Shown here: positions 1-64,000 of the stretch, piece by piece | Numbering within the stretch: position 1 is the stretch's first letter | Layout of the letters: each line of letters opens with the position of its first letter | Made by a program: the position numbers and the translations under genes | NCBI GenBank assembly: GCA_964036295.1 | Contig: OZ038465.1 | Location: 3,543,115 to 3,607,114, forward strand | Direction of reading: 5' to 3' | Source: Plumapathes pennacea | Lineage: Eukaryota > Cnidaria > Anthozoa > Antipatharia > Myriopathidae | DNA length: 64,000 bases | Notes under the pieces: generated by a model | What the model was told of the DNA's origin: nothing | Databases searched by the model: none | Seen by the model: only the letters and a program-made list of their open reading frames with translations

Positions 1-2064
1 AGACAGGTCCGTGGCCAGTGCGCTTGTGACGTCATTAGTACAATGAATAGAGACACGCGGGGTCCCGGGAGAGGAACTTTTGTCGTGCGTTTATATGCAA
101 AAGATATTATAGCCGAGTCAGTTTTTGCACATGACAGATCCAAGAGCTCCCTTTATTTTTCTTGCCCTCTTTTCTTCTAATTTCGGTCAAACAGATATTC
201 ACGAAAAAGTGTATTATAATAATTGAGAGAAAACAATTATCGAAGGCCCCGTAGGAATATTCTTCGTTTGCAACAACCCAGTTTTCATAGCTCCCGACTC
301 ATGCCGGGTATGATGTTTCATACGGAATAATATTTTCAATGAGTGATTTGCTTTTGCCTTGAGTGATCGTTTTTGCCGGGAGCATTTTGAACTTGCTTTC
401 CGATGCACGTGACAGTACTTGTGTGACGCTTGCTATACAACCTGGACACCTTGTTGAGTGAATTTTCAAGCTGACATGTTTTGTGGAGGAACTGTGTTGT
501 CATTTTGTAATGGGATTGACTGGGGAATACCCGACATCTTAAGTAGCTGTAAGACAGCGTAATAGCCTTATCTCATCTTCCCAGCGTGTGCATCATGTTC
601 AAGTAGCTGTAATTGAAAGCTTTTAGACTTATCTCTGCAGCACATTAAAACATGACACTTCCCATGATGAAATTACTTCGTATGAAGAAGCCATCTCAGA
701 TGTTACGCATCCTACATGTACAAGTCTGATCACTAATATGTTCAAGACTGCTATGCATTAAGCTTTAACGCAAAATTCTGGGTCGATACGAAATTAATCT
801 CTATCGGAAGCTGCAGACGTTTGAATACCGTGACAACAAAGGCGTGCATCACGCTTGTGGAGCGAACATTACGGCTCGGATAGTCGGATATCAACCTTGA
901 GCTTTTGAAGACTTCGAGGTATTCAGTGACAAATATTCTCGATGTAATCGCCTGCCGGTCTTTCCTGCTTTTGTTAAAGCGGCGTGAGTGAAAGCTAAGT
1001 AGCTGATGATTCGGGATTCCCCGTTCTATGATATTATGCTCGTGACATTTCATTGACAGATCTTGTATCTTAATCTCGCGTGATATTTGCCTCAAACCTA
1101 TTAGTAATTCAGTATCCTCAGACAATGAACAAAGAACCTTTACTGCACGCAAAACAAAGTTAAACGCCGACTGTTCGTATACGCCGCGCGTTACACAAAG
1201 CCGCAGAGTTTCCGACAAAGGGAGACGCTCTGCCCACAGGGAAAAGTTCAAGTTCTATCAAGTTTCGAAACGTCTTCTACTGCTTATTCGATGTTCTTTC
1301 ACACAAATATTGCTCAGAACACAGATACGGTATCTATAATCGAGCATTTGCAAAACACAACCCTTCGTACTTTACGGGGGTCCCGCTGGTAACACATCAA
1401 GCATTTGTGTACGGCTATTTTCAAGTCTTCCGACGCTTAAAAACAATGCAAGCAAAAATCGCTCTTAAAGTATGGCTTCCGTGCATCCAGAAAGCCAACC
1501 GATGTTCAGTTCGGATGGGATACAGCAGTAAGCAAAGCCTTCAATGGGAATGCAAGTTCCGAACAAATTACCCGCGTAACTTTCACTGTATTGCAGCTTA
1601 TACTGTCATATATTGTAACTGTTCCAGGTAGATCTGTCAGTAACAAAAAGTAGTCATCCGATGATTGCGAAAGAGTGGAATAGAGATTGTTCCCAACATT
1701 CATAATTTTAACTAAATCCTCCGATAAACAAATAAAATTTGTGTGGTTAAATATAAGAGCTGCTAGAGACATAGTTCCCAGCATTATCTCCAAATATTGC
1801 AGCATTACCTTGACTGACACACGACACAAGCAACTAATCAGCCAAAACAGATTTTTTTCCTCTCCTACACAAAGCTTTCAGACAGTTCGTCCAGGGTGTC
1901 TCTCGACCCCCAAATATACGCTAAACGATTCGATCGTTTCTTCTTCTAATTGCTTTTACGGGAAGCTGGTTGCGGGGAGACTTCAAACAATGCAGTAAGC
2001 CATTTCGCACATCACGAGCCAGAAGTGCACATTTCCTCCTTCGCAGCAGGGCCTCCTGATTGCT
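1..2064. other. No supported gene; small uncharacterised minus-strand ORFs
   Basis: I see no gene with recognisable domains here. Two minus-strand ORFs exist: 166 codons at 751-1251 and 107 codons at 1506-1829. Neither is recognised. The last 25 or so codons of the 166-codon ORF (about 720-870) are clearly related in DNA sequence to one end of the 576-bp repeat found at 11413-11988 and 46494-47069. A stretch near 1918-1997 resembles the inner part of the repeat arms at 46056-46135 and 47395-47460. The region is therefore probably old repeat-derived DNA, or a decayed gene that shares a segment with these repeats. Confidence 0.4.
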
Positions 2065-2225
2065 ACCGATTAATAATGGTAATAGGACTGAGTGGAGTCC
2101 GATTCGGTCTGTAATCATACGAGTGATTACGAAATCGGACGACCGCGCTTCGCGGGAGTCTGATTTCGTAATCACGAGTATGATTACAGACCGACATCGG
2201 ACGACACGAAGTCCTCTTACCAATT
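2065..2225. repeat. Hairpin (palindromic) repeat
   Basis: The two halves are near reverse complements: the stretch reading GGTCTGTAATCAT near 2108 is answered by ATGATTACAGACC near 2180. The centre is GC-rich (around CCGCGCTTCGCGGG, 2142-2155). It sits directly beside the left inverted repeat of the element at 2224-3257, much as the 187-bp hairpin at 50471 sits beside another element. It is probably a MITE or the hairpin terminus of the neighbouring element. Confidence 0.65.
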
Positions 2226-3257
2226 AATCATAAATATTACAATTTCTGAGAATGAAATGATCATATAGCTTCAGCGTCTTCTTCTGTACTATACATAAAA
2301 ACAAAGCATCAAGAAGTACTTCATCGCCGATCTATTTAAACACGCGCGTACACACGGTTCGGCGTTTGTAAACACGCCGCTTGTTCGTAGTTATCTAGCT
2401 CTCAGTTATATCAACTTAAAATACTTGAGAGAAAGAAGAAGCTAATTTACCCAATGATTTGGGTTGAATGCGGATTTTTGAAGTAAAAGTAAAAAATGTG
2501 TAAGTTCTTTACACTCAGTAAAAATCAGTAAACCCATCACGAACTCACAAATTGAAAGACAGTTTATTTCGACTTTTCAGGTTTACATTTTTTAACATAA
2601 CAGGTACTTTGAAACTCAGAATACTAGTTTATTTTTTTCACAGAAGCTTACTCCAAAGCATTCAAAGGAAATATTCAAGACTGAAAAAATCTGTATCTTA
2701 GCGGGTCGGCACAGCAATTACAAACTTACCGATTTCTTGACGGCTTAATTTTCTAGGAGCGTTTGTCCATCACAGTCCATCACAACAAAATTAAGTTTCT
2801 TCCATGATTTTGAAATGAATTAACGACGTTCATTGACATTGGCCGAGACGTAAGTTTCAGAGTGTCTATAGCACAGCATGCTGGCGATGTCGTGAACTAA
2901 ACAAACGCGCCCGACCGGCGAAAATTTCCTGTCTTCTTTCGTTACATAGTGACTGTTCACGTTCTTTGATTGACCACAAACTGTTCCTTGCATGTTAAGT
3001 TGTCCAAGAATTAACAAAATTCGCCTTTCGAGAAGCCACAAACTCACACCGGCAATCGAGTTTTCCACTGAAAATCAGTGTAACGCTGATTGGTGCATTT
3101 AAATTTCACTCTTGCTTATGATTGGTCAAGCCAACTGTCCGATTACAGAACAAAGAAGTATCCGATTACAGAACAATAGGCGTCCAATTAATGATTAATC
3201 GGGGGGGTTTATGAACCAATCACATTCGAGGAAATTGTAATATTTATGATTAATGAC
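2224..3257. mobile_element. Non-autonomous DNA element with ~24-bp terminal inverted repeats
   Basis: The left end reads ATTAATCATAAATATTACAA (2224 onward) and its reverse complement ends the element near 3257. The roughly 1-kb interior has no supported coding sequence; the 82-codon minus ORF at 2820-3068 is not recognised. No target duplication is clear because the ends themselves are AT-palindromic. The family is unknown. Confidence 0.5.
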
Positions 3258-5211
3258 AAATCTGACGCCGCGAGCTCACTGGGAACTCTAGTCTTGTTTG
3301 ACACGGAGTCCTGGCTACCAAACCTGAGTGCTCCAGGGGACACGAGTTGAATATTTGCTTGTTCTGTGGATTTCGACCATTGTAAACTCGGACTTTGCTT
3401 CCCCTTTGTTTTGATGTAGTACTATGCAAATACTAAATTTGCACGTTTTTCATTGGATATACAGTATGTTTGATTTCGTCTCGGCATCTGACATTCAACC
3501 AGGACAATGACTAACCACAAGATTCATTGTGGTTTTCGGTGCAAGAGAAACCGCATATTTTCCGTTGTTTGTATTTTGGTGCCCACGCATCACATTAGCA
3601 GCATAATAATGTAGTTTACAAAAGCTTAGGAATTTCCGCCTTTAATTCTGATGGAACTTCGACTAAACAAACGCTTCGTCATTCGACTTACTCTTCATTC
3701 TGTTTGCAGAATATTGAAATATGTCAACGAGGAATAATAGAAAAAAAGTCGACAATAAAGTGTAACAAACATGTAGGTAGCACTTTACTACAAAGGCAGG
3801 TAACAGTTTACATACCAAGGCAGGCTACCTTTCAGCACTTTGAGGCCCTAATTTGACTGACCACGGGTATGAATAGATACATTAGATAGAAATAGAAAAA
3901 TAGATGGACCGACGAACAGGTGCTAGTCAGCCAGATAAATTCACAAATAAACTGCTACACAAGATCAGACAGAATATACTATGCTAATCAGCGGCACCTT
4001 GACTCGCAAGGAATAATACTGCAATAAAATATGTTGTTACAGAGTTACTATGGACTCCTTTAATATGTTTCAATCCAAGGATATGGCTAGCATAACTTAT
4101 CGTCTTCAATGATTTCAAAACAGACAGAAGTCTTCATGCAACCGCAAAACATTTCGGCAATTACATTTTAGAAACGGTGAAATTTGTCTTGGCGACTGCT
4201 CGATTTTCACCGAATGACTTTGCTTTTCCTTCCTGATAATGTATCTCATTTTTAAGGCGTAATTTGTACTTTGTTGTAATTTGTACTTTTCACGTCTTGC
4301 TGAAGTGAACGCGCTCAAATATCGGACCCTGCTGAGAGTTTTGGCACTTTCAATGTTAGATACAGCAGAAGGGCGAAAGAGTGAAGCTTGTCATGAGGTA
4401 CGACGAGCATCCCCGTCCTTTTTATATTGGAGTCCCACCTCCCTCCCCCCCCCCCCCCCCCCCCCTCCCCTCCCAGGGAGAAATGGTTCTCTTCACATTT
4501 ATTCCTACATTTGCAGCAAAATGATACCCCGCTGCGACCGACTATCGACCCAACCTCGTTCCCAGGTTCTTGAGATGAAAGAGCCTGGGAACGAGGTTGC
4601 GATCGACCGAGTGAGCATGTATTCATGGCACTTAAAAATTCACCACAATCAACTTGTGATAATAACGACAGTAACCCTTTGAAAGCCACAAACTTCTTAC
4701 CTTTGCTCAGATTCAGAATATGAAGTCCCAGCCGTGAAGTGATGTTGGCGCTGTACACTCGTGGCCAAAAACCAAATAGTTTGCTATACTATCCTCTGTG
4801 TTTCAGGGAACTCTCCAAACAATTTGCCCTCCAAACGTCCCTGTGTAGGTAGATAAAGCGTTATTTTATTAATAACTGCGGTTTGTGGCGTCGCGTCGGG
4901 GAATTTTCATTCCGCCGCGGTTATTAGCATACCAGTTTATATTGCTAGAAAATTCCAGAATTCGATGAAAGCGACTATCGCCGTACTGGACCACTGGCCA
5001 GCTGAAGTTTCCTGGACTCCGTAACACACGGAATTGCGGTCAACTCACACAAACCTTACCTAATCTGTAGCTCTTTGATGTGATCTGGGTAAAGATTTGA
5101 AACGTGCCTCACACCCCCGATGCTATTAATAAATGACGTATTATGTGGTCCCCCGGATTGTCACTCATAGAGGTAAAATATTCACATCGTGTGCAAGGAC
5201 TCACTGTGCCT
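3258..5211. other. No gene seen; simple repeats only
   Basis: This is AT-rich non-coding DNA. It contains a poly-C run at about 4445-4465 and a short perfect hairpin at 4551-4600. Small ORFs overlapping the C run are low-complexity artefacts. Confidence 0.5.
4551..4600. repeat. Short perfect hairpin, arms CAACCTCGTTCCCAGG
   Basis: CAACCTCGTTCCCAGG at 4551-4566 is matched by its exact reverse complement at about 4584-4599, with an 18-nt loop. Imperfect pairing continues outward (GACCGA / TCGACC). This looks like a small MITE or a structured insertion; no function can be read from it. Confidence 0.7.
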
Positions 5212-5220
5212 CTTGATCAC

Positions 5221-7181
5221 GGCTATGTTTAAAACCAGGAACCTGGAACCGGGAACCCGGGAACCGGGAACCGGGAACCGGAAACGGGGAACCGGGAACC
5301 CGGAACCGGGAACCGGGAACCTGGGAACCGGGAACCGGGAATCACGAAGCCAGTGACCGCTCATTACGCCTGTCTTTCGTTTCATCATCGCATGGTGCAC
5401 AATGTCGGAGCAAACTGAAGGGTAAGCTGAGAAATATTCATCCTTTTGAGTCGTCCACAGTATACTTTTACTCACTGAGATATTTTTAATCCTTAGAGAC
5501 AATGAAGTAGATCACGAAAGGGGGACGACATCTTCAAGGTGAGGAGATCAGCTTTTTATGTATGATTCAAACTCCGTGCGCGAGAAACAAAGCAGTCTAT
5601 AATTTTATTATTTGCTAAACAAGCGTGCTTCTTGGACCTTTAGATGCAACTTTTTTCTCTATCGGAGCCCAACTTTGAAGTCAATAGGCTACAGAAAGAC
5701 GGATTAACTACATTACACTTTTGGAAAGAAAAATCGCTACGCGGTTCTCAGATTTTCCATATTACACAACATACGTAACTTTTATGGAAAATGAGGAGTT
5801 TTATGTAATTCTTATGGAAAGTGCGGAGTGTTGAAAAATCTCTTCATCATTTATCTCTCATCTTAAACCTCATCATCACTTATCCTTTTAAAAACAGCTT
5901 CGCTTTGTTGCGGACTTTGTTTAAGTCTTAGATTCTTGGATTAATTGGGTAACTGCCGGTGTCTCAAACTGAAACGTCCCTCATATTTCTGTCCGGCCGG
6001 ACATTCCAGTCTTAAGGCCTAAGTTTTTTCGCTGGTCTAACATGTAAGGATACTCATAACGATCCCATAACCTCTTATGATCACTGGAGAAACGGTAACT
6101 CCCTCTAAGTCAGACTATTCGCAGTAGTTCACGTATGAGACAGCTATTACACAACAGGCGCCTGCCTGTCGGCTATTATCTGATCCAGATGTTTGGTGAG
6201 TCATGTTTCACCAGTACCTGAGTTTGAAGTACTAATCTTCCATTCCGAACTTAAACACACAGAATAGTTAACTACCGTGTTCATGATCAAACGAACTACT
6301 GTGCCGGATTTGTAAGCGGGCTCCCGCCCCCATGTTAGTATAAGTAGCTAATTAGATCAATCTGTTCGTGTTTTCACTGATAGCTGCGACTCAGAGTTTT
6401 GCTTCATTTCATTTCTCTTCTTTTGTCGGGAAAACAAAAATTAAAGGATCTCTTTTCAACCATCGACATGTTACCCTCAACTTTCGACATAGACCCTCGA
6501 CCAAAAGGTAAACTCTCATTACATGCTAAATGGTTTGTTGATAAGATTTCGAGTTAAAAGCTTTGACTGTCAATTGAAAGAATTACATAAATTGAAAGAG
6601 TTACATAAGACTCCTCATTTTCCATAAAAGTTACGTATGTTGTGTGATATGGAAAATCTGAGAACCGCGTAGCGATTTTTCTTTCCAAAAGTGTAATGTA
6701 GTTAATCCGTCTTTCTGTAGCCTATTGACTTCAAAGTTGGGCTCCGATAGAGAAAAAAGTTGCATCTAAAGGTCCAAGAAGCACGCTTGTTTAGCAAATA
6801 ATATAATTATAGGCTGCTTTGTTTCTCGCGCACGGAGTTTGAATCATACATAAAAAGCTGATCTCCTCACCTTGAAGATGTCGTCCCCCTTTCGTGATCC
6901 ACTTTATTGTCTCTAAGGATTAAAAATATCTTCAGTGAGTAAAAGTATACTGTGGACGACTCAAAAGGATGAATATTTCTCAGCTTACCCTTCAGTTTGC
7001 TCCGACATCGTGCACCATGCGATGATGAAACGAAAGACAGGCGTAATGAGCGATCACTGGCTTCCCGGTTCCCGGTTCCCGGTTCCGGGTTCCCGGTTCC
7101 CCGTTCCCGGTTCCCCATTCCCGGTTCCCGGTTCCCGGTTCCCGGTTCCCGGGTTCCCGGTTCCAGGTTTTAAACATAGCC
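5221..7181. mobile_element. Fold-back (Mutator-like?) element with ~590-bp inverted repeats and minisatellite ends
   Basis: Two long arms, about 5221-5815 and 6595-7181, are reverse complements of each other around a ~780-bp loop. The ends are GGCTATGTTTAAAACC and its complement. They are flanked by an exact 9-bp direct repeat CTTGATCAC (5212-5220 and 7182-7190), the expected target-site duplication. Just inside each end lies a tandem minisatellite of GGAACCG-type units (5235-5341 and 7064-7167). Long inverted repeats plus a 9-bp duplication suggest a Mutator-like or fold-back element; that class is inferred. No transposase is visible, so it is non-autonomous. ORFs over the minisatellites are artefacts. 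Confidence 0.85.
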
Positions 7182-7190
7182 CTTGATCAC

Positions 7191-10100
7191 AAAGCTTGTT
7201 AGTGAGGAAACTCATAGTTATCGATTTTCAAAAGTTTAATTGTGCTAAACCGCGGAAAAGGGTTGTCAAGAAGTCCCTGCAAGCGTTACTGGCTCAAGCA
7301 CAGTAACAAGGGACGATATTCGGGCGTTTTCATAATACGTGTCGGAAATCCTCTTGTGCTATGTTCGTGCATCATTTTAATACCAAATAACCTGGCAATG
7401 ACAGACTACTAGTCTTTTGGTGATGCAATTCATCAACAGAGCGATGAATTTCTCCTCTATGTAGTCCGGAAGCAATTGCAGTCCTGGAAGCGACATCACT
7501 CATAACAAAAGACGAGACAGACTGATATGATGAGTTTATTTCAGAACGTACGCTGTCTTATTGGCAGGCTAAGTTGCTGCCATTGAGATCCCGGCTTAAT
7601 AAAATTGCACGGTATAACGGGAAACAAAACATTTCCTTTACTCAGGAGTGGCGAATAGCAAAGCGATGTTTGATTACTTCGAAAGTGAGGAAAGCGTTGC
7701 GGTGCTTGAAGTCAAAACGTGACGATAATTGCCAGGCAATATTTTACCATCTTAAAATGAAAGGAAATGACGCGAGCTGTCTTTGGCTTGCTGCCTAATA
7801 TCGCAGAAAGGGTCTTATAACATGGCAGGTGACATGGACGGCCTGATATCCGACTAAAGTTGGAAGATGCTTACACTTAACTAGCGGTTCCGGGTAAAAC
7901 TTTTGCGTGTCACTACACTCTTTTATTCGATATCTATTAGTAGTTTTAGTTTCGTATTTCTCTAGAATGTTCTCGAATCTAGTGACGGACGTGCGCCAAA
8001 TTTGCACATACAAAACACTAGTTTTTCCTTTCATTCTGATGCATTTTCTTCTGGAACTTTAGGCTCACATCCTACGAGAACTCGAGATGGTTTCACTTTT
8101 GCCGGTCTACTTATCACACGTATACTGTCGGCCGAACTCATCGACTGCTAAACCTGAGACCGGTTTTTGAAATAAGGTAAGGAATGTATCTTTCTCGTTT
8201 CTGCGCGGTATTTTCTTTTCAAGGCTGGATCAATTCACTTCTAAAATTGTTATCAGGCTCCTACAGCACAATAAATAAATGCGGTACTGTGTTTAATAAT
8301 TATTTCCGAGGCACTGAGAAAAGCAAATTGAGAAGCGTCGTGCGCGGAAGACCTGAATATCATTTGTGTCGTTAAACCCCGTAATTTGGACTGCGTCGAT
8401 AAGGGTTTATTTCTGGAGCTCTCTCCAGTAAACGTACTGCGTGAGTTGTCACGAGATAATGCGATATGCAAGTGAGCGAGACGACAATTGATATCAATTT
8501 TCCAATTGCGTTCTTTTGGAAAAATTGGTGTATACTCTACAACTTCATAAAAAGAAGACAAATATTGACTGCGTAACCGATCTAGAAAACCTCAAGTCAC
8601 TACAACAGCACCTGGACTGATGCGCCGCGGTTCTCCAGTTTGATCAATAGCTGTCATTTTAGCGGACAATTATTTATTTCAATATATGGCAACCGTCACT
8701 GGTATACAAGGCCAGATTATTTATGCATGGAATGTCGGCGTCGACATCACGCATTTACGAAAAAAATATGAGAACATCATTATTAGGCTATGCATCATAC
8801 GAGGCCCTGGATCATACACAACTCGAACTAGTTTGGTTAAGATTGATTCAACGGTTGTCGTGTCCGCAGACGGACGATACTTCGATTCCACTGTCTCGAA
8901 ACTTGAAACTGGGCGAACAACCCTTATACTTCTTTCTGTCATGTCTAGAACTCGAGTCAGCCAATATTTTTTTACGGTGTTTACTGAATCAACTTTACGA
9001 ACTGTTGATTTTTACTAGGCTCTTCACCTGCAGCTTCAATTTATTTTTGTCGACTTCGATTCAAGTCACATGGCCTGCGAGTGGTATGCTATCGAACCGA
9101 AGTGGCTTGTCCAGTCTTACAAAAATTGCTTTTAGAAAAATTGCGCTGGGGAACGTAACCAGTTAGAGTCAGGTTACTCGATAATCGGAGTTCTAGATTT
9201 GTGATCTAAAGCGAATAAACAAAAATAAAACTAGAAACAAAGTTAGGTTTTTTGAGAAAAACTAAAAATTCCGGCTACTGACAAAAACACACTTGGCTGT
9301 TTCTTCGCTCCCCCGCCCCCATATCCTAAAGACCATTTTCTCAAGGTTGCGCGCGCACCCCAGCTTGACGGGCCAAATCCTTGGATATAAGAATTGCATT
9401 GCGAGCGCTCACGCGCGAACGTCGTAGAAAACGGCTTTAAAACTCAAGATAGCCGTCCTAACTCAAATTAGGGCGCAGCATGAAGCATCTACATCGAAGA
9501 CGAGTACAGTCCGTCGTGAATGAAAGTTGAAAGTTAATTTGAAAGTCTTGGCATCAGCTTCGATGCGCGCGCAACCTTGAGAAAATGACTCACACTAAAA
9601 AAAAGTGATAGAGCAAATGAAACAAACAGACGTAAACAGTGAATGGAAGATGCGTCATCCGACGCATTTCGGCGTTATTTTTGTTGGCGGGATTGGCCGC
9701 AAAGCACAATGCTTTCGCGATGTGGTTTTTATGGTCACGCTTGAACGTGCGATATTGAGGTTCTGGAACCTTCGAAGTGTTTGATGTGGAAACAGCAGTG
9801 TTGTGAGTTTCGCTTTTTCGAAAACTAAAAAGATACTGAATTTTTCTTGTTCCTTGTGCTGTTTTGGGGCCAAGGCGGAGCAATTCTGAGCGATCCTGTG
9901 GGACAAGTTCAGTATTTTCTTAAATTTTCGAATAAAGATTGGGCTGCCTGTGATTTACATGTATTCATGTTATACTTCTCATATCACTTTGAGTCGTATC
10001 CGGACAGTTTGGGTAAAAATTAACACGAGCAGTGAGCAACACTGTCAAACAGCAGTCAAAAACTGTTTTGGTACCGTGTGCTCAGAAATTTGGGTCAGTT

Positions 10101-10451
10101 GCCTCCTGATATGTCAACTGAATTAGGAAAGCGAAAACAGCCATGAAAGAGGAGAGATAGGTATAAAACTAATAAAATCACCATGGGTGTTCAAAGTATT
10201 TTGTTTACTTTGCTACGAAGGCCTATCGCTCACGTGGACGCAGTGTTGCGTGACGCTTGAGGACCCCGTGGGAACCGAATATCTTATTGACCCCGTGCTT
10301 ATCCTGATGAACCCACCGGAATTGACTTCCTGACGGAATTAGGATCTAAGGAACTCAATACAGTTGGCTCACGGCATATCTAATGGTCAATCAGAGACAT
10401 TTTTCTCACGGCCAAATCGACGCTACGTGTTCTGTTTCTGCGACGTTCAAG
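7191..10451. other. No supported gene; upstream region of the adhesion GPCR
   Basis: Several ORFs of 60-150 codons occur (for example 7574-7798 and 8686-9166 on the plus strand), but none has a recognisable domain or splice partners I could join. The region contains the MITE at 9334-9587. The last few hundred bases before 10452 should hold the promoter of the adhesion GPCR, but no motif was firmly identified. Confidence 0.4.
9334..9587. mobile_element. MITE with inverted ends CATTTTCTCAAGGTTGCGCG
   Basis: The 24-base sequence starting CATTTTCTCAAGGTTGCGCG at 9334 recurs as its reverse complement ending at 9587. The 254-bp unit has no coding capacity. The flanking bases (GAC / ACT) give no convincing target duplication, so the superfamily is undecided. 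Confidence 0.7.
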
Positions 10452-13400
10452 ATGTTTACATGGTTGTGCATCTTTTTGGCGGTATGTTCAGCAAGTGTTG
10501 GACAACAGAGTGGTCCTTTGGGTAAGTGAATTATTTTATAAATATTGCCATCATTTTGGTCAGGGTTTGTTCGCCAGTAGACACCAAATGGTTGCCACTG
10601 ACGTGCTGGTTTTATTATCAAGAAACGTGCGAAGCTTCGTCATATTAGCCGTTTGTCTCCAGCGAAGACAAAGCCGTTTAGCGGAAAGAAACATTGTACG
10701 ATTTTCATTAGAATTTGGGGTTGCGCCTCAACATATAACGAACGGTATATACCACGGGGAAATGACACAAAACTGAATGAACTGAACGTGTCAGTTCGCA
10801 TGTATAAACAAACCAGTCTCCCAGTGAACGCAGAGTTAATTTATAACAAAACTTTTATTATTTCTATTTATCGTATCACCGCCCGTTTGTTGAAGCCAAA
10901 TTCGCGCTTAGTTATGCCTTATCGATGAACAGTTGTTTTCAGTCGAGCCGGGATGTCTCTTAACTTTTCTAAATTTTGTTCAAGTGTTATTTCCTTTTGT
11001 TTTCTTTGCGGCTTATAATAAACGTGTCTTTGTCGCTTATGAAGCCAAGCAATATAAGCGCTATATAACAAGTCATAGAGTTTTCCACTGAACGTGAAGA
11101 AAACAAATCATCGCATCGGAGCTTCGAGTAGTATTATTTTTCCATGCTCTACTCTACACTCTCGGCGGTATGAAATGTAAAAATTAACTTGCTGACATTA
11201 TTAACATTTTTATTCAATAAAACCTGCAAAAAGCAATAAATAATTCTGATTAATGTCTGAAAATGTCATAACTTCGTTGCTATTGAGTTCGCATCAGTAC
11301 AGTCCTGATTTCCCTATCGACTACTAATAACACTCATCACTTCGCCCGCAGCCATTATGGTGTGCTATAAACAAGAAAGGTGTTGTTCGTGGCCAAATAA
11401 TGAGTGGACAATATTCTTGGTTTGCACTCACGTGGTTTTCACGGGTCACGTGACCGCAGCACCCTCCAAAATAACAGATTGTACCTTTCTGACTCCAGAA
11501 CTGAAAAGAGCACACCTGAATTAGTCCAGATGCCAATTTTGGATTGTCCAGGCTTAATTTTGGCGAAGCAGCGGCAATTTGTTTTTTGGAGATTTGATAA
11601 GAGTTTGTATGCGGCGCCATGTTGGTGGACCAAGGTTGTACACCAACATGGCGGCCAATAACTCGGAACACGAAATGAAGCTGATGTACGACTCAGTTTG
11701 ATTCTATGTTACTTCACATCCTTCGCAGTGCCAATTTTAAAATGTTTCGTGAAGGAAAACTTTATAATTCAGACACAAGCAACGATTTTAGTCGGCCACG
11801 AGCGTGTCACACGGTTTTGTTGTCACGGTATTCAAACGTCCATAGCTCCCGATAGATATTTTGTGTCGACCCAGAATTTTGCAGTAAGTATTAAGGCATA
11901 ACAGTCTTGAACATATTAGTGTATCGGACTTGTAGGGTGCGTTACTTCTGTGATGGCCTTCTTATGACGTCACATGCAAACCAAGAATTGGTTCAGTCAA
12001 CTAACAGGAAGAGCAATCCTGTTCCGGTACATGACATCGTTCCTTATGTTTCAAAAGGAAAAAGTAGTTTCCGGCTCTCTGTATGCGGTTTTACTGTTTC
12101 ATTTGGATGTTTCAGAGTCACACTGTGCTCCTTTTGCAGCGATTCTTTCAAGTCGCAACTGTCTTTCACTAGATGTCTTTTTTTTTAATTTTTTTTTTGA
12201 CGGTCTGAAGACGACACGCCCATATGTGTATCCTGTCGAGATATGGATGATCACAGACAAGACAGGAAGACTGATGTAACCATATTTGGTTTAGTTTTTT
12301 AGTTAAAACAAGACAACAACAACAAAAGCATTCAATGCATGTCGACACAAACCGTGCATCCAAGTATAGTGTTGAAACAAAACAAGATTGAGCTTACTTT
12401 TTTTTAGATTGGCTAAATCCTGTAAAGCCCAAAGCACGGGGCCAGTTTTCTAATCAGACTACTGGGTCCAAATGGCCAGTGTGGCTAAACCCTATTTAGT
12501 CTTTAATCCTAATCTGGCATTGCTAAAGCACAATCGAACCTTTATCTGAACTTTGGGTAATTAAGCACGAACTCAAAGCGAGAATAGGAAAGCGAAAACA
12601 AGTTATAGTTCGAACCGTTTGATAATCATATGGTCTATTATTACCGTAAGTTCCACATGTCATACTTCTCATGCTCGTAACACTAGGAGGAATAGCACCT
12701 ATAGTAAATATATGTTTAATTCTGTAAGAGTATTAGTTATATACATTTCTGCTCCTTTCTTTTTTTTTTTTTTTTGTAGAAACGGTTTAAAATTGCACTT
12801 CAGCAAATCTTGGTTTATAAACGTGTACTATATTTCCGAGCTCTTCAGACGGAATACCGAAGTCAAACTGAACTATTCGAATAATATACAAAGGAAAAGC
12901 TGTGTGAAAAACTGTGCTTCAAATATAGTTCGTATATATAAATACATTTTCTCTTTATGAACATAAAAGTAAAGCACTCATCGTGAATTGTAGTTCAAAA
13001 ATTATTTTTGACAAGTTCGATTGACGCACATGGTACAATGACGCGTGACCTATTTTGACAACCAACGGTGAATCCCGCAGACTGTGTATTAGTAACGAAT
13101 ATTTTTATCGCAAAGCTTCCCGTGGGAGGTTAATTGGCAATAAATACTGGATTGGATTACATCAGAAGGCCAAGCTTTTCTCAGACATGAATTTTGCTCA
13201 ACAATGACGTGGAGGCTGTGTTAAGTCGCTTGCATTTGCCGGAGTGGTCACGCCTTTCAATTTCTGGAATTTAGCACTGCAGGAAACTGTCACCAAAATA
13301 TAGATGTCATTTTTTTGCAATTTCAGTATATCCTTTATGACGAAAATGTTCGATTTCGCTGTAAATCCAAGAGAAGAGGGTTCAATAAATTCGCTCGTTT

Positions 13401-16400
13401 GGCGGCCTTTTTGAAAACGAACTGTTTGTGGTCACGTGTTATGATACGCCACACGTATGTAAAGCGGACTGGTGTTGTGACCGAGCAGAGAGAAGATGTT
13501 GGGCCGCGATTCACGAATGGTTATCTTATGACGTTGGTAAACCACACTAACGCGAACGTATGTGCAGAATATTTTAAGCATGCACTTCTGGCAAAGTTTG
13601 CTAAGCTGCTTAAAAAAAATGAGCGGTGATTTCCTTCTCTGACGAAGCATTTAAGACAACCACTTCCGTAACAGAGACAACCGCAAATTTGTTTCAAAAG
13701 GTCAGTAGTGAAATTTCCTCCTCACGTAGCGGAATGTTTCCTCGGCTTACTCTGCTAGACCTGTCACGTAGCGAAAAAGTGGATTGGACTTTTTGCTTTA
13801 AAAGGGAATGTAAATATCCGAGTATTTTGTGGCTCTGAGTGTAACTGTTTTTTTTTTTTTTTTTTTCTCATAGTTGGAAACTACGCTAAAAAACGGTGCT
13901 ACAACCTGGATTTAACTGTGTTCTACAGGATTCCTGGTGGACTAACTTTGTCCCCTTCTGAAGTAGCCAAGAAGATGACGGGAAAGTTCTCGTTGCTCAC
14001 TCTATTCCTACGCCTTACTGGTCAGTGCAAGGATGTCTCTGTGAACATAGTGGATTTTACTCAGACCCCTCCTGGGCAAAGTGACGTCATTATCAGAGCG
14101 ACCATTGTTTTTAATGCCGATGAGAAAATTTCAGACAGCGATGTGGATTCGAGGTTGTCCGGCTGCATAGTGAAAGCCCTTAAGCATAAAGACGTCCTAG
14201 ATTCGAATTTGCCGACAATACAGGTCGGTAATGTACATTATTCCGCTTACAACAAGACAACTATTTCAAGTAAAAGGTCATGCTGCGATGGGGTGACACC
14301 ACCACCGTGCTGTTCCGCGGGTTCAGTGAATGTATCCAAGTCACGTTGTGGTAAGTGCATGGTTAATAAATGATTCCTATTTCCAGCTATTCTCTGTCTC
14401 TCAGTCTGTCTCTGTCACTGCCTGTTCATTTGTCTGTCTGTCCATTTTTGTTATATTCGGCATTTTTCTGTATCTGTCTTGCACTGTAGTCAAAATTTGA
14501 AGCGGAGAAATAACGGCTAATGTACACGTAAAATATACTTCAATCAATCGTAATACAAATTACAGCGAATGAGATCATGATCATGCGGAGTTGGTTGAGG
14601 GGGAGAGGGGGTGGGGATTAATTTATACCGTTACGCCATGTCATCCACATGAAGTAAACGTAAGATATCATTTTATATTTCAGCTTGTATTCCCGGTCAT
14701 TACGCACTCAATAAATATTGTCTTCGTTGCCCTGCGGACTCTTATCAACCAAACCAGGGACAGACAATGTGCAAGGGATGCCCGCAGGGGTTGAAGACCT
14801 TCAATAAAACCGGCGCATCCACATCATTTAACTGTTCAGGTAAATGCGTTAAAAACACCTAAAAGTGTCCACCCGTCGCAACCCCCCCCCCCCCTCCAGT
14901 TACCTCGTATAATCTTCAGTAGATCGAGTGAGGATGGAAGTAGAGCGACATGTGTCAAAAGAGCCTTAGAAAGTGAGTGATGACCACGTGATATGTGTCA
15001 AGAGAGCCTTAGACAATGAGTGATGACCACGTGATATGTCTCAAAAGATCCTTAGCCAATGAGTGATAACCACGTGAAGTAAGTGTACGCAAATTAGTGA
15101 AATCGAAAGGACTGTAAATGCATTCAGCCACCAACGGGTGATTGTTGTGGACAACGACTTTAATCTGGAGGCAATTCACAACAACATGAGAGGTGACTAC
15201 TCATATCATACTGCTAATTATAATAAGAACTACTTTTACTTTATCTTCGCTCCACAGATAGAAACCCTATTCAGATTGACAGCAGGGGAACAAAGTATAT
15301 CTTCAAAGATGTAAAGGCCGGGTCAGTTGTGGCAAATGTGAATGTTTCTGCTGACTTTGTAGTTGCTGTCAAGCCGCTGCTGTATTACATAAACAGCGTT
15401 ATTTCCAAGCCATCATATCAAGGGGATGCTAGTAATGGTGGAACTCCTTCTTCGACCCAACGTTTCCATTCCATCGGAAAGAAACCTCCGTCGAGTTTTT
15501 TCTATATCCAGCAACACACAGGGGCGATAGAGATCACCAATGATTTCAAGTGGAGAACTGGGGACGAGTTTGAGCTGACAGTTCACGTGACCGACAGTGA
15601 CCCTCATGGAAGGACAGGGAATTCTGGGAAAATCCACTTAGTTTCAAAAGACTTATGTGGAGATATCCAATCGCTTCGGAGCAAAGTTCGGGAAAACTGC
15701 CCCAGGGATGGACTGGTCAGACTTTTAGATGTTGGGCCATATCCCAAAACAAACCTTAACATCTCGACCAGTTCTGTTACTTCCATCATTAAGGCAAATG
15801 TCCTACTGAGTTCTCTGCAAAGCCCGGAGACACAAACGACCTACTCTATGAAGCTGACTAGTAGAAATACAGAGATGGAAGTCTCGTTCAGAGTTGATAC
15901 GATCAGAACCTATGACGTCATATTTGTACAACCGCTGACCATTCAACACGGTGTTAGTGAGATCACAGTGGAGTTATCGGCCAATGACAAGCTTTTCAAA
16001 TTTCAACAAGTGGACACCATCACCCTATACGGCGTGTCGAAGACTCCGCGATGCCCTGGGGCGAACTGCCTGGACCCTGTCTTGCAGTGGCAAGCTGCTT
16101 TGAACAATCTAACCCATCAAGTTATCAGTGCTAGATGCTCACGTGACGCACAACACATGAGGCTGCGTTTCGTCGCTTGTTTTGGTGAGTAACATGATCC
16201 TGATGAAAGTAAGTAGCTGGGGGGAGGGGAGGGTTTCAAATTACGAGTTTCTATTTTCAATAGATGACGTTCGCGATTGTTGATTTTGTTGTAGCCCGTT
16301 TTCGTCTCACATCCATGCCTCGATATTTAGCTGGGAAATAACCACATTTTTTCCGAAACTTTTCATTAAAAGTATGTTTTCTCCTCAGGCGCTCCTACGA

Positions 16401-19400
16401 TCACTTTAGATCCTGTTCCTAAGAAAGTTTCACTTGGAACCGAAGTTGAGTTTGTTTGCAATGCGACTGCTTTGTTGGACTTGAAGATCACGTGGTACAA
16501 AGACGGACTGCTCGTTGATGGAGCCACAGAACGACGCCTCAGAGTAACTGCTGACCAGTATGACGCACAAGGCTATTACCACTGCGAGTTCTGGACTGCG
16601 TACAACAGGGCAGCGACGAAATCTGCTTTACTAGTTCTATCAGGTTTGTATCCAGTGAATCAGAACGGCGACGATTCCTTTGCATCAAGGGGACGGAAAC
16701 AAGTAGGTTTTTGTGAAAGAAAACATCTCTGATATGATTCCTGAATTATTTCCTTAGATGTTCTGACGACAATCTTAAAATTCAAAATTATCAACAAGAG
16801 TTACAAGGAAAGAGCAAGTTTGAGGGAGGATTTCAACATTGTCTTCGTTAGGAACGTGAGTAGTGAAGCTTTGGATTAAGGGCATGCAGACACATGCACA
16901 CTATATTTTACAAGCGACGCGACAGAAAAAGCGAGGAGAAGGGATCAAAAGGAGCGAACACATCAGAAGCACGAAAGAAGGAGAAAGCGGCATTTATATT
17001 GAATGTTATAAGTGCACACTACAGGAGAAATGAACTAACAAAGACGTACAATGTTTGTATTGTATGGTGTGGCGTGAATCAATGTACAGTAGTTGGTGTG
17101 AAAATATGAATAGTTTGTAACTTTCTGTACGTTCCAAGGGTCAAAGCTTGTTTTTGGAATATCTTGATTTCACCCATGCAAGCAAGCTTCTAAGTACTGA
17201 TTACATGTCCTCATCGATTGCTTTCCTGTTTATTTCTGCAGCTTGAAAATCACCTCTCCAGCTCGGAAAATCGTTGGACGTACACCGTCACTTTTAGAGG
17301 ATTCAGGTTTGTAAAAATAGTCTTGACTTGCACTAGCAAAGCATTGTAAAAATCAAGACTTAAGAAAGACCCCGAACTTATTGTTGTTTTTATCTTTCAC
17401 AGCAACTGGACCGATAAAGTTGGCGTAGAAGCGGTTGTATACAGTCCGAATGACAAGCACAATATTGACGAATACTACACCAGCCTGATGACGTCAGTAA
17501 AACAAGGGGTCAGGACGGGCTTTTCTACGAACTCAGTCTTTTCCAAGAAGTCAATTGTGATAAGAAATGCCAGTAAGTTTACTTTAGGTTTGAGTTAAAT
17601 CCTAAAAACCTCAACAAAAATCTTCATAAAAATCTTAATAAAAAACTTGATAAAAATCTCAGGAAAGCCTAGCTTAGTTTGGTTCGATTCAGACTTACAT
17701 GTATATGCGACAACAACAAGGTGCATTTTCGAAGGGGGCACTTCCAAGTGTTTGAACGGGTAACTCGGTTAAAGGTCGTTCCACTTTGTAACGAGGTTAG
17801 CGGCCGTGGACGCCAAAATAAATTATTCAAAGTTTAGTTTATACTAACACAATTTGGGAGATGTGTCTAGTTTAAAATAGAGTGCAGTGATCATTATGTC
17901 TAACGTGCCGGTACAAAATAAGGAGTGTTTTTAATCAAGACGATAATATTTGTCCATGCAGAAAGCTGTCGTTCAGAGAAGACAGGAAAGGATAATATTA
18001 AAGGAGTCTTCGAATGGCAAATGGTGGCCATTGGTCAAGACGCGACCCCAGTCAGCTGTGTCAATGGTCCAGAAGGCGCTCAGGCGACACGCCACTGTGG
18101 CGGGAATTTTAACGCGGGCGGCATTTGGAGTGTCCCGGATGTCAGCCGCTGCAATTACAAATCTGAAAGGACGCAAGAACTTCACCGACTGTCAGAGGTA
18201 CATTCATGGAAAGGGAAACGAAGAATAAATATTTAGGGTTATTTGTGACTGGGAGTGCTATATTATAGCGGCAGAACCCCTGGTCTTGTAAGGCCACAAG
18301 AAAAAATGAAACAAGTTAGAAATAGTTGAGATAGAAGAAGAAATATCATTTAGCTTGACAAACACCAATTCTTCTATTTCTTGTCACATTTGTTTCTCTG
18401 CAGAAAACAGTAAATGAGTCGAATGTGAAAGACGTTTCTCAGGAAGTGAGAAATCTGACAGTCTCCGTCTCACCAGAGGGCATGACCGAAGCTGACGCCT
18501 CACTGACCGCTGACCTGCTGGAGAAAATCGTGGCGGTAGACGGTGCTTTGGGAGAGGTGAGTTTAATGACACTTGGATCAGTAGATATCTCCATATATTG
18601 TTGTCGGCAACTCTCATAATTGACTACACCTTTTAAATTTGAGATTATGAGTTTCGAATTTGTCTTTGCAAAATGTGAAAGGCCGAGGACGTACCCATCA
18701 ACAGCTTTTACGTGAACCTGCTGTCTGTTATTCTGCTAAGCGCAGCAATATGTTGTGTTCCCTTCGCAGACTAGTGGTGATGTCGTCGTTATAGTGGACA
18801 AAATGATGCAAATTGACGAAGAAGCACTTTTAGAAAGTCAGAAGACCAGTCAAGCTTCCACAAAGTAAGAACACGTGAAGATTGTTTCTTCCTCACAAAG
18901 GGGGTGGGCGGTTCGCTGTTCCTACCCTACTTGACCTCGCTGCTGCTGGTATGGTCTGAAACTGTGTGGAGTGGGTTGACAGTCCCTGAAACAACTGGTA
19001 TTGATCAAGCACAGTCATAAAATGGGCTCTGTTTACTTGCACCTGTTTATTCTTAGTCGACATCCCAAATTCGCAGTGCTGATTGGATCCCTATGACAAA
19101 ACTAATGCGTCGGCAACTCAAAATTTTAATTTCCCGCCAGGTTTATCAAGACGATGGATAAAATTGCCGAAAATCTCCCCCTCTCGCCAAACCAGACATC
19201 ACGACTCCTAGTCTCTCCAAATGTTGCGGTACAAACGAACCGAGTGAAGCCTGCGTCTTTCTCGGGGTTGCTTTACGGTGCGACGAAACCCGGCGGGGAC
19301 AAGGGTATGACCGCTGACAGTATCTTGACGAAAGAACCAACGTCAGGTGATGACGTGGAGGTGTCAGTAACTCTCCCGTCAGACCTGTTTAAGAGTGTTA

Positions 19401-20613
19401 CCATTGGAAACGGCGACACAGCCAGCGTGGGCTTTATCATCTATCAAAACAGCAAGTTTTTTCAGCTGGTGAGCGATGAGGATGAAAGGAGACCGAGTCG
19501 CTTCGTGAACAGCCGTGTGATATCAGCAAGTGTTCAAGGAGTGAAGGTAGAGAACTTATCCAAGCCGCTGCAGCTCGTCTTTCGACCGTTAAAGACTCTG
19601 GAAAATGGTCTTCCCGTAGGCGTATTCTGGGATATGACTGCTAAAGGTGAAGATACGTGATGTTCCTAATTATATATTATTCAATTAATGTTTGAATCTA
19701 TGGGAACATGCTTTTCGTTTGCGTAAGACATCGCAAAATCACAGTAGAAATATAATAAAATGCCAAATCTTTTAAGCCAGAGTATCAAATACTCGAGGAA
19801 AGAATATTTCAAAAGATAGAAGACAGCTTCATGTGTACCCCACTTTCAACGAGTTAAGGTTTTGACAGCAATCAGATCTCGAAAGGCACAGTCGTCCCAG
19901 CCATTCAAGAAGATTTAGTGCTCAAAATATGTTGTACGAACTGACAGTTACACCAGATTTTGTCTGAGGACGTTATCAGGTGGCAAATTCTCCTTCCTGT
20001 ATGTTATCGTTGGAGACAAACATAAAAGAGAATACTGACGTTGATCACTCTGAGGAGTTACAAAGGATTAACGGAAACATTGTCTTCATATCCACAGGAG
20101 GTCTGGGTAGTTTTTCTACCGAAGGATGTAAAGTAGTGTCGCCACCAAACTCGGACCTGGTCAAAGTTGAGGCTGATCACATGACCAACTTTGCGGTTCT
20201 ATTCTCGGCCAGCGGACCAGAGCAAGAGAAACTGGACGAGGGAGACGTCCTGGCGCTGTCAATCATCACTTATGTTGGCTGCGCGATATCTTTAGTGGGG
20301 ATCTCGCTGACCCTTCTGACTTACACTATGTTTAGGTTAGTTCAGCTCTGCTATTTTAAAAGTTTTACCAAATTTATGTCAAGCCACTCGAGGTTCGCCT
20401 CCACCGTGATAACGAGACAAAGGGTCGCCTAGAGAATGAATACAGGCCGGTTTCTTAATTTGTCAATTTTTTTGAACTGGAGCTGATACTCATACTCTGA
20501 TCGAACGTTAGATTAATAACATTAAGTATAACAACTACATGGGTCCGTAAAACCGTGGATACAACAGTTAATTGATTTATAGCGTCCGAGAGAAGGTATT
20601 TCAACCAGCAATT

Positions 20614-20657
<44 letters not shown>

Positions 20658-22634
20658 CTATGTAGTCTTGGCAGTAACGCCTCAAACCCTATATATTATG
20701 TATCCACCTAATCTTTAAATCTCTTCCTTCCCTCCACAGCAATCTCCGCAAGACAAGTCAGCAGACCATTCTGATCTGTCTGTGCGTCACACTTGCAGCA
20801 CTGCTGATCGCATTTGTCGCGGGCGTGGGACGTACGGAGTACACGCTCGCTTGCCGCGCGGTGGCCGTATTGCTGCACTACCTGGCCCTCTCCACATTGG
20901 CGTGGATGGGCATCGAAGGTTACAACATGTACCAGTGCTTTATTCAAGTGATGGGTACTTACCAATCCAAATTTATGCGCAAAGCTTCGCTCGTCGCATG
21001 GGGTGCGCCCGTTGTCATCGTGGTTCCAACAGTTGTCGCTGCTACCCAGTACTATGGCAACGACGAGGCGTAAGTATTGTGTTTATCTGCGTTCAAATCA
21101 GAATTAAACGCACCAGATATCTTCATGATAGTGTAATTTTTCTATTAAAAACAAAAACACAAACAAACAAACAAACAAACAAACAAAGTGCTCAACACCC
21201 CCCCCCCCCCGCCCCCCCCAGAAACTTACGATTGATCTAAAGCTAGTGACAGATCAAGTTGTGCTGCGTATAACGGGAAATATATGAGAGACGCCATGAT
21301 GTTCCTATTCCAACGTTTGCAACGGTGCTAGTTGACTGGACACGGCACAACAGTGGCCGCCTGTGTTGTGAGCAATACTGTGCCATGTATCTTGTTTCTA
21401 GAGGAGCAATAGTAAGGCTCGGGGAATTGTTGGCATTGTTTGTGCTGCACGAGCAAATTCGAGGTGTGATTGAGTGAGTCGCTCAGTATTCGAGGCAGCA
21501 CTGCACTGTACATTTAATAGGTTCGGTACAAAAGTGTCCCAGTCTTCATAAAAGTTATTAAGTGTCTACTTTACCTCTTCGCTGCGGACACTATACTTAC
21601 GAGCGTGCGGAATGATTTAGGTGAATTTCACAACTGACAAAACGTGAACACCTACAGAATGTAATATCGTGTGTTATGAACTGTTGGCTCCCGGATCATG
21701 CCAGATTTGCTGAAGGTTCCGGTATCTTCATTTTCAGTTAAGTTCGTCCACCCTCAGTCTCTTAAAATCTCCCGACTTACCTTCTGCTTCTTTGTTCCAC
21801 GTCTACGCGCTCGATGAGTCTCCAACATCTGAAATTTCCTGTTCGTTTACGGATTTACTACGCATCCTCTCGAGGGCGTCCACTGCAGTCATCTCTTTTA
21901 GCGATTTACAAGCGAAAAAGGCTGAACAACACTCCAGCAAACTGTTTCAAAATGGCCGCCAAAAAGGTGTCACATCATGTGACACTACGTAATGGACGAT
22001 CTAGTGTCCAGGCTCCCTCGTTTTTATTCTAGTATTGTTTTGTTCTCAGAGAGTTATCATTTTATACTTCAACAGCTGTGTTCTGTACGGCATCCCTTTC
22101 TACGCCGCCATGTTCGCCCCGGTTCTTCTGATCATACTAGCGAACTTCGTCATTTTCTCCATGGTCGTCTACTCGCTGGGCAACAGCGGGGCCCTGTTCT
22201 CCGCAGAGAAGAAATCCACTAGTTACCAGCGCTGTCGAACCTCCATCTCCATTCTTGTCTTGCTTGGCTTGACCTGGGTTTTCGGCGCACTGGCCATTGC
22301 GCGTGCCAGACTGGTCTTCGAGTACCTCTTCTGTATCTTTAACTCCCTGCAAGGACTTTTTATCTTCGTCCTTCACTGTGTCAGACACAAGGAAGTGCGA
22401 AACCAGTGGAAGTGGTTCTTTATGGGCAGGGGAGTCAGCTACGAGGCTTCGAAGTCTGACAGTTATCCCAGATCGAGAGGCATCGGAGAGAGTCAGTCGT
22501 CTGGAGTCCCTCCCACTGTTAAACCGAAACTGTTCAAACTGAATAGCAACAGGCAAAGAAAGGAAACAATATCCTTAACCGATGTGGACCAAAATGGCAC
22601 CAACATTAAGTACACTCCAAAGGAAACTGCGTAG
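10452..22634 (+). CDS. Adhesion G-protein-coupled receptor (complete, 15 exons)
   Basis: Surface receptor of about 1444 aa. Exons: 10452-10521, 13874-14350, 14684-14839, 15258-16184, 16389-16643, 16758-16855, 17242-17306, 17403-17572, 17962-18197, 18404-18556, 18770-18864, 19141-19646, 20098-20335, 20740-21069, 22076-22634; all splice phases agree. Exon 1 encodes a signal peptide (MFTWLCIFLAVCSASVG). Order: unknown region (24-182), Cys-rich TKE/ephrin-receptor-like repeat (183-234), cadherin-like domain (~235-340), an unrecognised stretch with Cys, Ig domain (~544-628; C..W..YYHC), possible SEA-like region (629-739), hormone-receptor motif (740-818; GIWSVPDVSRC), GAIN (819-1080), GPS-like site with HMTNFAVL (~1097), 7TM (~1115-1370), cytoplasmic tail. 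The GPS keeps H-x-T, but the usual C-x-C and the Cys of CVFW are absent. The mix of Ig, possible SEA and GAIN recalls the ADGRF/GPR116 group; the ligand is unknown. Intron 1 contains a 576-bp MITE, and an extra exon there cannot be excluded. Confidence 0.9.
11413..11988. mobile_element. 576-bp MITE-like repeat, copy 1 (in adhesion GPCR intron 1)
   Basis: It begins ATTCTTGGTTTGCA and ends with the complement TGCAAACCAAGAAT. A second copy of exactly the same length lies at 46494-47069. I noticed only two substitutions between them, so one moved recently. ORFs inside it are identical in both copies and are repeat-derived. The target duplication is at most 1-3 bp and unclear. Confidence 0.85.
14950..15080. 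repeat. Tandem repeat, ~45-bp unit, about three copies (intron 3)
   Basis: Three diverged copies of a unit containing GTGATGACCACGTGATATGT and GAGCCTTAG occur in the intron between the TKE-repeat exon and the cadherin-like exon of the adhesion GPCR. No function is evident. Confidence 0.7.
20624..20655. repeat. (CA)n microsatellite in adhesion GPCR intron 13
   Basis: About 16 uninterrupted CA units lie between the GPS exon and the first 7TM exon. An AAAC-type repeat (21150-21187) and a poly-C run (21200-21222) follow in the next intron. Confidence 0.9.
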
Positions 22635-25424
22635 ATCTCGACTGTGACGAGTAGTGTTGCTATGTAGCATGATTGAGCATACTTGCTTTCATTGTATACA
22701 CTATGATTATTGATGAGCCGTACGATTAAGTTATGAAAACATGTAAATAGCATTGGTAAATGTAACAATCTAAATTGTTTTAAGAATTCCAAGAAAAATT
22801 AAGTCGTTTCACAGAAATCATAGTCACGAAAGGGAAATTGTTTCTTCAGCTTCTTTCGAGTACATTATCATAAGGCCAAAACGCGCGCCATTTTCTGATG
22901 CGCGCTTGTTCTTTTTTATCCTGGAACCTGTCATTTGTCAACAAAGCTAAGTATACTTTGGCTAAGATGGCCGAGGAAGATTCTTTGAGTTATTTAACTG
23001 TTTGTGATTGCGCCACCCCAGGAAAGCTGCAATCCTACAGCCTTGTTTTCATAGTGTAAATTGTTAGAACATTATTTAAAAGCAAACGGTCAAGCAACTA
23101 ACAAAATTGTGTCATCTTGATGACCATCTATGAGTCAATCTTTATTCGTCCCAAGAATAGCGGATTTGTTTTTTATAAATAATTCCTACTATATATTTAT
23201 CTATAGTACTAAATGATTTTGCATCTGTTGTTTTTAATAAAAAATATTTATATTCATGTAAACAATAGTTAAAAAGGGGAGGCGACTGGGGAAGGATAAG
23301 TTGACAATCAAACAATCAATTTTTGCCCAAGGGTATTAATCAAAGCAGCAAGGCAGCTGTAAGCTCGCGAATTTGTAAAAAGTACTTTTGCGGGAGTGGG
23401 TATTTAATAGAGCTGGCTCAAGGCCACATCGTAAAAATGCTCAATTTTAGGTATGTGAAAGTTCGCATCCGTTTCCGCGGGCCTCCACTTTTGCTGAACC
23501 GCGTATTCGATTTAGTCTCAGTTTTGAAAACCCTCATTCACAAGGCGGCAGAGGGTGAATTATAAACTTAGACGCTCGAATTGGGAGAATTTAAAATCCT
23601 TCACCAAGTGCCAAATCTTTGAACCGGAAGGAGACCTTCCGGAGTCGCACTGAAAAAAGTCTATCCGTGACTTCACTACTCATGTCATGCACAGCTTATG
23701 TTCAACATCTGCATATTCATCAGAGGCCATGATACTCCAGCCTGGGCTGCATTCAAACTAAATACGTGCTTAAAGAAAACACGCCTTTCTTCTTTTGGCT
23801 GAGTTTCAAGTCGAATAAGTTTAAGTGCAATCTGATAATTTGTTGGCATTACTTGCGGTTTTGGTCAAATTTATTTTCGAATTCTTCTTCTTCCTCCAGT
23901 TCTCTACAGCATTTTTCATTACTGGCGAAAACTATGCGAAGCAAAGCAACTAATCAAACGATAGAAATATTTCGACAAGCTGAAGTCGCTCAGGGCTGTC
24001 AGTGGTCAGGGGTATTTCAACTTTGACTTACGCTTGTCAAACAACCGAGAATTTACTAAAACCTGTGTGATAATGGTTCTGAAGTCCAACAGATCTACTG
24101 GCAATTAAGGAATACAATGATAACAATCAAAATAACTCCAGAAAACGTCTTCCCATCTCTTCCTTTCTTCATGCGTATTCGCTGATGCTCAAATTTCAAA
24201 GGCGATTGTTGACAAAGCATGACGGACTGACTGACTGACTGACGCAGTCTTAACTGCAATAAGGTGGGACGCTTAAAAATGCCACCACGAAAACTACTTC
24301 GACAATCGCGTTCTCGATTTTGTTGCGTTGTCGGTAACATCGATACTGCCCAAATTGGGAACAGAACGACTTCCATATTTGGAATCCATTGTTGACAGCA
24401 CCGGGACACGGGACACATTTCAGTTGGACTAATCGCATGAAGCTTCGCTTTTCAGCACTTCGTGCTGTAGGCGAGCTTAAAAAATGCTCAAATGAGGTCA
24501 AGCAACATAACGTGCTGGCTGTTCACTCGTGTTGGCGTTTTCCTTGTAAGCGAACGTTTTTCGTTGGATTCTTGTTAATTCTCCTTTTGTTGCGCACGAA
24601 CTAGATTTTTATCAATTACCAAATAATACATGTTCGTGGATCCGTGTCCTAAAGCTATATTTATTAAACATCACTGCATTAAAGTAATACTGCAGTACTC
24701 ACACTGCATAATCGCAAATAAAAACTAAAATCTGAATAAAATTGCTAACAATGACAACACAGTAAAACCGATCTGAGGCATTTATTTTGAGCAGTGGGGC
24801 ATAATAAAAAAAGAAGCAGTCGCACAATAGGTAAACAATATCGGGGCACAAATGTTGATTAAATAATAATAAGAACATTGGTCATTCAACTACCGACCGC
24901 TAAGAATGATCTAAAAATTCAATAAATATACATTATTTTACAAGATGTGAACCTGTTGTACACGGCATGTCAACAGAACAAAGACCACTGGGACAGTCGT
25001 ACATTATAACTTCAACAATTAAATCTTGCAATGTCTCGATACCTATTGTTATGAATACTGATAAAACTAGTTGAAAACCTACCAATGTAACCCTCCTTCA
25101 AAATGGAAAGAGCAATACGTTAAAAAATATGGAGCTTTGGTCAATCATATTGTCAGCACTATATATTCTGCAGTAAAACGTCGCGAAAATTCGTCCCCAT
25201 CGACCTCAAAACTAATTTAAATTACCGGCTTGGGTAAACTCTAAGAAATGTCATGAACGTCAATCCTGGCTCCAGAATCTGAGTAAATAAAGCGACGAGG
25301 TGACTTGCAGTTCGGCTTCGTCCTGCATCAGTAATCTCTAAACCAATGACAGAAAACGAAATGAAAGATATCTATACGGTATTACACAAGGCATTATTAG
25401 CTTCACTTGCCAGGGTGTCAGACG
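22635..25424. other. Intergenic region between two convergent genes; no gene seen
   Basis: The adhesion GPCR (+) and the SLC37A3-like gene (-) converge here, so this holds both 3' UTRs. On the minus strand AATAAA occurs near 24780. Small ORFs of 60-107 codons have no recognisable features. Confidence 0.5.
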
Positions 25425-28400
25425 TTAAGAGGGATACTGTGGTGCCGGTCCTTCTTGATACCCGGGCCACATCAAAGGCTCTTGTTGGAATAAACGACGT
25501 CTGAGAGGATGAAAACAACAACGAAAAAGGAATTATTTGGCAAAGAGGAACGACAGTATACCAATATATTTTGTAGTAACAAGAAAATTACCAGAGCAAT
25601 TAATTGAAACACGATATTAATCGTAAGACGACTCTTGCTTTCACAACCCCCCCCCCCACTATGTTTTTACATTCAGTTACTCTAAACTTCCTGTTATTGA
25701 CCAAAAAATGCTGCCAAACTTGTTCGGACCAATAAAAAAATAAATAAATAAATAAATAAAAATAGTGCAACAAACGCAAAACCAAAGCATTTTAGAATTT
25801 CAGATTTCTTGTCACGTGAGGAACACTTACTTTAAAAAGTCCATGATCGGTGGTACAATGATGCAAACAAGGCTCGCAGCAGTCTACAGGGGCAAATACA
25901 CGTGGAGGCAAGTCATTACAACGGTAACGGACAAAAACATTCACGTGTTGAGGTTTCATTGTATTTCAGACAAGTCAAACGTCGACACTTACGATAATCA
26001 TGAGAAACTGAAACACTTTCTCCCAACCAGCGTGTGTGTTGATCACTGGAACTAAAATCTGACGAGAGCAAGAGTAAGGACTGATCACGCGTTGGTGAAA
26101 TGTATGGATTATACTTTACAAAAATAGATGACCTTTCTGAGACAGTCAAAAAGCTAATACAAGTGACCGTGCGATTTCGCATTGGGCCTCGTTTTCAAAC
26201 AGAGGCAGTAGGCATTTTAAGGTATTCCTGGAGGCTAATTTGATTTTTGAACATATTTTTTCACGTCATGCGTAGTAGAGAGTGTCTGTATGCGGAATTT
26301 GGTTTTGTTCATGTGCAATTGCATTATGATCAAAGAAGCAGTTCTCCATGCACTCTGTCCGCCAAGTTCTATTGTCAGGTGTCCCGCTAGAATATCTTCA
26401 CTTTGCGAACTTTGCATGATTGGGGCAGTGCCTTATTGTCTTTTGGAGAGATCGATGTGTAAATGAGTAGAAAGATGGATGGATTTGCAGTGATAAAAGC
26501 GACAAACAACGCTCGTACCTGTCCAATGGCGGCTCCAACGCTTCCTGTCCCGTCAACGATTCCAGTTACAGTTGCCAGCGCCTCACTATTCTCTCTGAGG
26601 GCAGACTGCAAAGTAATAACATAGACTGAGGGTTACGAATACACCAAGACAAAGACGACGACAATATCGACTGCGAATAAAACCCTGGCCAAATGAGATG
26701 CAAGTCGACGCAAGTTGATGTGAGTTTGGCTTGAGTTAATACCACAGACTTGCGAAAGGGCGGCCAAACGAGACGCAAGTCGATGCAAGCTCATGCAAAT
26801 TTCGAAGAAGGGTTAAAATAAAAAATATGTATTTCCCGCGACAATGTAAGGCATTTTATTGGTTTTAACGTTTACTTGACAACAGAAAAACTTGCCTCGA
26901 CTTCCGTTTGGTGGCCAAGCAATGAAAAACCTGCGTCAATCTTTTTCGATGCAAGTCCGTGCAAATGGGTGGCCAAACGAAACGCAGTGTCCGCGCAAAT
27001 TTGAAAACTTGCATGGACTTGCATCGAGTTTGGACAGGACTTAAAGCTGTATTTATACGAATGCGTTGTCGTTTCCCGTTCACACAAAAAAACGATCGAA
27101 TTAAGCATTAAGCAAATTTATTAAAGTGCACATAAGCCCAAAAATGATATCTTCACAATCTATTCTACATAAAGTAAATAGTTGACTATTTGATTATTTC
27201 TGTGTTTCAACATTGCGCCTATAAGTTATAGAGGTTTATATTTCGAATATGGTAATGACGAGACGTCAAAGGAGTAATTCCATGTTATTTCTTTCTCTTC
27301 GTGATTGGAACTGTTTTCAGATTCATACAAAATATTTGGTAAAATCGTTTACACAAAATTCAAGTATAAAATGGACGTTGATAAAATGTCATTTATCTCT
27401 ACCAACAAGATTATTCTAATAGTCAACATATTTCCGTCATGTAGATTCGACTGTAAAGATATCATTTTGGGGCTTATGTGCACTTTAAGCATAAATGGAT
27501 AAATGGACTTACCTGCCGACCAAGATCGGCTGAGATGGCGGAACTGATCAGGTTTGCTGGGCCACCAATCATGAAACCTTCGAAAATAGAAAGCGTATGA
27601 AACTTGTACTTGAAATTTTAGGAAAATAATTTTTTTCCCCAAGATGAAATTCCTGTTTTATTAACCATGAGGCTTCATAATAAATAGATGGAAAACGTTA
27701 AAGGTCTGCAACTTGTGGCTGAGAGGACTCGATTGTATAATTATGTTAATTTGTTCTTACCAGTGACTGCCATTAGTACAGCATTTGTGGTGTAGGTGCC
27801 ACCGGTATCTGCAGCGAGGAAAAAAAAATAAAAAATAAATAAAAAAATGAATCACCTTTCTTCCTTATGAATTGATACTGCGGTGGGGTTGATACTTACT
27901 TCCATACAACAGCAGCGAAAAGATAGAGAGGAACATCATGACAACAACTACAGGCGACCTGCTTCTCATGTGATCCTGTTACATTTGATGGAATAAAGGA
28001 ATAAGAAATTCCCTAAATGTAAGAGCGCGCGCCCACAAAACGGACGGGACAGCGGCTACTCGCAGGATGCCCCAAATGGAATAACTAAGCACGAATGACG
28101 AAACAAAAATGACTTAGTGCCATAGTGGCTCACAGACGCTCATGAAATATTAGAGGACCATAATCATTATACGTACAGAAGTGAAAAAAGGAAACAACAC
28201 TCAGTTACAGTGGGTGACTCATAAATATGTTGTATACATCAGAGGGAAAGTAATTAAAAAAAACTGAAACGTGCGCATGGATACATCAGCTGAGGGGAAA
28301 TAATTACTGTACTGTGTATGATAAACAAAACAAAACTGTGCAGTAGCAACATTGCATGATTCGCACGTATGTGTACATCAGAGGGAAAAGCAATTATTGT

Positions 28401-31400
28401 AGGACATAAATGTCTGAGTGACACGAATAAGAACATCGAACCAAACTAACCGTAATTATGCCAGCTATTGTTCCACCTGAAACGTCGGGGGGAAAAGAGA
28501 ACATTTAACTTGGATTAAAAAAAAAATCAACACGTGTCTACCATATTAGTTCGATGAAGCCTTACCAATTATTCCACCAACATCATAAAAAGTCGAAATC
28601 TTATCCGCTCTTGTGTCCGGCCAACCGAATTCTGGAAAAGAATTTAAATGTGCAATCACTGACAGTTCATTAGCATTACATTGCACTGTATTGTAACGTA
28701 CAAAGAGCGACTTTCGGATGACTGTCGACAGTAATCATGTGATTAAATGAAAAAAAAAAAAACAAAAAACAAAAAAACAAAAACAAAAACAAAAACACTA
28801 CACTCATGTCACTTACTGTCTGATAAGTAGAATGGTAGCCAGAAGAAAAAGGAATAATTCACAAGCTTCAAACAAGCGTAAGACAAGGAATACTGAAAAA
28901 AAGAAAATAAGCGAAATAATGACCATGACTATACTACAATAACATGGGCCACTACCACTACCAAAACGACACCCACGACCAAGACCACAACACAAAAACG
29001 AATAATTTTATTGATCACTTTTACAACTACTACTACCACTGCCACTACCACTACTGATACTACTACTACTATTTCAAAATATCAGTATGAACCAATCAAG
29101 TATTACTCACAGGAATGACTCCAGGGAGGAGAAGAGCCTCACAAAAGGTGACAGCTCTTTTCGGTTTTTCTTTGGGTGGGTGGGTAGAAGCCTGGAAGAA
29201 ATTTTAGAAGCAGTGAGGCGGGACAACTTGAGCGCACAAACGGATTTTTGAACATGAGAACGAGGTAAAGTGGGGCGGGTAGGCGAAAGGACACAAACGC
29301 ACCTGAACCATTGAGTCAGGTAATGACGTCTCGTCGTCGCTCGGGAGTGTTATCTCATGCCGTCTGTCATCGCCGTCATTGAATACTAGATATGCAGGGA
29401 AATATTATAACTGAATAAATGAACGTATAAAATATAGTCACCACCCATAAGGAAGATAACAAAAAGAAAAGAAATAGCAGAAAATATACAGTAATATTCA
29501 GAGTTTAGATGAAACAGTGGAAGCGAATCGAGAATCAATTCCAACTTTGTGTTTATCCATTTGTTTCCTCGATTGCCCATGCACCAAGTATTTTAATAAA
29601 CTAGGTTTCAAAAAGTTGACAGGAAAAATACAAATTGTGGATTGGTCTAAGAACGTTTCATTCACAGCAATCTATAATAAACGCAGGGGAAAATATTTTG
29701 AGGGCCCACGTATTCGAACGGACAATATTACTTCAGGTAATTCTCTTGACTGAAACGTTTTAGTCAATGACCAAGTTATTGCTATCTCCATGAAAATTTG
29801 TTGAAAGCTCGCTAAATTCATATATTGAATCAAGGACCAGTCTTATCAAACTCTGAATATCAGATCACGACTTTACCATGCTGTCGAGGTTGCGCTGAGG
29901 GTTCATCCTCTTCTGGCAACTGTAAGCCTGCCAATGACAAGCACACAAACAAACAAATCATCTTTTTGTTACTCGCATGTTAACATGGTCAATACAGAGC
30001 AACTCCGAAAGTCTGTCTGTCAGATTCTACTATACCCTAACGTTACGTTTCAGTAATTTATGCATGCCCATACTGCATTATTTTACTAAAAATAAAAGGT
30101 ACAGAATGTCAGTAGGTGCATTTGTTGCAAAATCTGTATGTACTGACTGGTTAGAGACGACACAACCACCGCAGAACAAGGTATACGCGTAACGTACTGG
30201 GCCCGGTTGTTCAAAGAGTGTATAGCGCTATTCGCCGGATAAATCGCTATCCAGTGGATAGAATTAACCATTAAGCTTAATTCAGTCGAGAGTATAAGGA
30301 TTGACCCTGTGGATAGCGCTATCCACTCTTTGAACAACCGGGCCCTGTCCATGTTTTAATTCTTACCAATTTCTACAGGTGAGGGAATGAGACAAAAGAA
30401 GACTATTATTCCCATGGCAAACAGTAGAACAGCAGGAAGCATCATAGCATACTACAAGAAAAAAAAACAAACAAACAAAAAAACAAAAAACAAAAAGACA
30501 AAAAAACAAAAAACAAAAAAAAAAACAAACAGGGTAAAAAAATGTATGGTCGTTTACTGAATGACGAAACAACTTAAACTGTAAGGCCCTGTTACACGAG
30601 GCAATTTTCTGCAACGTGAGGTTGACGACAGGATAGCATTGCAAGTTGCAAGTGGAGCGTCAAACGCTCGCAACACTTCTTTGCAACTTGCACGGAGCGT
30701 TACAAAAAGTACAGTAGATTGCTCTTCTTTCTCCGCAACGTGTCTCGCAAATGGTTGTTGAGAAGATTGCCTCGTGTAAAATCGAGTCTCAATTAAAGCT
30801 CGACAGTCATTGCAATCCATGCACTAAACTTGTTTTATTGATTTAAGTGTAGCACATACCTCATAACCATAGTTCAATACTGCAGCTGCCTATTAAATAA
30901 GCCAAACAAAAAAATCGTCGAAGTCAATAAATCTGTCAGCCACTTTCAGGTAGGCAGTAAGTCAGACAATTATACTCAGTTGTTATACCTGTCGTGTACT
31001 GTCATCCTGCATTCTAATTTGACACCGCACCCAGTAATATTTTCTATGCACAGTCGATTTGTGTGTTATCTGTATGAACAATTGTTTGTCACGTCTATTA
31101 ACATCTCTCACCTCTAACGCTCCGAAAATGTTCCCTACAGATGCACACGCACTCCAAAGGCCAAATACTAAGCCTCGACTAAAGAAAGACAACAAGAAAA
31201 ATAAGCGTCCCGTTTACACTTAGGTCCCCGTCCACACCAATCCGTTTTCGTTTGAAAACGGATATTTATTTATTCGTTTTGGCCTCCCGTCCACACTTAT
31301 ACCCTGTTCACACCAACTAAACAAGTTTAATTAAACCAAGTTTACAAGACTGCGTTTTCTAAATCCTGTTTTGATTTTGTGTCAATTACACAACATTTTA

Positions 31401-34400
31401 CACTACCTCGCACAGGTTGTTTAGTTGGACGGATTTTAAACCAGTTTAGTTTTGCCGCATTCGCATTGTGAGCGGCCGACCTAACTAAACAAGTTTTATT
31501 AAACACCTTTAAACATGTTTAAGCATTGGTGTGAACGAGGTATAAGACGCGTTTTCTGTGACTGAAAACGGATATTTTCGAAAACGTTCTCCAGAGCGGA
31601 TATTTTCGAAAGCTCCGGTTTCATGTTGTAGTATGGACGGCGAAAACGGAGCTCTTCTAAAACGCGTGACGTCATGATGATCATGAGTATGCTCAATCCG
31701 GGCATTTAGCGTTTTCGGTCGGTCCAGCGTATCAGTGTGGACGGAAAACTTTCGATGCGTTTTCGTATGAAAACTCGGCTTTCAAACGAAGAAAAACGGA
31801 TTAGTGTGGACGGGGCTTTAGAGCAAATTTATCCGGATTCGAGGCATTTGTTTTCGGACTCGTGAAAGCGTTTACACTAGTTTTTGTGAATTCGGTATCA
31901 TTTTTATTGAATCCAGGGAGAAAAGTAATCCGGAATCGAAAGTGGAAACTTTGAATCCCGACACTTTGTATGCGAAGCAGTCCCCCCCCCCCCCCCCCCC
32001 AAAAAAAAAAAAAAATCACATGCAAGTTACCTTGACTTGCCAAACCAGTTTCCCATAACTGCCACGACTGAAGGCCACCCAGAGGACTGCAGGAGACCTG
32101 GTGACAAAACACAAAATATGTAGCTGTAAATAAATAAAAAGATGAGAAACAGCAAGCCACTTTCACATATGCGCAGGTATTACGGTGGATCACGTGATGA
32201 TGAAACTTGGCGGGCAGAGTGGAGATCTACTTCTTATATAGTCACAACGGAATTATGTAGAAACACCAAAATCAGCAGAGAAATTAGCTTGACAAAGACT
32301 TGTTTATACAGACAGTAAGAAGTACTACAGTCGAAGCTCTCTGGGCGCGGGACACTCTTGTAAACGGACAGCTTTGCATACGGAAGCCTCTACGAAACCC
32401 CGTTTAAACTGTGGCTATATAAGTCAAAGTCTATATTTACACATTCTCGTATAAGCGGACAGTTCCAGTTACGGACACTTTTTCTACTTCCGAAGGGTGT
32501 CCGCTTACGGGAGCTTTGATGTCTAACGTTTGTCTCGACCGTAAAACTGGATGGCGAGAGATTTCTCTCGAACTAATTTACTTGACTACAATAAGCTCTT
32601 CAGCTCTTCAGTTGAATTTTGACCAAATTTGACGTTTTGTTAACCAAGAGAATGAAAGAAGAAAGGTGGTAAACTGAATAAACTTTCCTCCAACAGGTGA
32701 CCAAAGCTTAGATTATCATAAGCATTTATTCGTGTTTTGTAAAACGAAGACTACTTTAACTATTCCCATAATATTAACTTCATAAAAATTCTCTCCTGTG
32801 CGCCATATTAATCATGATAAACAAGTCGTTTCAAAGTTGATGATTCACCTGCTCAAAGAAGTGTCACTATAACCGCAAATAAAACGATATTTCCATATTC
32901 AATACCGTAATTTATTTCATCCTCTCGTGTGTGTTGAAGCAGTTTTCTTGAGTTTGCTTGAACGTTAAAAACGTTCGCTTGGAATGTGTATTCATATACT
33001 GATAACTAACTTTTTTTGTGAGTAAACTCGAGTGTTTATACTACATCGACTATACATTTCACATTATTTGTAGTGAATAAATATCACAAAAAACCCCTCA
33101 GATATAAAATAGTGCTGCACGCATACACATACTGTCTTAACGTTTTAGTTCACGTTAAAAATAGGTTTCCTATGGACAATTTTTCCAAAATAGTTCTCGT
33201 ATGGTTTCTTTGACAGCAGCGCGAATTCTCTGAAAGCGCCAACAGTAAACAACAGGATTCAACGTCGAGTTGATGAAGACCAGGGTTTCCGCAAGGTCTG
33301 AAGCGGACTGACTTGACGACAATGCATCGCCTCTCAAAGATATCCCATGAAGGACAAGAATAGGAACATAGCAAAGCAGAAAGACGAAATAGATAAGAAT
33401 CATGCTGACAAAAGACTTCTTGTACTGTGCCATATTCAATGAGTTTCCTTCCTGTTCCTCAACTTGTGAAGGCAGCTGTGCGCTAATTTGAGTTTGATGC
33501 CGGCGGACCACTCGGTAAATCGCACAGTACGCAAAAGTTGAGACAAAGAAACAGAACGGAATAATGATGACGAAAAAATGGGCGACAGCAGGGAAGGTCC
33601 ACGTACAAAGACCGCCATAAACGAGGCCGAGAATCCAGATAGTCAAGGCAACGGTGCAGACTCGTTTCACCGTTACAACTTCTTGATATCTTAGGTGAAG
33701 CTGAAGTGCGATGAACCTCTCCAGACTTATGGTAGTCAGGGTCGAAAGAGAGATACTACAAAAAGAGTAGGAAGTAAAGACGACCGCCGGTGCGATACTG
33801 CAGTAAATATCGGCTTCCTTCTTGATCTTCGCTATAGTGCTCATGAGAAAGAGTGGCGCAGCGATCAGACCAACACCCAAGTCAGTCAAAGCAAGACTGG
33901 CAAGAAGTGTGTTGGAAGGCGTGAATAAACATGGAGTCCTGAAAAACGCGATGAGCACCAAAAGATTCCCCAGCGTCGCTGCAATCGAGGTCGGTACCGT
34001 CAAGATGCAATTTGTTATTTCAATGGTTGGCTTCCCGACAATTTCGAAATGCTTTAGCTCGATAGAACAGCAACAATCAAAGTCTTGGTTCACCTCAAAA
34101 GGGCTGCCTTCGCTGCTGATGTTCATACTCTGTCTGAACGTATACTTCTTGGTGTACGACAAGATTATTACAAGCAGAATATACACGTACAATAGGATGA
34201 TAATGAGAAACCTCAGAGAGGATTAATTAATCGATTTTACGTTTTCAATTACATCTGTACATTTATATAACAACTATGATACTACGCGCGTCCTGATTGG
34301 CGAAATAACTGTGTAAGATGAGAGTATATTATACACGCTGTAGATACTTCATGTGTTTTATTGACTAATCATTTTGTAAAAGAAATATATAACGCGTTCC

Positions 34401-37400
34401 CGTGTAATATAACCTCATCTAAACAATTGGGAAGTTGGGAGAACACGAGAGTAGCAAGGGAAACCTGAAGCTACATTACACGGGAACGCGTTATAAATTT
34501 CTTAAATGTGATTTTCTTATATTTGCCATTTCAAGAGCAATTTCATCAATTTAATCAGTATTTTCATCTCGATAAGCAACACTAGTTAATTCCCACTTAT
34601 GTTTCTCGCCGCTCGGTGTTCCTACACTGAAATTCAGGCACTCTTTTTGTGTGCTACGGGAGAACAGAACATGTGCAGTACGCCGCACGATAATAATGAA
34701 AATAATTAGAGGGTGATTTAGGTTAGTTAGGTTAGGTTGCATTTTACATGAATTTAGCAATTACCGTTTCCCAACTTTACAATACAAGATTGAATTGTAA
34801 ATATTCTCGGTATAATTTTGACCACACCATAAAAGTCGCAATTTAAAGTGTGTGAAACAGCTGATCGAAAACAGATGACGAAGAAAGAGTTACTAATACT
34901 TTAGGAAAGCTTTCTGGAATGACTATATTATATAGCAGGGTCATGGTTGCAAGTAATAGGCAGCTTTGAAAAAAAAAAAAAAAAAAAAAAAAAGAAAGAA
35001 AAGCCTCGGCCAAACAAAAAATGTTGGAAAAGATAAACAGCGCTCGTAAATGAGTGACATTGACAGAGCTGTCATCGTGCTCTCGTCTGCGACTTCAAAT
35101 GCTTCTTTTTTTTTTCCGGGTCGTTGTCAGAACGTGGATGACATTTTGAGAAAGAAGACAGTCGTATTTCTTTGTAAGATTCGAGCAACCTACGATAAGG
35201 CAAGGTTTATTATAAAGACAAGGAACATTGAGACAAGTTTTCATTGCTTCGCGGTGTTACCGTCGTTGTCCTAGTTTTACTAAATAGAAGAGCTGCTTAG
35301 AGCCGGCGAATTTGTTGCTACTGTGATGCATGTAACAAATGTTAGAACTTGCTGTTAATATTATTACAAATTACAGCTTACACAGTGCTACTAACACTGC
35401 CAACTGACTTACCATTTAGTGTCCAAAATACTCCAAAGTACCATTTGTTATAGATGCCCAGCCACTTGCTAACAGTTCCAAACATAAACACCTGTAAAAC
35501 GAGTGAATTACATCTATTGAGGGCCTCCAATCACAAAACTAAAATTATACAATACTTAGTCTCACCATCACAGATGATGTGCACATCCCAAAGGCCAGCA
35601 CCTTCCTCAAATTAAACCTGAATGCAAAAAAAGAAATCGATGTTACAAACTGGCCTTGAAACAGATCACATGACTGAATCTGATTTGCCTCATCAGAGAA
35701 GGGGGTACAGTGCAGTGTACATGGTTGCAGGTAGTGAAAGACATTTTAAATTCATGTTGAATGTACTGTAATGCTATAATATTGACAATTCAAAACTTTC
35801 AAATACATGTTGCTCACTGCAGTTTAAGAATCCAAAATGACAAAACTACTAATAATTTACCTGTCTCCAAGCAACCCACTGATAAACAAACCCTGGAAGG
35901 AAGAACAGTAAATCTCATTCAATGTTATTTTTCTCTAAATCCTATAGACAACATATAGATAATTATAATATAAAATATATAGATACATAATATATATTGA
36001 TAATTATGTCTAAATCTAAAATCTAAATTGCATCAATTAAATTTCAATTAAATTAGCTGGTCTGAGAAATGTGAAACCTCCTTGCTGGAATATCTTTTCT
36101 GTCTCCCAGGCCACCACCCCATTAATTATAATGTACACAATTATTAGAAGATAGCATAAACACAAAAACAAAAATCACAGACTTAGTTCAGGCTTACCAC
36201 TGCATATGCAGAGAGAAACAATGTGTCCAGTGTACCAAGAAATAACTCTGTGTCATCCTAAAAAACAAGTAATTTTTGCCTTGATTAATAAAATTAAGTG
36301 AATACTGTTACAGCTGCCACAGAGTTACTGTTAGGTAATCTCTATATCCCCTTTAAAACCTTATTACTGATCCTCCTTGCATACTGTACTATAGTATCAT
36401 TACTGTATTGAAAAGCCTGTAGGTATTGTAACCATTTGCTTGCAGATTCATTTCACCATCACTCTTCAACTTAAACTTTAACATTATTTTTGTTCAGGAC
36501 ACATGGAAAAAAGTTCCCCAGAACGAACCTTGTCATCGAAGAAGTCCCTTTTTTCCCACAGCTGTGAATATAAAAAACCCAAACGTTTACAGAACATGTA
36601 ACAACATTTAAAAATGTGCAGTAAATGAAAGCACACTGTGTCCGAACTTCAGTAGTTATTATTAGTGATGATACAGTACATTGTACAGTATATTAAAAAA
36701 AAATTTAAAAAAATCAGAATATTGGCCCCCACCCAAGACAATAGAAAATTATGCATCCCCTTTGCCTGTTAAGAAAATATATGTATCTCCCCTTGGAGCT
36801 TTACTTCACATTAAACAACAAATCCCAGCTTTATGTCAAGCATCAAGCTTTACCTACAGGGTCGGGGATGAAAGTGGAATAATCCCACCTCACTTTTCAT
36901 AAATATTATATGCATGGAAATTTATTATAGTCATTTGGTGTCTTAGAAATATATAAAGTGCAGACATTCCTACCCCTGAAGCTAAAAAAATTGGGAGATT
37001 TTGCAAGTGCCATCGAGGCTCGAGCACCTAGCAGGTATGTTATGATAAACTTACTTGTGATGGTTCCAATGGAGTTGACTTATTGTGAGGTGTCCACTCT
37101 TTCATCATTGAATCCTTCACATTAGAAAAGGCCTTTCTTGTAGCATGGAAGCATGCATAACTGTGAGAGAAACAGATATCAAATTTGGAATATTCAGAAA
37201 CTCATATAAGTCATTCAGAACACCACACATTCACTGCCAAAGAAATAAACACCAATAACATAAGCTACAGTATTCATTGATCATAAGAACTGAGAACAGT
37301 GATGGTCGAAACAAGACGTCAGTGCTGACTCACAAAATCAATTATGACATTTTGTTCTGGTGACTGTTACAACTATCCATAATGCAATTTCTTAGCTAAG

Positions 37401-38493
37401 ATTCTTTCTATAGACTTTGTTCTCTACTTTTCCTGGGCCCCTCAGTCTTCACCCTAAGAAACATAATTATGTAAGTGTGTTGAAGCGATATTTTGTGTTG
37501 CTTTACTAATATGTGTCAATTTGTCCTGCCCAATCAAAATGAATGAAACATTTTTTTGAGAAGTTAATTGGATCATGACCAACAAAATTCCAGCATGTTC
37601 TCTTTTTTTCAAGTATATTATTATACAGAATATTATATATATATATATTTCTTGTTTCCAGAAATACAGTCGTCATGTAGCTCTGTTATCCACATATGAC
37701 CACAACATAAACGGTTCATCAGATGTTTCATAAGTCTCCCTCAAAGCTGTTATTGGCTCGCCAACTAACATTTCGTTTCTGCATACATTCGGTATAAATT
37801 GAACCAGTCTCATGGACGAGTTTCATAACAATTATCTTCCAAAGTTGGCTGCCAAACAAAACTAGACTTCTCCAGTTGGCATGATCGACTGGTAGTCTTA
37901 ATTTATTGCTCAGGACTCAGGACTGGTAGCTATCAAAACAAGAGTGTGTGTGATCATGTCTGTCACAGAGTTAATGGCTATAAAATGTATGGGGCATTGT
38001 TAAATGTCTTGACTAGGTGCTGAAATTATGCCCAGGTGAAATTATGCCCAGGTAGGTTATTATTATTACAGCAGCTTAGAATGAAAATATGCAGTGCCTG
38101 GGGATTACTGAGTTTACCAAATTATTGTGATCGAATTATTGTGTGTTGTGGGTCTCTCCAGTTATGTTTATGTGATCAATTAATGGGAATGCTAGCCACT
38201 AAATCGACCGAGAAGACACACTGAATCACAGTTGACTGGCCCTTCACTGTATTACAGCAAGCCGCTAAGAGTGAGCATAATTTACGACCCACTCAAGTGA
38301 AATGTGGCCGGCGCTTTGAAGATTCCATTCGAAATCAGCTGTTTATATATTCCCGATCACGTTACCGTTCAACTATCAATAAATAAAAACTTTCCCCTGA
38401 TCTCCAATGTTAGGATTAAGGCCATCCTTACCTCAAAAACGTTAAAACAAAAACCACCACATGACTAAACGTCCACCGTTGTTTGGCAGCCAT
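25425..38493 (-). CDS. SLC37A3-like sugar-phosphate exchanger (complete, 24 exons)
   Basis: Major-facilitator transporter of 508 aa; the family exchanges sugar phosphates for phosphate in ER-type membranes. Exons, 5' to 3': 38493-38432, 37160-37055, 36561-36529, 36257-36198, 35892-35861, 35617-35566, 35491-35413, 32097-32031, 31178-31112, 30889-30860, 30451-30367, 29927-29877, 29385-29303, 29191-29111, 28892-28817, 28631-28566, 28476-28451, 27975-27900, 27808-27761, 27577-27513, 26605-26519, 26058-25993, 25883-25831, 25500-25425. All phases close. It starts MAAKQRWTFSHVVVF. Family signatures include VVAVMGNWFGK, GLWSACASVGNI, FYLSDKFGWPDTRADK, YDVGGIIGGTIAG and ATVTGIVDGTGSVGAAIGQ; the last favours SLC37A3 over SLC37A1/2. 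There is an acidic cytosolic loop near residues 220-270. The shortest exons are 26-33 nt. Intron 7 hosts a GPCR gene; intron 20 and others hold MITEs. No break was seen. Confidence 0.93.
26681..27041. mobile_element. 361-bp MITE with TAA duplication (Harbinger-like?), in SLC37A3-like intron 20
   Basis: The ends AACCCTGGCCAAATGAGATG and, from the other side, AGTCCTGTCCAAACTCGATG are related inverted repeats, flanked by TAA on both sides (26678-26680 and 27042-27044). Inside, CAAGTCGATGCAAG-like and GGCCAAACGA motifs recur several times. It resembles the element at 44291-44534 in layout. A 3-bp TWA duplication suggests PIF/Harbinger; that is inference. Confidence 0.65.
30199..30345. mobile_element. 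147-bp palindromic MITE, ends GGGCCCGGTTGTTCAAAGAG
   Basis: GGGCCCGGTTGTTCAAAGAG at the left is matched by its complement at the right, and inner GATAGCGCTATCC-type segments also pair. It lies in the intron between SLC37A3-like exons 11 and 12. No target duplication is obvious. Confidence 0.75.
30585..30788. mobile_element. ~200-bp MITE with ends GGCCCTGTTACACGAGGCAA (right end decayed)
   Basis: The left end is preceded by TAA. The right end reads TTGCCTCGTGTAAAATCGAG, which matches the inverted left end for about 13 bases and then diverges. The interior also pairs (GCAACGTG.../ GCAACGTGTC). It lies between exons 10 and 11 of the SLC37A3-like gene. Confidence 0.55.
31223..31817. mobile_element. 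MITE with ends GGTCCCCGTCCACACC, TTA duplication, containing a nested element
   Basis: Inverted ends GGTCCCCGTCCACACCAATC / GATTAGTGTGGACGGGGCT are flanked by TTA (31220-31222 and 31818-31820). The 3-bp duplication and ends resemble the element at 38575-38959 and suggest a Harbinger-like family. A second pair of inverted ends (TACCCTGTTCACACCAA and its near-complement) at about 31299-31542 marks a younger element inside, probably inserted at a TA. It lies in the SLC37A3-like intron between exons 8 and 9. Confidence 0.65.
31982..32015. repeat. Poly-C/poly-A run next to exon 8
   Basis: About 20 C followed by about 15 A lie just downstream (in gene orientation) of the donor of exon 8 of the SLC37A3-like gene. 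This is a low-complexity run and prone to assembly length error. Confidence 0.85.
33170..34192 (-). CDS. Rhodopsin-like (class A) GPCR, single exon, nested in SLC37A3-like intron 7
   Basis: Seven-transmembrane receptor of 340 codons. A start at the inner Met (34126, MNISSEG, 318 aa) is preferred because it gives a short extracellular N-terminus with an N-I-S glycosylation site; the outer start adds a hydrophobic stretch. TM1 carries GNLLVLIAF and TM2 LASLALTDLGVGL. TM3 ends in ERF instead of DRY, TM6 is FLLCYVPILVL, and TM7 has NSTLNPVVYCWR, the NPxxY motif. Cys residues in the TM3 start (IYCSIA) and loop 2 (LCTW) could form the conserved disulfide. The gene is intact and lacks introns, as is common for cnidarian class A receptors, which often arise by retroposition. 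It lies on the same strand as its host gene. The ligand cannot be read from sequence; the resemblance is to the broad cnidarian adenosine/melanocortin-like group. Confidence 0.88.
   Translation of the reverse strand: MYVYILLVIILSYTKKYTFRQSMNISSEGSPFEVNQDFDCCCSIELKHFEIVGKPTIEITNCILTVPTSIAATLGNLLVLIAFFRTPCLFTPSNTLLASLALTDLGVGLIAAPLFLMSTIAKIKKEADIYCSIAPAVVFTSYSFCSISLSTLTTISLERFIALQLHLRYQEVVTVKRVCTVALTIWILGLVYGGLCTWTFPAVAHFFVIIIPFCFFVSTFAYCAIYRVVRRHQTQISAQLPSQVEEQEGNSLNMAQYKKSFVSMILIYFVFLLCYVPILVLHGISLRGDALSSSQSASDLAETLVFINSTLNPVVYCWRFQRIRAAVKETIRELFWKNCP
34381..34500. repeat. Hairpin repeat, arms ATAACGCGTTCCCGTGTAAT
   Basis: ATAACGCGTTCCCGTGTAAT near 34390 is answered by ATTACACGGGAACGCGTTAT near 34475. 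The loop is about 65 bases. It sits upstream of the nested GPCR, inside the host intron. It is probably a small MITE; a regulatory role is not shown. Confidence 0.7.
34968..34993. repeat. Poly-A tract
   Basis: A run of about 25 A with one interruption, upstream of the nested GPCR and within the host intron. Confidence 0.85.
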
Positions 38494-38574
38494 CTTTGGA
38501 TGGCGGCTGGCTGACCGTCATGTGACTCGTCACGGGAGACTGGTTCACAGGCCCCCTTGTAGTACTTTCTGTAA

Positions 38575-38959
38575 GGCCCCGTCCACACTACGCCGGATAA
38601 ATTTGAAAACGCAACTTTCACTCTGAAAACGCAAGAAATGTTTTCCGTCCACACTGGAAAACGGATAAAATGTTTCCGGGCCCAAATGTATTGTTATTGC
38701 TCTACAAACGTCCCTGACAATCTTTGAAACCACTTGACGTGACCACGTGAGTCAGAGTTTTCGAAAAGTTCCGTTTTCAAAATGTTTTTCGTCCACACCA
38801 AAACGCAAAGCCGGCGTTTTCAAATTTATCCACTTTGAAGAGCGTTTTCGAAAAGTTCCGTTTTCGTGGACAATTTATCCGGATTAGTGTGGACGGTAGG
38901 CCTAACCGTAAGAATAAAGTTGCGTTTTCAAATTTATCCGGCGTAGTGTGGACGGGGCC
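38575..38959. mobile_element. 385-bp MITE with ends GGCCCCGTCCACACTACGCC and TAA duplication
   Basis: The left end GGCCCCGTCCACACTACGCC is exactly complementary to the right end. TAA flanks both sides (38572-38574 and 38960-38962). The inverted arms are long (AAATTTGAAAACGC recurs inverted). Its left end lies only about 80 bp upstream of the start codon of the SLC37A3-like gene, so it may lie in or next to that promoter or 5' UTR. Confidence 0.8.
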
Positions 38960-38962
38960 TAA

Positions 38963-41900
38963 GACTAACTTCTCGCCAGCGGGAAGTGATGTGCCCAGAG
39001 GTCGACGGTCCATCGAGGTACATTAAATAGACTGAGACCCGAGTGTAATTACCCCAAAAACCTCTCTTATTGAGTTTTGATCGTTTCATATGTTCCCTAG
39101 TCACCTTGTGCTTCCCCGTTGTACGCGTTCGTGTATTAAACTTGTGTTCCCGTGTTCCCTTGGACCGTCAGCGAGTTACAAAAGCGGCGAGGGTCAAAAA
39201 TACTCGCTAAAAAGTCATAGAACGACTTTATCTGAATCAGAAGTCATTTTTCCTCTCTCACATGTCACTGACAACTCTGATCGGGTTCAATACAACAGTG
39301 AACATATTTTAAGGATGCGCGGATACGTCGCGATTTTGCATTATTTGCAAGTGACACTGAATTTTATTTTGATAAAAACTCGTCCACCGGTGAACATGTA
39401 ATAAACACATATTTGCTCGCGGGGGCCTGGGGCCCACGAGAGCTTAAAAATGGAGATTTTTTTTTTTTTTTTTTCCTTTTTGTGGGTCGAGGATCAGCAC
39501 ACGGTGATTGGTTCATATTATCACGTGCTGGGCGATGACGTAATTGACTTCGCTAAACAACTCGAGATGTGGCCAGTGAATTGCTCGTTACTTGTGTGTA
39601 AAAGTTAACTGCATCCCATCCAAACTCAACACCATTTGGCTCTGTGGAATAGGCACGGATAAACTGGATTTTCGGGAACAATTTTGGCTCGCGTTCACCG
39701 CGGAAGCTTTGAGAATAGCCGTAAACAAATATTTGATGGTACCGCTGTCGCCGATAAATATTTAGTCCCGACGAAACTTTCTGTGGCGACACGAAATACT
39801 TTTGGGAAGATAACAGGGCGAAAGCAGAAACCAAAGCTACGGTGAGCTTTAGCCGTAAAACAATGACGCTTTATGCTTTACTCTGTACATGACATCTGTT
39901 GCCTCATAAAATTCTTCTGCGTATCGTACATTGCCTGTTGAAGTGTTTCTTTCATTCGATCATGTAGCCTTTGTTTCGCAATGGTCAGTGAATACCAGAA
40001 ATGAAAAATACACCGAAATAATTCTGAGGATTGAGTTTGCAGTCACAAATGGACTGAACACACTATGAACAAAAGCGCAATAATATTGTAAACATCTCTC
40101 GTGTGACATTCCTCGCTGTCAATTTTATATTGCTTACAGAGCACGAATACTCGAAAGCCTGATAGAAAGAAACGTATTGAGTTAATAAAAGAAAACATAT
40201 AAGTAGTGAAGCGAAAAAGTAAACTGCATCCCATTCAAATTCAACGCCATTTGGCTCTGTGGAATAGGCATGGATAAACTGGATTTTAGGAAAAGATTTT
40301 GGCTCGCGTTCACCGCACAAGCTTTGAGAATAGCCGTAAACAAATGTTTGATGGTACTTCTGGGGTATTGCAAATATCTCTGTCGCCGATAAGTATTTAG
40401 TCCCGACGAAACTTTCTGTGGCGACACGAAATACTTTTGGGAAGATAACAGGGCGAAAGCAGAAACCAAAGCTACGGTGAGCTTTAGCCGTAAAACAATG
40501 ACGCTTTATGCCTTACTCTGTACATGACATCTGTTGCCTCATAAAATTCTTCTGCGTATCGTACATTGCCTGTTGAAGTGTTTCTTTCATTCGATCATGT
40601 AGTCTTTGTTTCGCAATGTTCATTAAATACCAGAAATGAAAAATACACCGAAATAATTCTGAGGATTGAGTTTGCAGTCACAAATGGACTGAACACACTG
40701 TGAACAAAAGCGCAATAATATTGTAAACATCTCTCGTGTGACATTCCTCGCTTTCAATTTTATATTTGTTACAGAGCACGAATACTCGAAAGCCTGATAG
40801 AAGAAACGTATTGAGTTAAGAAAAGAAAACACATAAGTAGTGAAGCGAAGGCTGGATTAATCGTGGCCTCTGATTAGAAATATGAGTCAAGGTCAAACTG
40901 TCATAATCGATTGTGCATAAAAAGATATGTCACGCATTCTCAAGATGCAGGGTCGCTCAACCTTTAAGAAGCAAGTGTATGAGTGTTGTAATAATAATTT
41001 TTAGTTTAATCAAGGTGTCAAAAGAGCAAGGTGTCAAAAGCCAAGTTCTCTATACTGTGTGATATTTTTATGGTGAGAAATTGGAAGTCTCTCTTGGGAG
41101 TTCCGCTCTTGTCCCCTACTTTCCATTTTATATTCTGGTCTCGACCCAACTCACGCCGCGAGCTCACTGGCAAGGCCAGTCTAGTTACTATGTATGCTAC
41201 TCTTTCTCTATAAGAAAACAATTATTATATTACTATAACATTAAGGTGATATATCGTTTGTTTCAACAACGGACAAACTACAACTCTTTATAATAGCAGA
41301 TCTCTAGCTTTCCTCAAATCCTGTGTGTATGGAAGAAGTTGCCCATGGGACCCAAGACACTCTCTTCCAAGAGTAACCCTGGGCGTGCCAATATATTCGT
41401 ACAATGACTTCTTTATGTATGTCAATGCGAGCTGTTTATATATAACGTATCCCTTTATCATATAAACCATGGGATTTCTTCAATTTATAAAGAAATGATG
41501 AATAGTTGGCGCGGCGTCCAACTTTGATTTTTGGCGGGATTGGAACGCCATACAGGGTGACCCCAAATCGGGGCTCTTCCAACTTTTTCCTCCATATAAA
41601 CGGGAGCTAAGATTCGAGATAAAAATGGGCAATGCAAGGATTTCTGTAAAAAACAAACCTAATATATCTGCATGTGCATAAAATCTAGTATTTAGTAATA
41701 AACTCTCGTACTTCGTTTTATTTAGGGTTACGGAAAGATCTTCCGTACGTGCTATAACATATCGATCCGGGTAGTTCCGTCTTTCACCGTGCAGCTGTAT
41801 CTATATTCTCTTAAATACGTTTAAAAAGGGCTTGGGAAACCTTATAACTGGACCTGGCTCAGATCGATTGGTTAGTGCAGCAGGTGAACTTTTTATACTA

Positions 41901-42205
41901 TACGACCACGCGAAAAGTGTTGACATACATGAAAAGACGCTCCTTGAGAGAGTATACTAAGCGGACAAATTTTAAAATAGCACAAAAATAATATTCTATA
42001 GCCTATACTTCTTGTACTATAAGATATATCAATGACAAACCAAACCTTACTTAATAATTTGAGTTTAACACAGCAAATGCAATGTGTGAGTGAATAATAA
42101 TTAACACTAGACCACTAAAACATTTACCTAATTTCTCCCCTTTAGTCACTGGAGTAAAACACTGAGGTACTAAAGCTAGAGAAACTCCTGATACTGAAAA
42201 CCTTT
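38963..42205. other. Intergenic region; tandem duplication and repeats, no supported gene
   Basis: It lies between the 5' end of the SLC37A3-like gene and the 3' end of the FGD-type gene. It contains a poly-T run (39456-39475) and the tandem duplication at 39598-40845. On the minus strand AATAAA near 41718 could serve the FGD-type gene. Small ORFs elsewhere here are not recognised. Confidence 0.45.
39598..40845. repeat. Direct tandem duplication of a ~0.6-kb unit
   Basis: 39598-40206 and 40207-40845 are close direct copies (both contain ACTGCATCCCAT and GGAATAGGCA, and later CTCTCGTGTGACATTCCTCG). The second copy carries about 23 extra bases (around 40355-40377) that shift a minus-strand ORF of roughly 95 codons present in the first copy (39553-39834). 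That ORF begins with a hydrophobic stretch but is not recognised. This may be a duplicated exon or a repeat monomer. Confidence 0.8.
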
Positions 42206-45200
42206 TCATCGCGACTGGTTTTCTTCTTCAATCGAATCTCTAGGCAAATCCTGAGGATTGTCTTCTTCCACTTGCTCCGCTTTCACGGCGAACGAAAGGA
42301 AATGCATCCACCTATTTTACCCCCAAAAAAGAAAACCTTTTAACCACAATGCATTGCGAACCTGAGTGTTGACCTCCAAAGTCTGGCATTCCGTATGGCA
42401 GCAGACACGTGAAAATTGGCCTTAAATTTCAGATTTTAACAGACTTTTTAACGCGCCCTCGGTTGTTGTAACAACTAGATTAGCCAGGTGTTCCTCATAT
42501 CATTTTGAGCGATTTGTGATCGACATCCTAAGAATAAAATGTACTTATTCAACCAATCAAAACCAAGGTAATTCGCGATTGGTTTTACAATCATGTACTT
42601 CAAAAAAGGGACAAGTCAGCAGCACGAGGAGATCGCCACTTGCCGTGAGAAGTCAGAAACAAAGAACGCACTTACTTTTTTAGAGTGGCTTCGTCTCTCG
42701 CCTCAAAGAAGTGCACCCGCACATTCTTGTGGTGTAATTTTAAGACGTTCTTCCGATCTATCTCGTCTGCCTGCAAAATAAAGACGAAGCCGGAGGTTAG
42801 TGTCTGTTTTTAGTCAGACATTTTTCTCAGTTTCTTGTGATTCGATGCCCTGGCCTGGGTACAAGAGAGGTTCTTTCGTCGCTCTCTCGCTTGAGCGTCA
42901 GTGACAAAGGGGCAAAAAAATCTCGCACCCATGTCTCGGCTCACGTGCACCTTCTCACTGATTGGTTAAGCCACCAGTGTCATACACAATTGGTCAATCA
43001 CATCACATCGAAAATCAAATCGCAAACCGGTTTTACAAGTGTGATAATAAAGGACCACCTTGCCACTTACCAAAGTCGGTTTATCCACTGAATAACCAGG
43101 GAGGGGAAAAGAAAATTCCGCTTTAGTATCCTGCGAAGAAAGACAGCAGGGTTTTAGATTAACTCTCGTAATCGCAGGATATTTTTGGGAGATTTGGAAC
43201 TTATTTTCCACTACAATCCGAGTAAGGGCAACAAACAGCCTTATGAAATCCCTTACTTTGCAAGACTCAAATGTGCTGTGAAATTTTTTTTTTGCATACT
43301 CTGTCGCCAGACTATAATTTAAAAGTAAGGCCGTGGAAAATAATTGATAAACTGGTGGTGGATTTTATTTTCATTTTGCTCTTGCTTTTACGTCTCGTTC
43401 TATTCCGTTGTTGTCTTGTCTCCTTAAACGTTCATTTTACAAATAACTTTACCTTCTTCCCTTTATGCGAGTACAGCACATAATTGTTGGACAGGACAAA
43501 CCAGCGTTTCATCCAGGCGCGGTCACCGACTCCCTTGTAATTCAGATAGCCACGCATCCAGATCTTAGATTCCCAGCTGATCTTCAACAAATCATGCTCC
43601 CTCTCACCATCAACACAAGTTTCTTCCCTCCCTTTAACGAGCACGTTGTAACATTCCACGCAAACACGGTTCGGCTTGTTGCCGTCATACTCCAGCGCCA
43701 GCTTGTAGTTTGAACAGCGGCTACACGCAACTCGTCCGCATGCGCGACAGTGATGACGTCGTCGCAACGTGGTGAACACAACTTCGCACAACATGCACAT
43801 GCTTGCTTCGTCATCTCGGATCCAGGCTGGCGCTTTCCGGCCCAGGTCCACCTCGTCCATGACCACTTGTTTCCTGGCTATTTTGTAAGTGTTTCGTTTC
43901 TCCATCAGCTCTTTTATGGCTTTCTGCAGACTCTCGACCCAGGCTTCTTTCTCGACGGAGGAACTCGCTGCGAAGTCGATGACGCGTTGTTTACTTGTGA
44001 TGCGGAATGCATTCTCGAGATCCTCATCTTCATCAACAGCACCAATCTCCATTCCATAAAGGTCCATTGTGACTTTAACTTTGTACTTAGTTCCGCCAGG
44101 AAACTTTAAACAGCATAACAGCACGTCGTTGAACTGTGTCATAACAAAAATAAAGTCAACTCTGTGATATCTCAATCTCAACAGCGCGGACATGTTCCCA
44201 GACAACATTTTAAACAAGTTTGCGCACACCCAAGCTTAATGGACAAAAACTGACATTCAACTTCAAACTCTAACTTGTTCACACGAGTAAAGCCCTTGTC
44301 AAACGGTACTCCCAAGTCGAGCCAAGTTACAAAATCACAAAATCAAATCTTGCACGCGGGTGGCCAAACGGTATTGCCAAGTCGAGCAAACGGTTAAAAA
44401 CTGGGCTCGACTTGGACAAAAATTGGAGCTTGATCAAAGTCAAGCCAAGTCGAGCCAAGTGGGTGGCCAAACAATACCCAAGTTGGACCCGGTTGAAAAC
44501 TTGGCTCGACTTGACCGTCCGATTGACCAGGGCTTAAAACAAGTAACGCAAGCGCAAACGCAAGAAAATGGACATTCCTCATTCTCTTAAGCTTGCTTTA
44601 CCGTGACGTGAGAACAATCCGTAACTTTGCCTCGAGGTCCGCGTATTCATATTTGTGTTAAAATGAATAAACTGATGCTCAAAGCCGTTTTCTACAGCAC
44701 GTAGCCTACAAGGATGTGCACGAAATCCTTGAAAGGGTTCAGTGTCCAAAGTAAAAAAAAGAAAGGGACAATTGTCAGATTTATAAGCTTTTATCAGCTA
44801 TCAAATGCCAAATTGTCCTTATTGTATCAACTTTATCTCTGATGAGAATAAAAAGAGAAAATTGAAGTTGATCACGGACTCTCAGGAGCTTAAAGCTGTA
44901 TTACGCATTGCTGAGGTCGCTGGATCGTTTGAAGTTATAAACTAGAATATCTATGAATAATTGGCGCGTCCAGAGTGTGGTCACTGGGACAACTTTTGCC
45001 AATATGAACGGGGACACAGTGAAAACTTTGAGCAGTGAGACACTGCTGTGTCGTAGTGTGATAGTCTGCACTGTACAGCGGTGTACTCACCAGCACCAGT
45101 GTGCGTTCTTGGTGGGTTACAGCTTTCCTCGCTGACACTTTGAGCAGATCACCCTCCTTGATAAAATCCTGAAGAAAGGGCCACATGAATACTTTCAAGA

Positions 45201-45870
45201 AAATAAGAATATATGCTCAAAACAATGAAACTGTAGTTAGACTAAAGCTAAAGACTAACACAAAACCCGCACGTATTCCACGACGCTGCAACAACACACT
45301 CGAATTCAGTTAACTTTATAACATAAAAGCAGGCCTCCCGTGTTGAACGCATCGTTTCTTTTGCGGCCGCGCGGAGGCTGGGAGAGAGAGAGCCTGTTCA
45401 CAGGCTAATTTCGAAGGGACAAATACAATAAACTTTGAGACTTCCATGCGTCGTCATCTTGATGGGATTTGATGCTACATCTTAGATTTAATATACTATA
45501 ATGAAGCAGCCTAAACATTTATAAATGCAGGTTGTTTCAACAAAGGAGATTTCCTTCAAAATACCAAACTTCAACTTACACGACTTGCAGTGATGAGGTC
45601 AAAAGACTCTCCTATCTTCTCCTGTATTTCCAGAAGCTTCTTAAACCGCTCCTGTGACAAATTAAAGGAAAAACAGTTACAATGTTAATAAAGCACTCTC
45701 TCCAATCACGCGCAGAACGTACAGTAGGAGTATCGCACCAGAGTATGAGCCAAAAAATATTAAGATAAATAATTGTCCTTTCACTTACCGTGGATTTCAT
45801 GCTTTCATTTGCATGCTGAGCAGACTTGGAGATAATTTCCAAGGCATCTGTTGAGAAAACACTGCACGCT

Positions 45871-45902
<32 letters not shown>

Positions 45903-48900
45903 GACAAAACTATGTGACACTTCTCCATGAAAGATTGTATGCCGTGTACCGTATGGGTGTCTCGAAAAGAAAGACCTAAGACCTAAGACCTAAGACCTCG
46001 AAAACGAAGACCTCGAAAACAAAGACCTCGAAAACGAAGACCCCCAAAAATATGCTCAGTGAAACGCTCGATTCGCCTCGGAATTGTTTTTACCGGAAGC
46101 TGGTTGTGTGACACTTCAAACAATGCGGTATTTTTAGACGTTTGGCAATGATTCCAAAGGGTCTTAGTTTTCGAGATCTCGAAAACGAAGACCTCGAAAA
46201 CGAAGACCTCGAAAACAAAGACCTCGAAAACAAAGACCTCGAAAACAAAGACCTCGAAAACGAAGACCTCGAAAACGAAGACCTCGAAAACAAAGACCTC
46301 GAAAACGAAGACCTCGAAAACAAAGACCTCGAAAACGAAGACCCCCGAAAATATGCTCAGCGAAACGCTTGATTCGCCTCGGAATTGCTTTTATCGGAAG
46401 CTGGTTGTGTGACTACAAAGGAGGGGGGGGGGGGGGGGGGGGGGGGGGAGGGGGAGGAAGGAAGAGGAAGAAAGGAATTACTTTTTTTCTCGTATTCTTG
46501 GTTTGCACTCACGTGGTTTTCACGGGTCACGCGACCGCAGCACCCTCCAAAATAACAGATTGTACCTTTCTGACTCCAGAACTGAAAAGAGCACACCTGA
46601 ATTAGTCCAGATGCCAATTTTGGATTGTCCAGGCTTAATTTTGGCGAAGCAGCGGCAATTTGTTTTTTGGAGATTTGATAAGAGTTTGTATGCGGCGCCA
46701 TGTTGGTGGACCAAGGTTGTACACCAACATGGCGGCCAATAACTCGGAACACGAAATGAAGCTGATGTACGACTCAGTTTGATTCTATGTTACTTCACAT
46801 CCTTCGCAGTGCCAATTTTAAAATGTTTCGTGAAGGAAAACTTTATAATTCAGACACAAGCAACGATTTTAGTCGGCCACGAGCGTGTCACACGATTTTG
46901 TTGTCACGGTATTCAAACGTCCATAGCTCCCGATAGATATTTTGTGTCGACCCAGAATTTTGCAGTAAGTATTAAGGCATAACAGTCTTGAACATATTAG
47001 TGTATCGGACTTGTAGGGTGCGTTACTTCTGTGATGGCCTTCTTATGACGTCACATGCAAACCAAGAATTAAGCAGTGAGGACTAAATTCTAGACAGAAC
47101 TGTTTGAAAACTTGGTCATCTGTAAATCTTGTCTAGCCAAGTGTCTAGCCATAACGTCATGGGATTTTCCAGACTTGAATAGAGCCTTTAATTAGGTTTA
47201 CACCAATCCCCGATGTACAACACGACATAAGCAAGACGCAGTGTGTTGTCTGCGTTACATTAATGGACAATAATTCTATTATCTGTATTTGAAGATTTGT
47301 ACATTTTGAAGAACAAATAGAGCTCCGTAATTATCCGTAATCGCTGAGCATATTTTCGAGATCTCGAAAACTAAGACCCTTTGGAATCATTGCCAAACGT
47401 CTAAAAATACCGCATTGTTTGAAGTGTCACACAACCAGCTTCCAGTGAAAACAATTCCGAGGCGAATCGAGCGTTTCGCTGAGCATATTTTTGGGGGTCT
47501 TCGTTTTCGAGGTCTTCGTTTTCGAGGTCTTCGTTTTCGAGGTCTTTGTTTTCGAGGTCTTCGTTTTCGAGGTCTTAGGTCTTAGGTCTTTGTTTTCGAG
47601 ACACCCTGTACCCCGGACCAAGAATACGTCGGTCGCTTGAACGCAAATACGCTGTCATAATTCTACTATAGTCACTTGTCTGAACAGTACCTCATCATGC
47701 GGTCTAGACTAGGTTGTACGGTCACTTGAACGATGCCCTATAGCAATACCGTTTAAAGATCAAATGATTAAACAACTGACCTTTGCAGTCCTTCACATCG
47801 GGAGAGTCGCTTGGAAGTTTTGAGAGATAATCTGTACATAAACAAGTTATGAGAATATTGTTCTAAATTGCAGAGAACACTGCCAGCACTTGACGAACTT
47901 TTTGTTATTCTACGACAGTTCTAAACATTAACTCTGACCTGTGAGTAGAAGTTTGTATCTCGGGATTCTCTGAATTGGCTCCAACATGTGATTTCCAAGA
48001 GTCAAGTTCTCACTCTCGCTAGTTTTCTGTAGAACAGACAGCAAAGAATCAACAAAAATATACTGTATACATAATAGTTATTTTAAAAATAAAGTACTCA
48101 AACAGAAGAAAGGAGCAGAGCAAAGGAGAACAGATTAAATTGAAGAACAGCAGAGCAGACTATCAACTAGTATTAATATTTTTGTACCACGAACAGTAAT
48201 AAGTAAAAGTTTAAGTTCAGTAGAAAGGTACAATATTGAAAGAGAAGAGAAGAGAAACGCCGTGCAGATCAGGGAAGAAAAGGAAAGGCAAATCGCAGTG
48301 GCACAGAGCTGACAGATAAGATCCCCTGATACAATTTTTCCTGAGAAATGGAAGAGAAACAAACAAAAAAACATGGCATATACATTCTACCTGGATCTCA
48401 CTAATGATCTCCGCCATTCTGATGGCCTTCTTAGTCCAGGTGGTTAGGGCTTCATTGGCTTTATCAAAGTTGCTAATGTAATCTGTGTATAACTACAAGT
48501 CAAAGCATAACTATCCATTGGTAATGTTGACAGACTACAGAATAAACACACTGTACGTTAACTATGTCTGATTGTTTCAAAAGAGTGCTGTGTGTTGCAT
48601 TATCAGCATGCATTGGTCTAAACTAACTTAGGCAACTGTTTGACCAATAGATATAAAATGACTATAGCTACAACATAACACTCTCAACAACTTGCTACAT
48701 ATATATATACACACCTTCAGGAACGGAGCAAGCTCTTTCAAAATGTCTCCAATGCGACTGACGGTGCTCCTGTGTGTCAGACAAACAAAGCTGCCTTACA
48801 ATACATCACTCCTGAAGAGATCAACCTCAATTTTGCCATTCAGTTTCTGTTTGATGAATATCGAATTCTTTTCTGTTACCAGAAAAATACAATGACAAAT

Positions 48901-50191
48901 TGCAATGCCAGCATGGTGCTTGAAAAATGAAAGATTTTGGGGACCACTCTTAAAACAGGGTGTCTCAGACAAGGAAATGAAATTTGCAAATGTGTGTTTT
49001 GAACAGGGTCCAGGCTTGAGGACATCAGTGAAACACCCCAACCTAAACTTTGCTCAAGTACCTCCCGTCCTTGGTAGCTCACTGCAGGTACAGTACAGTA
49101 CATCACTAATACTTAAAAACTCAATTCATAAAAAAGAGGCTCCAGTATTTAAATCAGGCATTAATTTACCATTGATTCATTCTCTCTTCCAGTTTAGGTA
49201 GAAGGAAATCTTGATGTAGCTGGTGGATAGCTTGTATGTTGGAGAATACAACAGTCAACACCTCCCGAGGCAATATGCCCTTTGCACAGCACTCACTGTT
49301 CAGTCGAAACAGGAAGACCTGGAAAACAAGAGATGATCACGTTGAGATGAAGTCCTCGGAACTAAAAACTGTTTTATTACATAGTTTGATTGATTGACAC
49401 AGTTATATCAGCATGTTGAATTAGGGTAAGGATCTGGCTTTGGATCAGGCTCTGGGTTAGGGTTAGGGGCAAAGATTAGGGTTATGCTAGTTAAGTGTTC
49501 CGTTGGTTTCGTCAGTTCTGCGGCTAAACATGCTGCAGTATAACTGAACATATATAAGCAGTTGCCACTGACAGCTTTGAATGCAGAAACCAGCCTCACC
49601 GAGAGAAGTTAACGTGCTAGTTGCTAGTTGCTAGTTGCTAGTTGCAATTTGCTAGTTGCTAGTTGCTAGTTGCAATTTGCTAGTTGCTAGTTGCGATTTG
49701 CTAGTTGCTAGTTGCTAGTTGCTAGTTGCTAGTTGCGATTTGCTAGTTGCTAGTTGCTAGTCCTTTAACCTGAATACGGTGGCGCAATTCACGAGTCGAA
49801 CATAAACGCCCCCGTTGTCACCTCTTTAATGAACTGTCTAGTACCAGAGACCTTTTCCCATAAACTAGAAACTACTCAAACTATAAGCTAGAAACTCAGT
49901 TGATCCTAGCCTGCGTAGCAAGCGTTAGAGCTGCTGGGACTTTTTCGATTTATGACTGCGCGAGAATTGGGGCGAGCGCAAAAATGTAGTCGAGGGGGGA
50001 GGGGAGAGGAGAAAAAGGAACAATCGAGGATTGTGTACCAGTCCTGTTTATTGACAGCTTAGTTTCTTTGTCTCTTTTACAGTCTAATTCACAATCGCCT
50101 TGTGCAAATTCTTAGATAACACTTAGCTCCCATTACAGATGGACAGTTGCCACTGCTCTACTTAGGTAATATTTTCCATTTCCATTTGACT

Positions 50192-50241
<50 letters not shown>

Positions 50242-50252
50242 GTTATTATTAC

Positions 50253-50286
<34 letters not shown>

Positions 50287-53200
50287 GTTATTATTACTAT
50301 TATTATTATTATTATTATTATTATTCATTATTATTATTATCGCAACTAGCAACTAGCAACTAGCAACTAGCATGAAACCTTTGCTGAGCCTGACCTTATC
50401 AAGAAGATGTAACCTTCTCACATATCTGCAATAGAGAGGTAACACAGTTTTTACACCTGTGATTTAATTAACAAATAAACCAGCTTCAAGCGTGCTCCGT
50501 TCAGAAATAAAGCACGCAGCAAGTGACGAGAGCACGAAAGAAGTGTAGGGAGAAACGCGAGCCGAAGGCGAGCGTTTTTCCCCACTTCTTGAGTGCTCTC
50601 GGCACTTGCTAAGTGCTTTATTTCTGAACGGAGCACGCTTGAAGCTGGTTTATTTGTTTTATAACATAGAACTTAAACTTTCACAATAAAACTGTCTTTA
50701 TTCATCAAAAATGTTGGAATGCTAACAGCGATGAAAAAATAGATTCTCCTAAACGGCTCGGCGGTCCGAATTGCCAAGTCAGTACAGTTTCGCTTCAATT
50801 TTTCAACCAGGCCGTCTGTTCTATAAAATTAGACAACATCTCACAGTAAAGAACTATATTTCCTGTAGAACTTTGGACTACAAGTACATGAAATCATACA
50901 GTCGGCTAGTGCATAAAATGCAAATTTGAAGGGAATCAACAAATGCTCCAACGGCCGACTCGAAAATTGTGTGAATGAAAACTTACCGATTTCTTGACTC
51001 TACTTCGTAGTACAATCATTTGAAGTCCGTCCGAAAATTCTTCAATCATTTTTTTCAGTCACATCGTCGGAAATTCTTTCTCTTGCATCACTACAAACAC
51101 GTCTGTTCGTCTGTCTTCGCCGTTCATGTTCAGTGATTGCTCACGGCTGATCTTCTTCAACTGAATGATTTGCTCTCTCCTTCCTTGTTGAAGCATTAAA
51201 CTTCATTCAAACAACCACTGATGTAATTGTGACTCCCAAATTTGCTGTACTTAGGGACAGTGCTTAAACCGAGTTGCTTTCCACGACGCAAGAAACTTGC
51301 CGTTCTTCGACATAGATTTTCCCTCTCCGAACTGTTGAAGTGCTTTTTGATGAGGTCACGTTCTTTACCGATTCACGGTGGACCGTACTAGCCGGTGCTC
51401 TCACTTAAAGCCAAATTTTATCTCGAAGTTGGGCATTGGTGACTCCATTCTCGCATTATTTTCTCTTTTTTGTCAGAGGATGACGTAAGCGTGGTTTATA
51501 ACTTATAAACCACGGGTAAGTGTGGTTTATACTCTGGCAAACCACGGTTTTCGACCAATCAGCACGCGGCTTGTATCGTGACTATGTTATAATACATAAT
51601 GTACACTCAAGGATAACAGTTGCCCCACCCCACTTTTAGGCAGAAGATGCATCGTGGAAGGAAATCTTGAATCATAAATGGCTTCTAGCTACCATGCCAT
51701 TGTTGAATTACTGTACAATACAAAGTATAGATTTCTAAAGTGAAACTTACGTTCTTTCAGTTGTTAATATCTCAAGAGCAATGTTGTAGAGTTTCTTGCT
51801 GATGGGATCAGGAAACACCTGCAAAAATATATATTTAATAATAATCTTAAAAGCCGTTTTCAAGAGGTTTGAACACTGAACATATTAATGGTACATGCAT
51901 TACTACAAAAGGCCTAGACCTACCATAGTCATTTGATCAGTAGATGGTGGATATTCATGGTTAGGCTGTGGTGATTCTGTACTTTCATCTTCATCAGCAC
52001 TGCTATCAAAATCACTGTCCCAGTCAGAGTCATAGTCAGATAAGCTGTCACCAACAGCCCATTCATTGTCCCCACTCAAATCTGTGGAAATCCTTTCCTG
52101 GCTCTGTTTCTCATCTATTGTTGACTGAACTTGTAATGATGAAGTGTCTGAAGTTACACTCATGGTAACTGGAGGTGGATCTGACTCAACCCTCTTTCGT
52201 ATTGGAAGAGGGGGTAATGGTTTTTGAGGCTTTTTAGGAATACCATCAAGTTGACTTTTCTCAAATGAAGCTGAAGGTTTTGGTAATGTCTTTAAAGGCT
52301 CCACAGAAACTCTACTTTGTGACTCCACAACTTCCTCCTCATTTCTAGAAATCTGTGGGCTCTTTTCTTTTGCTCTATTTTCTTTGTGCAAAGGGTTAAA
52401 GAACTCTCCAACTATCTTTGGGCTAGTTGCTGTTTCCAAAGATGCCACAGCCTCAAACTGACTTGCCAAATCTCTGACACTTTCCCTTTTGTTTTGTTCA
52501 AAAGGGTCCAATAATGTTGCCCGGTTGGCTGAGTCACAGCTTGTTTTTTGTTCACTCACAATTTTCCCACCATTCTTCTTTTGGAATAGGCCCTTTTTGT
52601 CATAAATTACCAGGTTTCCTGGAATGACTGGGTCTGACATAGAGCGGGGCCCTTTTTTACCAGCTAAAGCCTCATTGTGCAGACAGCTGTATGAGACAGG
52701 GCAGCCCACTGGGCTCCTTGGGCGGCTGTTCTCCAGCTTGTTCTTGACAGAGCGAGCCCTAATTTTCGCAATGCTCTTAGCCCTTTCTTTCCCCTTCTTC
52801 TCTGCCATGAACCATGGAAACTGTAAATGAAAAATGGTACACAAAATAAGAGTTAATGCCCACTATTCGTACATTTCTTTTTATCAGAGTGAACTGTTTA
52901 CATGAGAAGGAGTCTTTGTAGTGAACTTAATTAAGGAAAATCTGTGGAGTAGAAATTGCGTGATCGATATTACCTTAAGGAGAATAAACCACAAGTTGTA
53001 CCTGGGGTAAGGGGGTAACATTTGCTCCACCTCAGTGTTCACTGTGATCTTAAAGGAACGTATGAATAATATTGGTGCATCCAGGGTCTGGTTTTTGGGA
53101 CCACTTTCCTCCATATATACAGAGTCGAGTCTGCTATTTTTTCCCTGCATAGGCCAACTATTTTACTTAATTCCTATTCATTAATGCCTCAAAGTAAAAC

Positions 53201-53690
53201 CACATTTATCAATACTTCGATATAAAAGAAGACAGAAGACAGAAAGCCACAGATAAAGTGCAATGAGTTGACAAGTATACACGTTTTTTGCCGGCAATCA
53301 AAATAATGTTTTCGGATTGAGAAATCTACATGTATTATGACCGGCCGCAATAAACAAACAATGAATTCGATACACTGAATTCCGTGATACACAAATATAC
53401 CTGCTTCGATTAATCAATTAGAGGTAGCTTTCCCTAATTCTTTAATCACATCAGCATCATGTACATGTAGCTTTCCAGAATAGGACACACACAGTTTCAA
53501 TCAGGTATTTCTTGCGACAGTGAGTTGAAAATAGACAGTAACTCGGTTTTATCCGTGTAATCGAGTCATAAACACTTACCTTCCCAACCCTATTAACTTG
53601 AACTATCTTAGGAACGGTGAAAGTTCCGTTGTATCCGAACAAATGCCTTGATTTTTATCCGCAACATTACAACCGCCGATTGACTACACA
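42206..53690 (-). CDS. FYVE, RhoGEF and PH domain protein, FGD type (complete)
   Basis: Guanine-nucleotide exchange factor of 859 aa; family members act on Cdc42 and shape actin and membranes. A noncoding first exon ends at 53580 (donor GTAAGT). Coding exons: 52820-51924 (start 52808, MAEKKGKER), 51818-51751, 50425-50395, 49318-49170, 48769-48715, 48492-48391, 48026-47939, 47831-47781, 45847-45789, 45651-45580, 45168-45091, 44133-43453, 43130-43071, 42770-42676, 42311-42206. All phases close. Residues 1-295 are disordered with a proline stretch (KPLPPLP) and an Asp-rich patch. The DH domain (296-520) contains KKLYNIALEILTTERTYV, NFDKANEAL and MLEPIQRIPRYKLLL. PH1 is about 521-630. FYVE is about 650-710, with WIRDD, RRRHHCRACG and RVC, the phosphoinositide-binding signature. 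PH2 is about 735-835. Three introns carry inverted-repeat elements (45955-47606, 49610-50372, 50471-51592). Which vertebrate FGD it pairs with is not decided. Confidence 0.93.
44291..44534. mobile_element. 244-bp MITE with ends AGCCCTTGTCAAACGG and TAA duplication
   Basis: Ends AGCCCTTGTCAAACGG and AGCCCTGGTCAATCGG (read inward) are flanked by TAA (44288-44290 and 44535-44537). The interior repeats CAAGTCGAGCCAAGT and GTGGCCAAAC. It lies in the FGD intron between the exons at 45091-45168 and 43453-44133. It seems distantly related to the element at 26681-27041. Confidence 0.7.
45873..45903. repeat. Poly-A tract
   Basis: About 29 A bases just upstream (in gene orientation) of the acceptor of the FGD exon at 45789-45847. 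Confidence 0.9.
46175..46345. repeat. 15-bp minisatellite, unit GACCTCGAAAACGAA/AAA, ~11 copies
   Basis: A perfect 15-bp period alternating between GACCTCGAAAACGAA and GACCTCGAAAACAAA. Because 15 is a multiple of three, it produces long ORFs on both strands (DLENE- and SRSLF-type repeats) that are artefacts. Shorter inverted arrays occur at 45997-46043 and 47496-47572. Confidence 0.92.
46494..47069. mobile_element. 576-bp MITE-like repeat, copy 2 (nested)
   Basis: Same length and nearly the same sequence as 11413-11988. It is inserted between the arms of the element at 45955-47606, directly after a poly-G run and a purine-rich stretch. The copy must therefore be younger than its host element. 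Confidence 0.85.
49610..50372. mobile_element. Element bounded by inverted heptamer arrays (GCTAGTT)n, with an (ATT)n core
   Basis: 49610-49761 is a tandem array of GCTAGTT with occasional GCAATTT or GCGATTT variants. 50341-50372 carries the same heptamer inverted (CTAGCAA). In between is unique sequence and a long (ATT)n array (50192-50340). It lies wholly in the FGD intron between exons 49318 and 50395. The right end is only about 22 bp from the exon end. No transposase and no clear target duplication were found. Confidence 0.55.
50192..50340. repeat. (ATT)n microsatellite, ~48 units
   Basis: A trinucleotide repeat with a few GTT and ACT variants. It gives spurious poly-Leu and poly-Asn ORFs. 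It lies in an FGD intron. Confidence 0.95.
50471..50657. repeat. 187-bp hairpin repeat abutting the element at 50659-51592
   Basis: The arms run from ACAAATAAACCAGCTTCAAG inward and pair almost perfectly, with a GC-rich centre around GCCGAAGGCGAGCG. The same hairpin, inverted, stands at 61098-61284 beside the sister element, so the pair was already together before the copies separated. Confidence 0.9.
50659..51592. mobile_element. Non-autonomous DNA element, ends TTATAACATAG (copy without insertion)
   Basis: The left end TTATAACATAG (50659-50669) is the exact complement of the right end CTATGTTATAA (51582-51592). The right part contains palindromic GTGGTTTATAA / TTATAAACCAC segments. A second copy in inverse orientation occupies 54729-61096 and is interrupted by the 5.4-kb transposon. 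This copy is uninterrupted and acts as an empty site. It lies in the FGD intron between exons 51751 and 50425. I see no intact transposase. Confidence 0.85.
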
Positions 53691-54728
53691 CAACATGGCC
53701 GGGCGGCCTGAAGTAAACTTGTGAGGGGTAGACTAAGGAAATTTTTGTCTGCGGACAAAGATTTTAAAAACTATCTTCTTTACTGTCGCAAACGAGAGTA
53801 TTTTGTGGTCATGTAATAGGATAAGTCGAGTAATTTTTGACTTCTTTAACGGAATTCAACCAAAATAATGGACAACTAAAATTACCAACATGACCCAGGG
53901 GACCCAACCCCCAAAGAAGTTGTTTTAGGACCCAGTTCCTCGCGATTTGTTTCAACATTCAGCCAACCCGGAAGTTCCGCACGAACAGCAAATAATTCAG
54001 TTTCTGTCGTTCCCTGAACCAATTGAAATTACTGTGATAGTTGTCGTGCAGCGCTGAGTAAATAGGGCGATACACTGTTAAGTCGACGCTTTCAGACATT
54101 CCGGATACTGCGTATTTTTGGATATGGTGTAACATTGGTACCGCCCCCGTCACGGATAAAATTCAAACTTGCTATTTATTGTTTTGCTTTTTAAAACTGT
54201 AGCTTTAGAAAGAAACTCCCTGCACAGCTGTACCTGTATCGAGAATGACTGTTTGCATGCGTGAGCGTATGAAAAAGGTCAGTTAAACCAAAGCAATATC
54301 AGTTTCGGATGACCACAATAATACTTTCCGGGAATCCGTTCAATTCGCGTCAGCAGGGATTCTTTCTTGCAAGGAGAGTGAAACTGAACTTCCAAAACAA
54401 ATTCCAGAACAGTATCAAGCATAAAGAACGACAAACGATCGTTATACACGACAACGAACCATGCTAAGGCATCTACAGGCTGGCTCCGTTATTGGACCCG
54501 GGTCATAATATCAGACAAAGATAAAATTGCTTCCGTTGTGCTAACTCGTTCGCTCACGTCCAATCCGTTTAACACGGCGGCTTTCGAAGGCAATGGACTT
54601 CCAATGTCTTAAATTCAGTAAGAGATCGACGAGTGTTAATGGTTTAGGTCGCGACATTCAGTACAAAAACGGCTGTGTAAAATGACTCGCGGTCGCACAG
54701 TACAACCATAAATATGAATTATAATATG
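53691..54728. other. Upstream region of the FGD-type gene; no gene seen
   Basis: It should contain the FGD promoter. The 5' UTR exon region shows ATGGCCGGGCGGCC-type GC-rich sequence near 53693-53710, but no promoter motif is certain. The ORF at 53959-54153 is not recognised. Confidence 0.45.
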
Positions 54729-54881
54729 TTATAACATAGTCACGATACAAGCCGCGCGTTGATTGGTCGAAAACCGTGGTTTGCCAGAGTATAAACCACA
54801 CTTACCCGTGGTTTATAAGTTATAAACCACGCTTACGTCATCCTCTGGGAAAAAAGAGAAAATAATGCGAGAATGCAGTAG

Positions 54882-55235
54882 TATGGTGGCCCATTGTTAT
54901 CATAGTAAAATTATATACAAACTCATTAAAATAGATTTAAATACCTTTAAAAAAATAAGTAAATTAAAAAAAAGCCAAAAAAAAAACAAATTAATTTGAT
55001 AAAGAAATAAAAATAAAAGTAAAGTAATTTAAATTAAAAGTTAAAATTAAAAGTTAATAAAATGTTTTCAAAAAAAAAAACTGAAGAGTAAAAAATCCGA
55101 ATGAAAAAAATGCAAACAAAAAAAGCTAAGTGAAAAGCGAAAAGGAAATCGATTTTCACATGTCCAACATGGCCCAGCGTTATCATAGCCCGCACTACAT
55201 CAGGACAGCGACGGTCACGATGTCACGTGCCGTAA
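54882..55235. repeat. Left terminal inverted repeat of the IS3EU-like transposon
   Basis: About 350 bp, rich in A-tracts in its middle (54945-55100), ending in a conserved stretch that includes CACATGTCCAACATGGCCCA. It carries the upstream region and probably the promoter and leader of the transposase gene, whose start codon lies about 12 bp inside. Confidence 0.9.
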
Positions 55236-55247
55236 CGCGGGAACAAG

Positions 55248-57836
55248 ATGGCGGCCAGAATAAGAAATCCCGAATGGAAAGACGACGACGACCTGAAGAC
55301 GTATCTGCAGCAGTACGTCTTGAAGAATCTGAAGCGTGAAGAAATTTTGGATTTTGTTCAACGAGATTTTTCGCAGTACGCGTGGAGCTTGCCTACACTA
55401 AGCAGAAGACTCGCCCACTTTAACATCAAGTATATAGACTATGGTGTTGACATAGAAGAGGTCAAGGCAGCAGTTAGACTGGAAAATGACGGGCCAGGGA
55501 GGCTTCTTGGATATCGGGGTATGCAAAGAAAAATACGTGAGCACCACCAGCTACCTGTTCCTCGAGGCTTGGTGTATGACGTTATGACAGACGTGGACCC
55601 CGAGGGTTTAGAATGCAGACGCAATGTTGGTGCACCAAAGAAAAGAAAAAGAGGCCCGACTGGCACATTCACCTCTTTGGTAAGTAGACAAGGGATCTTT
55701 GATATTAAAGGTCCAATTTCTTGAGTTGTCAGTCAGATATTTTTATTGCTTGAAAATGAAATTATCAAATGAAAATCATCATCATCATCACCTAAAACCC
55801 ATGTGTTTATGTTTAATATTCAATACTCCTTCTTGCTCCTATAATCTTCCAGGGACCAAATCACACATTTTCTGGAGATGGTCATGACAAACTTATGGCC
55901 TTCATTAGAGACACCTTTCCCCTCGCTGTCTATGGAATGATGGATGTATTCAGTGGACGTCTGCTTTATTTGAAACTGTGGACATCGAATTCAAATCCTA
56001 AGCTAATTGGGAAGTGGTACTTGGAGTATCTATATGAGTCCAAAGGTGGGTACCAGTATACCTTTACTACCAAATTTATGTAATAATACAGTTGAACCCC
56101 AATATATCAAAGTGCCAAGGGACTAGTAAAATGTTTGTTGTGACAGTGGTTCAATATAAACGAATCCCTGTTTTATTTCTTTTTGGGTAAAAAGAACATC
56201 AAAGCATACCCTGCCTTTCATGAGGGATAGTACATATATTTGCAGGATGCCAAACATGGACTGCTTCCTCGTTTGGCGTTCAGCATTACGAGGATAGAGT
56301 AGGGACAGTGACCCTGCGATAGACTAGCAACCCATCCAGGAGGGGAGTAGAAAGACATGTACTCTCGGCTGCTTCATGCTACACATCCGCTTACAGTATC
56401 TACAGTGTACTGCAGTCTCTTTTGTATTCTGCACTAAAGTGCAACCCATGTTGATCCAATTACAGTCATCAGTCACCGTTTGAGGTTGGATAAGGGAACT
56501 GAAACTGGAGACATGGCAACAATACATTCATTTTTAAGAAGTGGTCATGGCGACATACCTGATCCTGCAGATACTGTTCAATATGGTCCCTCAACAAGTA
56601 ATAAGGTATCAAGTAATATTTTTAAGGTTGAACATCATTTTTCTAAGGGTGGTTTTATTTTTCTTTCAGAATTACAGTATTCACAGCATGTACATTGTAA
56701 AGTACAACTAGCTTCCAAAAACCTTTCAATGTGTCAACACCAAATTTCCAGGGGGTGCCGTGGGGTATCAGGAATATTTTTATTTTGTATAGGACTTTCA
56801 CATAATAATGACCACTCCATATGCCTCCTGTAGAAAATTAACCTTCTAATGATCATGTACTGTACATGTATTCACCTATATTTCTGTATTTTGCAGATTG
56901 AGAGATGGTGGCGTGAGCTCCACAATCGTCTTGAGAAGTACTTCAAACGACAATTGAACATGTTGCTAGATCAAGGGCATTATGATCCAAATGATGAGAC
57001 TGACAGGTAATGTTTACACCAGTCCGTGTACTGTAAATTCACTAGTGGAAGAGGCACAGAAACCAAGAAATGCAACACACACTCCTCTTTGGGTAGGAAT
57101 CAATCCATTCTTGTGAAAGTCTATCGTGGATAATATTTTAGTCACTCAACCCATCCCTCTTCATAAACTGGTCCCCAATTGAAACTTTACTTCTGGTTTT
57201 CTCACCTTGGTCTAGAAACCTTTTGGCCTTTGTGTTCATTCCTGTGATCCAAGCAGAGATGGACATTTTCAAAGAAACTGTGTGGAACTCCCATCGGATC
57301 AGGAAGCAAAAGGATGCTCAGTTACCAAAGGGCATTCCTAATCATTTATTTAACTTTCCTGAAAGATATGGTGCTGAAGATTGTGGTATGTACCTGAATA
57401 ACAGGTGAATCCAGTAAATCTACAACTTGAAACTGTTGTCTCTCCACAAGCACATATCAACACATCAAAGCACTTAATCTATCAGTGTCTAACCTTCTTG
57501 TGGAATGATAATAGGATACATTTTATAAAATGGGACCAACAGCTGCACCATCATCTATCTATTGTTTCTCAGGAAAAACCAGTAGCACAATGTATGTAAT
57601 GCTATATTGAAATGTGTGTACCATCATTATTCAATCATTTAGGCTGGCCAGTTTTGCAAGAGGCTCTGGATGAAGTGGCAGAATTGTCAGGTGTAATGAC
57701 TGTTGGCGTTGACTACCTGCCATCTGCTGTACGGACAGAATGCGAACGCATAATACCAGAGGTCACCAGTGTCAAGCCAGGGGATGCAGCAGACACTTAT
57801 CTATTCCTGAAGACACATTATATATCACCACAATAA
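55248..57836 (+). CDS. HTH plus DDE integrase-core transposase (complete, six exons)
   Basis: Transposase of 412 aa, expected to cut and join the element's ends in the nucleus. Exons: 55248-55679, 55853-56045, 56466-56605, 56897-57006, 57216-57385, 57643-57836; phases close and every intron is GT..AG. The start MAARIRNPEW is chosen because upstream sequence lies in the inverted repeat. Residues 1-140 form a helical DNA-binding part, with SLPTLSRRLAHFNI as a likely HTH and a conserved VDPEGLECR segment. A basic KKRKRG stretch is a possible nuclear signal. The catalytic core starts near 145: GDGHDKL (Asp153), RLDKGTE (Asp217) and IERWW (Glu257) are the likely D, D, E. This layout matches the eukaryotic integrase-core family related to IS3 and retroviral integrases. 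No frameshift or stop is present, so it may be functional. Confidence 0.9.
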
Positions 57837-57952
57837 GGTGCATTCAAACATTTTATTGTAATACTTTTGGCTTATGTTCTGAAACATAAATTATTTTGGT
57901 TGAATATTCTACAAAATGGAACAATAACGCCATTAATAATTATTATTGTTTT

Positions 57953-58247
57953 GTAACAGTAACAAAATTATGAAGATGTTAGATATTAAAACTGGCCATA
58001 CGCCCATTGCAAAGGGACAACATCTGAAACATAATCTTTCTTACTGCATTAAAATTTATCTTCTAAAATCAAATTTACAAATTAGATGTGGCCAGTAATA
58101 AGTTCTGCATAGTACATGCTGTAACACCAGGCATTGCGACTGGTACATGTATTCTTGTCTTAATGTAACAGTAACAAAATTATGAAGATATGCTAGATAT
58201 TTAAAGAAATGGACATACACCCATTTCACAACATTACCATCTGAAAC
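57953..58247. repeat. Two diverged copies of a ~80-bp segment between the transposon genes
   Basis: 57953-58030 and 58165-58247 both run from GTAACAGTAACAAAATTATG to CATCTGAAAC. They fall between the convergent stop codons, so they probably form part of the 3' UTRs or polyadenylation region of both genes. Confidence 0.8.
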
Positions 58248-58366
58248 GTACAGTAGATGTACAGTAATACATTGTAAGTTTTGCATACAATCCCATGTAG
58301 TACAGTAACTGGAAGGTTATGACAACATGCAACCACCTTCATTAGCTTGGGACTGGCAGCATAACT

Positions 58367-59906
58367 CTAAAATGATTCTAATCCCATCATTGTGCAGTAA
58401 CTGTTACATGCATGTTCCTGCAGGAAATTGTTAATCCCAGTCTTGGAGAGGTTCCCACAGCAGAAATACACTTCCTGTGCATTCATGTCAATAAGCTCAT
58501 CTGTAGCAATTTCTGGGTCATACAGATGATATCCAGATCCTTGGATGTCTGTCAGCATCATCTTCTTGTCTGTCATACAGTATGTGTAGTGCACCAAGCA
58601 TTGTGCCTTGTCAAACAACTGTTGACATTCTGTGGTGCATCCAGCTGGAGGTGAAATGCACAGTCCATTGTTGTTCACATACTTTGTGAAGGTGCCTGGG
58701 ACGAATGTTTCCACTGTGCATGGTTGGTCATTGTACTCTGTGTAGTACACATAGTTGTAGTGAAAACACTCCTCAAATTCAGCAGGCACCTTTGAGGCAA
58801 AGCTTTTGGTAAGATGCCTTGCCACAGCATGCATTTGTACCTGCTTGCGTGTGTGGTCTTCAATGGATGTGTTGAGGGTCTCCTTTATTGTTTTCATGGG
58901 TTTTTCATTATACATCTTTAGAACCCAAACCTGACTTTGGCCTTCCACATTACCAGTGGTGACAGCCTTAAAAGCATCTCTGAATGCACCAGATGAAAAC
59001 TTTTGAGTGTCAACCAGGAGTTCCAACTTCATACCTTGTTGCCATTCACGGGTTTCAACATCAAACTTTTCCATCTCAAGAACTGCTTTGTTTTTTGGTT
59101 GGGGTTTAATTAGCTTTCCTGCCATAAGAAGTGCATCTATGGACACAGATGCAGGAAACTTTGTTTCAGTAAGGCCAAAATTGTGTTGACTCAATTTTTT
59201 GGCCTGTGGTGGTGGTGGTGCATTACGTCCCCCCGGTAAGCTACCAGTATTAGAGAAAAAATTATCAAAAGAATTGTTGATTTCTCCTTCTTCCTCTTCC
59301 TCTTCCTCTTCCTGCACCCCATCCTGATCTTGCATTAACACAAACCTCACTAGATACACCTGAACAAAGAAATAGCAAAAGATAAAACAATAAGAAAGAA
59401 ATAGAAATAAAAAAGTAATAATTTGGATAAGATTCAGATAGATCAATACATTTACATAATAGTATATGTATATGGTTTCGGGGGGGGGGGCAATAATTAA
59501 TATGAGGACCGCTTTGAAGTGAGTGAGTGAAATATGTAAAGCTGTCATTCAGGATGTAACATACCTTGTCCTTTCGGTGGGGGATTTGAGCAATGTTGGT
59601 GCAAGATGGCCCCTTGTTTGAAACCAGTATGTCGCATGCGCTTGCCGGAAGACTGAAATGTCGAGCGCACGCTTTTCTCAAGTTAGCTAAGTTAAGCTCC
59701 TCGTACTCGAAGGGAACAAACTCCCGCGGTTGAATTGGACGGTAGGTCTGCTTGTTGTCCGGCTCGGACGACAGCTTTTGCACTACAACTTCATGGGGCG
59801 CAGATCCTTTCTTGTTTTTTTGGCGACCTATTGCATCGGCCCTGGTCCTTTTCCCTCTCATTTTTGCTTGTAAATCATCCCAAACTCCTTGTCGTTTAGG
59901 CGGCAT
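58367..59906 (-). CDS. Alpha-kinase (eEF2K/MHCK/TRPM-type) carried as transposon cargo
   Basis: Atypical protein kinase of 444 aa in two exons, 59906-59565 and 59359-58367 (GT..AG, phase 0). The start MPPKRQGVWDD is the first Met inside the inverted repeat. Residues 1-125 are basic and then hold a conserved-looking but unrecognised segment (REFVPFEYEEL). An acidic run (EEEEEEEEGE) and a proline stretch follow. The alpha-kinase domain (~210-440) is complete: FSSGAFRDAFKA (235-246), the ATP-site Lys in WVLKMY (~262), FVPGTFTKYVNN, then MLTDIQGSGYHLYDPEIAT with the Asp, Gln and Asp expected in the active site (~385-395), and GNLSKTGINNFLQEHACNSYC, the C-terminal zinc-site signature with His and Cys residues. 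Nothing essential is missing. Its neighbour on the opposite strand is the transposase. Substrates are unknown; action on the transposase or a host translation factor is speculation. Confidence 0.92.
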
Positions 59907-59945
59907 TGCTGTTTGATAAACCACGTGCGATGAGGCTTCCAGGCT

Positions 59946-60299
59946 ACGGTACGTGACGTCAGTGACCGTCGCTGTCCTGATGTAGTGCGGGCTGTGATAA
60001 CGCTGGGCCATGTTGGACATGTGAAAATCGATTTCGTTTTCGTTTTTCACTTAGCTTTTTTTTGGTTGCATTTTTTTCATTCGGATTTTTTACTCCAGTT
60101 TTTTTTTTTTGAAAACATTTTATTTATTTTTAATTTTAACTTTTAATTTAAATTACTTTATTTTTATTTTTATTTCTTTATCAAATTAATTTGTTTTTTT
60201 TTTTGGCTTTTTTTTAATTTACTTATTTTTTTAAAGGTATTTAAATCTATTTTAATGAGTTTGTATATAATTTTACTATGATAACAATGGGCCACCATA
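59946..60299. repeat. Right terminal inverted repeat of the IS3EU-like transposon
   Basis: Complement of 54882-55235, with poly-T runs where the left arm has poly-A. The arms diverge at about 59945, just upstream of the alpha-kinase start codon, so this arm supplies the kinase gene's promoter and leader. Confidence 0.9.
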
Positions 60300-61097
60300 C
60301 AGTAGTCACCAATGTCCAACTTCGAGATAAAGTTTGGCTTTAAGTGAAGGCACCGGCTAGTACGGTTCACCGTGAATCGGTAAAGAACGTGACCTCATCA
60401 AAAAGCACTTCAACAGTTTGGAGAGGGAAAATCTATGTCGAAGAACGGCAAGTTTCTTGTCAGCGTCGTGGAAAGCGACTCGGTTTAAGCACTGTCCCTA
60501 AGTACAGCATATTTGAGAGTCACAATTACATCAGTGGGTTCTTTGAATGAAGTTGAATGCTTCAACAAGGAAGGAGAGAGCAAATCATTCAGTTGAAGAA
60601 GATCAGCCGTGAGCAATCACTGAACATGAACGGCGAAGACAGACGAACAGACGTGTTTGTAGTGATGCAAGAGAAAGAATTTCCGACGATGTGACTGAAA
60701 AAAATGATTGAAGAATTTTCGGACGGACTTCAATTGATTGTACTACGAGGTAGAGTCAAGAAATCGGTAAGTTTTCATTCACAAAATTTTCGAGTCGGCC
60801 GTTGGAGCATTTGTTGATTCCCTTCAAATTTGCATTTTATGCACTAGCCGCCTGTATGATTTCATGTACTTGTAGTCCAAAGTTCTACAGGAAATATAGT
60901 TCTTTACTGTGAGATGTTGTCTAATTTTATAGAACAGACGGCCTGGTTGAAAAATTGATGCGAAACTGTACTGACTTGGCAATTCGGACCGCCGAGCCGT
61001 TTAGGAGAATCTATTTTTTCATCGCTGTTAGCATTTCAACATTTTTGATGAATGAAGACAGTTTTATTGTGAAAGTTTTGAAGTTCTATGTTATAAA

Positions 61098-61284
61098 ACA
61101 AATAAACCAGCTTCAAGCGTGCTCCGTTCAGAAATAAAGCACTTAGCAAGTGCCGAGAGCACTCAAGAAGTGGGGAAAAACGCTCGCCTTCGGCTCGCGT
61201 TTCTCCCTACACTTCTTTCGTGCTCTCGTCACTTGCTGCGTGCTTTATTTCTGAACGGAGCACGCTTGAAGCTGGTTTATTTGT
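61098..61284. repeat. 187-bp hairpin repeat, second copy
   Basis: Complement of the hairpin at 50471-50657, again next to the CTATGTTATAA end of the element. An identical 50-60-codon ORF appears in both copies on opposite strands of the window; it is a by-product of the palindrome. Confidence 0.9.
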
Positions 61285-63129
61285 TAATTAGAGAGTCCAA
61301 TGGAGATTTAACAAAATTCTGCTTTCTGTAACTATCGATCTTGTGTTATCAGCAGGTGTTTACAGTCAAAGTAAGTCAATGAACCTTGAAAATCTTTGTT
61401 TTACTCAAATTTAGCATACGCAATCTGTCTTCAGTGTGTTTGGCCGAGCTCCCGCTCAAAGACATTTACAGATATAAATCACGCGAAGACTATAAAGAAT
61501 ATATATATGTAGCTAAAAAACGTAGGCGACAGTACCTCTCATTTCGCAGCCTTTTGCTTTTCAGCAACACAGTACAGTTCGGGTGCTGTAGAATGCCTCC
61601 TGCTGCGTTTCGGTTTCCTGCATCCGTGATGGCTCAGATTCAACTGAGGTTAGATTACTAACCGCGGCTACGTCATAATTAAATAAAGTAACACAATCAC
61701 GGCACTGGCAGTCTGTGCCTGACATTCAAAATTTAAAATTCAAAATTTTTGAAACTTTCAGAAAATCTTGCTGGGACTACTGCGGGACCATTTGCAATAC
61801 GTTTGTCTTATTTTTACTAGAAATGTGATAAACGCAGATATCCCCTTGCCCTGTAGGGCCTCAAATCTAGTCAGATTTCAAAGGTCATGTCAACGATTCT
61901 TGTTGCGATCGCCGCCGGCCAAATCGCAGTATTTCTTAAATAGGCAGTCCCAACGAATTTATATTAGGTCTTGAAAGAAAATTAGGTCATCCGAATTCCG
62001 ATTGTTATGAGCGGAATCTCGTGACAGAAGCGTATTCAACCAATACTTCAAGAGATTGAAGTTGGTCAGCATGGCTTTGTGAATTTCTTGGAGTGATCGG
62101 ATCAGTAACACACAAGACAAAGTTCTTGCAGTTTGCCGAGGTAATTTTTCGATTTCCAGTTTTCCACCGACTGATCTTTTTGTTTATCTGAAGAAGTATT
62201 TGAGTTCATGACAAACTCACGTTTTCATTCATTTTCCCAGTGGCAAGATTGCCTCTTATACAGTAACATAATTCCAGGTCGTTTACAACCGTCCCCAAGG
62301 CCAGGATTCAGAGAAAAGGTCCATTCTTTTGACTCACACTTCGAATCTCGCTGTTGTTTATGCGGAAATGTACCTTTCTTCTCAAAAATAGCCAATTTTA
62401 ACTGAATCAATTACCACCAAGTAACAAGGATTCGCTGCAAATATTAATCAGTTTGGCCCGCGCCAACCACTGTGGAAAATTGACATGCATAGTTTTGTGC
62501 AGTGAATTATGCCGTTTACTTGCAAAATTATGATTTATGGAGGATATAGCAAAAAAAATTACGCATAGTTTGAACCTCCCTTTATTTAAAAAGCGTTGAT
62601 TTGCTCTTATTTTTCTCTCCCAGCTGTCTAAAATATCACACATTGCGCACAGATAGCTTCGTTATAGTCCCAGGAAGGTTTTCTAATCTCGTATGATTCT
62701 GACATTAGGTCAAAATATAGCATTTTCCGAAAAATGCAAAGGCTACTATTGCTTTCTTCTCAAAAAACTACAGAACATGGAATGATACTGAAATAACTGG
62801 GAGAGTTACTTTCACTGTGATCATTTCAAGTTTTTGCTGATTCGGTCAAAAACGTAATCTTTTCAACAAAATTGAGCTGATAATTTTACTGTCCGTTTCG
62901 TAGTTCATTTTCTTGACGTTTCGTCATCCATAAGTGTTAACACTGGATGTGCTGAACATTAAAGTCTGTCCTTCAGTGTTTTTCTGTTTGTTTGTCGCTT
63001 GTCATCTGTCCTGACTGCCTGTCTTTGAGTCTGTGTTTTTCTGTGTGTCTTTCCGCCTGTGTTTTACACTCTGTGTCTGTGTCTTACTGTCTCTATCTTT
63101 CTCTCTGTCTTACTGTCTGCTTCTACCCC
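61285..63129. other. No gene seen; GTCT-rich simple sequence at the right
   Basis: The 91-codon ORF at 61386-61661 and other small ORFs show no recognisable domain. 62985-63125 is a pyrimidine-rich CTGT/GTCT imperfect microsatellite just downstream of the hemopexin gene's stop codon. Confidence 0.45.
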
Positions 63130-64000
63130 CTAGCACAACCCGCGCCAGAGGTCAACTCTCCAAGGTCCCCCTGTTCGGTTTCCGTTATCATTATACTTAT
63201 AATACTCGTCTCCCTTAAATATATACATAGCGCCATTACTCCAGCGGAAAACACTATCAATAGGCCCACTCAAGTCGCACCACTTGTCTTCAATACTCCC
63301 AGCAGCGCTTAGCTTTTCTCTGAACCGAAAGTAGCGATATAGATTATTCCCCTTAACAAAATACGTGGTTCTCGCTTTAATTCCCGGCGTTACTTCGTAC
63401 CGAAAATTAAAAACTCCACTGATATCACTTGACATCCCAGCCCATCCGTGAGAAATGGAGTGTTTCTCAGAAAGACCGTGGCTTTCAGTATACGAGTAGT
63501 ACGAATCACCTTTGAAGAAGTAAATCTTCCAAGGCTTAGTTGGCCACTTTCTCCATACAAAAGCGGCATCGATGTTCGCTGGCAGTCCGTCCCATCCCTC
63601 GGAGATTTCCTTGGGATAACCATGATCTACGCGATCTTCTTTGTCATTGTACCTCCAGTATTTGTTACCCCTGAAGAAGTATGTTCTTCCATTGGAGTGC
63701 CTTAACGCAGCGTCTATACGCTGCTCCGGAAGCGGCAAGATTCCTTTCTTTTTGAGAAACCGCGCTTGGCTGCTAAGTCTGTCGCTTCCCTTAACCAGAA
63801 TCCTTCGCGCTCGTACGCTTTCTTGTCGGTCCAATCCCTGCTTATCCAAGCTTTCTTTGAAGTTTACCGCCGCTGCCCATGCGACATAACCGTCAGCTTG
63901 CAGGGCTGTGATGAACTCGACGAAGGCTTTCAGGTCGGCGCAAGGTGTCTTGCTTTTGGAGTTGTATATCGCCTTCTCGCGATATATTTCTACCACCGCC
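63130..64000 (-). CDS. Hemopexin-repeat protein, C-terminal part (5' end outside the window)
   Basis: The frame is open from the window edge to the TAG at 63130, about 290 codons. Four hemopexin-type blades can be seen, each with a [YW]-[FI]-F-[KR]-G-[DN]-x-Y-[WY]-[RS]-Y core: TYFFRGNKYWRYND, IYFFKGDSYYSYTE, TYFVKGNNLYRYFR and MYIFKGDEYYKYND. Spacer segments include GWDGLPANIDAAF, GWAGMSSDISGVF and WCDLSGPIDSVF. This is a complete four-blade propeller. The ~100 residues before it (from CADLKAFVEFITALQ) are not a recognised catalytic domain. Matrix metalloproteinases and secreted vitronectin-like proteins share this C-terminus, so an MMP is possible but the HExxH zinc motif, if present, lies outside the window. 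Cys near the end (GLC) could pair with one before the first blade. Confidence 0.85.
   Translation of the reverse strand, partial: AVVEIYREKAIYNSKSKTPCADLKAFVEFITALQADGYVAWAAAVNFKESLDKQGLDRQESVRARRILVKGSDRLSSQARFLKKKGILPLPEQRIDAALRHSNGRTYFFRGNKYWRYNDKEDRVDHGYPKEISEGWDGLPANIDAAFVWRKWPTKPWKIYFFKGDSYYSYTESHGLSEKHSISHGWAGMSSDISGVFNFRYEVTPGIKARTTYFVKGNNLYRYFRFREKLSAAGSIEDKWCDLSGPIDSVFRWSNGAMYIFKGDEYYKYNDNGNRTGGPWRVDLWRGLC

Follow-up and report, generated by a model that had tools for sequence, protein, structure and literature searches.

A transposon with IS3EU features in Plumapathes pennacea carries an alpha-kinase gene facing its transposase gene

The genome of the antipatharian Plumapathes pennacea contains a transposon that encodes, besides its transposase, an alpha-kinase. 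The element lies in a stretch of 64,000 nucleotides (contig OZ038465.1, positions 3,543,115 to 3,607,114; hereafter the window). The gene pair recurs in several element families and the kinase bears the mark of selection; therefore, the kinase is very probably an integral second gene of the element rather than a passenger.

The element and its two genes

The transposon spans 5,418 bp (window positions 54882-60299) and is bounded by TATGGTGGCC...GGCCACCATA (Table 1). According to the available part of PMC10045372, IS3EU elements have TA..TA termini and target site duplications (TSDs) of usually 6 bp. The termini of the window element read TATGG..CCATA and its terminal inverted repeats (TIRs) comprise about 355 bp, which agrees both with TA..TA termini and with the TAYGG..CCRTA ends and TIRs of more than 30 bp of the rust IS3EU families. 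A perfect 6-bp duplication, the size usual for IS3EU, was present at 13 of the 15 loci having both canonical ends, and identical 6-bp flanks were absent at the other two, L011 and L024. Random 6-mers matched in 10 of 20,000 draws; thus, the duplication is not due to chance. The flanking repeat has a paralogue in inverted orientation that lacks the element and serves as a natural near empty site: it reads straight through the point where the two flanks join, differing by three bases at the target and at scattered positions beyond. Judged by its TSD, termini, TIRs and DDD/E core, the locus is a transposon with features of the IS3EU superfamily, and it is recently active, of the cut-and-paste type and apparently autonomous.

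Table 1. Features of the element and its surroundings (window positions)
Feature	Position	Strand	Remark
Flanking-repeat paralogue without element, inverted	50853-51598	-	natural near empty site
Left TSD	54876-54881	.	CAGTAG
Left TIR	54882-55234	+	starts TATGGTGGCCC
End motif, second subterminal copy	55170-55188		within left TIR
Transposase exon 1	55248-55679	+	ATG at 55248
Transposase exon 2	55853-56045	+	first catalytic-motif D153
Transposase exon 3	56466-56605	+	second catalytic-motif D217
Transposase exon 4	56897-57006	+	catalytic-motif E257
Transposase exon 5	57216-57385	+	
Transposase exon 6	57643-57836	+	including stop
Kinase exon 2	58367-59359	-	linker and alpha-kinase domain
Kinase exon 1	59565-59906	-	basic N-terminus and conserved N-terminal domain
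Right TIR	59945-60299	-	
Right TSD	60300-60305	.	CAGTAG

The transposase gene consists of six exons with GT-AG introns and encodes 412 amino acids in a frame without stop. The protein matches PF24764 (rva_4) above the cut-off (E 5.7e-18), and the D-to-E spacing of its DDD/E core is 39 residues. The first D and the E do not vary among 22 chosen relatives, and the second D hardly does. PF24764 was rejected as a denominator for IS3EU loci: the window element was not among the matches listed, and the profile is unfit for this use because the introns split the domain. The loci were instead counted with the transposase protein as query.

The facing alpha-kinase gene has two exons and encodes 444 amino acids, again in a frame without stop. 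PF02816 matches the protein with 113.5 bits (E 1.7e-32; curated cut-off 21.3) and is the only Pfam match above cut-off. Alignment to TRPM7 identified the key residues K262, E331, H371, D385, Q387, D395, H430, C432 and C436 in exon 2, whose catalytic and zinc-binding roles we take to be those of TRPM7 and MHCK-A. In 34 chosen near-full-length kinases, the K, both D, the Q, both H and the first C are invariant, as are residues of the N-terminal domain, and the last C is nearly so. The protein is predicted to be an active kinase. The earlier note on this DNA had described the inverted ends, the flank repeat and both genes with the kinase's key residues, and this description proved right to the base.

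All aligned kinases share the N-terminal domain and the same domain order. In the structure model of a relative, P0001, this conserved domain has the order strand-strand-helix-strand-strand; exon 1 of the window kinase, which lacks the last strand, gave a poor model when folded alone (pLDDT 67.8). The top Foldseek matches of the domain were mostly ubiquitin-like, with a best E of only 0.09, a weak assignment; its fold is perhaps ubiquitin-like.

Copies, families and selection

Full-length copies of the element are present at three more places, on C1, on C2 and at another site of C4, with identities of 100, 99 and 99%. Face-to-face pairs of transposase and kinase genes form nine families in the genome; a facing transposase is present at 18 of 20 further kinase loci that were fetched, and the two genes are convergent in 38 of 39 cases. 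The earlier note had assigned an intact alpha-kinase to the element and had named two signs of a passenger, a lone kinase copy, or frames disrupted in most copies at a dN/dS close to 1; the kinase is not single-copy, and neither sign was found. A partner within 12 kb is missing at 24 of 66 kinase loci and at 23 of 62 transposase loci; most of these, few of which were read, are presumed to be relics. No complete element without a kinase was found among five kinase-less transposase loci that were read. At L029, all transposase exons and one end are kept and the kinase is absent.

By-eye comparison revealed that 52 of the 55 alpha-kinase loci of the genome are matched by the element's kinase or adjoin such a match, although a match alone is no proof of descent from the element. 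This fits the lineage-specific growth of alpha-kinases that had been suggested beforehand. One host-like alpha-kinase, the ALPK1-like L025, was identified in this genome, and none of the eEF2K or TRPM type. The locus C4:12776804-12778639 and the fragment C1:11063064 were put in no class. Both genes of the element have relatives in other animals, and their best named relatives are anthozoan. Searches of IMG/VR contigs with a kinase alignment and two peptide patterns gave 16 pattern matches and no relatives; likewise, a scan of prokaryotic genomes with a kinase alignment and two peptide patterns gave 26 pattern matches and no relatives.

Between families, the kinase has reached saturation at synonymous but not at replacement sites, which shows that it has been under selection. 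Within families, pN/pS is about 0.78 in family F, where stops are present, 0.58 for the family B pair L022-L028 and 0.65 for the family C pair L010-L019, which includes a partial copy. The pairs of family A have no synonymous change, and the ratio is therefore not computable. The pooled within-family ratio leaves out the family A pairs, L010-L019, the family F pair L014-L026 and the family B pair L022-L024, the counts of which equal those of L022-L023.

Role of the kinase and history of the gene pair

As a whole, these data are probably best explained by a core accessory kinase, which has been retained and selected alongside the transposase through the nine families and which most likely aids the element by phosphorylation in the nucleus. 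Both the nuclear action and the benefit to transposition are inferred here. Candidate targets would be, on the element's side, the transposase or the transposition complex and, on the host's side, a protein of chromatin or of repair, and phosphorylation might set the timing or frequency of element movement. That the kinase regulates transposition by phosphorylation is proposed tentatively.

It is conceivable, if on balance not expected, that the kinase serves the element through host targets in translation, stress signalling or chromatin, leaving the transposase not directly affected. Host examples are eEF2 kinase for translation and stress and the cleaved TRPM7 kinase for chromatin; the modelled kinase fold is close to those of TRPM7, MHCK-A and eEF2K, and cleaved TRPM6/7 kinases phosphorylate nuclear histones, as stated in the accessible part of PMC13143021. 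Furthermore, the abstract of PMC12730594 interprets the TET/JBP gene of fungal IS3EU elements, located between the same two genes, as a means of escape from silencing. However, the kinase evolves partly with its own transposase family, an observation with which host targets would still be compatible.

The trees of both genes, built from tblastn exon pieces joined end to end with stops removed, agree in part, and 7 of 12 bipartitions differ. Two conflicts have support of at least 95 on both sides, namely the grouping of family C with E and of the external pairs X2 with X4; therefore, the two genes can part company. AU tests rejected C+E for the transposase (p 8e-5) and D+E+F without C for the kinase (p 0.037). 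The genes of X2 and X4 were matched by the equal size of their contigs alone and are possibly mispaired; equal size indicates linkage well where the contigs are long and weakly for the one of 5,435 bases, for which a chance coincidence is conceivable. The deepest split, which separates G and the external pairs from the rest, is common to both trees. Thus, the two genes diversified together in part, and there are signs of kinase exchange. The conflicts over family C and over X2 and X4 could also mean that several IS3EU families captured their alpha-kinases independently, or that kinases were swapped repeatedly, but this is improbable: the shared N-terminal domain and domain order and the common deepest split argue against captures, swapping among related elements accounts for the conflicts with no new capture needed, and X2 and X4 may be mispaired.

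Although stops occur in the kinase of some copies and kinase-only and transposase-only copies exist, it is very improbable that a host alpha-kinase was captured by chance and amplified as a useless passenger, given its retention through nine families despite synonymous saturation, its invariant catalytic and N-terminal residues, the convergent arrangement and the distance of the host-like L025 from the element's kinase.

Implications and comparison with known systems

These findings show that the alpha-kinase belongs to the element as a gene under selection and is not cargo, and they make it testable what a protein kinase does for the transposon that encodes it. It might further be speculated that two genes are the basic equipment of the IS3EU superfamily in animals and fungi, the second encoding a kinase that has its own, perhaps ubiquitin-like, N-terminal domain and is dedicated to regulating transposition; such a DNA transposon would possess a kinase switch of its own. 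In that case, the 'TRPM6-like' orphan kinases of cnidarians and the swarms of alpha-kinases in rusts would count among transposon genes and not among host signalling genes. Some cnidarian 'TRPM6' sequences consist of the kinase only and are wrongly annotated, according to the part of PMC13143021 consulted, and the element's kinase shares 40-51% identity with 'TRPM6' records of Exaiptasia, Paramuricea and Stylophora; misnamed genes of this class may thus be reassigned. For the expansion of alpha-kinases in rusts (counts of 79 and 39 in the consulted part of PMC4469406, in columns taken as the rusts), the element offers an explanation, its link to rusts being by published description. Repeat masking ahead of gene-family counts would drop such genes.

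The host kinases TRPM6/7, eEF2K, MHCK-A and ALPK1 share the alpha-kinase fold, the ATP lysine, the D-x-Q motif and the zinc-site residues with the element's kinase, but are only 20-25% identical to the modelled relative P0001, and the element's kinase has an N-terminal domain of its own. IS3EU/GingerRoot elements resemble the window element in their TA..TA ends, 6-bp TSD and DDD/E core, whereas the word 'kinase' is absent from the available text (PMC10045372). Styx of Zymoseptoria likewise combines an IS3EU-related DDD/E transposase with extra genes, and its ancestor is depicted as an IS3EU element encoding two proteins; however, the other genes encode GATA, CCHC and DUF3577 proteins, and an alpha-kinase is not mentioned in the part consulted (PMC10853768).

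In searches of the open-licence PMC literature, no paper about an animal transposon with an alpha-kinase was listed. The earlier note had regarded alpha-kinase cargo as undescribed for IS3EU-type elements, which does not hold for fungi, as section 4.1 of PMC12730594 (Kojima 2025) mentions in passing that TET-bearing IS3EU families have opposed transposase and alpha-kinase genes. These families, from rust fungi and Tuber, share the 6-bp TSD and the opposed gene pair with the window element, and the rust families also share TAYGG..CCRTA ends and TIRs of more than 30 bp. They differ in the TET/JBP dioxygenase gene between the two genes, as no third gene was seen in the window element. 'Alpha-kinase' occurs twice in the available text of that paper and the kinase itself is unanalysed there; the likeness to the fungal elements is one of published description. 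The arrangement is thus already known, in print found for fungi only; new here are the animal elements, the evidence for selection and an explanation for the orphan cnidarian 'TRPM6-like' kinases.

Structure and copies of the window element

The complete DNA transposon has the termini TATGGTGGCC...GGCCACCATA, inverted-repeat arms of ~355 bp each, which are 96% alike, and the motif CAGTAG on either side. Its transposase consists of 412 amino acids encoded by six exons with GT-AG introns, matches PF24764 (the rva_4 transposase core) and has kept D153, D217 and E257. The kinase of 444 amino acids is encoded by two exons on the opposite strand, matches the alpha-kinase family PF02816 (E 1.7e-32) and retains the ATP lysine, D-x-Q and second aspartate together with the histidines and cysteines of the zinc site. 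The end motif is repeated ~283 bp inside each inverted repeat, and this internal copy is a possible second transposase-binding site.

Full-length copies are present in four places including the window, besides one interrupted and several partial copies. They are 99-100% identical; relative to the window kinase, those of the other three carry no synonymous and one or two replacement changes. This family, named A, is young. One of the three other transposases contains a stop. The element-free paralogue in the window reads straight across the point where the two flanks join. It differs from them by 3 bases at the target, which may be chance variation or an excision trace, and at scattered positions outside it.

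Coordinates of the element, its surroundings and derivatives (window positions unless a fetched locus, L, or a contig, C, of the host genome G000 is named)
Feature	Position	Observation
Window element	54882-60299	transposase on +, kinase on - strand
End motif TGGCCCA..GTTATCATAG	54887-54905	mirrored in right arm
End motif, second occurrence	55170-55188	mirrored in right arm
Inverted paralogue of surrounding repeat	50853-51598	without element
Internal-deletion derivative of family A	G000:C1:34183316-34186159	retains 1-1200 and 3929-5418
Palindromic derivative, 2.5 kb	L031:1398-3910	700-bp arms from transposase end
Inverted repeat within one element copy	L009:4690-6943	913 bp, 99.8%; second kinase fragment in opposite orientation
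Apparent non-autonomous kinase-only derivative	G000:C5:15523544-15525682	two arms ~67% similar to those of the window element enclose kinase pieces with stops; no transposase match
Similar kinase-only locus	C5:15174220-15175557	

Pairing of kinase and transposase across the genome

The earlier note had described a transposon carrying an alpha-kinase gene, and genome searches with both proteins support the kinase as part of the element. The window transposase yields at least 117 matches, those of at least 43% identity merging into at least 62 loci; both counts are lower bounds because 101 of 372 candidates were scored. A PF02816 kinase lies within 12 kb of 35 of the 62 loci and is convergent in 34, and none lies within this distance of 14 loci of other rva_4-type transposases, which are 30-35% identical. 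With the window kinase as query (106 matches, 66 merged loci), a kinase is found within 12 kb of 39 of the 62 transposase loci, 38 times in convergent orientation, and a transposase accompanies the kinase at 42 of the 66 loci; by chance, a partner is expected at about 0.5% of loci.

Kinase pieces are absent from all five kinase-less transposase loci read (L029-L033; 6 of 23 entries). Each of them misses ends or transposase parts, and a complete two-ended element devoid of the kinase is therefore not among them: L029 has the left end and matches to every transposase exon, with no right end within the following 3.6 kb; in L030, which has one end, the transposase stops after residue ~292; L031 has both ends and its own target-site duplication (TSD), CTGGAG, but its transposase is reduced to the first part; and L032 and L033 are later transposase halves without ends.

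In the 290-Mb genome, PF02816 has 63 matches, which merge into 55 loci, and 52 of these are matched by the window kinase or are no more than 100 bases away from such a match, as compared by eye. Among the 20 best-scoring loci fetched besides the window, 18 have a transposase relative facing the kinase, which is a fragment in L019; L009 is partly inverted internally, with pieces also in other orientations. The two exceptions are L014, which has a kinase only, and L025, whose ALPK1-like kinase is presumably a host gene. Both canonical 10-bp ends are present in 15 of the 21 loci including the window, and identical 6-bp flanks in 13 of these 15 (not in L011 and L024). By identity, the elements fall into families A, B, C, D1, D2, D3, E and F, to which family G was added from the later fetched L034 and L035; its matches to both genes are intronless. 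In L034, both ends and the TSD CAATGT are in place but the kinase is reduced to its later part; L035 has an altered left end. Open frames of 260 and 346 amino acids, which by eye resemble reverse-transcriptase halves, flank L034, as if it had inserted into a LINE-type element.

The kinase as a selected, integral second gene

Synonymous and replacement differences indicate selection on the kinase. Between families, pS is saturated (0.80-0.86) and pN is 0.24-0.34 in three comparisons. Pooling the pairs within families B, C and E yields 29 synonymous and 35 replacement differences and a pN/pS of 0.32 (Fisher p 1.6e-5), or 0.42 with one family F pair added; some pairs have a reference copy in common and are therefore incompletely independent, comparisons between copies also take in neutral decay after insertion, and the family A pairs, B L022-L024, C L010-L019 and F L014-L026 were left out of the pooled ratio. 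Individual pairs give kinase values between 0.05 and 0.78, and family F, with stops and a value near 0.78, behaves as would be expected of decayed copies. The kinase is a selected, integral second gene of the element.

Trees of both proteins, built from ten loci of nine families and five external pairs, have 5 of 12 bipartitions in common, one being the two family F loci and another setting G and the external pairs apart from all other loci; 5,000 label shuffles gave at most four. Seven bipartitions differ, and two conflicts have bootstrap support of at least 95 on both sides. The C kinase groups with E (100/98), whereas the E transposase joins those of D and F to the exclusion of C (100/99); in AU tests of this conflict the transposase gives p 8e-5 and the kinase p 0.037. 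The external pairs X2 and X4 come together in their kinases (99/96) but not in their transposases (96/94); they were paired through equally long contigs, and mispairing is possible. The simplest reading of the two topologies is kinase exchange between related elements.

The kinase may phosphorylate something to the benefit of the element, the leading candidates being, in no order, the transposase complex and host proteins of the nucleus; its basic N-terminus would fit nuclear entry.

Relatives and described systems

Protein searches found 159 relatives of the window kinase, 259 of the transposase and 190 of the family-G kinase (best 120 of each considered); among the best 120 for each of the window proteins, the named relatives include ones from anthozoans, Clytia, tunicates and limpets. 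Viral and prokaryote sequence collections contained no relative. Kinase and transposase records have equally long longest contigs of 64,267, 85,488, 3,130,359, 3,786,630 and 12,273,785 (Ciona) bases, and one further such record of 5,435 bases. The records P0001, P0002, P0053, P0081, P0108 and P0258 are relatives of the element kinase named TRPM6 in cnidarians or eEF2 kinase in a tunicate; they are 40-51% identical to the window kinase, except that P0258 was compared with the family-G kinase (43%), and look misnamed.

No description of an animal transposon with an alpha-kinase came up in the literature searched. The earlier note knew of no described IS3EU-type element with an alpha-kinase as cargo. 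According to Kojima 2025 (PMC12730594), all TET-bearing IS3EU families carry the TET/JBP gene between an oppositely oriented transposase and alpha-kinase, so the pairing is already in print for fungi, mentioned in passing. Other papers describe a highly expanded alpha-kinase family in rusts (PMC4469406), alpha-kinase among the enriched domains of wheat rusts (PMC5295586), cnidarian 'TRPM6' genes that hold the kinase alone (PMC13143021), and the derivation of Styx from a two-protein IS3EU element (PMC10853768).
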